The translations under genes and the position numbers were made by a program. Positions 1-64,000 of a stretch of DNA of 64,000 nt are shown here, piece after piece. The DNA comes from Parvibaculaceae bacterium. GTDB lineage: Bacteria > Pseudomonadota > Alphaproteobacteria > Parvibaculales > Parvibaculaceae. How positions within the stretch are numbered: the stretch's first letter is position 1; each line of letters begins with the position of its first letter. The notes under the pieces are model-generated. The model worked only from the letters and a program-made list of their open reading frames with translations. It was not told where the DNA came from and did no database searches. The stretch spans positions 248,001-312,000 of the forward strand of contig JAPWJY010000008.1 in assembly GCA_028283765.1 (NCBI GenBank). Reading direction: 5' to 3'.

Positions 1-611
1 GCGTTGACGCCGAATTCCTTGTTGCCGCGCTCAGCCACCCAGCGGATGCCGTCCAGCACCTTCTGGTTCTGCAGGCAGGCCTTGAAGCTGTCGTCCGTGA
101 AACCGCCCTGAAGCGCGATCCGGCGCAATTCGGCCATGGGGTCCTGGGCGAAGGCCCATTTCTCCTGACTGTCGAACAACACATCGGTGAAGCCGAAATA
201 GCGCTCCGGCCCGGCGCAATGGGAGAGCATGAAGCCCGCCGTGGCGAGAGGATCGAACGGGAAGTCGCGGAAGATGAAGAAGACCTTGCCGGTGTCGATG
301 TACTTCGCCTTGAGCTGCGGGAAATCATCCTTGTGGAACTCGGCGCAGTGCGAGCAGGTGAGCGACGCATATTCGATGATCGCGACCGGCGCGTTGCGGT
401 CGCCCAGCGTCATTTCGCCCAGCGGCCCGGCTTCCATCAGCCTGGGGCCGGTCACGTCCACGCCGGAGCCCTTGGCCGCCGGCGCGGCGGGTTCCGTTCC
501 GGCGAGCGCCGGGGTGATTTCGGGAGCGCCGAAATAGCGCCAGCCGCCATAGCCCGCCGCCGCGACGACGGCCAGGATGATGATGGCCAGAATACCCTTA
601 TTTAGCTTCAC
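1..611 (-). CDS. DsbA-family thiol-disulfide oxidoreductase (3' end outside window)
   Basis: Thioredoxin-fold protein of the DsbA family, probably exported and membrane-anchored, handling disulfides of envelope proteins. Residues 5-24 form a single hydrophobic signal anchor, then comes an Ala/Pro-rich linker and the redox motif CSHC at about residues 86-89, followed by the helical insert. The start is GTG at 611 (Val-Lys-Leu-Asn-Lys); no in-frame ATG lies before the anchor. The C-terminus runs off the left edge. It lies downstream of the DciA-like gene on the same strand; in many alphaproteobacteria smc follows next, which cannot be seen here. Family assignment is firm, exact role is not. Confidence 0.88.
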   Translation of the reverse strand, partial: MKLNKGILAIIILAVVAAAGYGGWRYFGAPEITPALAGTEPAAPAAKGSGVDVTGPRLMEAGPLGEMTLGDRNAPVAIIEYASLTCSHCAEFHKDDFPQLKAKYIDTGKVFFIFRDFPFDPLATAGFMLSHCAGPERYFGFTDVLFDSQEKWAFAQDPMAELRRIALQGGFTDDSFKACLQNQKVLDGIRWVAERGNKEFGVN

Positions 612-724
612 GATAGCGCCTTCCCACTAAATGTTGCGTTATTATGGCGTCTGAGACGAAATTCTCAACCGACTCTTTCGCTTGCATTAGGCACGAGAAT
701 CGAGTCCGGCGGAAGGGATGCGGA

Positions 725-1246
725 TCAGGTCCGGCGGCGGCCCATGACTTCCCGGCCAAGCCGGGCGAGCGAGCGGCGCAGACCGGTATCCTCGACGTCC
801 GAGGTGGCTTCTTCAACGCGGCTTTCCGTCTCGGGGGTAAGATCGAGCGGCGGGCGGGCCTTGCGCATCCGGGGCGGCGGCAGCACACCCTGCACCAGCC
901 TCAGCGACTTGACCGCCGGATAGCCGTAAAAGCCGTTGATGCGCTCGATGATCTGGGGCTCCAGATGCTTGATCTCCAGCGCGGCGGCACCCTCCACCAC
1001 GACATGAAGGACCGCGCCGGTGATCCGCCGGGGACTTTCCTCGCCTGCCGGGGGCCGGGGAAATTTCAGCGCGTCGGGGGCGCTGTAGAGCGACAGATCG
1101 GGACCGACGATTTCCGGCCAGTGCGTCAGGATATGCGCCTGGGTGAAGCCGCGCTTGCGGAAGACCTCCCGCGACAGGGGCGCGATCAGCTTGCCGACCG
1201 GCGCGGGGCCTCTGCTGTGGCGGGATGCTTCGCGTTTGCTGCTCAT
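725..1246 (-). CDS. DUF721 / DciA-like protein
   Basis: A 173-residue protein of the DUF721 family, which includes DciA, the replicative helicase operator of bacteria lacking DnaC. The N-terminal two thirds carry the usual DUF721 pattern (TQAHILTHWPEIVGPDLSLY, then a VVVEGAAALEIKHLEPQIIERI segment split by the domain core); the C-terminus is a basic, disordered tail. It is divergent from mutY and followed on its own strand by the DsbA-like gene, a common alphaproteobacterial order. A helicase-loading role is inferred from the family only. Confidence 0.82.
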   Translation of the reverse strand: MSSKREASRHSRGPAPVGKLIAPLSREVFRKRGFTQAHILTHWPEIVGPDLSLYSAPDALKFPRPPAGEESPRRITGAVLHVVVEGAAALEIKHLEPQIIERINGFYGYPAVKSLRLVQGVLPPPRMRKARPPLDLTPETESRVEEATSDVEDTGLRRSLARLGREVMGRRRT

Positions 1247-1321
1247 GGCCCATTATGCCCGGATTGGCGCCGCTTGCCGAGATGGTTGACGCGAGGGCGG
1301 GCCTGAGCCATCTCAGGGGAC

Positions 1322-2418
1322 ATGAAACAGGCGGTGAAGGTGAAAGAGGGCGACAGTGTCGCGGCGCGGCTGCTCGGCTGGTACGACCGCCATGCCCGCG
1401 TGCTGCCGTGGCGGGCCCGGCCCGGCGAAAAGGCCGATCCCTATGCCGTCTGGCTCTCGGAAATCATGCTTCAGCAAACCACGGTCGCGACCGTCGGTCC
1501 CTATTTCATGCGCTTTCTCGCGCGCTGGCCCCGGGTGGGGGATCTGGCGGCCGCGCCGGTCGAGGAAGTGATGAAGGAGTGGGCGGGGCTTGGCTATTAC
1601 AGCCGGGCGCGCAATCTCCACGCCTGCGCCATCGCCGTCGTGCGCGATCATGGCGGCGTCTTTCCCGATGACGAGGAGGGGTTGCGAACCCTGCCCGGCA
1701 TCGGCCCCTATACCGCCGCCGCCATCACCGCCATCGCGTTCGGCAAACATGCGGTGGTGGTCGATGGCAATGTCGAGCGCGTGGTCGCCCGTCTGTTCGC
1801 GCTGGACGAGCCGCTGCCCGCCGTCAAGCCGGAGATCAGGGCCAGAGCGGCCACGATCACGCCCCTGCGCCGGGCAGGAGATTTTGCGCAGGCGATGATG
1901 GATCTGGGGGCGACGCTCTGCTCGCCCAAACGGCCTTCCTGCATGATCTGTCCCCTCGAAGCCTCATGCGAGGCCCGCGCGCAGGGCACGCAGGAAACCT
2001 ATCCCCGGCGCGCGGCCAAAAAGGCCCGTCCGGTCCGCCGGGGCGCCTGCTTTTTCCTGACGCGCCCGGACGGGGCCGTGCTGCTGCGCCGCCGCCCCAA
2101 CAAGGGATTGCTGGGGGGCATGATGGAGGTGCCCACGGGCGAATGGGGCGCGGATACATTGTCCGATGAGGCGCTGCTGCTATCCGCCCCCGCCCCGGTC
2201 GCATGGCGGCGGGTGCCGGGGCTGGTCGAGCACACCTTCACCCATTTCCATCTGGAACTGGCGGTTTTCACAGGCGGGCGACGGCGCGGCAGGCAAAGGA
2301 GGCCGATGGCCTCTGGACCCCACGGGAGGAACTGGCCGGCGAGGCATTGCCGACCGTGATGCGCAAGGTGGTGGCGAAGGCGGACCCGGACTTGGGTCGT
2401 TCCCGTCGTATTCGATAG
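1322..2418 (+). pseudogene. mutY: A/G-specific adenine glycosylase MutY, frameshifted near the C-terminus
   Basis: Base-excision repair enzyme removing adenine opposite 8-oxoG. The catalytic SEIMLQQT block (Glu47), VDGNVERV with Asp about 148, and the 4Fe-4S cysteines C-x6-C-x2-C-x5-C from Cys200 are intact. The MutT-like C-terminal domain reads normally to LELAVF near 2270. The reading frame then runs into Arg-rich sequence and stops at 2359. The expected ending (ADGLWTPREELAGEALPTVM) is in another frame and stops at 2418, so one base is missing (or two extra) at about 2270-2300. The DNA-binding and catalytic parts are untouched, so a shortened protein might still work. Start ATG 1322 follows AGGGGAC. 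Confidence 0.88.
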
Positions 2419-2641
2419 CTTGAGCCGGTTCACGGTTGCGGATGTCCTGCCGCCATCACCCGCCTGAAGCCGTATGAGCTGGTTCATGGCCACGCCGTAA
2501 TCCGAAGATAACAGGGTACAGATTTTCATTATAGGAACGGAAAGCAGCCGTTGTGCACCGATGCAACCTATGTCAGGATTTTGCCACACTAACAGTGGGA
2601 TACCGATGGATTCTGGTCCTTGGTATTAAACGGGTGGGGGC

Positions 2642-5600
2642 ATGGAACGCATGCGGCGCACGGCTATGATGGTCCATGCTATATGGATGTCATTCGGCGT
2701 CATCGCGGCCAATGTTTTGCTGGCAGGCTTTTTGACGCTTTATCCAACTGCAGCCTTTGCCGGTTGCTCGCCGGTCCTGGTCGTGGCTGGTTCCACCGTG
2801 GACTGCGGATCCGGCACATATAACGGCAGGCTGGGAGGTGTCGATGCGAATAATCAGGGAACAGTCGATGCTGCGACCATCAAGGTCACGCCTGACACCT
2901 CTGTATCGCAAAATGCCGTCATTAACTCTGGTAACCAGCACGCGATTATATTGCGCAACGGGGCTGTTGGCGGATCGGCAATCTCGATAGGCACATCGGG
3001 AAATGAAACCGATAGCAGTGGGGCGCAGGCGATCGTAACAAGTAACGTCACCACGAATGCAAGCGATCCGATCACGCGTGCCGACATCAACCCCGGCCGC
3101 AATACCATTCAGATCGACAACAACTACAATATCACTGTCTGGGCGAACGGACAGGTTCATCAGACAGGCACCGCCACGCGTGCTGAGGCCATCAACGTTC
3201 TTGGCACGAACAATACCATCACCAATTATGGCCTGATCCAGAACGATAACTCGAACAGCACTGCTCTCGGGGCTGCGATCTGGTTCCAGGACATTACCGT
3301 CGATCCGGCCCTTCGTAACACTATCGACAATTTCGGCACGATCAGGGTCCGCGCCAACCGAAGCGTCATCGGTTCAAGCTCCACGACCGCAGGTGCGGGC
3401 TCGGTGACATTCACCAATGAAACCGGTGCGCGTGTCGAGGGCAATATCCTGTTCGCCTCTGGAAACGACATACTCCAGTTCTTTCCGAACTCCGTGGTGA
3501 CCGGCAATATCGACGGTGGCGCCGGCACCAATGCTCTTCTCCTGAACGGCAATCTGAGTTCATACGACACGCTGCCCGGTGCGCTGACGAACTTTACAAC
3601 CCTGACAAAAACCGGCGATGGCCAGTGGGACGTGACCGGATCGTTGACAGGGTTCACAGCAGTGACGGTTCAACAGGGCACGCTGGGGCTGACTGGAAAC
3701 AATGCCGGTTATACAGGTATGGTCGTTGTGAATCCGCTGGCCGTGCTTGAGGCCCGCGCACAGAGTCTTCCGACATCTTCTTCTCATCTCAATAATGTGA
3801 CCGACGACGGCATCGTCCGTTTCACCCAGAACGACAATGGCACTTATGCAGGCCAGATCACCGGGAATGGCGCGGTCGAAAAGACCGGTACTGGCGTCAC
3901 CACGCTCGCTCCGGTGACGGCCAGCGGCAATACCTATCTGGGCGGAACGGCGATCCTGCAGGGTGGGATCGCTGTCGGAGCGGATTCGGCCCTCGGCGGT
4001 ACGAACGGGCCTTTGACCCTCAATGGCGGTTTCCTGCAATTGAACGCCAACATGAATTTGGCCGCAGCGCGCGCCATCACCGTCGGACTCAATAATGGTG
4101 CGATCGATACGCAGGGATTCACGTCGACCGTGTCGCAGGGCATAACGGGGCTTGGTACCTTGACCAAGTTCGGGATGGGGACGCTGACCCTGGAGGGGGT
4201 CAGCAGCTACAGGGGTGGCACCAACATCGCCGCAGGCGAAGTCGTGGTCGGCGACAGTGCGCATGCCGGCGCGGCGCTGTCAGGGGGCGGACCCGTCATC
4301 GTCAATACGGGCACCATTCTCGCCGGTTATGGCAGCGTCACGGGCAATGTCCTGAACAACGGAACGATCGCCGTGGCCAGCGCCTTGCCCGCCTTCAGCA
4401 GCGGCCCGGGCGGCAACTTCACGGTCAATGGCAACCTGACCGGCAGCGGTCTGCTCCGGGTGGGTGGCAACGCCACCGCGCCCGGCAATTCTCTTGTCGT
4501 CAACGGCAATTATATTGGGGACAATGGTCTTCTCGGTTTGCGTACATATCTCGGCACGGATGGCTCGCCTTCCGACCTTCTTGTCATCAGGGGCGGTACG
4601 GCGACGGGCTTGACTACGATCCGGATATCGAATGCCGGTGGCCCCGGCCTTCCAACTTATGCCGATGGCATCCGGGTTGTTCAGGCGACCAATGGCGCGA
4701 CCACGTTGCCGACAGCTTTCACCCTGAGCGGGGTCGAGATTCGTGGCGGGGCTTTCGACTACGCCCTGTTTCGCGGTGGCGTGGATGGCATCAGTTCGCC
4801 AGATGACTGGTTCTTGCGCAACGAGTTCCTGATTCCGGGGGCCCCGGGGCCTTCCCCCGTGCCTCCCGGACCCGATCTCCCGATTGATCCGCCACCGGAT
4901 GTACTGCCGCCGGGAGAATATCCGATCATCGGGCCAGAACTGGCGTCCTACGGCGTCGTTCAGCCAATGGCGCGGCAGTTGGGAGCCTCTATTCTTGGCA
5001 CGCTGCATGACCGCATCGGCGACACGTTACTGGATACGGATTGTTCACCGGATAGTGGCAGTGCGCGCGACGACCGGGTATCGGCTTCCGGCTGCGATTC
5101 CGGCGGTTTGAGGCCGTCGTCTGCATGGGCGCGGGTATTCGGTCAGCGAATCGACAACCGTTACCATGCTTTCGCCGAGCCGGGCACTTCCGGCCAGATA
5201 TGGGGGTTCCAGTCCGGTCTCGATCTGTGGCGAGACCCGGGAACTGACGGTCATCGCGACACGGCGGGAATCTATCTCAGCTATGCCAACGCCAATGCCA
5301 GTATCTCCGGGCTCGTCACGGATCTTGCGGCCAGCAACTATGCCATGCAGCACACGGGTCGCATTAATCTCGATGCGTGGTCAGGCGGCGCCTATTGGAC
5401 GCACTATGGACCGAGAGGCTGGTATCTCGACGCGGTGACGCAATTGACCAGATATGACGGCACCGTGCATACGCAATTCACGAGACTCGATACGGTCGGC
5501 AGCGGATTTATTGCTTCGCTGGAAACGGGCTATCCGGTTTCAATGCCGGTTTTCGGGCCCGGCTTCGTCCTTGAGCCGCAGGCCCAGATTTTGTGGCAGC

Positions 5601-5974
5601 GCGTGGAATTTAACAGCGCGAACGACGGACTCGGTGATGTGGCGCCGGGAACGACCGACGGCACGACGGGCCGTATCGGACTGCGTGGCCGCTGGACGTT
5701 CGTGACGGCACAGGGCCTGCAATGGCAACCTTATCTGCGCGCCAACTATTGGCGGGATTGGAGTGCGCGGGCCACGACTGTGTATGGCGGGTTCGACCAT
5801 GTGCCGCTGCGGGAAAGCGCGAAGCGTGTCGAGGTCGGCGCCGGTATTTCTGTGAAAATGAACACCGCGATCAGCGTCTATGCCAATGCGGACTACCAGT
5901 TTGCTGTCGACGATTCCGATGGCGTCAAACGCGATGGCGTACGCGGCACACTTGGTGTTCGTTATACGTGGTGA
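2642..5974 (+). CDS. Autotransporter (type V secretion) with beta-helix passenger
   Basis: An 1110-residue autotransporter. Residues 1-41 form a long signal peptide ending at AFA; the mature N-terminus has a Cys pair (GCSP, then DCGSG). Residues about 50-730 are Asn/Gly/Thr-rich beta-helix repeats with three passenger-associated (PATR-like) repeats near residues 320, 411 and 506 (LTKTGDGQW, VEKTGTGVTTL, LTKFGMGTLTL). A proline-rich linker (about 732-760) precedes a beta-barrel from about 824 to the terminal aromatic RYTW. Two further Cys lie between linker and barrel. Base composition and codon use are less GC-biased than in the neighbours. The passenger substrate or function cannot be deduced. 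Confidence 0.9.
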   Translation: MERMRRTAMMVHAIWMSFGVIAANVLLAGFLTLYPTAAFAGCSPVLVVAGSTVDCGSGTYNGRLGGVDANNQGTVDAATIKVTPDTSVSQNAVINSGNQHAIILRNGAVGGSAISIGTSGNETDSSGAQAIVTSNVTTNASDPITRADINPGRNTIQIDNNYNITVWANGQVHQTGTATRAEAINVLGTNNTITNYGLIQNDNSNSTALGAAIWFQDITVDPALRNTIDNFGTIRVRANRSVIGSSSTTAGAGSVTFTNETGARVEGNILFASGNDILQFFPNSVVTGNIDGGAGTNALLLNGNLSSYDTLPGALTNFTTLTKTGDGQWDVTGSLTGFTAVTVQQGTLGLTGNNAGYTGMVVVNPLAVLEARAQSLPTSSSHLNNVTDDGIVRFTQNDNGTYAGQITGNGAVEKTGTGVTTLAPVTASGNTYLGGTAILQGGIAVGADSALGGTNGPLTLNGGFLQLNANMNLAAARAITVGLNNGAIDTQGFTSTVSQGITGLGTLTKFGMGTLTLEGVSSYRGGTNIAAGEVVVGDSAHAGAALSGGGPVIVNTGTILAGYGSVTGNVLNNGTIAVASALPAFSSGPGGNFTVNGNLTGSGLLRVGGNATAPGNSLVVNGNYIGDNGLLGLRTYLGTDGSPSDLLVIRGGTATGLTTIRISNAGGPGLPTYADGIRVVQATNGATTLPTAFTLSGVEIRGGAFDYALFRGGVDGISSPDDWFLRNEFLIPGAPGPSPVPPGPDLPIDPPPDVLPPGEYPIIGPELASYGVVQPMARQLGASILGTLHDRIGDTLLDTDCSPDSGSARDDRVSASGCDSGGLRPSSAWARVFGQRIDNRYHAFAEPGTSGQIWGFQSGLDLWRDPGTDGHRDTAGIYLSYANANASISGLVTDLAASNYAMQHTGRINLDAWSGGAYWTHYGPRGWYLDAVTQLTRYDGTVHTQFTRLDTVGSGFIASLETGYPVSMPVFGPGFVLEPQAQILWQRVEFNSANDGLGDVAPGTTDGTTGRIGLRGRWTFVTAQGLQWQPYLRANYWRDWSARATTVYGGFDHVPLRESAKRVEVGAGISVKMNTAISVYANADYQFAVDDSDGVKRDGVRGTLGVRYTW

Positions 5975-6027
5975 GTGCCCGTGCATTGAGGCTTTGCGAG
6001 CGGATTTTCGGCCTCGAACAGGGAAAT

Positions 6028-6104
6028 TGGTGCGCCCGGAACGATTCGAACGTCCGACCCTCAGATTCGTAGTCTGATGCTCTATCCAGCTGAGCTACGG
6101 GCGC
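6028..6104 (-). tRNA. tRNA-Arg (anticodon ACG)
   Basis: A complete cloverleaf can be folded: acceptor stem GCGCCCG/CGGGCGC, D arm GCTCAGCTGGATAGAGC, anticodon stem TCAGA/TCTGA around loop CTACGAA (anticodon ACG), T arm with TTCGAAT, discriminator A and an encoded CCA tail. ACG is normally deaminated to ICG to read CGN codons. It lies just downstream of the autotransporter gene on the opposite strand. Confidence 0.96.
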
Positions 6105-6245
6105 TGACGCGGCGGCGTGGGGCGAAAACGGGGCCCCGCGGCTGCGAGAGCGGCATTCATAAGGGGTCCGGCAGCGGAACGCAAGCGGGTCCGGACAGGT
6201 TTGTTGAAGCTTTTATGCCGGGGCGGGTTTGCCTCCCGAGCGGGG

Positions 6246-7304
6246 CTATTTTCCGTGGCGCGCCCTGTAACCGGGCATTTCCCCTAACGATTCCGCCATG
6301 AAAACGCCCCGGGCGATGGCGCGCGCCACGCAATCGGCGGCGATGGCGCCAAGCGTGGCGACCGCGAGCGGGCGGTTTTCCCCGCCAAGCGGGCGGCGGG
6401 CCGATGCGAGAACGAAAATGCTGTCGCCGTCGAAAGGCGTATGGATCGGCCGAATCGCCCGGGCGAGGCCGTCCTGCGCCATGATCGCGACCCGGCGGGC
6501 CTCGGCGGGGGTCAGGTCCGCATTGCAGGCGACGACGCCGATGGTGGTGTTGCCGCCGGGGGTGAGGCCCGCCCGGTCGACGCCCGCCCGGGCCGCTTTC
6601 GTGCCGGTCCTGAAATCCTGCGCCGAGACGGGTGGCAGGGGCGAAGGCCAGCGCTGCTCGCCCAGTTCGTCCGCCAGCGCATAGGGCGCGGCCCACAGAC
6701 AGTCCGTGCCGGGGATGACCGGCGAGCCGAACGGGTTGACCGCGATCAGCGCGCCGACCTGAAGCCCGGCGGCGGTCACGGCGGAGGCGGAGCCAAGCCC
6801 GCCTTTATAGGTCCCGGCGATTGCGCCCAGCCCCGCGCCCGCATTGCCGAGGGCAAAATCGAGGGCCGCCGCCTCGCAGGCGCTGCGCCCCAGCCGCCGG
6901 TAGGGCGGCTCCTCGCCCCAGCCCTTGTCGCCGCCATTGGTGAGATCGAACAGCACGGCGGCGGGCACGACCGGCGACACCACAGGCGAGGACCCCATGG
7001 AAAAGCCGCGGCCCCGCGCACCAAGCCAGCCGGCCGCGCCCGAGGCGGCATCGAGCCCGTAGGAGGAGCCGCCGGACAGCACCACGGCATCGACGGCATC
7101 GACAAGGCAGGCCGGGTCCAGCGCATCGGTTTCCCGGGTTCCGGGGCCGCCGCCGCGCACATCCACCCCGGCGACGGCGCGGCCATCGGGCAGAATCACC
7201 GTCACGCCGCTGCGCACGGCATGGTCCTCGGCATTGCCGACGCGAAACCCCTCCACATCGGTGATCAGGTTGCGGGGGCCGGGACGAATGAAACTGTCGA
7301 TCAT
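6246..7304 (-). CDS. P1 family (S58, DmpA-like) peptidase
   Basis: Member of the DmpA/S58 N-terminal-nucleophile aminopeptidase family. Diagnostic stretches are GPRNLITDVEGFRVGNA, the GVDVRGGGPGTRETDALDP block, VLSGGSSYGLDAASG and, late in the protein, GGNTTIGVVACNADL, where self-cleavage before a Thr/Ser nucleophile would generate two chains. No signal peptide is visible, so it is probably cytoplasmic. ATG 7304 after AGGGG is preferred; an in-frame GTG at 7319 would add five residues. Substrate is unknown; D-amino-acid amides, esters or beta-peptides are known for relatives. It is convergent with the tRNA region and divergent from the gamma-glutamyltransferase gene. Confidence 0.88.
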   Translation of the reverse strand: MIDSFIRPGPRNLITDVEGFRVGNAEDHAVRSGVTVILPDGRAVAGVDVRGGGPGTRETDALDPACLVDAVDAVVLSGGSSYGLDAASGAAGWLGARGRGFSMGSSPVVSPVVPAAVLFDLTNGGDKGWGEEPPYRRLGRSACEAAALDFALGNAGAGLGAIAGTYKGGLGSASAVTAAGLQVGALIAVNPFGSPVIPGTDCLWAAPYALADELGEQRWPSPLPPVSAQDFRTGTKAARAGVDRAGLTPGGNTTIGVVACNADLTPAEARRVAIMAQDGLARAIRPIHTPFDGDSIFVLASARRPLGGENRPLAVATLGAIAADCVARAIARGVFMAESLGEMPGYRARHGK

Positions 7305-7426
7305 GTCTGCCCCTGACACGGTGCGGGAGAGGATGAAGGAGGCGAACGCTAGCCGCCTCTCATTTTACGGTCAACGCCCGCTATTTCCCGGTTAGGATGG
7401 CAGCGGGCAACCGGGAGGAGAAAATC

Positions 7427-9148
7427 ATGCGAACACGGCTCATCTGGATCGGCGTGCCCATCCTCGTGGTCATTGCCCTTTTTGCCGGATGGCGTCTGTT
7501 CAGCCATGAGCCGCGCCCCTACATGGTGGCGAGTGCCGAGCGGCAGGCGAGCGAGGCGGGCGTCGAGATCCTGCGGCAGGGCGGCAATGCGCTCGATGCT
7601 GCCATCGCGGTCGAGGCCGTACTGGGGTTGATCGAGCCGCAGTCATCCGGCCTCGGGGGCGGGGCCTATCTGCTTTACTGGGATGCGGGCAACAAGGCGC
7701 TGACGAGCTATGACGGCCGCGAGACCGCGCCTCATGTGATCGATCCCGGCGCGTTCCTCGATGCCGACGGCAAGGAGCGAAGCTATATCGACGCCATGCT
7801 GTCGGGCCAGTCGGTGGGCACGCCGGGCCTTGTGAAAATGCTCTGGCTCGCCCATCAAAAGCACGGCAGGCTCGCCTGGAAAGACCTTTTCGCGCCTGCG
7901 ATCCGTCTTGCCAATACGGGCTTTCCCGTCTCGCCGCGGCTTGCGGGCTGGCTGAAGCTGGACCCGGCGCTGGCCAAGATGCCGGGCGCGGATAAATATT
8001 TCTACAGGACGGACGCTTCCGGCGCGCGCATGCCGCTCGTGGAAGGCGATATCCTTAAAAATCCGGCCTATGCGCAGACGCTTGAGCTGATCGCCGGCGA
8101 GGGGCCGGACGGGTTCTACAAAGGTCCTGTCGCGCAATCCATCGTCGATGCGGTGACGAATGCGCCGCGCCGTCCGGGCGCGCTGACGCTGGACGATCTC
8201 CGGAATTACGAGGCGAAGGAACGCGCGCCCGTCTGCGGTCCTTACCGGGCGTTCAGGGTCTGCGGCATGGGCCCCTCCAGTTCCGGCGGCGTCACCACAT
8301 TGCAGATTCTCGGCATCCTCCAGAGCTTCGACATGGGCGCGATCAGGCCGCTCTCCCTTGAAGCGGTGCACTTCATGTCGGAGGCATCGAAGCTCGCCTT
8401 CGCCGACCGCAATCTTTATCTGGGCGACCCCGATGTTCACGCCCCGCCGGTGGCGCAGATGCTGGCCCCCGCCTATCTGAGGTCGCGGGCCGACCTGATC
8501 GACCCGAGCCGGACCATGGGGCAGGCCAAACCCGGCGTGCTTCCCGAGGTGAAGGCGGAGCAGTTCGCCCCCAACAGCGATATATCGCTGCCCTCGACCA
8601 GCCATTTCAGCATTGTCGATGGGGATGGCAACGCCATCGCCATGACCGCTTCCATCGAGGGGCCGTTCGGCAGCCATCTGATGGCGTCCGGCTTTCTGCT
8701 CAATAATGAGCTTACGGATTTCTCGGCCTTTGCGACCGACAACGGCAGGCCGGTGGCGAATGCGGTCGCGCCCGGCAAAAGGCCTCTGTCGTCCATGTCG
8801 CCCACCATCGTTTTCGACAAGGAGGGCGCGCTCTATGCCACGCTCGGCTCGCCCAACGGCACGCGCATCATCGGCTATGTCAGCCAGATGCTGATCGCGC
8901 TGATAGACTGGCATATGGGCGTGCAGCAGGCGGTCGACCTTCCCCATGTCGTTGACATGAACGGTCCGCTGGAGCTGGAGGAGGGCACCTCCGTCGTCGC
9001 GCTGGAGCCGACCCTGCGGCAGCTCGGTCATGAGGTGGTCATCACGAAGCAGCCAAGCGGCATTCAGGCGATTGTCGTGACGCCGCAGGGATTGCAGGGC
9101 GCGGCCGATCCCCGCCGCGAGGGCGTGGTGCTGGACGGCAAGCTTTAG
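7427..9148 (+). CDS. ggt: Gamma-glutamyltransferase
   Basis: Gamma-glutamyl transpeptidase/hydrolase acting on glutathione and other gamma-glutamyl compounds in the periplasm. Residues 4-22 form a signal anchor; ALDAAIAVEAVLGLIEPQSS is the large-subunit signature. The autocleavage nucleophile is Thr391 in STSHFSIVD, which starts the small subunit; SSMSPTIVF and the GSPNGTRIIGYV region complete the active site. The start is ATG 7427 behind GGGAGGAG; an upstream in-frame ATG at 7397 lacks such a site. The stop codon overlaps the convergent glucokinase stop by a few bases, so both mRNAs probably read into each other. Confidence 0.94.
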   Translation: MRTRLIWIGVPILVVIALFAGWRLFSHEPRPYMVASAERQASEAGVEILRQGGNALDAAIAVEAVLGLIEPQSSGLGGGAYLLYWDAGNKALTSYDGRETAPHVIDPGAFLDADGKERSYIDAMLSGQSVGTPGLVKMLWLAHQKHGRLAWKDLFAPAIRLANTGFPVSPRLAGWLKLDPALAKMPGADKYFYRTDASGARMPLVEGDILKNPAYAQTLELIAGEGPDGFYKGPVAQSIVDAVTNAPRRPGALTLDDLRNYEAKERAPVCGPYRAFRVCGMGPSSSGGVTTLQILGILQSFDMGAIRPLSLEAVHFMSEASKLAFADRNLYLGDPDVHAPPVAQMLAPAYLRSRADLIDPSRTMGQAKPGVLPEVKAEQFAPNSDISLPSTSHFSIVDGDGNAIAMTASIEGPFGSHLMASGFLLNNELTDFSAFATDNGRPVANAVAPGKRPLSSMSPTIVFDKEGALYATLGSPNGTRIIGYVSQMLIALIDWHMGVQQAVDLPHVVDMNGPLELEEGTSVVALEPTLRQLGHEVVITKQPSGIQAIVVTPQGLQGAADPRREGVVLDGKL

Positions 9149-10146
9149 CCAATCTGCCGCTGATGGCGCGCGGCCGCATGAGCAAGGCCCAGCAGGGCCG
9201 GGTTGTCACGCCGCACCACGAAAGTGGGGATATTTTCAAGATAAGCCTTGAAGCGCCCCTTCGCCTCGAAGCGGTGGCGGAAATAGGCCGCCTCGAAGAG
9301 ATCGCCCCAGCCGGGCACGATGCCGCCTGCGACATAGATGCCGCCGCCGGCCCCGATGGTCAGCGCCAGATTGCCCGCGAAGGCCCCGAGCCAGCCGCAG
9401 AACAGATGTACCGCCTCGACCGAGATCGGGCAGGTGCCCGCGCGCGCCCGGTTTGCAATGTCGAGCGCGGCCGGGCGGCCTTTCGCCATGGTGTCACCCG
9501 AAGCGCCATCTATCGCGCCGATGGCCATGTAGAGGGCTTCGAGGCCGGGACCGGAAAGCACGCGCTCGGCGGAAACATGGCCATATTCCTGCATGAGCTG
9601 GTAGATGAGCGAAATCTCGCGCGGGCTGGTGGCGGCCAGATCGACATGCCCGCCTTCGCCCGGCAGAACGATGAAATCGTCATCAACCGGAACAAGTGTG
9701 GCGACGCCGAGCCCCGTGCCCGCGCCAAGAACGCCGATGGGCTGGCCCGGGCGCGCCCTGCCCGGTCCGATCTGCACGGTATCGTCAGGGCTTAGCGCCG
9801 GAATCGACCAGGCAATGGCGCTGAAATCATTGAGGAGGAGGGGTGACCCGACGCCCGTGGCGTCCGCGATGGTGGAGACGGACACATCCCACGCACAGTT
9901 GGTCAGCAGCACATGGGCATCGCCGCCTTCGCCCAGCACCGGCCCTGCGGCGCACATGGCGGCCCCGGCGAGATCGGGGTTGCCCGCCTGCGCGAGATAG
10001 GTGCGGATTGCAGTTGGGAGGTCAGGGTGCAGAACCGTCATCCAGGCGGCGGCATGGCGCAGTTCGATCCGACCGTTAGTCCGGCTCGCCAGCGCAAATC
10101 GCGTGTTGGTGCCGCCGACGTCGCCGACGAGAACCGTGCCCCTCAT
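9145..10146 (-). CDS. glk: Glucokinase
   Basis: ATP-dependent phosphorylation of glucose to glucose 6-phosphate, of the bacterial Glk (ROK-independent) type. The N-terminal phosphate-binding motif GDVGGTNTRF lies at residues 8-17, LLNDFSAIAW is the sugar-binding segment, and GAGTGLGVATL and IGAGGGIYVAGGI are the other nucleotide/sugar motifs. Length 333 residues is typical. It lies 43 bases after otsA on the same strand, so otsB-otsA-glk may be one unit, linking glucose activation with trehalose synthesis. Confidence 0.94.
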   Translation of the reverse strand: MRGTVLVGDVGGTNTRFALASRTNGRIELRHAAAWMTVLHPDLPTAIRTYLAQAGNPDLAGAAMCAAGPVLGEGGDAHVLLTNCAWDVSVSTIADATGVGSPLLLNDFSAIAWSIPALSPDDTVQIGPGRARPGQPIGVLGAGTGLGVATLVPVDDDFIVLPGEGGHVDLAATSPREISLIYQLMQEYGHVSAERVLSGPGLEALYMAIGAIDGASGDTMAKGRPAALDIANRARAGTCPISVEAVHLFCGWLGAFAGNLALTIGAGGGIYVAGGIVPGWGDLFEAAYFRHRFEAKGRFKAYLENIPTFVVRRDNPALLGLAHAAARHQRQIG

Positions 10147-10189
10147 TTTCCCCGTCTCCCCCGTTCTTCTTATTATTTTTATCTTATAG

Positions 10190-11569
10190 TCAGGAAACGG
10201 TCTCGCCCGCGAGAGCCTGAAGGAAATCGTCGCGCCAGTGGGCAGCGTCCTCCCGGATCAGCCCCTGCTTCAGGCTGGCATGACGTTCCTTGCGTTCCTC
10301 AAGCGGCATGTCGAGCGCGCGCTTGAGCGCGTCGGCCACGCCCTTTATGTCGTAGGGATTGACGATGAGCGCCTCGCGCATCTGCCGGGCCGCGCCTGCG
10401 AAGCGCGACAGCACCAGCACGCCGGGTGCTTCATCATCCTGCGCCGCCACATATTCCTTGGCGACGAGGTTCATGCCGTCTCGCAGGGGCGTGACCAGAC
10501 CGACCTTGCTGGCGCGATAGAGCCCCGCGAGCGAACGCCGCGAGAAGGGCCGGTTCAGATAGCGAAGCGGCGTCCAGTCATATTCGGAAAAGCGGCCGTT
10601 GATATGGCCGGTCATGCCTTCGAGCTGGGCCCTTATGTCCTTGTATTCCTCGACTTCCGCGCGCGAGACGGGAGCGATCTGCAACAAGGTCACCTTGCCG
10701 CGCAAATCCCCGTAATCCTCCAGCAGCCGCTCGAACGCGAGAAACCGCTCCGGCAGGCCCTTGGTGTAGTCGAGCCTGTCGACGCCGATGATCTGGGCGC
10801 GCTCGCCCAGCATCTTGCGCATCTTGAGGTCCTGCCGTTTTGCTTCGCCATCGTCCTTCGCCATCCCGGCGAAAGCCAGGGCATCGATGCCGATGGGAAA
10901 GGCGCGCGCCTCGATGGTGCGGCCATAGGCGCGAATCCTGTCGCCGAGCACGCTGCCTTCCGCTTCATGGATCACATAATCGGTGAAACGGTCGCAATCG
11001 GACTGGGTCTGGAAGCCGACAACGTCATAGGCGAAGAGGGCGCGGACCAGCGCATCGTGGTTGGGCAGCGTCGCGAGGACCTCGCGCGAGGGAAACGGGA
11101 TATGCAGAAAAAATCCCATCCGCTGCTGCGCGCCGAGGGAGCGCAATTCATGGGCGAAGGCGAGGAAATGATAATCATGCACCCAGATCAGGTCTTCAGG
11201 CCGCAGAAGCGGATTGAGACCCCGGGCGAACTTGTTGTTTACCCGCAGGTAACCATCATAATACTGACGATCGAACGCGGTCAGGTCGATGCGATAGTGG
11301 AACAGCGGCCACAGGCAGCGGTTGGCGAAGCCGTTGTAGTAATCGTCGTATTCCTTCTCGGTGAGATCGAGCGTGCAGAGCGTGAGATTGCCCGCGCCCT
11401 CAAGCGTCAGCTTGGTGCCTGACGCCTCGTCGATCTTGCCGCTCCAGCCATACCAGATGCCGTCCCGCGACTTGAGCGCGTCGACCAGCGCCACCGCAAG
11501 GCCGCCCGCGCGGCCGACATCCTTGACGGGACCGACCCGGTTCGAGACGACGACAAGCCTGCCCGTCAT
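10190..11569 (-). CDS. otsA: Trehalose-6-phosphate synthase (UDP-forming)
   Basis: GT20 glycosyltransferase joining UDP-glucose and glucose 6-phosphate, first step of trehalose synthesis. It begins [13 protein letters not shown], the substrate loop of OtsA, then has [10 protein letters not shown]-like [19 protein letters not shown], the [15 protein letters not shown] block and a C-terminal [17 protein letters not shown] 11569 overlaps the otsB stop as ATGA, indicating translational coupling; a longer reading frame from 11614 would lie inside otsB and is not needed. 459 residues, normal size. Confidence 0.95.
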
Positions 11570-12321
11570 CTGCGGGACTTTCGCTCGAAATATGCCGACA
11601 TATCCATCAACCACTCAAAAACAGCAGCAGGCGAGGACAGGCGATGATCGGCACTGCTCGTGCCGTCACCGACCTTGATTGCCAGACCCGCATGATTTTT
11701 CACGAATTTAAAACCATCTTCGTCCGTTATGTCATCTCCGATAAAGACCGGCACACGGGTGGAAAAAGGTGGAGCCTGCATCAGGCGCTCCATTCCAGTA
11801 CCCTTGTCGGCCCCTTTCGGTTTCACCTCCACCATCATTTTCCCGAACATCAGTTCAAGATTTTCGTGGCCCTTGACGGCTCTGGCCGCCAGATCGCGCA
11901 TCTCGGTCTCTCGTTCGGGGGCAAGCCGGTAATGCAGGGTGAAAGCGGCGGATTTGAGTTGCAGGATCAATCGAGGGTCACCGGCGATCAGCGGTTCCAG
12001 TTCCGCGATCACATCGGCAAGACCGCGGGAATCGTCCATCACAATGGTTGCGTCGCCCATTTTGCGGCGCAGTTCCGCGCCATGGATGCCGGCACCTGGC
12101 AGCATGAGCCTGAGGAACCCGTCCACATCGCAAAGCTCGCGTCCGGTGACGATGGCAAGCGCCCCGTCAAGTTGAGTGGAGAGTTTTTGCAGCAGTCCCG
12201 TCAATCCGGCGGGCACCTCCACCAGATCGGGTTTCGGCGCCAGATCGACCAGCGTGCCGTCGAAATCGAGGAACAGCGCCCAGTTCCGGGAAGGGACGGG
12301 CAGGCCATCCAGTCCGCTCAT
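11566..12321 (-). CDS. otsB: Trehalose-6-phosphate phosphatase
   Basis: HAD-family phosphatase releasing trehalose from trehalose 6-phosphate. The nucleophile motif DFDGTLVD is near the N-terminus; IVTGRE is motif II; KGTGMERLM supplies the conserved Lys and FIGDDITDEDGF is the acidic motif binding Mg. The start could be ATG 12321 (MSGLDGLP) or GTG 12342 seven codons upstream; ATG is preferred. It is the first gene of a coupled otsB-otsA pair. Trehalose here would act as a compatible solute, an inference from the pathway. Confidence 0.94.
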   Translation of the reverse strand: MSGLDGLPVPSRNWALFLDFDGTLVDLAPKPDLVEVPAGLTGLLQKLSTQLDGALAIVTGRELCDVDGFLRLMLPGAGIHGAELRRKMGDATIVMDDSRGLADVIAELEPLIAGDPRLILQLKSAAFTLHYRLAPERETEMRDLAARAVKGHENLELMFGKMMVEVKPKGADKGTGMERLMQAPPFSTRVPVFIGDDITDEDGFKFVKNHAGLAIKVGDGTSSADHRLSSPAAVFEWLMDMSAYFERKSRR

Positions 12322-12392
12322 GTCTCTTTTATTCCCGATCACCCTGTCACTTCATGTTGATCCGGCAATGCTGGCCGGAAGGAGGTCCCGTT

Positions 12393-13805
12393 TCAGCCGA
12401 AGCGGGAGAGGAAACGCACCAGCGCCCGGGTCCGGGCGCTGAAAAGCGTCGAGGTGTAATAGCTTTCCGCCGCGCGCACGGAGATTTCGCTGCGGTTGGG
12501 ATAGGGCACCGCCAGCGCCGACATCGCGCCGATCCGCAGCCGCTGCGATACCGCCATGATCCAGGGCGCGATCAGTTCACCTGCGCCGGGCGCGGCGATG
12601 GACGCGCCCCGCACGATGCCTCTTTTATCGAGGATTATTTTTATCAGGCCCACCGGGTCGCGTTCTATCTGCGCCCGGTCATTTTCACCCAGCGGCCAGC
12701 GCAGCAGGGTGATGCGTCCGAACTGGTCGCGCGCCTCGGCCTCGGTCGCGCCGACATGGGCAAGCTCGGGGTCGGTATAGGTCACATGAGGCAGCAGTTC
12801 CATGTCGGCGCGGGCGGAAAGCCGGAACAGTGCGTTGCGCAGCACGACCTGCGCCTGACGGGCCGCCGCATGGCTGTATTGCGGGCCGCTCGCCACATCG
12901 CCAATGGCGAAGACGCGACGGTTGCTCGTGCGCAGACGCCGGTCCACGGCGATGCCCTTTTCGTCATGGTGGATGCCCGCCTTGCCGGGATCGAGTTCCC
13001 CGATGTTCGGCACCCGGCCTGCTGCGACCAGCACGTGGCTGCCGTCGATCCAGTAATAATGTTCGCCCGTGTCGATGGTGATGCGCATGCTCTCGCCCAT
13101 CTGCAACACCTCGGCGACATTGACCCCCTCGATGACCTCGACCCCTTCGCGGTGAAGGCGGGTTCTCACGATGTCGACCAGTTCGGGGTCGTCGCCGGGC
13201 AGCAACCGGCCCGCCTCGATCAGCGTTACCCTTGCCCCGAGCCGGACATGGGCCTGCGCCATCTCGATTCCCGTGGGCCCGCCGCCGATGATCATCAGGT
13301 GGCCGGGGCAGCTCTCCAGCCCGAACAAGGTCTCGTCGGTCAGATAGGGCACGGATGACAGACCGGGGATAACCGGGATCGACGGTCTTGAGCCGGTCGC
13401 CAGCACGAAGCGCCGCGCCCGCACGCTGACATTGCCCGTGGTCAATGTCCGGGTGTCCTCGAAATGCCCGTCCTCATCGATGACGGTCACGCCGAGCGCG
13501 CGCAGCCGGGCCGCGCTATTGTTGACGGCGAGGTTGGCCTTTACGTCCTCGATATGCTGCCTGAGCCTTGCATAATCGATCCCGGCGGGGGCCGCCAGAA
13601 TGCCGAAAGCGCCGGCTTCCGCGACCAGATGGGCGCGCCGGGCCGCCGCGATCAGTGCCCGGGAGGGGATGCAGCCGTGATTGATCGGGTCGCGGCCGCG
13701 CACGAGGACGGTGGAGGCGCCCAGCTGGGCCGCGCCGATCGCCACGGCAAGCCCGCCCGTGCCGCCGCCGACCACGCATATGTCGGGCCTCAGAACCTCA
13801 CTCAT
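12393..13805 (-). CDS. Flavoprotein disulfide-reductase-like oxidoreductase lacking redox residues
   Basis: A 470-residue protein with the full two-dinucleotide-fold plan of lipoamide dehydrogenase/mercuric reductase: FAD motif VVGGGTGGLAVAIG at the N-terminus, NAD(P) motif IIGGGPTGIEMA in the middle, second FAD motif FAIGDVA, and the C-terminal dimerisation domain. The redox helix reads RDPINHGCIPSRAL where active enzymes have GGxCLNxGCxPSK, so the first cysteine is Pro. The C-terminal VPYPNRSE has Val where the catalytic His sits. It should therefore not catalyse dithiol-disulfide exchange; it may be a plain NAD(P)H-dependent flavoprotein. Partner unknown. Confidence 0.85.
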   Translation of the reverse strand: MSEVLRPDICVVGGGTGGLAVAIGAAQLGASTVLVRGRDPINHGCIPSRALIAAARRAHLVAEAGAFGILAAPAGIDYARLRQHIEDVKANLAVNNSAARLRALGVTVIDEDGHFEDTRTLTTGNVSVRARRFVLATGSRPSIPVIPGLSSVPYLTDETLFGLESCPGHLMIIGGGPTGIEMAQAHVRLGARVTLIEAGRLLPGDDPELVDIVRTRLHREGVEVIEGVNVAEVLQMGESMRITIDTGEHYYWIDGSHVLVAAGRVPNIGELDPGKAGIHHDEKGIAVDRRLRTSNRRVFAIGDVASGPQYSHAAARQAQVVLRNALFRLSARADMELLPHVTYTDPELAHVGATEAEARDQFGRITLLRWPLGENDRAQIERDPVGLIKIILDKRGIVRGASIAAPGAGELIAPWIMAVSQRLRIGAMSALAVPYPNRSEISVRAAESYYTSTLFSARTRALVRFLSRFG

Positions 13806-14153
13806 CGCCGGGCTGTCCGTTCCTCATTGCAAAGCTGCGATCGAAGAAACCATAAGCTACTGGTTCTGCAATAAAAAATCCCGTCTGTCGCTTCATTGCG
13901 GATAAATATGGGCCTTGTCCCGTCTCCGGGCGTGCGGGATGGCATTCACATTGACTTCACCGGCCTTTGTCGCCTATACCAACCGCCAATCCGCCGCCGG
14001 GTTTGACCGCCTGCGGCCCTTTTCGTTTGCCAAGCCCTCCAGAGGCAGAAGAACGGCCCTTAAGATGTTGATTCAAAGGGGTTGTATCGCCTGTTGGGGC
14101 TTCATCTCCCTCGGCCGCAAGGCTCGGGAGACCAGATTTGCCGGAGAAGACAC
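13806..14153. other. Intergenic region upstream of rpmH
   Basis: No gene is supported here. It separates the divergent flavoprotein gene from rpmH and holds a good promoter for rpmH (13951-13980), leaving a long 5' leader of roughly 165 bases before the rpmH start. A GC-rich segment around 14000-14140 could fold, but no named RNA element was recognised. Confidence 0.6.
13951..13980 (+). promoter_or_regulatory. Putative sigma-70 promoter for rpmH-rnpA-yidC
   Basis: TTGACT at 13951-13956 and TATACC at 13975-13980 with an 18-base spacer, near-consensus for a housekeeping promoter and pointing at rpmH. Confidence 0.55.
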
Positions 14154-14288
14154 GTGAAACGGACTTATCAACCCAGCGCTCTCGTCCGCAAGCGCCGCCA
14201 TGGTTTCCGCGCCCGCAAGGCAACTGTCGGCGGCCGCAAGGTGCTGGCCGCGCGCCGTTCATGCGGCCGCAAGCGTCTCTCCGCCTGA
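14154..14288 (+). CDS. rpmH: 50S ribosomal protein L34
   Basis: The 44-residue L34 protein of the large ribosomal subunit: (M)[20 protein letters not shown] followed by the [10 protein letters not shown] block and GRKRLSA. The start is GTG 14154 behind GGAGAAG; starting further upstream would add a non-homologous leader. Small substitutions (Ala for Lys at residue 9, Ser-Cys before the final GRKRLSA) do not disturb the fold signature. It opens the conserved rpmH-rnpA-yidC cluster. Confidence 0.96.
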
Positions 14289-14439
14289 AGCATGCGACAG
14301 GCGTGGCAACTGCGGTTGCCTGCTTTTCGTCTGGCTTCGGTGTCTTCCTGCGGCGCCCTCATATTCTGCCGTCTGCATCCCTGATGGGATCGGGCGGCGC
14401 AGCGGGACGGCACGTGCGCGTGCCGGACGGATCGGCCGG

Positions 14440-14850
14440 ATGGATCGACTGAAGCATCGCCGCGAGTTTCTAGCCGCTGCCCGTGGTCAAAAATGGGCAA
14501 CGGACGGACTCGTTCTCCAGTCCCGCGCCCGTGCCGATGAAAACGATCCCCGGTTCGGCCTCACGGTCACCCGCAAGGTCGGCAATGCGGTGGTCCGCAA
14601 CCGGGCGCGCCGCCGTTTGCGCGCGGTGGCCCAGTCGCTGCTGCCCGAGCTTGGGCGCAAGGGTTTCGATTATGTGCTGATCGGGCGCGCGGGCACGCTG
14701 TATCGTCCCTGGGACGCGCTCCTTGCCGACTTCACATCCGCCATCGAACATATTCACAAGCCAAGAAGCGCACGGCCCCCCTCCGGGACTCCCGGCTCTT
14801 CAACCGCCCCGAGACAACAGGAACGCCCCGTCCATGGCCGAGAACCGTAA
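14440..14850 (+). CDS. rnpA: Ribonuclease P protein component
   Basis: Protein subunit of RNase P, which trims tRNA 5' leaders together with the M1 RNA. The RNR-type signature VTRKVGNAVVRNRARRRLR is present, with RLKHRREF at the N-terminus and FDYVLIGRAGT in the core. ATG 14440 is chosen because the conserved RLKHRREF follows at once. The C-terminal 35 residues are Pro/Arg-rich and probably disordered. Its end overlaps the yidC start by 17 bases; the small yidD gene often found between them is absent. Confidence 0.93.
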   Translation: MDRLKHRREFLAAARGQKWATDGLVLQSRARADENDPRFGLTVTRKVGNAVVRNRARRRLRAVAQSLLPELGRKGFDYVLIGRAGTLYRPWDALLADFTSAIEHIHKPRSARPPSGTPGSSTAPRQQERPVHGREP

Positions 14851-16624
14851 CTTCATCATCGCCGCCATCCTGTCGGTCCTGGTGCTGCTGGGCTGGCAGT
14901 ATTTCTTCGTCGAACCCAGGATGAAGGCGGAAAAGGCGGCCCAGCAGGCCCAGAGCGAGCTTGCCGCCAGGAACAACCCTTCGGCCGAAAGCAGCGATCC
15001 CTCGCGCCTGCCCGGCGTGCAGGCGCCCGGCGCGGCGACGGACGGGTCCGGCACCACGGTCGCCTCGGCGCTTGCCGCGACGCCCCGGATTGCGATCGAA
15101 ACCCCTGACCTGCGCGGGTCGTTTTCGCTTGCGGGCGCACGGTTCGACGATCTCTATCTGACGAAGTACCGTGAAACCGTGGACCCCACGAGCCCGCAGA
15201 TCGAACTGCTGGCCCCGGCCCGCACGCCCCACGCCTATTTTTCGGAATTCGGCTTTATCCCCGCGCCGGGCGCCTCGACAAAGCTTCCCACCGACAAGAC
15301 CGTGTGGAGCGTCGTCAGTGGCGCGAAGCTGACCCCCTCGACCCCGCTCGAACTGCTCTGGGACAATGGCGCGGGGCTGATTTTCCACCGTACGGTCACG
15401 GTTGACGATCATTACATGTTCACGGTCAAGGACCGTATCGAGAACAAGGGCGGGACCGCCGTCGACCTCTATCCCTACGGCCTGATCTCCAAGACCGGCA
15501 AGCCCGCCGACAAGCCTTATTACATCCTGCATGAGGGCCTGATCGGGGCCTTCGACAGCGATGGCCTTCAGGAGGTGAAATACGCCAAGGTCGCCGACAG
15601 CAGCGATCAGGTGCACACCGCCACCAATGGCTGGATCGGCATCACCGACAAATACTGGGCCGCCGTGCTCGCGCCGGAACCCGGCCGCAAGTTCACCGCG
15701 CGCTTCAGCGAGGATCCCGACCTCGCCAAGGAAATCTACCAGACCGACTTCCGCTATGAAGCGCTGAACGTGCCCGCCAATGGCGAGGCCACGATTTCCA
15801 ACCGCTTCTTCGCCGGGGCCAAGGTGGTCTCGATCGTCAAGAATTACGAGGCGAGCGGCATCTACAAGTTCGACCTGCTGATCGACTGGGGCTGGTTCTA
15901 CTTCATCACCAAGCCGATGTTCTTCTTCCTTGATTTCATGGCGCGCCATGTCGGCAATTTCGGCATCGCCATCCTGATCGTGACGATCGTCGTCAAGGCC
16001 GCCTTCTTCCCGCTTGCCAACAAGTCATACAAGGCGATGAGCAAGATGAAGAAGCTCCAGCCCGAGATGGTGAAGCTGCGCGAACGCTATGGCGACGACA
16101 AGCAGAAGCAGCAGCAGGAGCTGATGGCGCTCTACAAGAAGGAAAAGGTGAACCCGCTCGCGGGCTGCCTGCCGATGGTCGTGCAGATCCCGGTCTTCTT
16201 CTCGCTCTACAAGGTGCTGTTCGTCACCATCGAGATGCGTCACGCACCCTTCTATGGCTGGATTCACGACCTTTCGGCGCCCGATCCGACGACGCTGTTC
16301 AACCTGTTCGGACTCATCCCCTGGTCGCCGCCGCACTTCCTGATGATCGGCATCTGGCCGCTCATCATGGGCGTTACCATGTTCGTGCAGCAGAAGATGA
16401 ACCCGGCCCCGGCGGACCCGATCCAGCAGCAGATCTTCACCTGGATGCCGATCTTCTTCACCTTCCTGCTGGCGAGCTTCCCGGCGGGTCTGGTCATCTA
16501 CTGGGCCTGGAACAACACGCTTTCAGTGATCCAGCAGGGCATCATCATGAAGAAGGAGGGCGTGCCGATCGAGATCTTCGACAATGTCGGCATCAAGAAG
16601 CTCTTCAGACGCGGCAAGAGCTGA
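14834..16624 (+). CDS. yidC: Membrane protein insertase YidC
   Basis: Inner-membrane insertase that works alone or with SecYEG. It has an N-terminal membrane helix (IIAAILSVLVLLGWQYFF), a large periplasmic domain to about residue 350, then the conserved five-helix region beginning FYFITKPMFFFLDF, with MSKMKKLQPEMVKLRERYGDD as the cytoplasmic coiled hairpin and NPLAGCLPMVVQIPVFFSLY. 596 residues, the Gram-negative form. ATG 14834 (MAENRNFIIAA) is the canonical start and lies inside the rnpA 3' end. Confidence 0.97.
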   Translation: MAENRNFIIAAILSVLVLLGWQYFFVEPRMKAEKAAQQAQSELAARNNPSAESSDPSRLPGVQAPGAATDGSGTTVASALAATPRIAIETPDLRGSFSLAGARFDDLYLTKYRETVDPTSPQIELLAPARTPHAYFSEFGFIPAPGASTKLPTDKTVWSVVSGAKLTPSTPLELLWDNGAGLIFHRTVTVDDHYMFTVKDRIENKGGTAVDLYPYGLISKTGKPADKPYYILHEGLIGAFDSDGLQEVKYAKVADSSDQVHTATNGWIGITDKYWAAVLAPEPGRKFTARFSEDPDLAKEIYQTDFRYEALNVPANGEATISNRFFAGAKVVSIVKNYEASGIYKFDLLIDWGWFYFITKPMFFFLDFMARHVGNFGIAILIVTIVVKAAFFPLANKSYKAMSKMKKLQPEMVKLRERYGDDKQKQQQELMALYKKEKVNPLAGCLPMVVQIPVFFSLYKVLFVTIEMRHAPFYGWIHDLSAPDPTTLFNLFGLIPWSPPHFLMIGIWPLIMGVTMFVQQKMNPAPADPIQQQIFTWMPIFFTFLLASFPAGLVIYWAWNNTLSVIQQGIIMKKEGVPIEIFDNVGIKKLFRRGKS

Positions 16625-16634
16625 CGCCGCCGCC

Positions 16635-17315
16635 ATGGAGCACATCACCCAGGACACGCCCGACGAGGCCGCAGGCCACTGGCTCTTCGCCCAGGATTGC
16701 GTCTTTCTGCGGGGTGTCGTCTCCATGAGCGGGCTGCCGCCGACGGATACCGCCGAAATCGCCTTCGCGGGCCGCTCCAATGTGGGGAAATCGAGCCTCG
16801 TCAATGCGCTGACCAACCGCAAGACGCTGGCGCGCACCTCCAATACGCCGGGACGGACCAAGGAGATCAATTTCTTCGCGCTGGGCCCGGCGGGCCGCAC
16901 GGCCCTCAATCTGGTCGACCTGCCGGGTTACGGCTATGCCCGGGAAAGCGCCTCGAAGGTCGAGCAATGGACCGATCTGGTCATGGATTATCTGCGCGGA
17001 CGGCCCAATCTGCGCCGGATCGTGCTGCTGATCGATTCCCGCCATGGCATCAAGGAAAACGACCGCGAGGTCATGAAGATGCTGGACAAGGCCGCCGTCT
17101 CCTACCTGATCGTGCTGACCAAGGTGGACAAGCTCAAGCCGTCCGAACTCGAAAAATGCCTTGAAAAGACCCGCGCCGACATGCGCAAGCATGTGGCAGC
17201 CCACCCCGACCTGATCGCCACCTCGGCTGAAAAGGGCGATGGAATCGCCGCGCTCCGCGCCCATATCGCCGAACTGGCGGACCTTCCGGCGGTCGGCTAT
17301 AAAGCGCGCGACTGA
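16635..17315 (+). CDS. engB: Ribosome biogenesis GTPase EngB/YsxC (YihA)
   Basis: TrmE-Era-EngA-EngB class GTPase needed for 50S assembly. G1 is [13 protein letters not shown]2 the [12 protein letters not shown] segment, G3 DLPGYGYA, G4 LTKVDK and G5 TSAEKG. ATG 16635 just after the yidC stop gives 226 residues; an in-frame ATG at 16584 would overlap yidC by 41 bases. Same-strand position between yidC and argB is conserved in alphaproteobacteria. Confidence 0.94.
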
Positions 17316-17349
17316 CAACTCTTGTACTCCACCGGGAGGAATGCGCCCC

Positions 17350-18270
17350 ATGCCCGACCAGACCATCCCCGTGCTCAGCGCGGACGATATGCCTGACTGG
17401 GTGGAGCGCGCCCGCACCCTGTCGGAGGCGCTGCCCTTCATGCAGCGCTACGACAAGCGCACCGTGGTGGTGAAATATGGCGGTCACGCCATGGGCGACG
17501 AGGCGCTGGGCATCGAATTCGCCCGCGACATCGTGCTGCTCAAGCAATCCGGCATCAATCCCATCGTTGTCCATGGCGGCGGCCCCCAGATCGGCGCCAT
17601 GCTGAAGCGTCTCGGCATCAAGAGCGAGTTTGCGGCGGGCCTTCGCATCACCGACAAGGCCACCGTCGAGATCGTCGAAATGGTGCTGGCCGGCTCGATC
17701 AACAAGCAGATCGTGTCCCAGCTCAACCGGGCCGGGGGCCGCGCCATCGGCCTTTCCGGCAAGGACGGCAACCTCATCATCGCCCGCAAGGTCGAGCAGC
17801 GGCTGCACGACCCGGATTCGAATATCGAGAAGCTGGTCGACCTCGGCTTCGTCGGCGAGCCGGTCCAGATCAATACCGAGGTGCTCGACGTCATCCAGAA
17901 GTCGGACATCATTCCCGTCATCGCGCCCATCGGCATCTCGCCGGAGGGCGACACCTACAACATCAATGCGGATACGGCGGCGGGCGCCATCGCGGCGGCC
18001 ATGAAGGCCAAGCGCCTGCTTCTGCTCACCGACGTCAGCGGCGTGCTCGACAAGCAGGGCAAACTGATGGAGGAACTGAGCGTGGACGAGGCCCGGCGAC
18101 TGATGACGGACGGGACCATCACCGGCGGCATGATCCCCAAGCTCGAAACCTGCATCGATGCGGTTGAAAGCGGCGTCGAGGCCGTCGTCGTGCTCGACGG
18201 GCGGGTGCCCCATGCCGTGCTGGTGGAACTCTTCACCGAACATGGCGCGGGCACGCTGATCCAGAAGTGA
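17350..18270 (+). CDS. argB: Acetylglutamate kinase
   Basis: Second step of arginine synthesis: N-acetylglutamate plus ATP to the acylphosphate. Amino-acid-kinase fold with [12 protein letters not shown] (Lys and phosphate loop), [13 protein letters not shown], the [12 protein letters not shown] block and [14 protein letters not shown] 17350 sits about ten bases after GGGAGGA; an ATG at 17341 is too close to that site. The long N-terminal helix seen in arginine-sensitive hexameric kinases is present ([19 protein letters not shown]), so feedback inhibition by arginine is likely. Confidence 0.96.
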
Positions 18271-18278
18271 AGGCCCTC

Positions 18279-18989
18279 ATGAACGATCATGCCCCTCTGA
18301 CCGGCAGCGCCTTCGCTCATGTCGATCAGTGGGTGTTCGACCTCGACAACACGCTCTACCCCTCCCATTGCGACCTGTTTGCGCAGGTGGATGAGCGCAT
18401 GTGCGCCTTTATCGGGGATTACCTCAAGGTCGATCCCGTCCGGGCGAAAGAGATTCAGAAGGGCTTTTACATCGAGCACGGCACCACGCTGGCGGGGCTG
18501 ATGAAGGTCCACGGCATGGATCCGGCGGATTTCCTTGCCTTCGTCCATGACATCGATGTTTCTCCCGTGGAGCCCAATCCGGCGCTCGGCGCGCTGATCG
18601 ACCGGCTGCCGGGGCGCAAGCTCATCTTCACCAACGGCTCGGTGGCCCATGCCGAGAATGTGCTGGCGCGGCTCGGCATCGCCCATGTCTTCGATGACAT
18701 CTACGACATCGTGGCAACGGACTATGCCCCCAAGCCCCGGCAGGAGGCCTATGAGCGCATGATCGCGCGGAGCGGCCTTGCGCCGGAATCTGCCGCCATG
18801 TTCGAGGACATCGCCCGCAATCTGGAGGTGCCGCACGCGCTCGGCATGGCGACGGTCTGGGTCCGTCCCGGCATCATGGGGCCTGAGCGTCACCACAGCC
18901 TTTCGCATGAGGGGGCGGACGGCCCCCATGTGCATCACGTCACCGGCGACCTCGCCGCTTTCCTCACGGGCCTGCTTAAAACTGCCTGA
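18279..18989 (+). CDS. Pyrimidine 5'-nucleotidase (HAD superfamily)
   Basis: HAD phosphatase related to yeast SDT1/PHM8-type pyrimidine nucleotidases. Motif I is FDLDNTLYP, motif II FTNGS, motif III Lys in [10 protein letters not shown], motif [10 protein letters not shown]. It starts at ATG 18279 with GAAGG upstream; a GTG at 18267 overlapping the argB stop (GTGA) is an alternative. The close spacing makes co-transcription with engB-argB likely. Substrate specificity is by homology only. Confidence 0.88.
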
Positions 18990-19014
18990 TCGCGCCTGCG
19001 CGCCACGGCGTCGG

Positions 19015-19042
19015 TTGACACCCCCCCTTGCACCGCTATCTT
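19015..19042 (+). promoter_or_regulatory. Putative sigma-70 promoter for dapDE
   Basis: Perfect TTGACA at 19015-19020 and TATCTT at 19037-19042, spacer 16 bases, about 50 bases upstream of dapD. Confidence 0.6.
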
Positions 19043-19089
19043 TCCGGCCACGTGCAGAAGACCATTCAGGTCGCCTCAGGAGATTTGCC

Positions 19090-19935
19090 ATGAGCAATCA
19101 GAAGCTTCGGTCCATCATTGAGCAGGCCTTTGAAGACCGCGACAAGATAGACCCCAGCACCAGGGGCGACATCCGCGAAGCGGTCGAGAACGTGCTGCTG
19201 GCGCTCGACAAGGGCGATCTGCGCGTTGCCGAAAAGTCGGACGGGGAATGGTTCGTCCACCAGTGGCTGAAGAAGGCCGTGCTGCTCTCGTTCCGGCTGA
19301 ACGACATGGGCCTGATCGATGGCGGCCCCGGCAAGGAAACCGCCTGGTGGGACAAGGTGCCCTCCAAGTTCGACGGCTGGGGCAAGAAGGATTTCAGGAA
19401 AGCCGGTTTCCGCGCCGTTCCCGGCTGCATCGTGCGCCGCTCCGCCTATATCGCGCCGGGGGTGGTGCTGATGCCTTCCTTCGTCAACCTCGGCGCCTAT
19501 GTCGACAAGAACGCCATGATCGATACATGGGCAACGGTCGGCTCCTGCGCCCAGATCGGCAAGAACGTGCATATTTCGGGGGGCGCGGGCATCGGCGGCG
19601 TGCTGGAGCCGCTTCAGGCCAACCCGGTCATCATCGAGGACAACTGCTTTATCGGCGCGCGCTCGGAAGTGGCCGAGGGCGTCATCGTCGGCGAGGGCGC
19701 GGTGCTCTCCATGGGCGTGTTTCTTGGAGCTTCGACAAAGATCATCGACCGGGCGAGCGGCGAAGTGCATGTCGGCAAGGTGCCGCCTTATTCGGTCGTG
19801 GTGCCGGGCTCGCTGCCGGGCCGTGCCAATCCAGACGGTTCGCCCTCGCCGAGCCTTTATTGCGCCGTCATCGTCAAGACCGTGGATGCCCAGACCCGCT
19901 CCAAGACCTCGATCAACGAACTGCTGCGGGACTGA
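19090..19935 (+). CDS. dapD: Tetrahydrodipicolinate N-succinyltransferase
   Basis: Succinyl-CoA-dependent step of the lysine/diaminopimelate pathway. N-terminal helical domain, then a left-handed beta-helix of hexapeptide repeats ([20 protein letters not shown], then [18 protein letters not shown]) and [26 protein letters not shown]-type strands. 281 residues, normal length. The stop is followed immediately by the dapE ATG (TGAATG), so the two enzymes of consecutive pathway stages are translated together. Confidence 0.97.
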
Positions 19936-21102
19936 ATGAGCGCCCGTGGTGACATAGACGCGCTTGAGCTTGCCCGGGCGCTGATCCGCTGTCCGAGCGT
20001 GACGCCGGACGATGCGGGCGCTCTCGGCGCGCTTGAGGCCGTGCTGACGCCGCTCGGCTTCGTTTGCGAGCGCATGGTGTTCGCGGACAAGGACACGCCG
20101 ACCATCGAGAATCTTTATGCCCGGTTCGGCAAGGGCGCGCCGCACTTCTGCTTTGCGGGGCACACGGATGTGGTGCCCGTGGGCGACAAGGCGGGATGGA
20201 GCGTCGATCCGTTCGGCGCAGAAATAAAGGATGGCACGCTTTATGGGCGCGGCGCGGCGGACATGAAGGGGTCCATCGCCGCCTTCGCCGCCGCCGCCTC
20301 GCGTATTCTTGTCAAAGGTCCGGTCAAGGGCTCGATCAGCCTGCTGATCACCGGCGATGAGGAAGGCCCTTCCATCAATGGCACCCGCAAGATGCTGGAA
20401 GCGCTGCACGCGCGCGGCGAGGTGATCGACCATTGCCTCGTCGGCGAGCCGACCTGCGTGACCCGGCTCGGCGACATGATGAAGATCGGCCGGCGCGGCA
20501 GCATCAACGGCTGGCTCACGGTGCAGGGCGTGCAGGGCCATGTCGCCTATCCGCATCTGGCCGTGAACCCTGTCCCCATCCTGCTGGAGATGCTGCGCAC
20601 GATCACGCAAGCGCCGCTGGACGGGGGCAATGATTTCTTTCAGGCGAGCAATCTTGAAATAACGTCGGTCGACGTCGGCAACCGGACCACGAATCTTATC
20701 CCCGGTTCCGCCACGGCCATGCTCAATATCCGCTTCAACAATGGCCACACCGGCGCTTCGCTGGATCGATGGCTCCGGACGCAGTTCGATGCCGTTGCCG
20801 CCCGGACGGGTGGTTCTTACGCATTGAAGACCACCACCAGCGGCGAGGCCTTCGTGACGGAGCCCGGCCCCTTCAGCGCGCTGGTGAGCGGAGCCATCGA
20901 AAAGGTCACGGGCATGGCCCCGGAGCTTTCAACCACCGGCGGCACGTCTGACGCCCGCTTCATCCGCAATTACTGCCCGGTGATCGAGTTCGGCCCGCCG
21001 AACCAGACCATGCACAAGGTGGACGAGCAGGTGAAGGTCGACGATCTCACCGCCCTCGCCGATATTTACGAAGCCGTCCTCGACGCCTATTTCGCCGGTT
21101 GA
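19936..21102 (+). CDS. dapE: Succinyl-diaminopimelate desuccinylase
   Basis: Zinc peptidase M20-family enzyme hydrolysing N-succinyl-LL-diaminopimelate to diaminopimelate and succinate. Metal and catalytic motifs: [37 protein letters not shown] and the C-terminal [11 protein letters not shown] plus [13 protein letters not shown]. 388 residues. It supplies meso-DAP for peptidoglycan and lysine, directly downstream of dapD. Confidence 0.97.
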
Positions 21103-21153
21103 GTCATGCGGGGTTTTCCGGGACAGGCTGTGGGTGCAGATTTTTGATGGTAT

Positions 21154-21243
21154 TGGCGGAGAGGGGGGGATTCGAACCCCCGATGGAGTTGCCCCCATGC
21201 CGCATTTCGAGTGCGGTGCATTCAACCGCTCTGCCACCTCTCC
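21154..21243 (-). tRNA. tRNA-Ser (anticodon CGA)
   Basis: Class II tRNA of 90 bases with an encoded CCA. Acceptor GGAGAGG/CCTCTCC with discriminator G, D arm GCAGAGCGGTTGAATGC, anticodon stem CCGCA/TGCGG around CTCGAAA (anticodon CGA), a long variable arm (GGGGGCAACTCC region) and T loop TTCGAAT. Reads UCG. Confidence 0.96.
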
Positions 21244-21549
21244 GCGAGGCGCGGAATGTAGACGCAGGGGGTGAGGGATAGCAAGCCCTCCTTTCATCTT
21301 CAAAAGGCGGAAACCGGCGGTTTTTTGGGTGTTCAGGCCCGGTAAAATGTGGCAACAGGCTCCGGATGGTGAAACCGGCTGTCCCGGTTTCTCTCCGTCC
21401 GGGCTCAGGGAGCCGCTTTGACGGGGCGTCCAGCGCGCTTAAACGTCGAGCCGGAGGCGGATCGCTGCTACACTCGCGCGGCCGACCATGGGAGGGCAGG
21501 GTAATATGAAGCTCGATATGCGCAGCGATGCCATGACAGGGAACCGTTC
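21244..21549. other. Intergenic region between tRNA-Ser and pcs
   Basis: Holds the tRNA-Ser promoter and, close to pcs, a 15-codon reading frame (21506-21553) with a strong ribosome binding site that ends across the pcs start codon. No other gene is supported. Confidence 0.5.
21255..21284 (-). promoter_or_regulatory. Putative promoter for tRNA-Ser
   Basis: On the minus strand TTGCTA (21284-21279) and TACATT (21260-21255) are 18 bases apart, about a dozen bases before the tRNA 5' end. Confidence 0.45.
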
Positions 21550-21553
21550 ATGA
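21506..21553 (+). CDS. Possible 15-residue leader peptide upstream of pcs
   Basis: ATG 21506 lies a few bases after GGGAGGGCAGGG and reads MKLDMRSDAMTGNRS; its TGA overlaps the pcs ATG as ATGA. The arrangement would couple pcs translation to translation of the short frame. It has no recognisable regulatory amino-acid run, and it may simply be chance. Confidence 0.3.
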   Translation: MKLDMRSDAMTGNRS

Positions 21554-22353
21554 GCGGGGCCGGGAAGGCGCGCGAACCCGAGGTGACCGGGAGCGAAGCC
21601 GGGAGCTTCGAGGCTGCATCCGAGGAGCGTCCGCCGGTGTCGCCGCAGGTGGTGGCGGCCTGGGGCGTTCATGCCTTCACCGCGTCCGGCGTGATCGCGG
21701 GCCTGCTCGCCATTGCCGCCCTCATCGCGGGGGATTTCCGCATGGTGCTGCTCTGGCTCGGGGCGGCGCTGCTGATCGACGGTTTCGACGGCCCGATGGC
21801 CCGCAAGGCCAAGGTCACCCATTACGCGCCCCAGTTCGACGGCGCGATTCTCGATCATGTCATCGATTATCTGACCTATTCGGTGATCCCCGCACTCATG
21901 GTCTACCGCTTCGGGCTGGTGCCCCTTGGATGGGCCATCCCGGCTGCCGCCTACATCATGACCACGTCGCTCTATTGCTTCGGCAACAGGGACATGAAGA
22001 CGAAGGACAATTATTTCTCAGGTTTTCCGGCCACGTGGAACATCGTGGTGCTGTTCTTCTTCATCTTCTGGAGCCCGGCCTGGCTCAACCTGCTGGTGAT
22101 CATCGCGCTCGGCATCCTCACCTTCGTGCCGATCAAGTTCATCCACCCGTTCCGGGTCAAGGAGTACCGGCCGCTCACCATCGCCATGACCGGCATCTGG
22201 GGCGGCCTCACCTTTGCCCTGGTGGTGACGAGCGAGCCCGGCGTGCCGCCCGGCACCAACGCTTCGGCGGTCTACTGGGCCTGGGTGGTGATCTGTCTCT
22301 ATTTCACCTGGATCTGCGTGCGCCGCTCCATCCGCGATTTCAGGGATCGCTGA
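21550..22353 (+). CDS. pcs: Phosphatidylcholine synthase (CDP-diacylglycerol-choline type)
   Basis: CDP-alcohol phosphatidyltransferase that makes phosphatidylcholine directly from CDP-diacylglycerol and choline. The family motif D-G-x2-A-R-x8-G-x3-D-x3-D appears as DGFDGPMARK followed by FDGAILDHVIDY. About eight hydrophobic segments mark it as an inner-membrane enzyme. The distinctive bacterial Pcs features YCFGNRDMKTKDNYF and FPATWNIV are present. Phosphatidylcholine is typical of host-associated or membrane-rich alphaproteobacteria. The first 35 residues are a polar N-terminal extension. Confidence 0.92.
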   Translation: MSGAGKAREPEVTGSEAGSFEAASEERPPVSPQVVAAWGVHAFTASGVIAGLLAIAALIAGDFRMVLLWLGAALLIDGFDGPMARKAKVTHYAPQFDGAILDHVIDYLTYSVIPALMVYRFGLVPLGWAIPAAAYIMTTSLYCFGNRDMKTKDNYFSGFPATWNIVVLFFFIFWSPAWLNLLVIIALGILTFVPIKFIHPFRVKEYRPLTIAMTGIWGGLTFALVVTSEPGVPPGTNASAVYWAWVVICLYFTWICVRRSIRDFRDR

Positions 22354-22359
22354 GAGGGC

Positions 22360-23475
22360 TTAAACAACCAGCGTCTCGTGGGCGGCCCGCTCATAGGGCC
22401 GGATTTCCGCAAAGCGCCGGTCCCTGATCTTGTTCACCCAGTCCGGGTCGGAAAGAAGCGCCCGGCCGACGCCGGCCAGCGCGAAATCGCTCCTTTTCAG
22501 GCCTTCTACCAAGTCCGTGAGGCGGGCATAGGAGGGCTTCACTCCCGCCCCTTCGTCCTGAACGGTGAAGGCGCGTTCGACGCCGATGCTGCCGACGGTC
22601 ATGACCGGCTTGCCGGTGATTTTCGCCGTCCAGGCTGCAAGCGTCAGCGGCGAACCCTCGAAGGCCGGTTCCCAGAATCGGCGGGTCGAGGCGTCGAAAT
22701 AATCGACGCCCGCCTCGGCAATCGGCATGAGGATGCGCTTCAGCTCATCCGGCGTGGCGGCGATGCGGGCAGCATAGTCGCTCTGCTTCCATTGCGAGAA
22801 GCGAAGGACAAGCGGGAAATCGCGGCTGATCGCCCGGCGGACGGCGCTGACCACCTCGACCGCGAAGCGGGTGCGATTCTCGATTGAGCCGCCATAGCGG
22901 TCGCTGCGACGGTTGGTCTTTTCCCACAGGAAATTGTCGATCAGATATTCATGCGCGCCGTGAAGCTCAACTCCGTCAAAACCGAGGCGCTCGGCGGCTT
23001 CCGCTGCTTCGGCATAGGCGCTGACGGCATCGTCTATGTCCTGCTGCGTCATCTGGCGGACGACGGTTTCGCCATTCTCCTCGATCGCCATGGCGGAATA
23101 GCCCGGCACCGAGGGGTCCGGCTCGACGCCGGGCCGCCGCATCAGTCCGTAATGCCAGATCTGGGGGATGATCATGCCGCCTTCCTCATGGACGGCATCG
23201 ACGATGCGCTTCCAGGCCTCAAGCGGGCGGGCGCCATGGAAGGCCGGGATGCGCGGCTCCCCGTTCGCGGCGGGGTGGTTGATGTAGGTGCCTTCGGTGA
23301 TGATGAGGCCGGCGCCGCCCCGGGCGCGGGCCCTGTAATAGGCGCAGACATCCGCCGTGGGCACGCCCTGTGGCGAGAACATGCGCGTCATCGGGGCCAT
23401 GACGAAGCGGTTGCGCAGCGTGCCCCGGCCAAATTCATGGGTTTCGAACAGGGCGTCGAGGGCAGGGATTTCCAT
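22360..23475 (-). CDS. Old Yellow Enzyme family NADH:flavin oxidoreductase
   Basis: FMN-dependent TIM-barrel ene-reductase. It has the N-terminal GRGTLRNRFVMAPMTRMFSP, the substrate His region, the barrel motif DGVELHGAHEYLIDNFL, SDRYGGSIENRTRF and a C-terminal phosphate site (TVGSIGV ... GVGRALLSDPDWVNKI). ATG 23475 (MEIPALDALF) is preferred over an upstream start at 23517. It likely reduces activated C=C bonds of electrophiles; the physiological substrate is unknown. It is convergent with pcs. Confidence 0.9.
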   Translation of the reverse strand: MEIPALDALFETHEFGRGTLRNRFVMAPMTRMFSPQGVPTADVCAYYRARARGGAGLIITEGTYINHPAANGEPRIPAFHGARPLEAWKRIVDAVHEEGGMIIPQIWHYGLMRRPGVEPDPSVPGYSAMAIEENGETVVRQMTQQDIDDAVSAYAEAAEAAERLGFDGVELHGAHEYLIDNFLWEKTNRRSDRYGGSIENRTRFAVEVVSAVRRAISRDFPLVLRFSQWKQSDYAARIAATPDELKRILMPIAEAGVDYFDASTRRFWEPAFEGSPLTLAAWTAKITGKPVMTVGSIGVERAFTVQDEGAGVKPSYARLTDLVEGLKRSDFALAGVGRALLSDPDWVNKIRDRRFAEIRPYERAAHETLVV

Positions 23476-23903
23476 ACTCACGGGGCGATACTCCGGAACT
23501 GCCCGGATGGCGGCCAAACTGTCCGCGCCAGCCGGTTTACACGCGCTCCGGCGGGCAGGCGTGGCTGCCTTCCGGGAACAGGGTCAAAGTCTATGGTGGT
23601 CTGCCATGGACGCAATAATAAATTGTTCGATTGATTAATTAATGTGAGCGGAGTCCCGGGGCTAAGGGTTTCGCGAAAAAGGCCTTCTGGCGCACCATGT
23701 GCCGGGCATGTCAAAGGGCGGTCTGAAGGCATGAATGCGCCTTGGCTACACCCGATTATGAATCCGCAGACAGGGCCTTGCGCGCCTTGACAGCGAAGGG
23801 GCCGACTGTATAGTGCGCGCTCCTTTGAGAATTTACTCGATGCGCAGGCCCCGGACGCGCGCAAGTGCTGGCCAGGGTCTTTTGCTATGAAATGGACGTC
23901 GCG
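23476..23903. other. Intergenic region between an OYE gene and rplU
   Basis: Contains AT-rich TTAATTAA-centred sequence near 23630-23643, suitable for the divergent OYE promoter or an operator, and a near-consensus promoter for rplU (23787-23814). No gene is supported. Confidence 0.55.
23787..23814 (+). promoter_or_regulatory. Putative sigma-70 promoter for rplU-rpmA
   Basis: TTGACA at 23787-23792 and TATAGT at 23809-23814 with a 16-base spacer, about 90 bases before rplU. Confidence 0.65.
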
Positions 23904-24218
23904 ATGTTCGCAGTCATCCGCACCGGCGGAAAACAATATACGGTCGCCAAAGACGACCTCCTGACCGTCGAGAAGATCGAGGCGGAAGCAGGTTCGACCG
24001 TGGAACTCGGCGAAGTGCTCATGTTTGGCGAAGGCGCCAACGTGACGGTGGGGGCTCCCCTCGTCGCCGGTGCGCTGGTTCGCGCCGAAGTCGTCGAGCA
24101 GAGCCGCGCCAACAAGATCATCGTCTTCAAGAAGCGTCGCCGGCAGAACTATCGCCGCACCCATGGCCACCGCCAGGAGCAGACGGTTCTCAAGATCGTC
24201 GAAATCGCGACGGCCTGA
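23904..24218 (+). CDS. rplU: 50S ribosomal protein L21
   Basis: L21, a 23S rRNA-binding protein. Typical start [14 protein letters not shown], then [15 protein letters not shown] and the L21 signature [21 protein letters not shown]. 104 residues when started at ATG 23904; in-frame codons further upstream lack homology. First gene of the rplU-rpmA pair. Confidence 0.97.
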
Positions 24219-24243
24219 ACGGCGTCAGACAGGAGTTAACTGA

Positions 24244-24525
24244 ATGGCTCATAAAAAGGCAGGCGGCTCATCCCGCAACGGTCGCGACTCGGCCGGCCGG
24301 CGTCTCGGCGTCAAGAAGTTCGGTGGCGAAAGCGTCATCTCGGGCAACATTCTCGTGCGCCAGCGCGGCACCAAGTTCCACCCCGGCGCCAATGTCGGCA
24401 TGGGCAAGGACCACACGATTTTCTCGGTGATCGAAGGCACGGTCTCGTTCAAGACGAAGACCGGCGGCCGCACCTACATTTCGGTCCTCCCGTCGGAAGC
24501 GCCGTCGCTCAAGGCGGCTGACTAA
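24244..24525 (+). CDS. rpmA: 50S ribosomal protein L27
   Basis: L27, whose N-terminus reaches the peptidyl transferase centre. [28 protein letters not shown] and the [20 protein letters not shown] signature are complete. No N-terminal cleavable extension as in Firmicutes. Followed by a strong intrinsic terminator. Confidence 0.97.
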
Positions 24526-24569
24526 GGTTCCGCAGGCGCCATCCTGCGGGGTGGCGGCCATCACATTCG

Positions 24570-24606
24570 AGAGGGAGATGGATCGCCATCTCCCTCTTTT
24601 GTTTTA
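24570..24606 (+). terminator. Intrinsic terminator after rpmA
   Basis: A perfect 12-bp stem AGAGGGAGATGG/CCATCTCCCTCT with an ATCG loop, followed by TTTTGTTTT. Confidence 0.9.
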
Positions 24607-24635
24607 TCTGCCCTCCCGGGAACAGAAGCCTCCTC

Positions 24636-25178
24636 ATGGAGTTCCTGAGAACCGAACGGCTGCTGCTGAGGCCCTTCCGCGCTTGCGATGCCGGGGACGT
24701 GGCCCGGCATATTGGCGAGTGGGATGTGGCGCGGATGCTCTCGCGGGTGCCTTATCCCTACCCGCTGGCCGAGGCGAAGCGCTGGATCGCGAGCCACCCT
24801 CAGGCCCCGGTGCGCGACGTGGATTTTCCCTTCGCCATCGAGGCGGATGGCGCGCTGGCCGGTTGTGCCGGCTACCACCCGGGCGGCGAGGGCATGGTTG
24901 AAATCGGCTACTGGCTGGCGAGACCGGCCTGGGGCAAGGGGTTCGCCACCGAGGCGGGCCGGGCGCTGGTCGGCTTCCTGTTCGACCGATTCGGGCTTGA
25001 GGCGCTGGCCGCCAACCATTTTGAGGATAATCCAGCCTCGGGACGGGTGCTGACGAAGCTTGGATTTCGCTATACTGGTGTGAATATGAGTCCCTGCCGG
25101 GCAAGAGGATATGAAGTTCCCTGCCTGACGATGCGGCTCCAACGAAAGGATGCCGGAGCGCTTTTCCGGCCTGTCTGA
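24636..25178 (+). CDS. GNAT-family N-acetyltransferase (RimJ/RimL type)
   Basis: Acetyl-CoA-dependent N-acetyltransferase. Begins with ERLLLRPFRACDAGDVARHI, typical for RimJ-like enzymes, and has the acetyl-CoA motif WLARPAWGKGFATEAGRAL and NPASGRVLTKLGF near the end. The gene lies between rpmA and obgE, where a GNAT gene is common in alphaproteobacteria, and only 3 bases separate it from obgE. The acetylated target cannot be predicted. Confidence 0.87.
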   Translation: MEFLRTERLLLRPFRACDAGDVARHIGEWDVARMLSRVPYPYPLAEAKRWIASHPQAPVRDVDFPFAIEADGALAGCAGYHPGGEGMVEIGYWLARPAWGKGFATEAGRALVGFLFDRFGLEALAANHFEDNPASGRVLTKLGFRYTGVNMSPCRARGYEVPCLTMRLQRKDAGALFRPV

Positions 25179-27390
<2,212 letters not shown>

Positions 27391-27394
<4 letters not shown>

Positions 27395-28674
27395 CCGAAT
27401 TGAAGCCTGTCGTCGATGTTCCCGCCCTGATGGCGCGGCTGGGCCGTGAAGCCCGTGCCGCCGCCGCCGTGCTGGCGCTTGCCCCGGCCAAGCAGAAGGA
27501 TGCGGCTCTGCTGGCCGCCGCCATGCTGATCCGCGCCAATGTGGACGATCTGCTGGAAGCCAATATGAAAGACATGACGCTCGCCCGCGCCAAGGGGCTG
27601 ACGCCTGCCCTGCTCGACCGGCTGGAGCTGGATGAGCGGCGCATCGAGGCGATGGCGAAGGGGCTGGAGGAGATCGCCGCGCTGCCTGATCCCGTCGGCA
27701 CGGTGATTGCCGAATGGGACCGGCCCAACGGCCTTCATTTCGAGCGCGTGCGCGTGCCGCTCGGCGTCATCGGCATCATCTTTGAAAGCCGCCCCAGCGT
27801 GACGGCGGATGCGGGCGCGCTCTGCCTCAAATCCGGCAATGTCGCGATCCTGCGCGGCGGCAGCGAGGGCGCGAACACCATCCGGGTGATCCATGGCTGC
27901 CTTGCCGAGGCGCTCTCCGCCGCGGGCCTGCCCGACGCCGCCATCGCGCTGGTGCCGACCACGGACCGGGCGGCGGTGGGCGAGATGCTGCGCGGACTCG
28001 ACGGCAATCTCGACGTGATCGTGCCGCGCGGCGGCAAGAGCCTCGTCGCCCGGGTGCAGGAGGAGGCCCGCGTGCCGGTCTTCGCCCATCTGGAGGGGCT
28101 CTGCCACGTCTATGTCGACCGCGACGCGGACCTTGCCATGGCGAAGTCCATCGTGCTCAACGCCAAGATGCGGCGCACCGGCGTCTGCGGTTCGGCGGAA
28201 ACGCTGCTGGTCGACCGGGCCTGCGCGGCCACGCATCTGGCTCCCCTCGTCGCCATGCTGATCGAGGCGGGCTGCGAGGTCCGGGGCGATGCGGAAACCC
28301 AAAAGGTTGACCCGCGCGTAAAGCCTGCAAGCGAGGAAGACTGGGCCACGGAATATCTGGACGCCATCATCGCCGTAAGGGTGGTCGATGGCGTGAAGGA
28401 GGCCATGGCGCATATCGCGCGCTACGGCTCGCACCATACCGAAGCCATCGTCACGGGGAATCTCGAGACGGCGGCGCGCTTCCTCAACGAGGTGGATAGC
28501 GCCATCGTGCTGCACAACGCCTCGACCCAGTTCGCCGATGGCGGCGAATTCGGCATGGGCGGCGAGATCGGCATCGCGACCGGCAAGTTCCATGCCCGTG
28601 GCCCGGTGGGCGTGGAGCAACTGACCAGTTTCAAATATATCGTCAGGGGCAACGGCCAGATCAGGCCGGTATGA
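27391..28674 (+). CDS. proA: Gamma-glutamyl phosphate reductase
   Basis: NADPH-dependent reduction of glutamyl phosphate to glutamate semialdehyde. Aldehyde-dehydrogenase fold with [36 protein letters not shown], and the catalytic Cys in [16 protein letters not shown]. The family signature [20 protein letters not shown] is present near the C-terminus. 427 residues. Coupled by ATGA to proB and to nadD. Confidence 0.97.
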
Positions 28675-29288
28675 CCGATAGGCCTTTCTTGATGAGAAGA
28701 TTGCCGGCCGTTCCCGCCGGCCGCCGTATCGGCCTTCTGGGCGGGTCCTTCAACCCGGCCCATGAGGGCCATGTGCATCTGAGCGAGATGGCGCGCCGGG
28801 CGCTGCGGCTGGACGAGATCTGGTGGCTGGTCTCGCCCCAGAATCCGCTGAAGCCGGTTCAGGGCATGAGGCCGCTGAACGAGCGGCTGGCCGGGGCGAG
28901 AGCCATGGCGAAAGGTCACCCGATCAGGGTGAGCGATCTGGAGCGGGTGCTGGGAACCCGCTACACCGTAGACACCATAGAGGCGCTACAGGCCCGCTAC
29001 AGGGGCGTGCGCTTCGTCTGGCTGATGGGGGCCGACAATATGGCGGGCCTGCCGCGCTGGTCGCGCTGGCGCGGAATCGTGGCCCGCATACCGGTCGCAG
29101 TCTATCCCCGACCCGGCCATACGCTGAAGGCGCGGCTGGCGCTGGCGGCCTCGGTCTGGCGGGGCCATTGCCTCGACCCGGAGGACGCAGCCTTGCTGGC
29201 GGCGATGCCGCCTCCGGCGCTGGTTTTTCTGGCCGGACGCGAGCATCCGGCTTCCGCCACGGCCATAAGGGCCCGGACGGGCCGGTAG
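28671..29288 (+). CDS. nadD: Nicotinate-nucleotide adenylyltransferase
   Basis: Adenylates nicotinate mononucleotide in NAD synthesis. Nucleotidyltransferase motif [19 protein letters not shown] holds the HxGH-like segment, [12 protein letters not shown] is the NaMN-site loop, and the C-terminal ASATAIRAR resembles the family ISSTxIR motif. It overlaps proA by ATGA; the proA-nadD-rsfS-rlmH order is a standard alphaproteobacterial one. Confidence 0.94.
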
Positions 29289-29420
29289 CGAGGCCTGTCA
29301 CAGAGCTGAAAACGAACCATAACAAGATGGTGTGCGCATTGCACATCGCCGGTCCAGACCCTATTTTAAGAGAGTGCCACTGAGCATTTCTGGGCCGCAC
29401 AGGTATAGAAGGAGCTTTTC

Positions 29421-29912
29421 CTGAGCACTTACTCACCGGACCTCACGGTCCCGCCCACGTTTGAAACCGCCCCGCTCGAAGAGCGCGGCGTCATCCGGCT
29501 GGAACTTCGGGCCGCTGCCGCCCGCAAGCGCCGCGAACGCGAAGAAGCCGGCCTGCCCCCCGTCGACCTCAATCCCGAAGCCATGCTCAAGCTGATCGAG
29601 GAGACGCTTGAGGACAACAAGGCCGAGGACGTCGTGGCGATCAGCCTCGCAGGCAAATCCGCCATCGCCGACTATATGGTCATCGCCACCGGGCGCTCGC
29701 AGCGCCATGTGGCGGCGGTTGCGGAAAACCTGATGCGCCGCCTCAAGGAAGAAGGCTATGGCAACGCCGTGGTCGAGGGTCTTCCCACCGCTGACTGGGT
29801 GCTGCTCGATAGCGGGGATATCATCGTCCATGTTTTCCGTCCGGAAGTGCGCGAGTTCTACCGGCTGGAAAAAATGTGGCTCGCGGATTTCCCGGCCGAG
29901 GCCGACGCCTGA
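29421..29912 (+). CDS. rsfS: Ribosomal silencing factor RsfS, probable CTG start
   Basis: RsfS binds L14 and blocks subunit joining in starvation. The core is complete: EETLEDNKAEDVVAISLAGK, ADYMVIATGRSQRHV, DWVLLDSGDIIVHVF and REFYRLEKMW. The only ATG before the core (29583) has no ribosome binding site, while AGAAGGAG at 29407-29414 sits six bases before CTG 29421. The 54 codons between are open, GC3-rich and charged (RKRREREEAGLPPVDLNPEA), so they look coded. Either CTG is used as a start, or an A was lost from an ATG there. A short form from 29583 would have 109 residues. Confidence 0.85.
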   Translation: MSTYSPDLTVPPTFETAPLEERGVIRLELRAAAARKRREREEAGLPPVDLNPEAMLKLIEETLEDNKAEDVVAISLAGKSAIADYMVIATGRSQRHVAAVAENLMRRLKEEGYGNAVVEGLPTADWVLLDSGDIIVHVFRPEVREFYRLEKMWLADFPAEADA

Positions 29913-29941
29913 GGCCTGCCGGTTTCTGAAGAAAGCGGCGA

Positions 29942-30424
29942 ATGCGTCTGCATGTCCTTGCCATCGGACGGCTCAGGGCCGGTCCGGAGAAAGATCTCTG
30001 CGCGGACTATATGGCCCGGCTCGACGCGCTTGGCCGGGGCCTTGGCATCACCGCCTCGCCGGTTCAGGAATTCGAGGAAAAGAAAAAGCTTGAGGGCGCG
30101 GCGCTCAAGGCGCGGGAAGGCGAGCTGTTGCTCGCGGGCCTGCCGAAGGGCGCCACCCTTGTCGCGCTCGATGAACGCGGCACGCAGGAGGGCAGCGAGG
30201 CTTTCGCCGCGCGCATGGTCCACTGGCGGGACGGCGGCGTTCAGGACCTCGCCTTCGTCATCGGCGGGGCCGATGGGCACGGGGCGTCCATGCGCCAGCG
30301 CGCCGATCATCTGCTTGCCTTCGGCCCCATGACATGGCCTCACTTCATGGTGAGGGCCATGCTGGCGGAACAGCTTTACCGCGCCGTCACGATCGTGGCG
30401 GGCCATCCTTATCACCGGGTCTGA
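29942..30424 (+). CDS. rlmH: 23S rRNA (pseudouridine1915-N3)-methyltransferase RlmH
   Basis: SPOUT methyltransferase modifying pseudouridine 1915 in helix 69 of 23S r[14 protein letters not shown] at the N-terminus, [16 protein letters not shown], the SAM-binding knot [10 protein letters not shown] and the C-terminal [16 protein letters not shown] plus GHPYHR. 160 residues, usual size. Downstream of rsfS with about 30 bases between. Confidence 0.96.
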
Positions 30425-30488
30425 GACTGTTTCCTTCTGACACAGCTCCTTCATGGACCGGGCAGGGGGCCTCGGCTATTTTCGCGGC

Positions 30489-31898
30489 ATGTGGATGATT
30501 CGGATGAGGTGGCTGGTGCTGTCGCTCGGGCTCGGGGCCTGCCTCCTGCCTGCGCATGGCCGTTCCGGCATGGCCATCGCCGCGGATACCGATCCTGCCG
30601 AACTCAAGAGAATCCAGGATGAGATGAAAGCCGCCGAGGACCGCCGCAAGGCGCTCGACAGCCAGACCCAGTCCGTCGAGGCGGAGGCGGGCGGCCTGCG
30701 CCAGCGCCTGATCGACGTGACGGCGAAGGTGCAGGCCCATGAAGAGGATGTGAACAAGGCGGGGGTGAAGCTCGACGCCCTGAACGCTCTGGAAAAGCGG
30801 CTCACGGCCGATCTGGAACGCCGCCGGAGCCAGACCGGCGATCTTTTGGCCGCGCTCGTGCGTCTCCAGACAAATCCGCCGCCCGCCCTGCTGGTCAAGC
30901 CCGACGACGCGGTGAGCGCGGCGCGCAGCGCCCTGCTGCTCTCGGCGGCGGTGCCGGAGCTGCGCGCCCAGGCGCTCGATCTTGCCCGCCAGATCGACAA
31001 TCTCCGCGATGTCCGCGCGGCCCTGATCACCGAGCGCGAAAAGCTTAAAACCGCGCAGGCCGATCTCGCCCGCGAGCAGACCTCGCTCAACGGGCTGCTG
31101 GCCGACCGGCTAGCCCGCCAGAAAGCTCTTTCGGCTGAGGCGGGTACGGAGCAGAAGACGGCGGCCGATCTTTCGGCCAAGGCCACCTCGCTCCGGGAAT
31201 TGATCGGCGCGCTGGAAAAAAGCGCCGCCGCCAACATGCCCGTGACTCGCCCCGCCGAAGGGCCGCCGCCCGCTCCCAAACCCGCTCCGAAGCCGGTGCC
31301 GGTGCCCGGGCAGACAGCCCCAAAACAGTCTGAAACCCCCAGAGAGGTGGATCCGCTCGACCTGCCCGCCGACTCGCCGTTACGAACCGGGACACCCGCG
31401 CCGGTACCCGCGCAACCGTCCGCCGCGCCGGTCACGGCGGCGGCCATCATGGCGGCCCCGACCCCGTCGCTTGCCCGGGCTTCCGGCGGTTTGCCCGTGT
31501 CGGGGCGGATCGTGACGGCCTATGGCGAACCTGCCGAGGGCGGGGGCGTTTCGCAGGGGATTGTCATCGCCACAAGGGCCGGAGCGCCCGTCACGGCACC
31601 GCGAGACGGCCATATCGCCTTTGCAGGACCCTTCCGCCGCTACGGCCAACTCTTGATAATCCAGACAGCCGAGGGCTACCATGTCATTCTCGCCGGAATG
31701 GACGAAGTGACAGCGAGAGTAGGTCAGGATGTTCTTGCCGGTGAGCCGGTCGGTATTATGGGTTCGGGATCATCATCCGGTCCGCAGACCGTCAGCACGG
31801 AGCCGGTTTCAGCCGGGACCAGCGGTCCCATCCTATATGTCGAAATCCGAAAAAATGGCGCGACCGTCAATCCGGCCTTGTGGCTTGGCCGGCGCTAG
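30489..31898 (+). CDS. EnvC-like murein hydrolase activator (degenerate M23 domain)
   Basis: Periplasmic coiled-coil protein with a C-terminal LytM/M23 domain. A signal peptide precedes AIAADTD; residues roughly 40-250 form long coiled coils rich in Glu, Lys and Ala; a Pro-rich linker follows; the M23 fold starts at LPVSGRIVTAYG. The zinc ligands are missing: the HxxxD site reads SQGIV and the HxH site ILYVEIR. So it should not cut peptidoglycan itself but activate an amidase, as EnvC does. The exact start is uncertain (30453, 30489 or 30495). Position before ctpA is conserved. Confidence 0.88.
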   Translation: MWMIRMRWLVLSLGLGACLLPAHGRSGMAIAADTDPAELKRIQDEMKAAEDRRKALDSQTQSVEAEAGGLRQRLIDVTAKVQAHEEDVNKAGVKLDALNALEKRLTADLERRRSQTGDLLAALVRLQTNPPPALLVKPDDAVSAARSALLLSAAVPELRAQALDLARQIDNLRDVRAALITEREKLKTAQADLAREQTSLNGLLADRLARQKALSAEAGTEQKTAADLSAKATSLRELIGALEKSAAANMPVTRPAEGPPPAPKPAPKPVPVPGQTAPKQSETPREVDPLDLPADSPLRTGTPAPVPAQPSAAPVTAAAIMAAPTPSLARASGGLPVSGRIVTAYGEPAEGGGVSQGIVIATRAGAPVTAPRDGHIAFAGPFRRYGQLLIIQTAEGYHVILAGMDEVTARVGQDVLAGEPVGIMGSGSSSGPQTVSTEPVSAGTSGPILYVEIRKNGATVNPALWLGRR

Positions 31899-31938
31899 TG
31901 TTCATGCAGCAGTGAAGTAGCAGGAAGGCTCGATACGA

Positions 31939-33321
31939 ATGAAGAGGTCGGTTATTGCCAGTTTCGCCGTGGGCACTCTGGTTTCGGCACTGGCGATTCT
32001 GGCGTTCCAGCCGTTCTCGTCCGACGGGGCGGCAAGGGCTGAAAGTTCCGACACCTATCATCAGCTCAACCTGTTCGGGGATGTGTTCGAGCGGGTGCGG
32101 GCCGATTATGTCGAGCCGGTCGAGGACAAGAAGCTGGTCGAGGCGGCGATCAGCGGCATGCTGGCCTCGCTCGATCCTCATTCCAGCTATATGGATCCCA
32201 AGAGCTTCAGCGACATGCAGGTGCAGACGCGCGGCGAGTTCGGCGGCCTCGGCATCGAGGTCACCATGGAGAACGGCGTCATCAAGGTGGTTTCGCCCAT
32301 CGATGACACCCCCGCCAGCCGGGGGGGCATCCTCACCAACGACCTGATCGTCAAGATCGACGGCAAGCAGATTCAGGGCCTGACGCTGCCGGAAGCCGTG
32401 GAAAAGATGCGCGGGCCGGTCGACACCTCCGTGGTGCTCACCGTGGTGCGCAAGGGCGTCAAGGAGCCGTTCGACGTCAAGCTGACGCGCGCGGTCATCA
32501 CCATCAAGTCCGTGCGGTTCCACCGCGAGGCCGACATCGGCTATATCCGCATCACCCAGTTCAACGAACAGACCGCCGACGGTCTTGAAAACGCCGTCCA
32601 GACCCTGCGCAAGCAGATCGGCGACGCCAAACTCGAAGGCTATGTGCTCGACCTGCGCAACGACCCCGGCGGCCTGCTCGATCAGGCGATCGCTGTCTGC
32701 GACGATCTGCTGGAAGGGGGCGAAATCGTCTCGACCCGTGGCCGCCACCCTGAAGACACCCAGCGCTATAATGCGCGCGAGGGCGACCTGACCGACGGCA
32801 AGCCGATCATCGTGCTCATCAATGGCGGTTCGGCGTCAGCCTCGGAAATCGTCGCGGGCGCCTTGCAGGATCATCGCCGCGCCACGCTGCTCGGCACCCG
32901 CTCGTTCGGCAAGGGTTCGGTCCAGACCATCATTCCGCTGGGCTCCGACGGCGCGCTCCGGCTGACCACGGCGCGCTACTACACGCCCTCGGGCCGCTCG
33001 ATCCAGGCCAAGGGCATCGAACCCGACATCATCGTGCAGCAGGACCTGCCCAAGGACATCAAGGCCGATCAGGTGAGTGCGGGCGAGGCCGAGTTGCAGG
33101 GCCACCTCGTCAATCCCGATGGCGGCAAGGAAGAGGCGGGCTCCTCCGCCTACGTGCCTGCCGACAAGAAGGCCGACAAGCAGCTTCTTTATGCGCTGGA
33201 TCTGCTCAACGGCGTGAAGAAATACACCCCCGGGATCAATGCCAGCAGCAAGGACCAGAAGGTGGACAAGGCGGCGGCACAGCAGACGCCCGCCCTCAAG
33301 CCTGCCGTGCCCGCGAACTGA
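31939..33321 (+). CDS. ctpA: Carboxy-terminal processing protease CtpA (S41)
   Basis: Periplasmic Ser/Lys protease. An N-terminal signal anchor precedes the helical domain with MLASLDPHSSYMDPKSF, then a PDZ domain (GEFGGLGIEVTMENG, VVSPIDDTPASRGGI), then the catalytic core: RNDPGGLLDQAI, the Ser cluster NGGSASASEI around residue 298-302 and Lys325 in GTRSFGKGSVQT. A low-complexity Lys/Ala tail ends the protein. Likely partners are the upstream EnvC-like factor and lipoprotein adaptors not in this window. Confidence 0.95.
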   Translation: MKRSVIASFAVGTLVSALAILAFQPFSSDGAARAESSDTYHQLNLFGDVFERVRADYVEPVEDKKLVEAAISGMLASLDPHSSYMDPKSFSDMQVQTRGEFGGLGIEVTMENGVIKVVSPIDDTPASRGGILTNDLIVKIDGKQIQGLTLPEAVEKMRGPVDTSVVLTVVRKGVKEPFDVKLTRAVITIKSVRFHREADIGYIRITQFNEQTADGLENAVQTLRKQIGDAKLEGYVLDLRNDPGGLLDQAIAVCDDLLEGGEIVSTRGRHPEDTQRYNAREGDLTDGKPIIVLINGGSASASEIVAGALQDHRRATLLGTRSFGKGSVQTIIPLGSDGALRLTTARYYTPSGRSIQAKGIEPDIIVQQDLPKDIKADQVSAGEAELQGHLVNPDGGKEEAGSSAYVPADKKADKQLLYALDLLNGVKKYTPGINASSKDQKVDKAAAQQTPALKPAVPAN

Positions 33322-33387
33322 CAGTCCGGGTTATCAGGTCAGGCCGGGATGCAGTTTTATCGTTCTGCCATCGAGATGAGATAGAAA

Positions 33388-33430
33388 GAACGCCCGGATC
33401 AGGCGCGCCTGATCCGGGCGTTCCGTTTTA
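33388..33430 (+). terminator. Intrinsic terminator between ctpA and rppH
   Basis: A perfect 36-bp palindrome with arms GAACGCCCGGATCAGGCG and its complement, followed by CGTTTTA. Very stable in RNA. Confidence 0.85.
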
Positions 33431-33446
33431 TGAAAGCGAGGTTCCC

Positions 33447-33956
33447 GTGTCCGGCAACATCGATCCCCAGCAGCTTCCCTACCGGCCTTGCGTCGGCATC
33501 ATGCTGATCAATGCCCAGGGCCTCGTCTGGGTCGGCAACCGGATCAACAATACCGAGGCCGTGACCGGCGAGACCTTCACCTGGCAGATGCCGCAGGGCG
33601 GCATCGACGAGGGCGAAAAGCCCCGCGTGGCGGCTTTTCGCGAGATGAAGGAGGAGATCGGCACCGACAAGGCCGAGGTGCTGGGCAAGAGCGAAGGCTG
33701 GATCACCTACGATCTGCCAGCGGAACTGGTCGGCAAGGCGCTCAAGGGCAAATATCGCGGCCAGAAGCAGAAATGGTTCGCGTTGCGCTTCACCGGCACG
33801 GACGCCGACTTCGACCTGACCGCTGATGCCCATCAGGAGTTCAGCGAATGGCGCTGGGCCCATGTGGATGAACTGATCGCCCTGGTGGTGCCGTTCAAGC
33901 GCGGTGTCTATAAAGAGGTCGTCGCCCAGCTCGGCCATTTCGCCGCCCCCGCCTGA
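33447..33956 (+). CDS. rppH: RNA pyrophosphohydrolase (Nudix)
   Basis: Removes pyrophosphate from 5' triphosphate mRNA ends, starting decay. YRPCVGIMLINAQGLVWVGNR at the N-terminus and the Nudix box GGIDEGEKPRVAAFREMKEEIG with intact REMKEEIG. QKQKWFALRFTG is characteristic of RppH. GTG 33447 follows GCGAGG; an ATG at 33430 is out of frame. 169 residues. Confidence 0.95.
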   Translation: MSGNIDPQQLPYRPCVGIMLINAQGLVWVGNRINNTEAVTGETFTWQMPQGGIDEGEKPRVAAFREMKEEIGTDKAEVLGKSEGWITYDLPAELVGKALKGKYRGQKQKWFALRFTGTDADFDLTADAHQEFSEWRWAHVDELIALVVPFKRGVYKEVVAQLGHFAAPA

Positions 33957-33976
33957 GAGGGCGTCTGCCGGCAGGG

Positions 33977-34750
33977 TCATCCCTCCTTCGCCAGTTCCAT
34001 CACCATCATGTCGAGGGTAAAGCTGCCGTCCGGCCTGATCTCGAAATAGCGGCGGACATCGCTGGAAACGCTGTCCTGCAACTGGCGGATCGCGGCGACG
34101 AACACGGGCGGCGTGCGCATCCGGCCGATCCAGCTCGTAAAATCGAGCGGCAGCCGGTATTCGGTCACCCCGGTGACGGTCAGGCCCGCGGCCCGCGCAT
34201 GGGCCTCCCACTGGGCGCGGCTGTCGTCGCGGACGTGCGAGGTGTCGCGCAGGATTTCGATGGCCTGCATGAAGGTGTCGCAAACGGTGCTGACCGGCGC
34301 GATGACGTCGGCGAAGGCGGCGACGCCGCCGGGCTTCAGCACCCGGGCGGCTTCTGAAACGCCCTTCGCGATGTCGCCCCAATGGTGCGCGCTATAGCGG
34401 CTGATGACGGCATCGAAGCTTTTATCCGCGAACGGCAGATCGAGCGCCGAGCCTGCCTCGGTCTTCACATTGGAGAAGCCGCGCCCGGCCGCCGCCTGCG
34501 AGACCACGGCCAGCATTTCCGACGACAGATCGAAGGCCGTGACCTCGCCCGCATGGGGGGCGGCGGCAAAGCTCGCATGGCCCGCGCCGCAGCCCATGTC
34601 GAGCACTCGGGCCGGACGCGCCCGGGCGATCAGACCGGCGATCTGCACCAGATCCTCGCCCCGGGCATGGACCTCGCTGGTCAGGTAGGCATGGGCCTGC
34701 GCGCCGAATTGATCGACGACCAGCCCCTGATGGGATTTTTCTTCGCTCAT
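33977..34750 (-). CDS. Class I SAM-dependent methyltransferase
   Basis: UbiE/COQ5-like small-molecule methyltransferase. SAM motif I is VLDMGCGAGHASFAA, followed by VTAFDLSSEML, and motif II/III with FDAVISRYSAHHWGD and LKPGGVAAFADVIAP. ATG 34750 (MSEEKSHQG) follows GGAAGAAA; the longer frame to 34831 runs through the promoter region. Divergent from an XRE-type regulator that probably controls it. Substrate unknown. Confidence 0.87.
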   Translation of the reverse strand: MSEEKSHQGLVVDQFGAQAHAYLTSEVHARGEDLVQIAGLIARARPARVLDMGCGAGHASFAAAPHAGEVTAFDLSSEMLAVVSQAAAGRGFSNVKTEAGSALDLPFADKSFDAVISRYSAHHWGDIAKGVSEAARVLKPGGVAAFADVIAPVSTVCDTFMQAIEILRDTSHVRDDSRAQWEAHARAAGLTVTGVTEYRLPLDFTSWIGRMRTPPVFVAAIRQLQDSVSSDVRRYFEIRPDGSFTLDMMVMELAKEG

Positions 34751-34835
34751 GATTTTCTTCCTTGTGGCCGCCTCCCGATTGTGGGGAAGGACGGAGGCAG
34801 AAGCCATGATCCTGAAATAAAACCGGTACAAGACG

Positions 34836-34859
34836 GCTATTTATACTGGTATGAATAGC
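34836..34859. promoter_or_regulatory. Dyad operator/promoter between methyltransferase and XRE regulator
   Basis: A 24-bp near-perfect dyad: arms GCTATT and AATAGC enclose ATAC-TG-GTAT. It ends four bases before the regulator ATG. TATACT (34842-34847) inside it could serve as a -10 for the regulator, and TATAAAT on the other strand as a -10 for the methyltransferase gene. Binding here would shut both promoters. Confidence 0.5.
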
Positions 34860-34863
34860 TACC

Positions 34864-35649
34864 ATGACAGATGCTCATGCCCGCCGCCGGGAACTCGGCC
34901 AGTTCATCCGCACCCATCGCGAGCGCCTCGATCCCGCAAGCCTCGGGCTTGGGAGCACGGGACGGCGGCGCACGCCGGGCCTGCGGCGCGAGGAGGCCGC
35001 CCAGCTTTGCGGCATGAGCGTGACCTGGTTCACCTTCCTTGAACAGGGCCGGGACATTTCGGTTTCGGTGGACTCGCTGGCCCGGCTGGCGGCGAGCCTG
35101 CGGCTGAACATGGCGGAGCGGGCCTATCTGTTCGAACTGGCCGGGCGGCGCGATCCAGCACCCGACGATGGTGAAGCGGGCGCGCCGCCGCCCGCTCTGG
35201 CGGATTGCCTCGCGGCCATCAGCGTTCCCGCCTATCTTCTCGACAGGCTCTGGAATGTTTTCTTATGGAATGAGCCCGCCGCCGCGCTTTTCACCGGCTG
35301 GCTCGATCAGGATGACGGCGAGCGGAACCTGCTCGATTTCATGTTTCTGTCAGGCGACGCCCCGAAACTTGTCCCCGATTTCGAGGCCCGGGCCCGCCGC
35401 CTCGTCGCCGAGTTCCGGGCCGGGGCGGGCGTGCATCTCAACGACGCCGATGTGAAGCAGCTGACCAACCGCCTGCAAGGGCAAAGCCCGCTCTTCGACC
35501 GGCTCTGGCAGGCCCATGACGTCGTCGCCCCGGAGGGCGGCGAGCGTCATTTCATGCATCCTCTCCGGGGATCGCTCAGCTATGTCCAGAGTTCATTCGG
35601 CGTTGCCGGGCGGCCGGACCTCAGGCTGGTCATGCTGACGCCAGCCTGA
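34864..35649 (+). CDS. XRE-family regulator with MmyB-like ligand-binding domain
   Basis: Helix-turn-helix regulator of the MmyB class. Residues about 5-75 hold the XRE domain (RTPGLRREEAAQLCGMSVTW, then SVDSLARLAASLRL); residues about 105-255 match the MmyB ligand-binding domain, a PAS-like fold reported to bind fatty acids in relatives, with PAYLLDRLWNVFLWN and a C-terminal YVQSSFGVAGRPDLRLVML. Start ATG 34864 has no Shine-Dalgarno; with the -10 at 34842-34847 the mRNA would be nearly leaderless. Likely regulates itself and the divergent methyltransferase. Confidence 0.88.
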   Translation: MTDAHARRRELGQFIRTHRERLDPASLGLGSTGRRRTPGLRREEAAQLCGMSVTWFTFLEQGRDISVSVDSLARLAASLRLNMAERAYLFELAGRRDPAPDDGEAGAPPPALADCLAAISVPAYLLDRLWNVFLWNEPAAALFTGWLDQDDGERNLLDFMFLSGDAPKLVPDFEARARRLVAEFRAGAGVHLNDADVKQLTNRLQGQSPLFDRLWQAHDVVAPEGGERHFMHPLRGSLSYVQSSFGVAGRPDLRLVMLTPA

Positions 35650-35665
35650 GGCTCTTGCGGTCGGG

Positions 35666-36907
35666 TTATTGCAGCCAGACGCCGCTTTCATTGCTGCGAT
35701 AGCCGAGCGAGCGGTAGGCGGCGTCAATCACGGACTGGCCCCGGTCGTTGAGCAGGATGCCCATGCCCATGCGGTTCATGGTGTAGGCGAAGCTCATCCG
35801 CGCTTCCGGGTCGGCAAAGCCGATGGAGCCGCCCATGCCGACATGGCCGAAGGCGGCGTCAGACATGATGACGCTCGAATCCGGCGCGTCCGGCACCTTG
35901 CGATTGTCCATGGACTTCATGAAGCCGAGCGCGAAGCGCGACGGGATGAGCAGGGTGGCGTCGTCATGGGTCGCCATGGAGACGCGGCTCATGCGCGCCA
36001 GCGTGTCGGGCGAGACGAGGTGGACGCCCTTGTGGCTGCCGCCCATGGCGAGGACCGCATACATGCCGGCAAGGCCGCGCGCATTCGTGATGCCGTTGGC
36101 CGAGCCGATTTCGGCGGCATGGACCGCGCGGCTGTTGAACTCGGCATTGCCGCCATTGAGCAGAAAGAGCGCCGGGATGGAGGCCGGGTCGGAGATCAGC
36201 GTTTTCGTGAAACGAGAAAGCGGGGCTGCGGGATCGATCTGGGCGGCGATCATCGGCGCGACGCGCGGCTCCTTGTCCTCGGGCAGGCCAACCCAGAAGT
36301 CGAGCCCAAGCGGCTTTGCCACCTCGTCCTGAAAGAACTGGCCGAAGCTCTTGCCTGCGACCCGGCGGATCAGTTCGCCGACCGTCCAGGCGATGGTGAC
36401 GCCATGATAGCCGTTGCGGGTGCCCGGCTCCCAGAAGGCCTGCTCCTTCGCCACCAGATCGACCATATATTGCCAGTCGCAATAGCCGCCGGGCTTGATG
36501 GTCTCGCGGATATGGGGCACTCCGACCGAATGGTCGAGCATCATTGAAACGGTGGCGTTTTCCTTGCCGTTGACGGCGAATTCGGGCCAGTAGCGGGCGA
36601 CCGGCGCATCCAGATCAAGCAGGCCGCGCTCGGCCAGCATATGGGCGCAGAGCGCCAGCGCGCCCTTGGTGCAGGAGAAGATGATCGAGATGGTGTCCTC
36701 GCGCCACGGCGTTCCATCCCGCGAGGCGAGACCGCCCCACAGATCGACGACTTTCTCGCCTTCCAGCGTCAGGGCGAGGCTGGCCCCGACCTCGCCGCGT
36801 TCATCGAAATTGCGGGCGAATTCATCGAGCAGGTGGCTGAATTTCGGGTCGCACGTTCCTTCGATGCGCCCGCCCTTCACCTCACGGCTCACGGTGTTGG
36901 CCGCCAT
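35666..36907 (-). CDS. Serine hydrolase of the beta-lactamase (class C/EstB) family
   Basis: Penicillin-binding-protein-fold esterase/beta-lactamase homologue of 413 residues. The SxxK motif is in IFSCTKGAL, a Tyr of the YxN type lies in RNGYHGVTIAW, and LDHSVGVPH matches the family. The C-terminal KTG-like strand is replaced by GHVGMGGSIGFADPE, as usual for EstB-type enzymes. No signal peptide, so a cytoplasmic esterase is more likely than a beta-lactamase. Downstream of the quinone reductase gene on the same strand. Confidence 0.88.
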   Translation of the reverse strand: MAANTVSREVKGGRIEGTCDPKFSHLLDEFARNFDERGEVGASLALTLEGEKVVDLWGGLASRDGTPWREDTISIIFSCTKGALALCAHMLAERGLLDLDAPVARYWPEFAVNGKENATVSMMLDHSVGVPHIRETIKPGGYCDWQYMVDLVAKEQAFWEPGTRNGYHGVTIAWTVGELIRRVAGKSFGQFFQDEVAKPLGLDFWVGLPEDKEPRVAPMIAAQIDPAAPLSRFTKTLISDPASIPALFLLNGGNAEFNSRAVHAAEIGSANGITNARGLAGMYAVLAMGGSHKGVHLVSPDTLARMSRVSMATHDDATLLIPSRFALGFMKSMDNRKVPDAPDSSVIMSDAAFGHVGMGGSIGFADPEARMSFAYTMNRMGMGILLNDRGQSVIDAAYRSLGYRSNESGVWLQ

Positions 36908-36947
36908 GGGTCTCTCCCTTGTTTTGTTTATGTTTTTTGCCGGGAAA

Positions 36948-36971
36948 CCCCGGCACGGGTTCGTGCCGGGG
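36948..36971 (-). terminator. Hairpin between quinone reductase and serine hydrolase genes
   Basis: A 10-bp stem CCCCGGCACG/CGTGCCGGGG with a four-base loop, 15 bases after the quinone reductase stop. There is no long U run, so termination may be partial. Confidence 0.5.
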
Positions 36972-36985
36972 AAATTATGCGAGGC

Positions 36986-37990
36986 TCAGCGCGAGGGGGC
37001 GAGCACGATCTTGCCGGTGACCTTGCGGGCGGCCATGAACTTCAGCGCTTCGGCGGCCTCTTCCAGCTTGAACACTTTCTGGACGTGGGGCTTGAGCTTG
37101 CCTTCCCTGAACCAGGCCATGAGTTCAGCCAGGTTTTCCTGATGGCGGGCAGGCTCCCTGGCGACAAAGGCGCCCCAGAACACGCCGACGATGTCGCAGC
37201 CCTTCAGCAGCGCCAGATTGAGCGGCACCCTGGGGATGGGACCCGAGGCGAAGCCGACCACCAGAAAGCGGCCTTCCCATGCCGTCGCGCGCAGCGCCGG
37301 TTCGGAATAATCGCCGCCGACCGGGTCATAGACGACGTCGGCGCCCTTGCCGCCCGTCAGTTCCTTGATCTGGTCGGAGAAGAGGCGCTGCTGGTCCTTG
37401 TCGAGGGCGCCCGAGGGATAAAGGATGGTTGCATCCGCGCCATGCTGGAGGCAGACATCGAGCTTTTCCTGGCTTGAGGCGGCGGCGATGACCCGCGCGC
37501 CCATGACCTTGCCAAGCTCCACCGCCGCGAGGCCGACGCCGCCCGCCGCGCCCAGCACGAGCAGGGTTTCGCCGGGCTTGAGATGGGCCCGGTCCTTGAG
37601 CGCATGGTGCGAGGTGCCATAGGTCATCAGAAAGGCCGAGGCCGTAATGAAATCCATCGACGCCGGGAAAGGCGTGGCCCGGCTCTCGTCGATGACGATC
37701 TCCTCGGCATAGCCGCCCCAGCCGCATGAGCCGATGACCCGGTCGCCGGGCTTGAGGTGCTTCACGCCCTCGCCAAGTTTGGTCACGACGCCGGCGACCT
37801 CGCCGCCCGGCGAGAAGGGGAGCGGCGGCTTGAACTGGTATTTGTTCTCGATGATCAGCACATCGGGGAAATTTACGGCTGCGGCATGTACTTCAAGGCG
37901 TACCTGGCCCTTGCCGGGTTCCGGGGAGGGAACGTCCTCGATGACGAGGCTGTCGGGGGGACCATATTCCTTGCAGAGAACGGCTTTCAC
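36986..37990 (-). CDS. NADPH:quinone oxidoreductase family protein (MDR superfamily)
   Basis: Zinc-free medium-chain reductase of the QOR type. N-terminal GroES-like domain with AAVNFPDVLIIENKYQF and LPFSPGGEVAGVV, then the Rossmann motif VLGAAGGVGLAAVELGKVMG and TGGKGADVVYDPVGGD. The start is GTG 37990 preceded by GGGAGGAAAA; codons upstream to 38137 are promoter DNA. 334 residues. A paralogue with the same N-terminal motifs occurs near 61 kb in this window. Likely reduces quinones or enoyl compounds. Confidence 0.9.
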   Translation of the reverse strand: MKAVLCKEYGPPDSLVIEDVPSPEPGKGQVRLEVHAAAVNFPDVLIIENKYQFKPPLPFSPGGEVAGVVTKLGEGVKHLKPGDRVIGSCGWGGYAEEIVIDESRATPFPASMDFITASAFLMTYGTSHHALKDRAHLKPGETLLVLGAAGGVGLAAVELGKVMGARVIAAASSQEKLDVCLQHGADATILYPSGALDKDQQRLFSDQIKELTGGKGADVVYDPVGGDYSEPALRATAWEGRFLVVGFASGPIPRVPLNLALLKGCDIVGVFWGAFVAREPARHQENLAELMAWFREGKLKPHVQKVFKLEEAAEALKFMAARKVTGKIVLAPSR

Positions 37991-38169
37991 GGGGTTTTCC
38001 TCCCTTATTGTTACAGATTCCGATGCCTTTGACTTATCACGCCGCGGGCTTGCTGTGAGCCGCCTTTTGGCAACAATTCTCATCTGACAAGACCAATGGT
38101 AGAAATTAGCGGCTGCTGAGGCTATGGTCTCGCGCATGTGCCCCCACCCACAGTTTTGAGTCGGAAAAC

Positions 38170-38709
38170 ATGCTGAGACGCACTTTTGTTCGGTCGGCGG
38201 TCGTGGCCGCTTTCGCGGCGCTGGCCTTCATGAGCCCGGCCATGGCCGCTGATGCCCCTCAATTGCTCGGCAAGTTCGGCGGCTGGGCTGCCTACCAGTT
38301 CGGCACCGGCGCCAACAAGATCTGCTATGTGATGGGCGCGCCCCAGAAGAGCGCGCCGGAAATGACCCGGGGCGAGGTCTATTTCATGATCACCCACCGG
38401 CCCCAGAAGCAGATTCGCGGCGAAATCTCCATGCGAGCGGGCTATGCCTTCTCCAAGACCAGCCGCCCCTTCGCCGAGATCGGCAAGGCCAAGTTCTCCA
38501 TGTTCACCGGCGTCGCCAAGGGGGGCGAAAACGCGAGCTGGGCCTGGCTTGAGAGCGTTTCCGATGAGCCAAAGCTGGTGAAGGCCATGCGCGGCGGCTC
38601 CACCATGACCATCAAGGGCACGCCCAACAAGGGCAAGCTGACCACGGATACCTATTCGCTCACGGGCATTTCCGCCGCGCTGAACAAGATCGACGCCGCC
38701 TGCAAATAG
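38170..38709 (+). CDS. Invasion-associated locus B (IalB) family protein
   Basis: Exported 179-residue protein. A signal peptide ([18 protein letters not shown]) is followed by the IalB fold: [31 protein letters not shown], and a C-terminal [17 protein letters not shown] with the second conserved Cys. IalB is named from Bartonella erythrocyte invasion, but homologues are general in alphaproteobacteria, so a pathogenic role should not be assumed. Followed by an intrinsic terminator. Confidence 0.9.
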
Positions 38710-38746
38710 GCCTGAGGCTCTCGCGAGACATAAACGGCAGTGATCC

Positions 38747-38769
38747 GGGGGGTGAAAGCCCCCCTTTTT
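38747..38769 (+). terminator. Intrinsic terminator after the IalB-family gene
   Basis: GGGGGG and CCCCCC arms around TGAAAG, followed by TTTTT. Confidence 0.8.
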
Positions 38770-38789
38770 CATGTTACAACGCCGCGATC

Positions 38790-40019
38790 ATGGCCATGAC
38801 CCTCGATATTCCACAAACGCAGCCTCCGGTTTCGGCCTCGCCCCCGAATCTGACCGGCCCGAACCTTATCGGGATGACGCGCGAGGGGCTGGGCGACGCC
38901 CTGCGGGGCATCGGCATCCCCGACAAGCAGATCCGCATGCGGGTGAGCCAACTCTGGCACTTTCTCTATTCCAAGGGCCACAGCTCTTTCGACGAGATGA
39001 CGACCCTTTCAAGGGACCTTCGCGCGACGCTGGCCCGCCATTTCAGCATCGACCGGCTGGAGATCGTCACCGAGCAGAAATCGAGCGACGGCACCCGCAA
39101 ATGGCTGATCCGGCTTCCTTCGGATCGTCCCGGCGTGCCGGGTCCCGAGGTCGAGGCGGTCTATATCCCCGAGGAAAACCGGGGCACGCTCTGCGTCTCC
39201 TCTCAGGTCGGCTGCACGCTGACCTGCACCTTCTGCCATACCGGCACCCAGAAGCTGGTGCGCAATCTGACGCCCGGTGAAATCATCGGCCAGTTGCTGA
39301 TCGCGCGCGACGCGCTGGGCGAGTGGCCCGGCAGCGGCCGCAACAACGAGGACCGGCTCGTCACCAATATCGTCTTCATGGGCATGGGCGAGCCGCTCTA
39401 CAATTTCGACAATGTGCGCGACGCCATCGAGATCATCTCGGACGGCGAGGGCCTGTCGCTGTCGAAGCGCCGGATCACGCTTTCCACCTCGGGCGTGGTG
39501 CCAATGATTGAAAAGACTGGCACCGACATCGGCTGCATGCTCGCCATCTCGCTCCATGGCGTGACCGACGAGATCCGCGACCGGCTGGTGCCGCTCAACA
39601 AGAAGTACCCGCTGAAGGAGCTTCTGGACGCCTGCCGGAACTTTCCCGGTCTCTCCAACGCCCGGCGCATCACCTTTGAATATGTGATGCTGAAGGGCGT
39701 GAACGACTCCCTCGCGGACGCGAAAAAGCTGGTGCAATTGCTTGCGGGCATCCCGGCCAAGATCAATTTGATCCCGTTCAATCCATGGCCGGGCTCGCCC
39801 TATGAATGCTCGGACTGGGCCCAGATCGAGAAATTCGCCGATGTGGTCAATCGGGCAGGCTATGCAAGCCCGGTGCGCACCCCGCGCGGCCGCGACATCA
39901 TGGCGGCCTGCGGCCAGCTCAAGAGCGAGACGATCAAGAAAAGCGCAGGCGAACTGTTCCGGGAGCGCAAGGCGAACGCCGCCTCGAACGAGGATGCCCG
40001 GGGCGGGGTTCAGCTATAA
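38790..40019 (+). CDS. rlmN: Dual-specificity 23S rRNA/tRNA methyltransferase RlmN
   Basis: Radical SAM enzyme making C2-methyladenosine at A2503 of 23S rRNA and A37 of some tRNAs. The 4Fe-4S motif [11 protein letters not shown] is intact, the N-terminal RNA-binding part has [14 protein letters not shown], and the C-terminal catalytic Cys is in [21 protein letters not shown] and [10 protein letters not shown] are further signatures. Start ATG 38790 or 38796, both without a clear ribosome site. 409 residues with a short polar N-terminal leader. Confidence 0.95.
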
Positions 40020-40162
40020 ATCAGGCCATTGTTTTCCGGCCTTTCCGGTCCGGGGATAATTTCGTGCCGTCGCGTACCCGGACAAGCCGGACCGTTAACC
40101 GATCTCAATCTTTCGGCGGCTTTATCCCCTGTAAAAAACAATCTGGAACGACGGGGCAAATT

Positions 40163-41455
40163 TTGGGCATTTTCAAGCATCTCTATGTGCAGGTTCTGAT
40201 CGCGATCGCCATAGGCATCGCTCTTGGCATTTTCTATCCGGCTCTGGCCGTCGACATGAAGCCACTGGGCGATGGCTTCATCAAGCTCATCAAGATGGTT
40301 ATCGGGCCGATCATCTTCTGCACGATCGTGTCCGGCATCGCCGGGATGCGGGATATGAAATCGGTGGGCCGGGTCGGGATCAAGGCGCTCGTCTATTTCG
40401 AGGTCATGACCTCGCTTGCGCTTGTGATCGGTCTGGTCATCGTCAATCTGGTAAAACCCGGCGTCGGCATCAATGCGGACGTGGCGACGATTTCGACCGA
40501 CAGCATCGCGAAATATACGGCTGCCGCCCGATCCGAGAATGTCACCGATTTTCTGCTCCATATCATTCCCGATACGTTCACCTCGGCCTTCACCGAAGGC
40601 GACCTGCTGCAAATCCTGCTGATCGCCGTGCTGGCCGGTTCTTCGCTCACCGCCATCGGCGGCGCCGGGGAGCGTGTTCTCAATCTGATCGACGATGTCG
40701 GCCACCTGTTCTTTCGCGTGGTCGCCCTGATCATGCGGGTCGCCCCCATCGGCGCGTTCGGCGCCATGGCTTTCACCATCGGCAAATATGGCGCGGGCAG
40801 CCTTGCCCAGCTCGGTCTGCTGATGGTCTGTTTTTACGCAACCTGCCTGCTGTTCATTTTCGTCGTCCTCGGCCTCATCATGCGGGTCTGCGGCCTCTCC
40901 ATCTTCAAATATCTGAATTACATCAAGGCGGAACTGCTGCTGGTGCTGGGCACCTCCTCGTCGGAATCGGCGTTGCCGCGCCTCATGGACAAGCTCGAAC
41001 ATCTGGGCTGTTCCAGACCCGTGGTCGGGCTGGTGGTGCCGACCGGTTATTCGTTCAATCTGGATGGCACGTCGATCTATCTGACCATGGCGGCCATCTT
41101 CATCGCACAGGCGACCAACACGCCCCTGACCATATGGCAGGAAGTGTCGATCCTCGCCGTCCTGCTGCTCACCTCCAAGGGCGCGGCCGGCGTCACCGGC
41201 TCGGGCTTCATCACCCTTGCCGCGACCCTGACGGCGGTCAGTCACGTACCCATCGAGGGTATCGCGCTGATATTGGGGATCGACCGGTTCATGTCGGAGG
41301 CCCGCGCGCTCACCAATATCATCGGCAACGGCGTCGCCACGATCGTCGTCGCCAAATGGGAAGGCCAGTTCGATCATGACCGCGCCGAACTAGTGCTGGC
41401 CGGGCGCGATCCGGCCTTGCTGGCGACAGATACCGAGCGTCTTGTCGGGGCGTGA
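40163..41455 (+). CDS. dctA: C4-dicarboxylate/cation symporter (DctA-like)
   Basis: DAACS-family sodium/proton-coupled uptake of succinate, fumarate or malate. Starts [18 protein letters not shown] (TTG 40163), matching the DctA N-terminus; no in-frame ATG precedes it. Core motifs: [18 protein letters not shown], the serine-rich [14 protein letters not shown] hairpin, [18 protein letters not shown], and the second hairpin [13 protein letters not shown]. 430 residues, as for E. coli DctA. Glutamate transport by a close family member cannot be excluded. Confidence 0.9.
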
Positions 41456-41458
41456 TCC

Positions 41459-42067
41459 CTATTTTGACGCTCCCTGTTTCGACGCCCATGCCAACGACTG
41501 ATCCTGACGGTCGCTGCCCCAGAAAAGCTCCTTGCCGACCGTGAAGGACGGCGCGCCGAAGATGCCGAGGGAAACGGCCTCGGCCGTCTGCGCCTTCAGC
41601 CTTTCCTTGTTTTCCGGGGCCATCGCCCTTGCGAAAATGGCTTGCGGATCACGGTCCAGTTTTTTCAGGATGGTGGCGAGCACATTGTCGTCGGAGATGT
41701 TCTCGCCCTGCATAAAATTCGCCACATAGACCCAGCGGGTGAAGGCGGGCGCGAAACCATCGTCGGCGGCGATGAGGCCGATGCGCGCCGCCTTGAGGCT
41801 GTTTTGCGGAAAGATCCGGGGCTTGCGGAAACCGAAGCCGAGATCGCGGCAGATGCGCTCCAGGTCGCGCCACATATAGGCGCCCTTGACCGGGTAGACA
41901 TTGAACGGGCTGTCGTTCCAGCTGTGGGCCACGAAGATCGGACCCAGCAGAAAGGGACGCCAGTTGACGGTGACGCCCTTTGCCTGCGCCGCCGCCTCCA
42001 TCCGCATGGCGGCGGGATAGGAATAGGTGCTGGCGAAATCGAACCAGAAATCGAGGGGAGCCGTCAT
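41459..42067 (-). CDS. 2-hydroxychromene-2-carboxylate isomerase family (DsbA/GST-kappa fold)
   Basis: Thioredoxin-fold isomerase of the HCCA/GST-kappa group, used in naphthalene-type degradation by some bacteria and with unknown substrates in most. Starts MTAPLDFWFDFASTYSYPA, with the Ser of FASTYSY replacing a redox Cys, then WRPFLLGPIFVAHSW and GIFGAPSFTVGKELFWG. ATG 42067 follows AGGAAA. Convergent with dctA; a long inverted repeat lies just upstream. Confidence 0.9.
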   Translation of the reverse strand: MTAPLDFWFDFASTYSYPAAMRMEAAAQAKGVTVNWRPFLLGPIFVAHSWNDSPFNVYPVKGAYMWRDLERICRDLGFGFRKPRIFPQNSLKAARIGLIAADDGFAPAFTRWVYVANFMQGENISDDNVLATILKKLDRDPQAIFARAMAPENKERLKAQTAEAVSLGIFGAPSFTVGKELFWGSDRQDQSLAWASKQGASK

Positions 42068-42103
42068 GAGGGTTTCCTGTGTTTTCTTTCTTTTTAGGCT
42101 GCC

Positions 42104-42143
42104 CGGCATGTCCGATCCAGCCCCTGCTGAATCGGACATGCCG
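42104..42143. repeat. Inverted repeat in the promoter gap of isomerase and SDR genes
   Basis: Two perfect 13-base arms, CGGCATGTCCGAT and ATCGGACATGCCG, separated by 14 bases that can add CAGC/GCTG pairs. It lies in the gap between two divergent genes, 36 bases before the isomerase start. No U run follows on either strand, so a regulatory hairpin or operator is more likely than a terminator. Confidence 0.6.
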
Positions 42144-42218
42144 CAGGGTGTCTGAGCCTTTCTTCCCGCCGCCGCCTCGGTTACGGTCTGCACAACGAAA
42201 ATCACTCTCAGGGAGACG

Positions 42219-43004
42219 ATGACAATGGCGGGACGGGTTCAGGGCAAGATGGCGTTCATCACCGGCGGCGCTTCGGGGCTGGGGGCGGCGTCCGCCGTCA
42301 TGCTGGCGAAGGAGGGGGCCAGGGTCGTCGTCGCGGACATCAATCTGGCCGGGGCCGAAGCGGTCGCCGCGTCGATCAACAAGGACCATCCCGGCGTCGC
42401 CCTTGCGGTGCATCTGGACGTGACCAGCGAAAGCGGCTGGCAGAAGGCGCTTGCCGAAGGCAACGGCTTCATGGGCGGCATCAATGTGCTGTTCAACAAT
42501 GCCGGCATCGGTGGCGGCTCGACGGTGGAGGACACCGACTTCGAGACCTGGAAGAAAGTGATGGCGGTGGATGCGGATTCCGTGTTTCTCGGCTGCAAAT
42601 ATGCGCTGCCCTATATGCGGCCCCACGCGCCGGGCTCCATCATCAACACCTCGTCGATCGCGGGCCTGATCGCGGGCCATAACATGGCCTCCTACAATGC
42701 GGCCAAGGCGGCCGTGTGGCTGCTCTCCAAATCGGTGGCGCTGCATTGCGCCAAGCGCGGCTACCGCATCCGCTGCAACTCGATTCACCCGACCTTCATC
42801 GATACGCCCATTCTCGACGGGATGCTCTCGCGCGGCGGCCTGACCAAGGACGACCTCAAGGCCAAGCTGGCCAAGCAGGTGCCGCTCGGCGTGGTCGGCG
42901 ACACGGACGATGTGGCCTATGCGGTGCTCTATCTCGCCTCGGACGAATCGAAATTCATCACCGGCGCGGAACTGAAAATCGATGGCGGCATTTCCGCCAT
43001 GTGA
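42219..43004 (+). CDS. SDR family oxidoreductase
   Basis: Classical short-chain dehydrogenase of 261 residues. NAD(P) motif ITGGASGLGAASA, acidic VVADINLAGAE suggesting NAD preference, NNAGIGGGS, catalytic Ser in NTSSIAGL and Tyr159/Lys163 in ASYNAAKAA. C-terminal GAELKIDGGISAM. ATG 42219 follows GGGAGACG. Resembles hydroxysteroid or cyclic-alcohol dehydrogenases, but the substrate cannot be assigned. Confidence 0.9.
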   Translation: MTMAGRVQGKMAFITGGASGLGAASAVMLAKEGARVVVADINLAGAEAVAASINKDHPGVALAVHLDVTSESGWQKALAEGNGFMGGINVLFNNAGIGGGSTVEDTDFETWKKVMAVDADSVFLGCKYALPYMRPHAPGSIINTSSIAGLIAGHNMASYNAAKAAVWLLSKSVALHCAKRGYRIRCNSIHPTFIDTPILDGMLSRGGLTKDDLKAKLAKQVPLGVVGDTDDVAYAVLYLASDESKFITGAELKIDGGISAM

Positions 43005-43135
43005 TGGAAAAACGCGGGTTTTCCCGGCAAAAAGCCCCGTTTTCGGGGGGAATCCCGGTCCGGTTCGCTAAAAACCGTCATGTTGCCTCATCCCTGTTGC
43101 GGGGTGGCGAGAGCGTCCCCATAGTGAGGGGCATC

Positions 43136-43843
43136 ATGACGAAACGTGCGTTGATAGTTCTTCATCAGGCCCGGTCCAATTCAGGCCGGGTCGGCCGCGC
43201 CCTGGCGATGCGCGGCTATGAACTCGATATTCGCCGCCCGGCGCTGGGCGACCCGCTGCCCCAGAGCATGGCGGACCATGACGCCGCCGTGATTTTCGGT
43301 GGGCCGATGAGCGCCAACGACGATCTCGATTTCATCAAGGCCGAAACGGACTGGATCGGCGTGCCGCTGAAAGAGGGCAAGCCCTATCTGGGCATCTGCC
43401 TTGGCGCGCAGATGATGGCCCGCCATCTGGGTTCGCAGGTTTATGGCCGCAAGGATGAGCGCGTCGAGATCGGCTACGTCCCGATCCGCCCGACCGAGGC
43501 GGGCCGCGTGCTGTTCGATGATCCCCAGCATGTCTACCAGTGGCATAATCAGGGCTTCGACCTGCCCGCAGGGGCGGTGCAACTGGCCGAGGGCGAGCAT
43601 TTTCCGGTGCAGGCGATGTGCTACGGCAAGAACGCCTATGGCCTCCAGTTTCACCCGGAACTCAACCATCTGATGATGAACGCCTGGCTGACCATGGGGC
43701 GCCACCGGCTCAATCTGCACGGGGCCCAGCCCGCCTGCGACCATCATGAGGGCCGCATCCGCCACGATTATCGCATGAGGGAATGGCTGCGGCTGTTTCT
43801 GGATCAGTGGCTGGGAGACGGGAAAAAAGAGGCGGCGGAGTAA
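43136..43843 (+). CDS. Class I glutamine amidotransferase-like protein
   Basis: Stand-alone GATase1-fold protein of 235 residues. The nucleophile elbow is LGICLGAQMMARHLG with Cys88, and the His/Glu pair lies in LQFHPELN. No synthetase domain is attached. Relatives include gamma-glutamyl-polyamine hydrolase-like and GMP-synthase-like amidotransferases, but the ammonia acceptor here is unknown. A bidirectional terminator separates it from ilvD. Confidence 0.87.
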   Translation: MTKRALIVLHQARSNSGRVGRALAMRGYELDIRRPALGDPLPQSMADHDAAVIFGGPMSANDDLDFIKAETDWIGVPLKEGKPYLGICLGAQMMARHLGSQVYGRKDERVEIGYVPIRPTEAGRVLFDDPQHVYQWHNQGFDLPAGAVQLAEGEHFPVQAMCYGKNAYGLQFHPELNHLMMNAWLTMGRHRLNLHGAQPACDHHEGRIRHDYRMREWLRLFLDQWLGDGKKEAAE

Positions 43844-43876
43844 GGGGGAACCCTGCGCATGCCTTTATCGGACTGG

Positions 43877-43912
43877 AAAACCCCGTCCCGGCAAAAGCCG
43901 CGACGGGGTTTT
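43877..43912. terminator. Bidirectional intrinsic terminator between amidotransferase and ilvD
   Basis: Arms AAAACCCCGTC and GACGGGGTTTT with an inner CGGC/GCCG pair. A T run ends both sides, so it can serve the two convergent genes. Confidence 0.85.
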
Positions 43913-43920
43913 ATCTTGCC

Positions 43921-45784
43921 TTATTTGCGGTCCAGCCGGCTCACGTCCCGGACGGCGCCTCTGGCGGCGCTGGTGGTCATGGCGGCGTAGGCGCGGAGCG
44001 CGGGCGAGATTTTGCGCGGGCGCGGATTGACCGGCTTCCAGGCATCCGCTCCCTTCGCTTCCATGCGGGCCCGGCGATGAGCGAGTTCCTCGTCCGAAAC
44101 CGCGACGCGGATGGTGCGCTCGGGGATATTGATCTCGATCAGATCGCCTTCCTCGACGAGACCGATCGCGCCGCCTTCTTCCGCCTCAGGCGAGATATGG
44201 CCGATCGAAAGCCCTGAGGTGCCGCCGGAGAAGCGCCCGTCGGTGATGAGGGCGCATTCCTTGCCCAGCCCCTTCGACTTGATGTAGCTGGTCGGATAGA
44301 GCATTTCCTGCATGCCCGGGCCGCCGCGCGGACCCTCATAGCGGATCAGCACGACATCGCCCGCCTTCACGCTGGTGCCGCCGGTGGAAAGAATGCCCTT
44401 CACCGCATCGTCCTGGCTCTCGAAGATGCGCGCCGGGCCGGAAAAGACGTGAATGGAGGCATCGACGCCCGCCGTCTTCACGATGCAGCCCTCTTCCGCG
44501 ATGTTGCCATAGAGCACGGCGAGCCCGCCGTCCTTCATGAAGGCGTGCTCGACATTGCGGATGGCGCCCTTTTCCCGGTCGGTATCGAGCGCCTTGAAGC
44601 GGTTTTCCTGGCTGAACGCGACCTGCGTCGGCACGCCGCCGGGGGCGGCGCTGAAAAAGGTGCGCACGCTCTCGCTGCTGGTGCGGACGATGTCCCAGCG
44701 GTCGAGGGCCTCGGCCATGGTTGCCGAATGAACCGTCGGCAACTGGTTGTGGATGAGGCCTGCCCGGTCGAGTTCGCCGAGAATGGACATGATGCCGCCC
44801 GCGCGGTGGACATCCTCGATATGGACGTCGGGCACGGCGGGCGCGACCTTGCAGAGCACCGGCACACGCCGCGACAGGCGGTCGATGTCGGCCATGGTGA
44901 AATCGATCTCGCCTCGTGGCGGCGGCGAGCAGATGCAGCACGGTATTGGTCGAGCCGCCCATGGCGATGTCGAGCGTCATGGCGTTCTCGAAGGCCTCGA
45001 AGCTCGCGATGTTGCGGGGCAGCACGCTCTCGTCATCCTGCTCGTAATAGCGCCGGGTGATGTCGACGATGGTGTGTCCGGCCTCGACGAACAGGCGTCG
45101 GCGGTCCGCATGGGTCGCAACCACCGTGCCATTGCCGGGAAGGGCCAGACCCAGCGCCTCGGTCAGGCAGTTCATCGAATTGGCCGTGAACATGCCCGAG
45201 CACGAGCCGCAGGTCGGGCAGGCCGAGCGCTCGATGGTGGCGACTTCGGCGTCGGTATATTTGTCGTCGGCGGCGGCGACCATGGCGTCGATCAGATCGA
45301 CCGCGCGGGTGGTGCCATTGAGATCGACCTTGCCGGCCTCCATCGGCCCGCCGGAGACGAAGACGACCGGGATGTTGAGGCGCATGGCGGCGATCAGCAT
45401 GCCGGGCGTGATCTTGTCGCAATTGGAGATGCAGACCATGGCGTCGGCGCAATGGGCGTTGACCATATATTCGACGCTGTCGGCGATCAGGTCGCGGGAC
45501 GGCAGGCTGTAGAGCATGCCGTCATGGCCCATGGCGATGCCGTCATCAACCGCGATGGTGTTGAATTCCTTGGCGACGCCACCCGCATTCTCGATTTCGC
45601 GGGCAACAAGCTGGCCCAGATCCTTCAGGTGCACATGGCCGGGCACGAACTGGGTGAACGAGTTGACGACCGCGATGATCGGCTTGCCGAAATCGCCATC
45701 CTTCATGCCGGTTGCGCGCCAGAGACCGCGCGCGCCGGCCATATTGCGGCCATGGGTGGTGGTACGTGAACGATAGGGGGGCAT
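43921..45784 (-). pseudogene. ilvD: Dihydroxy-acid dehydratase IlvD, frameshifted mid-gene
   Basis: Fe-S dehydratase of isoleucine/valine synthesis. The first half ([52 protein letters not shown]) reads from 45784 to [16 protein letters not shown] near 44930. The second half ([20 protein letters not shown] to the end) is in another frame and starts near 44915. Expected HEAEIDF codons need two more bases than are present; a one-base gain gives the same shift. All Fe-S cysteines and the C-terminal domain are otherwise intact. Either a recent mutation, tolerable if another ilvD copy or rich medium exists, or an assembly error. ATG 45784 follows GAGGAAT. Confidence 0.9.
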
Positions 45785-45921
45785 TTTATTCCTCGGGCGT
45801 CGGGGGCCTTGCACAGATTACCTATGCCTGTCGCACACGGGGCGCAAGCGGAAGGAAGAACCCGGTTTTTCGTCAGGCAGGCCGGTAATCTTTTAACTAG
45901 TTGAATTATATCATGTATCAG

Positions 45922-46710
45922 TCACGCAAAGCTGTAGGCGTCCATGCGCAGGATGCCGTAATTGCTGGAGCTGTGAAGATGGCTCGGCGTCAGTTCCTCG
46001 CCACCCGCGCCCATGGCGACGAAGAGCGGCAGCAGATGCTCCTCCGTCGGGTGATTATGGGCAGCCTCCGGCGCGAGACGGCGATAGGCAAGCAACTCGT
46101 CCCTGCGCCCCTCCCTGATCGCCTCGTCCATCCAGTCGGCAAAGACGCTGACATAGGGCGGCGGCGGCATGTCGATGTCGTTGGAGCGGAACCCCGCGAG
46201 GTCGTGGGTGAAGCTGCCGGAGCCGAGGATCAGCACGCCTTCGGCCCGGAGCGCGGCCAACGCCCGGCCCACCGCCAGATGATGGGCAGGCCCCAGATGG
46301 CTTTGCACGGAAAGCTGCACCACGGGTATGTCGGCCTGCGGGTACATCATGGCGACCGGCACCCAGGCACCATGATCGAGGCCACGGGCATGGTCGGTTT
46401 CACAGGCGAGGCCCGCCTCTGCGAGAAGCTCGCTCACCCGGCCTGCGAGGTCGGGCGAGCCCGGCGCGGGATAGCTTATGTTGTAGAGCGCCGGGGGAAA
46501 GCCCCTGAAATCATGGATCGTGCCGTTGACCGCCACGGCATTGACCCTGGGCACATCCGTTTCCCAGTGCGCCGAGACGGCGAGAATGGCGCGCGGGCGG
46601 CCATGGCGCGCATCGATGGCGCGGCCGAGGCCCAGCAGAAAATCGCGAACCGGGGCATCAACCAGCGGCAGCGTCGGCGCGCCATGGCTGACGAACAGGG
46701 TGGGCAGCAC
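45922..46710 (-). CDS. DODA-type extradiol ring-opening dioxygenase (LigB-like)
   Basis: Class III extradiol dioxygenase fold, related to YgiD/DOPA 4,5-dioxygenases. Metal ligands are expected from FVSHGAPTLPLVD near the N-terminus, VSAHWETD, and LDHGAWVPVAMMYP; GSGSFTHDLAGF is another family block. The start is GTG 46710, six bases after AAGGAGGT; ATGs further upstream (46731, 46755) have no such site. Aromatic substrate unknown. Confidence 0.9.
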   Translation of the reverse strand: MLPTLFVSHGAPTLPLVDAPVRDFLLGLGRAIDARHGRPRAILAVSAHWETDVPRVNAVAVNGTIHDFRGFPPALYNISYPAPGSPDLAGRVSELLAEAGLACETDHARGLDHGAWVPVAMMYPQADIPVVQLSVQSHLGPAHHLAVGRALAALRAEGVLILGSGSFTHDLAGFRSNDIDMPPPPYVSVFADWMDEAIREGRRDELLAYRRLAPEAAHNHPTEEHLLPLFVAMGAGGEELTPSHLHSSSNYGILRMDAYSFA

Positions 46711-46812
46711 GACGGCACCTCCTTGAAACATGCGTCCCGCCGGAGCGGCGGGCATGGACAGGATATGGGGACCGGGCTGCCGGGTTCAACAAGGCAGGGA
46801 GATGATGGCAGA

Positions 46813-47736
46813 TCAGCCGTTAATGCGGATGGTCAGGGCGAGCATTTCGCGCCGGACGATGTCGGGGCATTCCATCGGCAGAAAATGGGTGGCATAGCCA
46901 AGCCGCAGGATGGTCGCTTCCGGGTCGATTTCGCCGAGCCGCATCTGGGCGACGGGGTGGCAGGTGGTGCCGTTGCCCGCATAGATCAGGGTGATTGGCA
47001 CGCGCAGGTTGCGCAGTGCGCGCCAGACATCGTGCCCCTGCGCGAGAAGGCTGGCGGCTTCCCATGCGGGAGAACAGCTCAGATGGGCATGGCCGCGCTC
47101 GTCAAGTCTTGTCCCGCCCTCGACATAATCCGCAATCATATCGTCAGGCCAGGTGCGGAACACCCCCCGGCCGCTACAGGCACGGATCATCGATGGGCGA
47201 TCAGGAAATGCGGAGCGCCGCTGTGCAGCCATGCGAGCCAGTTCGTTGCTTGAGCCAAGGCCGAGCATGTTGAGAAAACGCACCCGGCTGAGATAATTCT
47301 GCGTCCCGATCACCGGTTCGAGCAGGCAGACGCCGCGCACCAGATCGGGGCGCTCGGCTGCCACCATAAGGCTGATTGTTGCTCCCATGGAGTGTCCCGC
47401 CAGAACCACTGCCTGGGCCGTTTCGTCGGCGAACCTTTCGACGAAATGAATCATGTCGTCGCGGTAGATTTTCCAGTCGTGCAGATTTTCCGGAGCAGCA
47501 GGAAGGGTCGAATGACCATGGCCGCGCGCATCCCAGGCGCGAATATGGAAGCGGGAGGCGAGGGGCGAAAGCAGCGTGCGATAGGTAAGCGAATTGAATC
47601 CGTTCGCATGTGCGAAATGAAGCGGGATGCGGCCGCCGCCGTCCGTCCATTCCAGATAGGAAAGGCTGCCCTCGTTGCCGAAATCAAGTTCCTGCCGAAC
47701 GAGTTTTGTCACAGCCATTGCCATACTCAATCTCAT
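46813..47736 (-). CDS. Alpha/beta hydrolase
   Basis: Alpha/beta-fold hydrolase with the nucleophile elbow VLAGHSMGATIS, oxyanion loop LHFAHANGFNSLTYR, and the acid/His end YAGNGTTCHPV and LGYATHFLPMECP. Several in-frame ATGs (47781, 47760, 47748, 47736, 47724, 47718) precede the fold and none has a convincing ribosome site, so the start is uncertain; 47736 is a compromise. Substrate unknown. Confidence 0.86.
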   Translation of the reverse strand: MRLSMAMAVTKLVRQELDFGNEGSLSYLEWTDGGGRIPLHFAHANGFNSLTYRTLLSPLASRFHIRAWDARGHGHSTLPAAPENLHDWKIYRDDMIHFVERFADETAQAVVLAGHSMGATISLMVAAERPDLVRGVCLLEPVIGTQNYLSRVRFLNMLGLGSSNELARMAAQRRSAFPDRPSMIRACSGRGVFRTWPDDMIADYVEGGTRLDERGHAHLSCSPAWEAASLLAQGHDVWRALRNLRVPITLIYAGNGTTCHPVAQMRLGEIDPEATILRLGYATHFLPMECPDIVRREMLALTIRING

Positions 47737-47781
47737 GGCCGCACCCATAAAAAGTCCCATCTTCCCATTGCATCGGCACAA

Positions 47782-48198
47782 ATGGCATCAGCATAAAGGA
47801 GTCACAGCGTATGCCATTTGATCAGCTTGCCATGTATAGTAAAGGGTCGCTTTCCCGTTTATACAAAAATCTTCATTTTTCCATGCAATCTGTCAAAGAA
47901 AATCCGATACCGGAAATGGCGCGGAGGCGCTGTCCGTATTTTATGTGTTGTTTCTCTGGTCGCGATCTGTTTGCAGAACAGATTCTGTTTGTGTAGCACG
48001 GAGAAACACACATAAGCAGTGATCTTGTCTATCTGTACACACCCTAATAACCGGCCCTGCGGAAACCGTATAAATATTCTTCCCGGTCCTGAACGGGAGG
48101 GGCATTGCCGGGGTCATATTTCCGGCGGGGCGGCTCTCCCTTTTCAAGCAGCCTCAATGCGGGCATGAATAGACAAACAGAAATCAGGGAATGGAACG
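47782..48198. other. AT-richer intergenic region between hydrolase and SDR genes
   Basis: Clearly less GC-rich than its surroundings. It contains a dyad ATCTGTT-x5-AACAGAT (47965-47983) and a smaller TCCCG/CGGGA hairpin near 48080-48100, but no gene with coding character and no recognised RNA. Both adjoining genes point outward, so it must carry two promoters. Confidence 0.5.
47965..47983. promoter_or_regulatory. Possible operator dyad
   Basis: Perfect arms ATCTGTT and AACAGAT with five bases between, in the promoter-bearing gap between divergent genes. Regulator unknown. Confidence 0.35.
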
Positions 48199-48987
48199 AT
48201 GGAACTGGATCTCAAGGACAAGGTGATCTTCATTGCCGGGGCAAGCCGGGGGATCGGCCTTGGCATGGCTGAAGGATTCGCGAAGGAGGGCGCCCGGGTC
48301 GCGTTGACGGGACGCGGCGCCGATTCGCTGAAAGCCGCGCGGGAAAAACTTGTCGCCGCCGGCATTGACCCGCAAAAGCTCATCACCGTTGCCGGCGACA
48401 TGACCACATCCGCCGACATCATCCGCGCGCTTGACGAGACGGAGCGTGCGCTCGGTCCCGTCCATTGCGCCATCGCCAATGTCGGGCTGGGCCGCGCGCC
48501 GCTGGGCATCGAGGTGACCGACGAGGACTGGGAAGCGGACATCAAGCAGAACCTGCTGGGCGGCGCCTATCTGGCGCGTGAAGCGCTCAGGCGCATTCTG
48601 GCGCGCCCCGAGAGCGAACGCGCCGATGCCAGCGTCATCCTCATTTCCTCGATCGCGGGGGTGGATACGCTGGGGTCGTCGCTGACCTATGCCGCGACCA
48701 AGGCCGCCACGAACCATCTGACGCGCGCGCTTTCGCGGCTTGCGGGCAAGGAAAACGTGCGCGTCAACGCCATCGCTCCGGGCAACATCCTGTTCGAGGG
48801 CGGCACCTGGGAAAAGAGCATCACCGAACGTCCGGAAGCCTGGGGCCGCTGGATCAGGCGCGAGGTGGCGCTTCGCCGTTTCGGCACTGTCGAGGAAATC
48901 GCCGACGCCGCGATGTTTCTGGCAAGTCCCCGGGCGAAATTCATCACCGGGCAGGTGCTGGTGGTGGATGGCGGACAGGTGCGCTAG
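48199..48987 (+). CDS. SDR family oxidoreductase
   Basis: Classical SDR of 262 residues: IAGASRGIGLGMAEG, a basic GRGADSL after strand 2 (NADPH-leaning), Ser in LISSIAGVDTL and Tyr164/Lys168 in LTYAATKAATNHL, with GQVLVVDGGQ at the end. Similar to 3-oxoacyl-ACP-reductase-like SDRs of degradation pathways. A terminator follows immediately, isolating it from the convergent acyl-CoA dehydrogenase operon. Confidence 0.9.
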   Translation: MELDLKDKVIFIAGASRGIGLGMAEGFAKEGARVALTGRGADSLKAAREKLVAAGIDPQKLITVAGDMTTSADIIRALDETERALGPVHCAIANVGLGRAPLGIEVTDEDWEADIKQNLLGGAYLAREALRRILARPESERADASVILISSIAGVDTLGSSLTYAATKAATNHLTRALSRLAGKENVRVNAIAPGNILFEGGTWEKSITERPEAWGRWIRREVALRRFGTVEEIADAAMFLASPRAKFITGQVLVVDGGQVR

Positions 48988-49027
48988 ACGCGGACCGGTC
49001 TCATTTTTCGCAATGGCGGCAAATAAA

Positions 49028-49054
49028 AAATGCCCGGGCATTTCCCGGGCATTT
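49028..49054. terminator. Bidirectional terminator between SDR and acyl-CoA dehydrogenase
   Basis: Arms AAATGCCCGGG and CCCGGGCATTT around CATTT; A/T tracts flank both sides. Confidence 0.8.
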
Positions 49055-49076
49055 CTCATGACGCATCAGTGAAACA

Positions 49077-50228
49077 TTACAGGGTGCGGGCGATCAGCAT
49101 CTTCATGATTTCGTTCGTACCGCCGTAGATCTTCTGGATGCGGGCATCCGTGTAGAGCTGGGCGATGGGATATTCCATCATGTAGCCATAGCCGCCGAAG
49201 AACTGGAGGCAGGTGTCGACGATCTCGCACTGCTTCTGCGTCGTCCACCATTTCGCCATGGCGGCGGTTGTGGCATCCAGTTCGCCGTTGCGCAGCTTGA
49301 CGGCGCAATTGTCCGTGAAGACGCGGGCAATGGTCGCCTCGGTCTTGCATTCCGCCAGCTTGAACTGCGTGTTCTGGAAATCGAGGATGCTTTTGCCGAA
49401 GGCCTTTCGCTCCTTGACATATTCTGACGTCAGGGCGACGGCCTTTTCCATGGCGACGCAGGCCTGGATGGCGATGATCAGGCGCTCCTGCGGCAACTGC
49501 TGCATGAGCTGGAAGAAGCCCTTGCCCTCTTCCGTACCGAGAAGGTTAGAAGTCGGCACCTTCACATCGTCGAAGAAAAGCTCCGACGTGTCCTGGGCGT
49601 GCATCCCGATCTTGTCGAGATTGCGGCCGCGGCGGAAGCCTTCAACCTCGTCCGTTTCGACCATGATCAGCGAGGTACCCTTGGCGCCGCCCGCCGGGTC
49701 CGTCTTGGCCACGACGCAGATCAGGGTCGATTGCTGGCCGTTGGTGATGAAGGTCTTCTGACCGTTGATCACATACTGGTTGCCGACCTTCTTCGCCGTC
49801 GTCTTGATGCCTTGCAGGTCCGAACCCGCGCCGGGTTCAGTCATGGCGATGGCGGCGACGATTTCGCCGGTCGCCATCTTGGGCAGCCACTTCTTTTTCT
49901 GCTCTTCGGTGCCGTAGGACTCGATGTAATGGGCAACGATGCCGGAATGAACGGAATTGCCGAAACCGGCAATGCCGGCGCGAGCCTGCTCTTCCGTGAT
50001 CACCATTTCATGGAAGAAGCCGCCGCCGCCGCCGCCATATTCCTCGGAGATGCCGGCGCACAGAATGCCGGCTTCACCGGCCTTGTACCAGGCCTCGCGA
50101 TCCACATAACCCTGCTGGTTCCACTTGCCCACGAGGGGCGCAAATTCCTTTACATAGAACTTGCTGACAGCATTTTGCAGAATCTCGAGTTCCTCATCGA
50201 GCCACGGACTCTTGTAACCGGCATCCAT
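49077..50228 (-). CDS. Acyl-CoA dehydrogenase
   Basis: FAD-dependent alpha,beta-desaturation of acyl-CoA. 383 residues in the usual order: helical N-domain with EYGGGGGGFFHEMVITEEQ, beta domain with AIAMTEPGAGSDLQGIKT and FITNGQQ, and a C-domain ending FGGYGYMMEYPIAQLYTDAR plus IYGGTNEIMKMLIAR. The catalytic Glu should be the one in IYGGTNEI or the preceding helix. Downstream of a longer paralogue and a LiuR-like regulator gene on the same strand. Confidence 0.94.
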   Translation of the reverse strand: MDAGYKSPWLDEELEILQNAVSKFYVKEFAPLVGKWNQQGYVDREAWYKAGEAGILCAGISEEYGGGGGGFFHEMVITEEQARAGIAGFGNSVHSGIVAHYIESYGTEEQKKKWLPKMATGEIVAAIAMTEPGAGSDLQGIKTTAKKVGNQYVINGQKTFITNGQQSTLICVVAKTDPAGGAKGTSLIMVETDEVEGFRRGRNLDKIGMHAQDTSELFFDDVKVPTSNLLGTEEGKGFFQLMQQLPQERLIIAIQACVAMEKAVALTSEYVKERKAFGKSILDFQNTQFKLAECKTEATIARVFTDNCAVKLRNGELDATTAAMAKWWTTQKQCEIVDTCLQFFGGYGYMMEYPIAQLYTDARIQKIYGGTNEIMKMLIARTL

Positions 50229-50260
50229 TGTTCGTTCCCTGTCCTTTTATTGTTGGGTCG

Positions 50261-52051
50261 TTAGAAATTATCCGCGGCGAGCGCCATCATGGAGGCGCTG
50301 CCGACCCGCACCCGGGCGAGATAAAGCGCCGTTTCCGGCACCATCCGGTCGATGAAATAGCGCCCTGTCGCGATCTTGGTCTCGTAAAAGTCTTTTTCCT
50401 GCGTCCCGGCAGCGAGCTTTTCAGCCGCGAGTTTCGCCATCTTCGCCCACATGAAGGCAAGGGCCGTGACGCCGAACATGTGCAGATAGTCGGTCGAGCC
50501 CGCACCGGCATTGTCGGGATTGGTGAGCGCGTTTTCCATGAACCAGAGGGTGGCGGCCTCCAGATCCTTGCGCGCCGTGGAAAGCCCGGCAACGAAGGGC
50601 TTCAGGGTTTCGTCTGTTCCCGCTTCGGCGATGAAATCATCGATCAGCTTGAAGAAGGCGAAGACGCCGCGCCCGCCATTGGACGCCAGCTTGCGGCCGA
50701 CGAGATCGAGCGCCTGGATGCCGTTCGCGCCTTCATAGATCATGGCGATGCGGGCGTCGCGGACGAACTGGCCCATGCCCCATTCATCGATGTAGCCATG
50801 GCCGCCAAACACCTGCTGGCATTCGACCGCATTGGCGAAGCCGCGATCCGTGAAATAGCCTTTGATGACCGGCGTCAGCAGCGCCATCATGTCTTCGCCG
50901 AATTCCCGGACCTTCTCGTCGCCGGAGCGGTTGGCTAGGTCGCCATGGAGCGCGGTCCAGACCAGAAGCGCCCTTGCACCCTCGTTGAAGGCCTTGGCGG
51001 ACAGCAGCATCCGGCGCACGTCCGGGTGCACGATGATCGGATCGGCGGCCTTGTCCGGTGCCTTGATTCCTGTGAGCGAACGGCCCTGAATGCGGTCCTT
51101 CGCATAGGCCAGCGCGTTCTGGTAGGCGACTTCCGATTGCGACAGGCCCTGAAGCCCGACGCCCAGACGGGCCTCGTTCATCATGGTGAACATGGCGCGC
51201 AGGCCCTTGTGTTCCTCGCCCACCAGCCAGCCGGTCGCGCCGTCATAATTGAGCACGCAGGTGGCGTTGCCGTGAATTCCCATCTTGTGCTCCAGCGCGC
51301 CGCAGGTGACGGCGTTGCGCGCGCCCAGGGAACCGTCTTTCTTCAGCAGATATTTCGGCGCGACGAACAAGGAGATGCCCTTCACGCCCGCAGGTCCGCC
51401 CTCGATGCGGGCCAGCACCAGATGGATGATGTTGTCGGCGAGATCATGCTCGCCCGCCGAGATGAAGATCTTCTGGCCGGTGATCTTGTAGCTGCCGTCG
51501 GCCTGAGGCACGGCCTTTGTGCGCAGCAGGCCGAGGTCGGTGCCGCAATGGGGCTCGGTCAGGTTCATCGTGCCGGTCCATTCGCCGGTCACGATCTTCG
51601 GCAGATAGGTCTTTTTCAGTTCGTCCGAGCCATGGACGTGCAGCGCCGAATAGACGCCGTGGCTGAGGCCGGGATACATGCCGAACGCCATGTTGGACGA
51701 CGACACCATTTCGTTGAACAGCACGCCCAGCGTGTTGGGCAGGCCCTGGCCGCCATATTCCGGGTCCACGACGAGGGCGGGCCAGCCGCCGTCGACAAGG
51801 GTCTTGTAGGCGGCCTTGAAGCCTTCGGGCGTCGTCACCACACCGTTTTCGAGCTTGCAGCCCTGTTCGTCGCCGATCTGGTTCAGCGGCTGCAACACTT
51901 CCTGCGTCAGCTTCGCCGCCTCGTCGAGAATGGCGTCGACGAGATCGGGCGCCGCGTCGGCAAAACCCGGCAATGCCGCATACTGGCCAAGATCCAGCAG
52001 TTCATGCAGCAGGAAACGGTAGTCGCGAAGGGGCGCTTGATAGCTCGGCAT
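50261..52051 (-). CDS. Long acyl-CoA dehydrogenase (FadE5/DmdC-like)
   Basis: A 596-residue acyl-CoA dehydrogenase with the extra C-terminal domain of the FadE5/DmdC group. MPSYQAPLRDYRFLLHELLD is the typical group start; NLTEPHCGTDLGLLRTKA and KIFISAGEHDLADN form the FAD region; CQQVFGGHGYIDEWGMGQFVRD and IYEGANGIQALDLVGRK complete the active site. DmdC acts on methylmercaptopropionyl-CoA, but most relatives act on fatty acyl-CoA, so the substrate is open. About 55 bases after the MerR gene. Confidence 0.93.
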   Translation of the reverse strand: MPSYQAPLRDYRFLLHELLDLGQYAALPGFADAAPDLVDAILDEAAKLTQEVLQPLNQIGDEQGCKLENGVVTTPEGFKAAYKTLVDGGWPALVVDPEYGGQGLPNTLGVLFNEMVSSSNMAFGMYPGLSHGVYSALHVHGSDELKKTYLPKIVTGEWTGTMNLTEPHCGTDLGLLRTKAVPQADGSYKITGQKIFISAGEHDLADNIIHLVLARIEGGPAGVKGISLFVAPKYLLKKDGSLGARNAVTCGALEHKMGIHGNATCVLNYDGATGWLVGEEHKGLRAMFTMMNEARLGVGLQGLSQSEVAYQNALAYAKDRIQGRSLTGIKAPDKAADPIIVHPDVRRMLLSAKAFNEGARALLVWTALHGDLANRSGDEKVREFGEDMMALLTPVIKGYFTDRGFANAVECQQVFGGHGYIDEWGMGQFVRDARIAMIYEGANGIQALDLVGRKLASNGGRGVFAFFKLIDDFIAEAGTDETLKPFVAGLSTARKDLEAATLWFMENALTNPDNAGAGSTDYLHMFGVTALAFMWAKMAKLAAEKLAAGTQEKDFYETKIATGRYFIDRMVPETALYLARVRVGSASMMALAADNF

Positions 52052-52107
52052 GGGTGTCTCGCTTGCTGAAAGGGGCCAGATGGCTCGCGCCTGTCAGGCC
52101 CGCCCCG

Positions 52108-52602
52108 TCAACCCCTGGCTTTCGGTCCGGAACTGGCCGTGGAACCGTCTTTCGGGGTTTGCGATGAGGTCTTGCCGGACAGGAATTTTTCGAGCCGCCG
52201 GATACCATCCTGCAATGTTTTGATCTGAAGGTCGATGTCCGAACGCTGCTCGTGCAGCCGGTCGATGCGGTGCATGAACTTGCTCACAGCGACGCGATAC
52301 TGGGTTTCGACACCGTCCTCCAGATTATAGAGATCGAGAATCTCGCGGATTTCGGCGAGCCCCAGCCCGACATTCTTGCCGCGCACGATCAGGATGAGGC
52401 GGGCGCGGTCGCGCGGATGGTAGATCCGGGTCTGCCCCTGCCGCTCGGGGGCGAGCAGTCCCTTGTCCTCGTAGAACCGGATCGCCCGGGTGGTCAGGCC
52501 GAATTCCTCGGCAAGCTGGGTGATCGAATAGGTGACGCCGGGTTTGTGGCGAGCCATGTCCTCGGCGACATTGACCTGCGAATGGTGTGTTTGAGTCTCC
52601 AT
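52108..52602 (-). CDS. MerR-family regulator, LiuR-like
   Basis: A 164-residue MerR regulator: winged helix SITQLAEEFGLTTRAIRFYE with EDKGLLAPERQGQTRIY, then a dimerising coiled coil. No metal-binding cysteines follow the helix, as in LiuR/organic-ligand regulators rather than metal sensors. ATG 52602 follows GGGAGGGAACG. It heads a run with two acyl-CoA dehydrogenases and has a LiuR-type dyad in its own promoter, so it probably represses the whole group until an acyl-CoA ligand appears. The tail is Ser/Pro/Lys-rich. Confidence 0.9.
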   Translation of the reverse strand: METQTHHSQVNVAEDMARHKPGVTYSITQLAEEFGLTTRAIRFYEDKGLLAPERQGQTRIYHPRDRARLILIVRGKNVGLGLAEIREILDLYNLEDGVETQYRVAVSKFMHRIDRLHEQRSDIDLQIKTLQDGIRRLEKFLSGKTSSQTPKDGSTASSGPKARG

Positions 52603-52660
52603 CGTTCCCTCCCAGGAATTACGCTCCCTTTGCGGGATGCGGACAGACTTCAATGAAAAA

Positions 52661-52691
52661 ACGCTAGTTGACGTTGACGTAAGCGTCAAGT
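52661..52691 (-). promoter_or_regulatory. LiuR-type operator overlapping the merR promoter
   Basis: The 16-base dyad TTGACGTAAGCGTCAA (52674-52689), preceded by another TTGACG (52668-52673), is close to the TTGACGTTnACGTCAA-like consensus described for LiuR. On the minus strand TTGACG (52689-52684) and TAGCGT are 17 bases apart, so the dyad covers the -35 box and spacer, where MerR proteins bind. Confidence 0.65.
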
Positions 52692-52734
52692 GCCTGCGTC
52701 TGGAAACGCGACGGTCTGGTAATTTTCCCTTACG

Positions 52735-53322
52735 ATGTCCAAAAGAGAATCGTGGGGGAGGGGTGTCTTGCCGAATCGCGTGGTCAATCTGGCGGTGCTG
52801 TCCGCCATGCTGCTGTTCCTTGCCGCCTGCGCCAGCAACAATGGCCCGCCGCCGCCGGTCCGGGTGGATACCTCGCACCTGCCCGTGGCAGCGGAAGCCG
52901 CGGCGCAGAGCGCTGATCCCGTCAGCGACGCCATTCTGGCCGCGGTGAACGATGCGCGCGCCAAGGCGGGCGTGGCCCCGCTCAGCGCCAACGGCCTGCT
53001 CCAGCACAGCGCCGCCACCCATGCCGCCGACATGGTGCAGCGCAATTTCGTCGGCAATTTCAATCCCGAAGGGCAGGGAGCGACGGAGCGGATGCTGGTG
53101 CTCAATCCCGACTTCAAGGGCGGGGTGGATGAGAATATCGCCGTGCTCGATGTCCCGGCGGGGGCCGAACCGGCGCAGATCGCCGGGCAGGCGCTCAAGC
53201 GCTGGCTGAAGAACCCGGACCAGCGCAAGGTACTGCGCAGCCCGAACTATACCCAGACGGGCGTCGGTCTGGCCCGCAAGGGGACAGAACTCTACATCGT
53301 GCAGGATTTCATTGGTCCCTGA
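52735..53322 (+). CDS. CAP (SCP/PR-1-like) domain lipoprotein
   Basis: Probable outer-membrane or periplasmic lipoprotein: hydrophobic stretch LAVLSAMLLFLAAC with a lipobox Cys, then a CAP domain (AILAAVNDARAKAGVAPLSA, HAADMVQRNFVGNFNPEGQG, GVDENIAV, YTQTGVGLARKG, YIVQDF). ATG 52735 is possible, but TTG 52768 lies just after GGGGAGGGG and gives a standard lipoprotein signal. Bacterial CAP proteins of this SafA/YkwD type are poorly characterised. Function unknown. Confidence 0.86.
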   Translation: MSKRESWGRGVLPNRVVNLAVLSAMLLFLAACASNNGPPPPVRVDTSHLPVAAEAAAQSADPVSDAILAAVNDARAKAGVAPLSANGLLQHSAATHAADMVQRNFVGNFNPEGQGATERMLVLNPDFKGGVDENIAVLDVPAGAEPAQIAGQALKRWLKNPDQRKVLRSPNYTQTGVGLARKGTELYIVQDFIGP

Positions 53323-53432
53323 TGGGGCACCTGATGAAAGGGCCGCAGCCGCCGGGTCTGGTCCCGGGCCGGGCGGGCGGCTAGATTGCAGCCCGCCCGG
53401 ACGCCTTTTGCGAGCGGGCCCGGAGAGTTTTC

Positions 53433-54182
53433 ATGGCGTCTATCGAGATCGGCTATGCGGCAGCCGCTGCCGGAGGGCTCATCAGCTTTCTCTCGCCCTG
53501 CGTCCTGCCGCTGGTGCCGGCCTATCTCTGCTTCATCGCGGGCACGTCCCTCGACAAGCTGGTCGCCGACGGGGCGCATATCGACAATCCGGGGCTCAAT
53601 CGCCGGGTTGCGCTCGGCGCCATCGGCTTCGTGCTCGGCTTCACCACCGTGTTCGTGGCGCTGGGGGCCAGCGCCTCGGCCATCAATCCGCTGATCCTCG
53701 CCCACAAGATCGTGCTCGGGCGCATCGCGGGCGTGATCATCATTGCCTTCGGGCTGCATTATGTCGGCCTGCTCAGGTTCGGTCTTCTCCACCGGGAGGC
53801 TCGCTTCCGGCCGGAACTGCCGGGGGGCCGGATCATGGGCCCCTATCTGATCGGCCTTGCCTTCGCCTTCGGCTGGACGCCCTGCATCGGGCCTATTCTC
53901 GCGACCATTCTGGCCGTCGCGGCGTCTCAGGAAAGCCTTTCCACCGGCGTCGGCCTGCTCACGGTCTATTCGCTTGGCCTTGGCATCCCGTTTCTCGCCG
54001 CCGCCTTCGCCGTGCGCGGCTTCCTGGCTTTCGCCGCGCGCTTCCGCAAACATATGGGCAAGGTCGAGATCGTGGCGGGTCTGCTGCTGGTTTTGACAGG
54101 CGCGTTGATGTTGCTCGGCTCGTTCGAGAAGGTCGCGCTGTTCCTGATCACGACCTTCCCGGTACTGGGACGGCTGGGTTAA
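53433..54182 (+). CDS. ccdA: Cytochrome c biogenesis protein CcdA family
   Basis: Inner-membrane thiol transporter that passes electrons to periplasmic thioredoxin-like proteins. Six hydrophobic helices; the two redox-active Cys are in SFLSPCVLPLVPAYLC and GWTPCIGPILATIL. 249 residues. Supplies reductant for cytochrome c or DsbA-like partners; a DsbA-like gene lies at the left edge of the window, but no link is shown. Confidence 0.93.
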   Translation: MASIEIGYAAAAAGGLISFLSPCVLPLVPAYLCFIAGTSLDKLVADGAHIDNPGLNRRVALGAIGFVLGFTTVFVALGASASAINPLILAHKIVLGRIAGVIIIAFGLHYVGLLRFGLLHREARFRPELPGGRIMGPYLIGLAFAFGWTPCIGPILATILAVAASQESLSTGVGLLTVYSLGLGIPFLAAAFAVRGFLAFAARFRKHMGKVEIVAGLLLVLTGALMLLGSFEKVALFLITTFPVLGRLG

Positions 54183-54245
54183 ACCGGCTAGCCTGTCGGG
54201 GACCGGAGTCAATCCGGGAGACGATTCGCGAAACGGGTGGAAACA

Positions 54246-54728
54246 ATGGCTGAATTCACTGGTCTGGCGGTGCTGATGGGCATCGGCGCTACCGCATTGC
54301 TGGACATATGGGCAAAGCTGCTGAAAACGCTATTCGGCCTGCCCTCGGCGAACTGGGCAATGGTCGGCCGCTGGTTCGCCTGTTTCCCGCGCCTCAAGTT
54401 TGTCCATACGCAGGGCATCATGAATTCAGCGCCTGTGGCGGGGGAACTCGCCATCGGCTGGATCATGCACTATGTCGTGGGCATCCTGTTCGCGGCCGGG
54501 CTCCTCGCCATCTGGGGGCTGGACTGGGCGCACCATCCGACCTTTCTCCCGGCGTTGATCGTGGGCCTTGTTACGGTGGGGTTCGGCTGGTTCGTGCTTC
54601 AGCCGGGCATGGGCGTCGGCGTCGCCTGTTCAGGCGCCCCCAACCCGATGCAGGCGCGCCTGCTCAACATCATCGGGCATGTGGTCTTCGCGGTGGGCCT
54701 TTACGGAACGGCCTTGCTGTTGAGCTGA
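54246..54728 (+). CDS. DUF2938 family membrane protein
   Basis: A 160-residue protein with four to five hydrophobic segments and the DUF2938 pattern: GIGATALLDIWAKLLKTLFG, NWAMVGRWFACFPRLKF, GWIMHYVVGILFA, GFGWFVLQPGMGVGVACSGAPNPMQARLLNIIGH. ATG 54246 follows GGTGGAAACA; a GTG at 54237 is less likely. No function is known for the family. Confidence 0.85.
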   Translation: MAEFTGLAVLMGIGATALLDIWAKLLKTLFGLPSANWAMVGRWFACFPRLKFVHTQGIMNSAPVAGELAIGWIMHYVVGILFAAGLLAIWGLDWAHHPTFLPALIVGLVTVGFGWFVLQPGMGVGVACSGAPNPMQARLLNIIGHVVFAVGLYGTALLLS

Positions 54729-54740
54729 CGGAACCCGGAC

Positions 54741-55412
54741 TCAGTCCGGCTCAAGGCGGTGTCCCGCGACGGGCACCACCGATTCCATCCCCATCATCCA
54801 GGCGTGGAAATCAAGCCCCGGCAGCAGGGCGTCATAGGCTTCATCGAGCACATTGAGGCCGCCGGTGAAGGCTCCGAAGGCGGGCAGAATGGCGCGGATG
54901 CCATCGCTGGCGACGCAGCGCCGCCGCATCCGCCGTCCGCGCACCCGCACGGCGGCGCAGGGGTGGAGATGGCCGGATATCTCCCCATCTGCCGGCCTCG
55001 TGCTCGGTTCATGGCGGAAAACGAGGGGGCCGATGCGCCATTCCTCCGCCACTTCGCCCGCCACGCCACGGGGCGGCTCGGGATCATGGTTGCCGGTGAT
55101 CCAGATCCACTCGCATGAGGCCGCCAGCGACGCCAGCTTCGCCCTGTCGTCCATCGCCATGCGCGCCTGCGCGGCATGGTCATGGAAACTGTCGCCAAGG
55201 GCGATCATCCGGGCGGGGCGCAGATGGCGCATCAACGCCTCAAGGCGGGCAAGGGTGGCGCGGGTGTCATAGGGCGGCAGGGGCACTCCGCGCGCGGCGA
55301 AAGCCGAACCCTTTTCCAGATGGAGATCGGAGACGATGAGGGTCGCCTCATCGGGCCACCAGACCGCGGCCTGAGGCAGCGGCATCAGGGCCGCGCCCGC
55401 GACATGCAGCAT
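54741..55412 (-). CDS. pdeM: Ligase-associated DNA damage response endonuclease PdeM
   Basis: Calcineurin-like metallophosphoesterase of the PdeM family. Metal motifs SDLHLEKGSAFA, LGDSFHDH, ITGNHDPEP and a final SGHLHPCA. ATG 55412 sits six bases after GAAGAGG; an in-frame TTG at 55442 would overlap the helicase stop. It pairs with the Lhr-like helicase upstream. The two other members of the usual set, an ATP-dependent ligase and an exonuclease, are not in the window. Confidence 0.93.
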   Translation of the reverse strand: MLHVAGAALMPLPQAAVWWPDEATLIVSDLHLEKGSAFAARGVPLPPYDTRATLARLEALMRHLRPARMIALGDSFHDHAAQARMAMDDRAKLASLAASCEWIWITGNHDPEPPRGVAGEVAEEWRIGPLVFRHEPSTRPADGEISGHLHPCAAVRVRGRRMRRRCVASDGIRAILPAFGAFTGGLNVLDEAYDALLPGLDFHAWMMGMESVVPVAGHRLEPD

Positions 55413-55434
55413 CCGCATCCTCTTCGGCCCCGGC

Positions 55435-57975
55435 TCAGACAAGTCTCGTCGCCTCCTCGATCAGCACGTCGGCGGCTTCCGACAACAGCGCCTCGTTGGC
55501 CTCGCCATAAATCGGTTCCTTGCCGATGTCGAGCAGAACCGGCACCGCCAGCGGCGAAACCCGGTCGAGCCGCTGCATCACGATATGGCCCTTCACGCGT
55601 GCCAGCATGTCGCCAAGCCGCCCGATGTCCAGTTGTCCCGTCGTGGCGTCATTGAAGGTCGCCTTCAGCAGAATATGGTCCGGTTCGTGCTCGCGCAGCA
55701 CGTCATAGATCAGGTCGGACGAAAATGTGACCTGACGGCCGGATTTCTCCATGCCCGCAAAGCGCCGCTCGATCAGACCGGCAATGATGGCGCAATCGCG
55801 GAAGGTGCGCTTGAGCAGGGCCGATTCGGCAAGCCAGGCTTCCAGATCGTCGCCCAGCATGTCCTCGCCGAACAGATCGGCCAGCGGCAGTTGTCCCCGC
55901 TCGGCCATCATGCCGGGATCGCGCAACGACCAGACGGCGAGCGCATAATCGCTGGCGATGAAGCCCATGGGCCGCGCCCCGGCCCGCTCCATGCGCCGCG
56001 TCAGCAACATGCCCAGTGTCTGGTGGGCAAGCCTGCCCTCGAACGGGTAGCAGACCAGATAGAATTTATCCCCTCGGGGAAAGGTCTCGACCAGCAACTC
56101 GCCGGGGCGCGGCAGGCGCGAGCGGATCTGCTGCATCTCCAGCCATTCGCGCACGGGTTCGGGCAACAGACGCCAGTTCTCCGGCGCGGCAAGCAGGCGG
56201 CGCACCCCCGCCGCCAGATGGGTTGAGAGGGGGAACTTGCCGCCATCATAGCTCGGCACTTTCGGTTCGCCGCCTTCGGCGCGGCTGACCAGTGCCTCCG
56301 TTTCGGCCAGCCCCTCGAAACGCAGCACCAGGCCTGCGAACAGAAACGTGTCGCCGGGAACGAGCTGGTCGATGAAATATTCCTCGATCTCGCCCAGCAC
56401 CCGCCCGCCCATCGCCCCCGCAGGGCGTCGCCGCCCTCTTATCAGCCGCACTCTCAGCATCGGCGCCTCGACGATGGTGCCGACGTTCATGCGGTATTGC
56501 TGGATGACCCTGGGGCTTGCCGGGCGCAGCCGGGTGTCGTCCTGCAAAGGGGCATTGGGCCGCAGGCGTGCGAACCGGTCATAGGTCGCGAGCGCATAGC
56601 CGCCGGTGGAGACGAAATGGACCACCCGGTCGAAATCGGCGCGGCTGAGCGCGGCATAGGGCGCGGCGGATGAGACCTCCGCATAAAGATCGTCCGGATC
56701 GAAGGGCTGGCTGACGGCCATGCCGAGCACATGCTGCGCCAGCACGTCGAGCGCGCCCGTGCGCGCCACGCGCGTGTCCTGCACGCCCGCCATCACCGCT
56801 TCGCGGGCGGCCTCGCATTCCAGCACCTCGAAGCGGTTGGCGGGCACCAGCAGCGCGCGCGAGGGTTCGTCGAGCCGGTGGTTGGAGCGGCCTATGCGTT
56901 GCAGCAGACGGCTCGATCCCTTGGGTGCGCCCAGATGGATGACCAGATCGACGTCGCCCCAGTCGATGCCGAGATCGAGCGTCGAGGTGCAGACGATGGC
57001 CCGCAGTTTTCCCGCCGACATGGCCGTTTCCACCTTGCGGCGCTGCTCGACGCTGAGGGAGCCGTGATGGAGCGCGATGGGCAGCGAGCGCTCGTTGAGG
57101 TGCCAGAGTTCCTGAAACACATATTCGGCCTGCGAGCGGGTATTGACGAAAACGAGCGAAACGCCGGTGTTCCGGATCGCTTCATAGACGGCGGGGAGCG
57201 CATGGCGGGCGGAATGACCGGCCCAGGGAATACGCTCGTCCGGGATCAGGATTTCGATCTCGGGCAGCGCCCCGCCCCTGACCGTGACAAGTTCCGCCAT
57301 CGCCGCGCCGCCCGCAGGCTGGGGCACCAGATAGCGGCGCAGATCGTCAGGCTCCGCCACGGTCGCCGAGAGCCCGGTGAAGCGCACCCCGGGCGCAAGC
57401 CGGGCGAGGCGCGCAAGGCCGAGCGCCAGCAGGTCGCCCCGCTTGGAGCCCGCCAGCGCGTGCAGTTCGTCCAGCACCACGGCCTTGAGCCCGCCGAACA
57501 TTTTTTCCGCATCGGGGTAGGACAGGAGCAGGGCCAGTTGCTCGGGCGTGGTCAGCAGAATGTCGGGCGGCGAATGGCGCTGGCGCAGACGCCGGTTCTG
57601 CGGCGTGTCGCCGGTGCGGGTTTCGAGCGTGACGGCGAGCCCCATATCCGCGACGGGCATTTCCAGATTGCGCTTGATGTCGACGGCAAGCGCCTTCAGT
57701 GGTGAAATATAGAGCGTGTGAAGACCCCGGACGTCTCCATCGCTTTCCCGGTCCTGTTCATAAAGATCGACGAGGGAGGGCAGAAAACCGGCCAGCGTCT
57801 TGCCCGCGCCGGTCGGGGCGATCAGGAGCGCGGACCTGCCCGCCCGTGCCAGCGCCAGCAAGGCCATCTGGTGCGGGCGCAGATGCCAGCCCCGCGCCGC
57901 GAACCAGTCCGCGAAAAGCGGGGGAATCAGGGAATCGGGGAGGTTTGCGTCCGTAATGTGGGAACTGGCTGACAT
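55435..57975 (-). CDS. Ligase-associated DEXH-box helicase (Lhr-like)
   Basis: Superfamily 2 helicase of 846 residues. Q-like start FADWFAARGWHLRPHQMALL, Walker A IAPTGAGKTLAGF, ITLLTTPEQ-type motif Ic ILLTTPEQLALLLS, DELH in VVLDELHALAGSKRGD, SATV in FTGLSATVAEP, motif IV FVNTRSQAE, motif VI LQRIGRSNHR; then the Lhr winged helix/WH and core domains. Same family as Lhr-Core helicases of the LigD/PdeM DNA-damage islands. Direct pairing with pdeM supports that assignment. Confidence 0.94.
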   Translation of the reverse strand: MSASSHITDANLPDSLIPPLFADWFAARGWHLRPHQMALLALARAGRSALLIAPTGAGKTLAGFLPSLVDLYEQDRESDGDVRGLHTLYISPLKALAVDIKRNLEMPVADMGLAVTLETRTGDTPQNRRLRQRHSPPDILLTTPEQLALLLSYPDAEKMFGGLKAVVLDELHALAGSKRGDLLALGLARLARLAPGVRFTGLSATVAEPDDLRRYLVPQPAGGAAMAELVTVRGGALPEIEILIPDERIPWAGHSARHALPAVYEAIRNTGVSLVFVNTRSQAEYVFQELWHLNERSLPIALHHGSLSVEQRRKVETAMSAGKLRAIVCTSTLDLGIDWGDVDLVIHLGAPKGSSRLLQRIGRSNHRLDEPSRALLVPANRFEVLECEAAREAVMAGVQDTRVARTGALDVLAQHVLGMAVSQPFDPDDLYAEVSSAAPYAALSRADFDRVVHFVSTGGYALATYDRFARLRPNAPLQDDTRLRPASPRVIQQYRMNVGTIVEAPMLRVRLIRGRRRPAGAMGGRVLGEIEEYFIDQLVPGDTFLFAGLVLRFEGLAETEALVSRAEGGEPKVPSYDGGKFPLSTHLAAGVRRLLAAPENWRLLPEPVREWLEMQQIRSRLPRPGELLVETFPRGDKFYLVCYPFEGRLAHQTLGMLLTRRMERAGARPMGFIASDYALAVWSLRDPGMMAERGQLPLADLFGEDMLGDDLEAWLAESALLKRTFRDCAIIAGLIERRFAGMEKSGRQVTFSSDLIYDVLREHEPDHILLKATFNDATTGQLDIGRLGDMLARVKGHIVMQRLDRVSPLAVPVLLDIGKEPIYGEANEALLSEAADVLIEEATRLV

Positions 57976-58076
57976 GGCGTTCTTTCTTCGTTCCCGAGCC
58001 TACCCCGTCCCGCTCCAGAGCCAAAGCCCGGGGATTCCAGACGGGTTGAAAAAAGGCAGAAATGGCCTGAAAGCGC

Positions 58077-58103
58077 CTGACATATTTTCATGTGGGCTAT
58101 AAA
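58077..58103 (+). promoter_or_regulatory. Possible promoter for mscS
   Basis: CTGACA at 58077-58082 and TATAAA at 58098-58103; the 15-base spacer is shorter than optimal. Confidence 0.3.
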
Positions 58104-58184
58104 AGGCCGTTTTTGGCCCTTAAAGCCATGGAACCGGGCCTTCGGAACCCGATCTGACGTTATTGTTCCAGGGGAGTGAGCGTT

Positions 58185-59045
58185 ATGGATACCCAGCTAC
58201 TGGATACCGCCCAGAAAAATATCGATCTGTTGTTGCCGCTGGTCGTCAGTCAGGGCCTCAACCTGCTCGGGGCCGTTCTGATCGTCGTCATCGGCCTCTT
58301 TCTGGCAAGCTGGGTCGGCCGTCTGGTCGCCCGCGCCCTGTCGCGCGCGCCCAATGTGGACGAGATGCTCCAGGGCTTTTTCGCCTCCATCGCACGCTAC
58401 GCCATTCTGACCATCACCGGGCTCGCCGTTCTCTCCCAGTTCGGCATCCAGACCGCGAGCCTGCTGACCGTGATCGGCGCTGCCGGTCTCGCCGTCGGTC
58501 TCGCCCTGCAGGGCACGCTGTCGAATGTGGCCGCGGGCGTGATGCTGCTGATCTTCCGCCCGTTCCGGGTCGGCCATTATGTCGAGGTGGGGGCGCTTGC
58601 CGGTACGGTGAAGGAACTCACCTTGTTCTCCACCGAGCTTTCGACCGCCGACAATGTGCAGGTTCTGGTGCCCAACAGCATGGTCTGGGGCCAGCCGATC
58701 AAGAACTACAGCTTCTATCCTCTGCGCCGGGCCGATCTCCTCTTCACGATTGGCAACCGTGACGACATCGAGAAGGCAATGGCCATCATCTCGCAGGTCA
58801 TCGCTGCTGATTCCCGTTGCTATAAAGAGCCCGTAGCCCCGCTCGTTGCCGTCAATGCCGTGGGACAGGGCTCGATTGATCTGGTGGCGCAGGTCTGGAC
58901 CAGCAACGCCAATATCGGTCAGGTCAAATTCGATCTGATGAGGATCGTGAAAGAAAAATTCACGGATGCAGGGCTTGCCATTCCTAATCCGACGCAGACC
59001 ATCTATCTCAGGACGGTGGAAAACGGGACGGATAAACAGGCATGA
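58185..59045 (+). CDS. mscS: Small-conductance mechanosensitive channel, MscS family
   Basis: MscS-type channel of 286 residues, inner membrane. TM1-TM2 are hydrophobic helices in the first 90 residues; the pore-lining TM3 is LLTVIGAAGLAVGLALQGTLSNVAAGVMLLIF in two glycine-alanine faces, followed by the beta domain (PFRVGHYVEVG, VLVPNSMVWG) and a C-terminal alpha/beta part. ATG 58185 follows AGGGGAG; a GTG at 58176 is also in frame. Protects against hypo-osmotic shock. Overlaps the next gene by ATGA. Confidence 0.94.
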   Translation: MDTQLLDTAQKNIDLLLPLVVSQGLNLLGAVLIVVIGLFLASWVGRLVARALSRAPNVDEMLQGFFASIARYAILTITGLAVLSQFGIQTASLLTVIGAAGLAVGLALQGTLSNVAAGVMLLIFRPFRVGHYVEVGALAGTVKELTLFSTELSTADNVQVLVPNSMVWGQPIKNYSFYPLRRADLLFTIGNRDDIEKAMAIISQVIAADSRCYKEPVAPLVAVNAVGQGSIDLVAQVWTSNANIGQVKFDLMRIVKEKFTDAGLAIPNPTQTIYLRTVENGTDKQA

Positions 59046-59311
59046 ACAAATTCTTCGACGGGCCGGTTCTCCCCGCCTTGCTGCGGATCGTCATGGCCTG
59101 CATCGTCGTCGGCGTCATTCTCTCTGTGCTCGGCATCAATCCGATGTCCCTGTGGGACCAGCTTCTGGCGATGATCCGGCATGTCTGGGATATGGGATTC
59201 GGCGCGATCGACGGCATCTGGCGCCTGTTCGCCATGGGCGCCATCATCGTGATCCCGATCTGGCTGCTCAGCCGGCTGCTCGCCGTTCTGGGCGGGCGGC
59301 GCAAGGGCTGA
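59042..59311 (+). CDS. Small two-helix membrane protein (DUF6460-like)
   Basis: An 89-residue protein with two hydrophobic segments (IVMACIVVGVILSVLGI and LFAMGAIIVIPIWLLSRLLAVL) joined by WDQLLAMIRHVWDMGFGAIDGIW. Layout and the short amphipathic middle resemble the alphaproteobacterial family DUF6460, an assignment from memory. The start overlaps the mscS stop as ATGA, so the two proteins are co-translated and may work together; that is inference. Confidence 0.75.
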   Translation: MNKFFDGPVLPALLRIVMACIVVGVILSVLGINPMSLWDQLLAMIRHVWDMGFGAIDGIWRLFAMGAIIVIPIWLLSRLLAVLGGRRKG

Positions 59312-59459
59312 ACGGGCGCACCCCTGCGTCATGTTCCCGGATGGACAGCCCGAAGCGCGGCCCTGAACAGGCTCTGCATGGTCTGTGGCTGTGCGGCCTG
59401 TGTTTGTCCGCCTATCCTTCCTGTCAGCAAGTCCGCAAAGGGCGTTCAGGGAGGAAGAC

Positions 59460-60353
59460 ATGAGTTCTATGTTCAAAGATGGCCTGCTGGCCGGAAAGCG
59501 CATTCTGGTGACGGGCGGCGGTACCGGCCTCGGCAAGGAAATGGCCGGGGATTATCTGCGGCTCGGCGCAGAGCTGCATATCTGCGGACGGCGCAAGAGC
59601 GTGCTGGACGACACCGCCTCGGAACTGATGGACCGGCACGGCGGCAGCGTGAAGACCCACGCCGTGGATATTCGCGTCGCCGAGGCCGTCGATGAGATGA
59701 TCGGCGAGATCTGGGCGGGCAGCGGGCCGCTGACCGGTCTCGTCAACAATGCGGCGGGCAATTTCATCAGTCCGACCAAGGACCTTTCGGCCCGCGGGTT
59801 CGACGCCATCGCCAATATTGTTTTCCATGGCTCGTTCTATGTCACCCACGCTTGCGGCAGGCGCTGGATCGAGGGCGGGCTCAAGGGCAGCGTCATCTCG
59901 ATTCTGACCACCTGGATCTGGAACGGCGGCCCGTTCACCGTGCCGTCCGCCATGTCCAAGGCGGGCGTCAATATCATGACCAAATCGCTCGCCGCCGAAT
60001 GGGGGCGTTACGGCATCCGCCTCAACGCCATCGCGCCGGGGCCGTTCCCGACCAAGGGCGCGTGGGAGCGGCTCAATCCCGGGGCCAAAACCGACGGCAG
60101 CGACGGGGCGAGCGACGGTATCCCCATGGGCCGCAACGGCGAGATGGACGAACTGAAGAATCTGGCCACGTTCCTGATGTCCGACGGCTGCGACTATCTC
60201 ACGGGCCAGACCATCGCCATCGACGGCGGCTCCTATTCGGCGGGCGGGGGCAATTTCTCGCGCCTGTCGAAAATGTCGGAGGAGGAATGGAGCGGCATGC
60301 GCGAGATGATCCGCTCGGCCAATGACAAGGACAAGGCGCAACGCAGCGTCTGA
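59460..60353 (+). CDS. 2,4-dienoyl-CoA reductase-like SDR (mitochondrial DECR1 type)
   Basis: SDR reductase of 297 residues resembling eukaryotic DECR1 rather than bacterial FadH. ILVTGGGTGLGKEMAGDYL (NADP site), NNAAGNFISPT, then TVPSAMSKAGVNIMTKSLA, where Ser163 and Lys167 replace the YxxxK pair, as in DECR1. Continues NAIAPGPFPTKGAWERLNPG and TIAIDGGSYSAGGGNF, all DECR1 features. Would remove double bonds of unsaturated fatty acids during beta-oxidation, in line with the acyl-CoA dehydrogenases nearby. ATG 59460 follows AGGGAGGAAG. Confidence 0.9.
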   Translation: MSSMFKDGLLAGKRILVTGGGTGLGKEMAGDYLRLGAELHICGRRKSVLDDTASELMDRHGGSVKTHAVDIRVAEAVDEMIGEIWAGSGPLTGLVNNAAGNFISPTKDLSARGFDAIANIVFHGSFYVTHACGRRWIEGGLKGSVISILTTWIWNGGPFTVPSAMSKAGVNIMTKSLAAEWGRYGIRLNAIAPGPFPTKGAWERLNPGAKTDGSDGASDGIPMGRNGEMDELKNLATFLMSDGCDYLTGQTIAIDGGSYSAGGGNFSRLSKMSEEEWSGMREMIRSANDKDKAQRSV

Positions 60354-60375
60354 ACGCTCATAGTCCCCGGCGGGG

Positions 60376-60969
60376 TCAACTCGCCGGGGGCGTGTCTTCC
60401 GGATTGTTGGTGTTCCAGATGATCGCGGAAAGGCTCCAGCTTGCGGCCGCGGCGGGCGAGGGCATCCCGGTCTTCTTGTCCGCGCCCGTGCCCTTGAAAT
60501 AATAGACAAGCTGCGAGGCGCCGGGCGCCGGGCACATGATCAGCCCGGTTGACTGGCTATCGCCATAAGCTCCCATCTCGCTGGTATCGGCTTTGCAGGA
60601 CGGCATCTTGTTCTGGTAGATGCTGGCGAACGGCATCCCGATCTGGACGCCATCGGGGCCGACTGCGGTCTGGCCGACAACGACGACCGCGGAGATCCAC
60701 ATCTTGTTCTGGGTCGGGATGATGTTGAGCACCACGTCGTCGCCCGCCGCGACCAGAATCGCGATCTGCCCCTCCGAGTTCTGCCCCATGTTCACCTGAT
60801 AGCGCGGAAACGCCTTCTGGACGGCGAAGGGGCTGAAGGGGGTCTGCGCCCACAGATTGCCCACGCTGTTGTTCGAAACCTGAATGGGGTCGAGGGGACG
60901 CGGCGGCGTCTGGCAGGCGGCAAGCAGGCTGAGGCTTGCCGCGGCCAGAAGGGTCTTGAATAAGTTCAT
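60376..60969 (-). CDS. DUF1131 (YfeY-like) lipoprotein
   Basis: Lipoprotein with signal LLAAASLSLLAAC and lipobox Cys at about residue 18. The rest matches the YfeY/DUF1131 family: VGNLWAQTPFSPFAVQKAFP, VQIGMPFASIYQNKMPSC, GLIMCPAPGASQLVYYFKG and the ending SWSLSAIIWNTNN. YfeY in E. coli is sigma-E controlled, of unknown function; whether that applies here cannot be seen. ATG 60969 (MNLFKTL) is preferred over 60981. Confidence 0.85.
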   Translation of the reverse strand: MNLFKTLLAAASLSLLAACQTPPRPLDPIQVSNNSVGNLWAQTPFSPFAVQKAFPRYQVNMGQNSEGQIAILVAAGDDVVLNIIPTQNKMWISAVVVVGQTAVGPDGVQIGMPFASIYQNKMPSCKADTSEMGAYGDSQSTGLIMCPAPGASQLVYYFKGTGADKKTGMPSPAAAASWSLSAIIWNTNNPEDTPPAS

Positions 60970-60987
60970 TGCCGGTCCCATTCCGCT

Positions 60988-61965
60988 TCAATCCATGGTG
61001 ATGACGACCTTGCCGATCGCCTGCCTGTTTTGCAGCATCCGCATGGCGTCGACGGCGCGCTCCAGCGGAAATGTCGCACAGACATATGGGTCGATCTTGC
61101 CCTCGGCTGCAAGCCGGTCGATGGTTTCGATATTGGCCCGTCCCGCTTCGGGATCGCGCCGGCCATATTCGCCCGCCCGCACGCCGATCACCGAGAACCC
61201 CTTTATCAGGGGCATGTTGACCGGAATGCTGGGAATGCGTCCACTGGTGAAGCCGATCACCAGCAGCCGCCCGTTCCAGGCGATGCAGCGCACCGATTCG
61301 TCGAAAACGTCGCCGCCGACCGGATCATAGACGACATCCGCGCCGCGCCCGCCGGTCAGCGCCTTGACCTCCTCGCGAAAGCCCCGCGTCACGTTGAGCA
61401 CATGGTCGGCCCCGCGCGTCTTGACCACTTTCAGCTTTTCGTCCGACGCCGAGGTGGCGATGACGGTCGCCCCCATCAGCTTGCCCATCTCGACGGCGGC
61501 AAGCCCGACGCCTCCGCTGCTGCCATGGACAAGCAACGTCTCTCCCGCCTTGAGATTGCCCCGGAGCGCCAGCGCCACATAGGCGGTGAGGTAGGCGGCT
61601 GGATAGGCGGCGGCTTTCTCGAAGCTGAGGCCCGCCGGGATGGGCCGGCAGGCGGCGGCCTGCGCGTTCACTTCCTCCGCAAAGCCGCCGATCCGCAGGC
61701 CCGCGACCACGGCGTCGCCAACCTTGAGGTTCTCCACGCCCGCGCCCAGCGCCGTCACCACGCCTGCCCCTTCCATGCCGGGCGAGAAGGGCAGTTCCGG
61801 CTTGAACTGATATTTGCCCTGGATCATCAGGATATCGGGGAAGTTGATCGAGCAGGCGCGCAGCCGCAGCCGCACCTCGCCCGGACCCGGTGGTGGAAGC
61901 TCCACCTCGTCGAGGCTGATCGTCGAAATATCGTCGGACAGTGTGTGGACGCGCATGGCCCGCAT
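60988..61965 (-). CDS. NADPH:quinone oxidoreductase family protein (second copy)
   Basis: Medium-chain reductase of 325 residues with the QOR layout: CSINFPDILMIQGKYQF and LPFSPGMEGAGVV, then VHGSSGGVGLAAVEMGKLMG and TGGRGADVVYDPVGGD. Strikingly close in these blocks to the gene at 36986-37990, so the two are paralogues. ATG 61965 follows GAGGGAG. A dyad TATCGT-x7-ACGATA lies about 25 bases before the start. Upstream of the DUF1131 gene, with only about 18 bases between. Confidence 0.9.
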   Translation of the reverse strand: MRAMRVHTLSDDISTISLDEVELPPPGPGEVRLRLRACSINFPDILMIQGKYQFKPELPFSPGMEGAGVVTALGAGVENLKVGDAVVAGLRIGGFAEEVNAQAAACRPIPAGLSFEKAAAYPAAYLTAYVALALRGNLKAGETLLVHGSSGGVGLAAVEMGKLMGATVIATSASDEKLKVVKTRGADHVLNVTRGFREEVKALTGGRGADVVYDPVGGDVFDESVRCIAWNGRLLVIGFTSGRIPSIPVNMPLIKGFSVIGVRAGEYGRRDPEAGRANIETIDRLAAEGKIDPYVCATFPLERAVDAMRMLQNRQAIGKVVITMD

Positions 61966-61989
61966 GGGAATCTCCCTCATCTTTTTTAA

Positions 61990-62008
61990 TATCGTTGCGG
62001 GTACGATA
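61990..62008 (-). promoter_or_regulatory. Possible operator dyad upstream of a quinone reductase gene
   Basis: Arms TATCGT and ACGATA, seven bases apart, directly before the ribosome binding site; the position suits repression. Regulator unknown. Confidence 0.35.
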
Positions 62009-62043
62009 AAGGGAGGAGGATCGCCTGTCTGTAGCGGGCGGCC

Positions 62044-62661
62044 TCAGAATCCGGGGATCGAAATACCTAGCGCCTCCAGAATGGCGAGCACTCCCAGCGC
62101 GAAGAAGATCGCGGCGGCGATGGTGCGCACATACTGGAGCGGCAGCCGTTCCGCCGCGGCATGGCCGAGGAACACCACCGGCACATTGGCCAGCATCATG
62201 CCGAACGTGGTCGCAGATGCCACCAGCGCCAGATCATGAAAACGGGCGGCGAGCGCCATGGTGGCGATCTGGGTCTTGTCGCCGATCTCGACAATGAAGA
62301 AGGCGAAAGTCGTGGTCAGGAAGGGGCCAAAGCGGGAGAATTTGCCGATGGATTCATCGCTTTCCTTGTCGGGAATGAGCATCCACAGGCCGGTCGCGAT
62401 GAACGAGATACCAAGCAGCCAGGAGAGTGTCTTCGGCGTGAGCCAGCCCGAAATCTCGATCCCAAGCCAGGAGGCAAGCCCATGATTGACGATCGTGGCG
62501 ACGAAGATGCCTGCGATCACCGGCCATGGCCGCTTGAACTTCGTGGCGAGCAGCAGCGCCAGAAGCTGGGTGCGGTCGCCGATCTCGGCGATGGCGACGG
62601 CGCTGGTGCAGATCAGAAAGACTTCCATCGGGGTGAACTCGTCGACCGGGGCATAAACCAT
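62044..62661 (-). CDS. TMEM165/GDT1 family membrane protein, probable manganese exporter
   Basis: UPF0016 protein of 205 residues with six hydrophobic helices in two repeats. Both cation-binding motifs are present: IAEIGDRTQLLALLLA and FIVEIGDKTQIATMALA. Family members move Mn or Ca with protons; a yybP-ykoY riboswitch upstream points to Mn export here. ATG 62661 has an in-frame TGA just upstream, so the start is there or at ATG 62628 (MEVFLICTSA), where homologues usually begin. The 62661 start codon lies inside the riboswitch expression platform. Confidence 0.93.
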   Translation of the reverse strand: MVYAPVDEFTPMEVFLICTSAVAIAEIGDRTQLLALLLATKFKRPWPVIAGIFVATIVNHGLASWLGIEISGWLTPKTLSWLLGISFIATGLWMLIPDKESDESIGKFSRFGPFLTTTFAFFIVEIGDKTQIATMALAARFHDLALVASATTFGMMLANVPVVFLGHAAAERLPLQYVRTIAAAIFFALGVLAILEALGISIPGF

Positions 62662-62860
62662 GGCTCATGGCCGTTCCCCCCGGTCAGCGGGAACGGCAGA
62701 GCCAATGGTCTCGCCAGAACCGGAAATCGCTGGTGCAACGATCTTCCCGCCCGCGCGTGCCATGAAATCCGCTCCTGCGAGCGCCTCTCAAGCTTGTTGA
62801 CACGCGCCCCTCTCGACCCGCAAGACGGCGGGCGGAGGGCGACTACTCCCCAAAGGACGT
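62658..62860 (-). ncRNA. yybP-ykoY manganese riboswitch
   Basis: Leader of the GDT1-family gene. Conserved pieces occur in order on the minus strand: CTTTGGGGAGTAG (GGGGAGTAG at 62851-62843), CGTGTCAACA (GTCAAC at 62801-62796) and GGCGAGACCATT (near 62715-62704). The 3' end can form a hairpin, GGGAACGGC/GCCGTTCCC (62697-62689 with 62678-62670), extended by GAGCC/GGCTC and ATGG over the start codon at 62661. The GACCATTGGCTC strand is thus shared between aptamer and sequestering stem, which suggests translational control. Confidence 0.82.
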
Positions 62861-62908
62861 TTTCCGATTAGCACGGGAGGGGCTGGCCTCGCAAGGGCGG
62901 CCGTCCGC

Positions 62909-63580
62909 TCAGGCTTTATTCAGGGGCAGGGCCTTGTATCCCTGCAACACCATGGCCGTGGCGAATTCGGCGGCGGCCTGGGCGTCCGGCTTCTCCCGCA
63001 GGAACATGCGGTCGCCGAGTTCCATGGCGATGCCGACCACGGAGGCCATCAGGTAATCGGCGTCGACGGGCGGCAGATTGCCGTCCTTGATGTCTTCCTC
63101 GATATAGATCCGGATTTCCTCGAAAGTGGCGAGAACTTCAGCCGTATCCATCCGTACACGAATGGCTCCCGCATTGCGCCGCATCATTTCATAGGTGGTC
63201 CGGTCGTCCACCAGATAGCTGAAATAGGTGCGATAGGCGTTGCGGATAAAGTCCTCGAACGTGCGCGAACGGATCCGCTCGGCCTTGAGCCGGGGCCGGA
63301 TGCGCATGGCGCTGTAGTCGATCAGCGCCTCGAATACTTCTTCCTTGCTTTTGAAATAATTGTAGAAGGTGCCGGACGCGAGACCCGTGCCCCGTATGAT
63401 GTCGCGCACCGTGGTGCCGCCATAGCCCAGTTCGGCGAACACGATCCGGGCCGCCGAAAGGATGGCCTCGCGATTGTTGACCTTGGTCTGCTCGCGCTTG
63501 CCGAGCGGACGCCCGGCCTCTTTCCGGTCCACCGGCGCCTGGCCCGGCAACGGGGCGGGCTGCAACGTCGCATCGCTCAT
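62909..63580 (-). CDS. TetR/AcrR-family regulator
   Basis: A 223-residue TetR regulator: HTH REAILSAARIVFAELGYGG with TTVRDIIRGTGLASGTFYNYF, then a helical ligand domain. An unusual polar 35-residue N-terminal arm (GKREQTKVNN at its end) precedes the HTH. ATG 63580 follows GGAAGGGC; a GTG at 63595 is in frame. Divergent from a gene starting at 63943, its likeliest target. Ligand unknown. Confidence 0.9.
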   Translation of the reverse strand: MSDATLQPAPLPGQAPVDRKEAGRPLGKREQTKVNNREAILSAARIVFAELGYGGTTVRDIIRGTGLASGTFYNYFKSKEEVFEALIDYSAMRIRPRLKAERIRSRTFEDFIRNAYRTYFSYLVDDRTTYEMMRRNAGAIRVRMDTAEVLATFEEIRIYIEEDIKDGNLPPVDADYLMASVVGIAMELGDRMFLREKPDAQAAAEFATAMVLQGYKALPLNKA

Positions 63581-63942
63581 AGGTTGCCCTTCCACTTGTG
63601 CGCATATCCCATGGTCGCGAGCCGGTATCCTTCAGTCATCATCAAGGCCAGACAAACTACGCTGAAAACAGATCGACGGGGCACTCTACCATGGTCCGGC
63701 GCAACCGTGTAGCCCGGCGAAACCGGCCGTCTTGCCCGCCGTCCGTCCCGCTGTCCGCCCGGGCGGGACGCCTTGTCTCCTGCCGGGCCGGAAAAGGGGT
63801 CTATGTCTGATGACGGAATATTTCCGGGCTCCCATGGCTGCAATCCCGGCCCGGATATGTTGTGGAAGCGCTGTTGACGGCCCGCCATGATGACGCCTAC
63901 CGTTTGGGATGAATCCAGTCACAGCCTTACGTAGCGTTCCCC
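63581..63942. other. Intergenic region between divergent tetR and the last gene
   Basis: No reading frame with coding character and no RNA was recognised. It must contain the two divergent promoters; no clear dyad stood out. Confidence 0.45.
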
Positions 63943-64000
63943 ATGACCGACAATAAAGCCGCCGCCCGAAATCTTGCCCTGATGAGAATGAAAGAGGCGC
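63943..64000 (+). CDS. Start of an unidentified protein (cut by the window edge)
   Basis: ATG 63943 opens a frame reading MTDNKAAARNLALMRMKEA to the end of the window with typical high-GC codon use. Too little is visible for a family call. Divergent from tetR, so probably under its control. Confidence 0.5.
   Translation, partial: MTDNKAAARNLALMRMKEA

Follow-up and report, generated by a model that had tools for sequence, protein, structure and literature searches.

We describe here a flavoprotein of the disulfide-reductase fold, designated P0001, that has lost the first cysteine of its redox pair, and we observed that such losses recur in separate lineages of a flavoprotein family whose genes are normally adjacent to a gene for a VTT-domain protein. 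P0001 is encoded within a 64,000-nucleotide stretch of Parvibaculaceae DNA, referred to below as the window, and is the in-place orthologue, by best match and by position, of a widespread, uncharacterised alphaproteobacterial flavoprotein. At roughly even odds (about 0.5), we read P0001 as a former dithiol flavoprotein that may have been re-tooled to a disulfide-free NADH:acceptor reductase, similar to LpdA or Irc15p. The fold, and disulfide loss as an idea, are already known; what is new, within the literature searched, is the repeated loss within a VTT-linked family, the association of this loss with VTT absence, and the set of residues that changed along with the cysteine. Our search of the literature, conducted mostly at the record level, found no paper on disulfide loss in the VTT-linked flavoprotein family.

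The P0001 gene is a single unbroken frame (Table 1), and both Pfam domains by which the disulfide-reductase superfamily fold is recognised scored above their cut-offs in its product: Pyr_redox_2 (185.4 bits, cut-off 26.1) and Pyr_redox_dim (65.5 bits, cut-off 25.3). The frame, the fold and the motif letters given in a first-pass annotation of this DNA were therefore borne out. The closest solved structures are those of mercuric reductase and lipoamide dehydrogenase (best match 5x1y, E 2e-61). P0001 matched 56 NCBIfam models and fell below the cut-off of every one of the 25 that were listed. Among these, the best was NF004991, 'FAD-containing oxidoreductase' (377.6 bits, cut-off 620), followed by the MerA model TIGR02053 (310.5, cut-off 454.45); P0001 also fell short of the lipoamide_DH model (285.8, cut-off 408.8), of NF005883, 'NAD(P)H-quinone dehydrogenase', which we take to be the LpdA model (204.5, cut-off 479), and of PRK06116.1, which we used with lipoamide_DH as the test for lipoamide dehydrogenase or glutathione reductase (169.7, cut-off 480). 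Three canonical orthologues gave 458–497 bits with NF004991, likewise under its cut-off, and passed none of the other listed cut-offs, so that a curated model specific to the VTT-linked flavoprotein family does not seem to exist. The window genome (G000; 3.24 Mb, estimated to be 100% complete) encodes other homologues, 2 of lipoamide-dehydrogenase type (L002, L003) and 1 of glutathione-reductase type (L004), as named from our reading of their motifs, and all 3 retain CxxxxC and the HPT motif. An AlphaFold model of P0001, built from 6 sequences, had a mean pLDDT of 52 and was not relied on.

P0001 carries RDPINHGCIPSR together with VPYPNRSE, and its counterpart in G001, the sole other species of the genus that was found, carries RDTVNHGCIPSR. 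Most orthologues have ExGxMGGDCLNxGCVPSK at the site of P0001 residues 36–49, which makes the motif of P0001 4 residues shorter and not 3, as had been annotated. One simple codon-level reading is that ExGx was lost before MGGDC and that M was changed to R, G to R and C to P. Neither species of the genus has the first redox cysteine (P40 or T40), and both proteins therefore lack the CxxxxC pair that characterizes class I enzymes. The annotation had both cysteines missing, which is correct for the first but not for the second, C45, which both species keep. The 2 proteins have cysteines at positions 10 and 45, plus 166 in one species only, and by alignment there is no cysteine near the C-terminus of P0001. 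A replacement disulfide was considered and thought unlikely, since the 2 species share only C10 and C45. Normal dithiol chemistry is not expected, in agreement with the annotation, because one cysteine of the pair is missing and the only other shared cysteine, C10, lies in the first strand.

The FAD and NAD(P) motifs had been described as intact, and this was upheld for GxGxxG, ATGS, GD and the NAD segment, but not throughout. The GG before the redox cysteine has become GR, the Lys of PSK has become Arg, and the Glu that ends the second strand, which is present in 164/164 disulfide-keeping relatives, has been replaced or deleted; this Glu we take to be the residue that holds the FAD ribose in this fold. 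Because it is gone and the loop preceding the motif is 4 residues shorter, P0001 may bind FAD weakly or not at all. Within residues 165–200, 0 of 12 near-invariant columns (defined below) were changed in both species. The catalytic His of the His-Glu pair, a further mark of lipoamide dehydrogenase and glutathione reductase, is absent as annotated, the His column of HPTxxE being occupied in P0001 by Y435. This is not a specific loss, however: 163 of the 164 disulfide-keeping relatives have Tyr at this position and the remaining one has Phe, and the absence of His is thus an old family trait that is separate from the change in the genus.

Table 1. Features of the flavoprotein gene and its surroundings in the window (residue numbers are those of P0001)
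Feature	Position	Strand	Basis
Glucokinase gene, a conserved family neighbour of the module	9145..10146	minus	neighbourhood
otsA, trehalose-6-phosphate synthase, GT20	10190..11614	minus	neighbourhood
otsB, trehalose-phosphatase, following the flavoprotein gene at 50 bases	11566..12342	minus	neighbourhood
Flavoprotein without first redox Cys, P0001	12393..13805	minus	frame, domains, orthologues
VPYPNRSE, residues 433–440; Tyr at the catalytic-His position, T437 changed to N	12486..12509	minus	alignment
FAD 'GD' motif, G302-D303, kept	12897..12902	minus	alignment
NAD(H)-binding GGGPTGIEMAQAH...LIEA, residues 174–200	13206..13286	minus	alignment
D157; Asn in 164/164 disulfide-keeping relatives, changed in all 4 losing lineages	13335..13337	minus	alignment
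Residues 89–96; I89 and I92 columns changed in all 4 losing lineages	13518..13541	minus	alignment
Remodelled redox motif RGRDPINHGCIPSR, residues 36–49	13659..13700	minus	alignment
C45, second Cys of the pair, kept	13671..13673	minus	C in 164/164 relatives and both species of the genus
Intergenic stretch; occupied in relatives by a VTT gene, frequently together with a DUF547 gene	13806..14153		match searches

The gene order at the locus is yidC, flavoprotein, otsB, otsA, glk, ggt, which places P0001 between yidC/rnpA and otsB-otsA-glk-ggt, where its relatives also lie. The genes for the flavoprotein, otsB, otsA and glucokinase (9145–13805) are on the same strand, separated by 50, -49 and 43 bases, and have the same order in G001; these spacings, together with the shared order, suggest a single transcript. 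A search of 9000–14300 for terminator-like sites found none. A search of the bacterial family covered 40 genomes, and a search at the level of the order returned the same 40. An orthologue of the flavoprotein at E 1e-100 or better was present in 38 of them, with 49–55% identity over its length, and the 2 genomes with no match at this threshold (G009 and G025) are each 70–74% complete. The G001 assembly is 68% complete, and its contig is unbroken across the flavoprotein site.

In 4 of the 18 other family loci that were read (L072, L082, L085 and L087), the kinase and glucokinase genes flank otsB and otsA, and the idea that otsBA is a new insertion in the genus was given up. These 4 loci have the gene order of the window with the addition of a VTT gene before the flavoprotein and a kinase gene after it; their otsB and otsA are spaced about 1.8 kb apart, and the 2 genes overlap in the window's genus. 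A HATPase-domain kinase gene follows the flavoprotein in 17 of the 18 loci, is absent behind P0001, and has no match in G000 or G001. Loss of the kinase was rejected as the cause of the cysteine change, since the cysteine is kept in G030, G031 and G033, genomes in which the kinase query found nothing at E 1e-30. Also, DUF547 matches were found in 26 of the 40 family genomes, and neither the VTT nor the DUF547 query had a match anywhere in G000.

To locate the changes within P0001 we used 89 near-invariant columns, each at least 97% conserved among the 164 disulfide-keeping relatives. The G000 protein differs at 16 of these columns and the G001 protein at 17, with 15 columns changed in both species, as compared with a mean of 0.7 and a maximum of 4 for the 164 relatives. 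The columns changed in both species amount to 6 of 15 in residues 29–52, 4 of 7 in residues 89–105, 1 of 11 in residues 106–164, 3 of 8 in residues 296–320, 1 of 4 in residues 426–445, and 0 of 34 in residues 165–295 and 321–425 taken together. This distribution argues that the NAD segment was conserved and that the redox motif and 2 patches were rebuilt; to judge from the fold, the changed patches would face the flavin on its dithiol side.

The changes reflect a burst of divergence that is specific to the flavoprotein. The mean identity of the genus's flavoprotein to those of other genera in the family is 52.3%, and among those genera it is 67.3%, whereas 6 neighbouring genes exhibited little or no such gap (genus to others and among others, respectively: glk, 49.5 and 44.1%; yidC, 62.0 and 60.8%; engB, 67.7 and 65.3%; argB, 78.1 and 78.1%; ggt, 55.8 and 58.8%; S58, 65.8 and 62.0%). 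Between G000 and G001 the flavoprotein gene gave dS 0.50, dN 0.064 and dN/dS 0.13, with no stops and 470 aa in both species, and this purifying selection indicates that P0001 is not a dying gene. The corresponding dN/dS values for neighbouring genes are 0.117 (glk), 0.076 (otsA), 0.151 (otsB), 0.176 (rnpA) and 0.213 (yidC), and within the flavoprotein the lowest of 6 segments was residues 290–330, at 0.05. The conservation check proposed in the first-pass annotation was run in this comparison: the first cysteine is lost also in the G001 protein, which is 87% identical to P0001 and shares its constraint, and sequencing error or a single mutant is excluded by the same observations. In a gene tree of 70 proteins the genus was placed outside the family on a stem of 1.35, a placement that was weakly supported and drew a long-branch warning. 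Forcing the genus into a clade with the family cost 1.43 log-likelihood units (p-AU 0.478), so that the joint clade is not rejected, and genome position is the better guide to orthology than the gene tree.

Among the matches listed, which are not all homologues of the class, GGxCxxxxC was kept in 228 of the 234 homologues read and absent in 6, which represent 4 lineages. This count was assembled from an alignment of 166 unique, better-scoring proteins (37 belonging to the family and 129 not, with 2 copies from a few genomes), of which 164 had the motif and 2, from G000 and G001, did not; from 51 further loci, 49 with the motif (one of them, L197, repeating a gene already counted) and 2 without; from 20 more loci, comprising 16 with the motif, 1 new case without it (L255), 2 repeats (L247, L248) and 1 off-motif match (L254); and from L273, an additional homologue without the motif. 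Left out of the count were 8 of 188 loci with no 300-bit match, L254 (in which the motif was uncovered), L275 (a 40% relative with the pair) and G312. The view that only the window's genus had lost the cysteine held for the 166 better-scoring proteins and was given up when lower-scoring matches yielded 3 more lineages. One search for viral copies found none; another gave a single 47% relative (L206), which matched from residue 45 on and was not used.

One of the 3 additional lineages is a second genus, represented by 2 species (G108 and G468) whose proteins carry GGQRLNSSCIPTK and GGQRLHSGCIPTR; the first cysteine is replaced by Arg and the second is kept, and the 2 proteins are 76% identical with a dN/dS of 0.22. 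Their loci (L255:2897-4318 in G108, and L273 on the minus strand from 5730 in G468) keep the VTT and kinase genes. In G719 (L248:7280-8698, beside yidC) both cysteines are lost, GD has become GG, and His is found at the family's Tyr column. In G763 the homologue (L247:8888-7491) is near full-length and lies beside a kinase gene, and it has lost both cysteines, GD (now GG) and one Gly of the first GxGxxG; to judge from these residues, it is possible that this protein is a pseudoenzyme. G719 and G763 are single genomes, and the estimates of constraint cover the 2 genera that are represented by 2 species. The pair is kept in members of the same bacterial families: G586 belongs to f70, as do G108 and G763, and G773 belongs to f174, as does G719. 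Because the 4 lineages belong to different genera, carry different changes and have same-family members that keep the pair, we read them as separate losses. The earlier suggestion of an unrecognised subgroup was thus half right, in that disulfide loss recurs; by their residues the cases look like separate losses within one flavoprotein family, not one old subgroup.

Besides C40, the columns changed in all 4 losing lineages were I89, I92, N157 and the M before GG, the last depending on gap placement. Disulfide-keeping relatives have I89 in 162/164 and I92 in 161/164 cases. With 16, 17, 23 and 31 changes in the 4 lineages, and on the assumption of equal rates for all columns, about 0.3 of the 89 columns would be hit in all 4 by random expectation.

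A VTT-domain protein (PF09335 match) precedes the flavoprotein in 18/18 of the other family loci read, and by coordinates the VTT match lies directly upstream of the flavoprotein in all 36 of the 40 family genomes that have one. The 4 family genomes without a match are G000 and G001, and G009 and G025, in which no flavoprotein orthologue was found. Among the 164 aligned proteins that keep the disulfide, the VTT gene is adjacent in 141, and a whole-genome search for the other 23 found a match in 22, in one case (G231) only at 2e-24, and none in G285; a VTT gene was also nearby in 16/16 of the keepers from the 20-locus set. Keepers scored in this way were the 164 and these 16, out of the 228. 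Genome-wide, G000 and G001 have no match to the family VTT protein, and each has one divergent VTT-domain protein elsewhere. G719 and G763 likewise gave no match genome-wide with a sequence query, which a very divergent VTT protein would escape, and in G108 and G468 a match is present and adjacent to the flavoprotein. The kinase is kept in all 4 of these genomes. In the aggregate, 3 of 4 disulfide-losing lineages lack a genome-wide VTT match, as compared with 1 of 164 tested keepers. Fisher's test on 3, 1, 1 and 162 (the last cell should be 163) gave p = 2e-5, which is only a rough guide because the test assumes independence among the keepers, and they are not independent.

Strict coupling of VTT loss to cysteine loss was rejected, since G285 keeps the pair without a VTT match and G108 and G468 lost the cysteine with VTT present. 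The G285 gene (L276:2846-4282) is beside yidC. Six f174 genomes had neither a VTT match nor, among the matches listed, a flavoprotein match at 1e-100, which suggests that loss of the entire module is possible. Parts of the module also occur apart: in the stretches read around the VTT matches of L274 (G319) and L277 (G231) no flavoprotein was matched, although a kinase match lies nearby in G319, and the G231 flavoprotein (L124) is on another contig.

The VTT partner is probably a DedA protein of the COG0398 type, an assignment that rests on the association of COG0398 proteins with PF07992/PF02852; according to excerpts of PMC10127716, most COG0398 proteins consist of the DedA domain only, their commonest fusions are with PF07992/PF02852, and they are essential in Caulobacter and Dinoroseobacter. 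Tentatively, and with more doubt than confidence, we suggest that the family dithiol may serve the adjacent COG0398 DedA/VTT protein, that upon loss of this partner the disulfide together with I89, I92, N157 and perhaps the M before GG would tend to go, as in 3 lineages, and that the flavoprotein would then be re-used in a disulfide-free, NADH-responsive form. If this is true, the disulfide-losing lineages are natural knock-outs that expose the route taken by electrons in a DedA subfamily whose members are reported to be essential in Caulobacter. The VTT association ties the dithiol to a membrane protein and points to residues for mutation, and it places inside one bacterial flavoprotein family a recurrence of the disulfide loss known from LpdA, Irc15p and SthA.

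For P0001 itself, our preferred reading starts from an ancestral dithiol flavoprotein beside a COG0398-type DedA/VTT protein, with which it would have worked jointly; the neighbourhood of the 2 genes is conserved. The window's genus lacks the VTT, DUF547 and kinase genes, the first cysteine of its flavoprotein is lost and a near-invariant cluster was changed in a burst, and the NADH-binding segment, GD, ATGS and C45 are retained in a gene now under purifying selection. FAD would still be bound and reduced by NADH, and electrons would leave the flavin directly, bypassing the disulfide, to a small acceptor such as a quinone-like compound, a metal ion or O2. The P0001 operon points to no acceptor.

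The main rival to this reading is that P0001 has no turnover and has been retained because it binds NADH, perhaps without FAD, and acts as a sensor or as a structural partner. The missing FAD-ribose Glu and the shorter loop, next to a preserved NAD segment, make an FAD-poor protein a serious rival, and G719 and G763 have lost both cysteines and the Asp of GD and yet have a near full-length frame beside a kinase gene. As its alignment is read, G763, in which a Gly of the first GxGxxG is also gone, shows that the family can lose FAD motifs too, which counts against our preferred reading. Yet these more degraded cases are single genomes, and GD, ATGS, GxGxxG and C45 are all retained in the window's genus, in which residues 290–330 are the most constrained segment; we regard a protein without turnover as rather unlikely, though deserving to be taken seriously. 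That P0001 is instead a gene on its way out after loss of its partner we consider the least credible of the readings. The burst of changes and the missing VTT, kinase and DUF547 genes might be so explained, with G719 and G763 resembling further steps, but the dN/dS of 0.13 over a dS of about 0.5, the absence of stops and the equal length in the 2 species are not those of a decaying gene, and the near-invariant columns at which both species differ lie in clusters and are not scattered.

The retention of C45 in both species, and of the second cysteine in G108 and G468, would also be in keeping with a single-cysteine flavoenzyme, in which C45 by the flavin cycles via sulfenic acid and NADH reduces peroxide, as in NADH peroxidase/oxidase. 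Single-cysteine peroxidases, however, belong to another branch of the superfamily. G719 and G763 have lost both cysteines, and LpdA, which keeps one of the 2, is called a quinone reductase in the excerpted text of PMC6296175, so that peroxide chemistry of this kind seems improbable for P0001. Transfer of hydride from NADH to NADP+ via FAD, as carried out by SthA, seems more improbable still. SthA is without one cysteine and has Tyr for the catalytic His, in YxxxxE (PMC9460512, in part), and the present family also has Tyr; this Tyr, being family-wide, is uninformative on the change in the genus. Moreover, SthA lost the opposite cysteine (CxxxxT), and P0001 scored 160.9 bits with the model for Si-specific transhydrogenase, against a cut-off of 465.

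In comparison with the systems that it most resembles, P0001 shares with the VTT-linked, MerA/Lpd-like flavoprotein family the fold, the yidC/rnpA position, the C-terminal Tyr-x4-Glu motif, the NAD segment and C45, and differs from this family in the first cysteine, the FAD-ribose Glu, 4 loop residues, 16–17 of the 89 columns, and the VTT and kinase genes; no VTT gene was found directly upstream of P0001, and G000 and G001 have no match to the family VTT protein. MerA, the best solved-structure match (5x1y), has a C-terminal cysteine pair, and P0001 is without either the first redox cysteine or a C-terminal cysteine. SthA resembles P0001 in that one cysteine of the pair is replaced and Tyr stands for His, but it is the second cysteine that SthA has lost and the first that P0001 has lost (PMC9460512, in part). 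In the same excerpts, a change of either residue of the SthA CxxxxT motif somewhat lowered FAD content and gave poorer transhydrogenation, which is a warning that such changes can affect flavin binding. LpdA (Rv3303c) of Mycobacterium tuberculosis, like P0001, is an Lpd relative without one cysteine and the catalytic His (excerpts of PMC6296175 and PMC2440308); it is also without the Glu of the His-Glu pair, which P0001 keeps as E440. With one cysteine and the His-Glu pair missing, LpdA is described as reducing quinones and not disulfides (PMC6296175, in part) and as having quinone reductase and transhydrogenase activity (PMC2440308, in part). Irc15p of Saccharomyces cerevisiae is likewise an Lpd-like protein without the disulfide; it differs from P0001 in being eukaryotic, in keeping the catalytic diad and in missing both cysteines. 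According to excerpts of PMC6296175, its FAD is reduced by NADH and passes electrons to menadione, DCPIP, ferricyanide and, slowly, O2, but to none of the disulfides tested. By analogy with Irc15p, LpdA and SthA, relatives that lost the disulfide separately, P0001 may act as an NAD(P)H oxidase or reduce quinones, as the first-pass annotation proposed.
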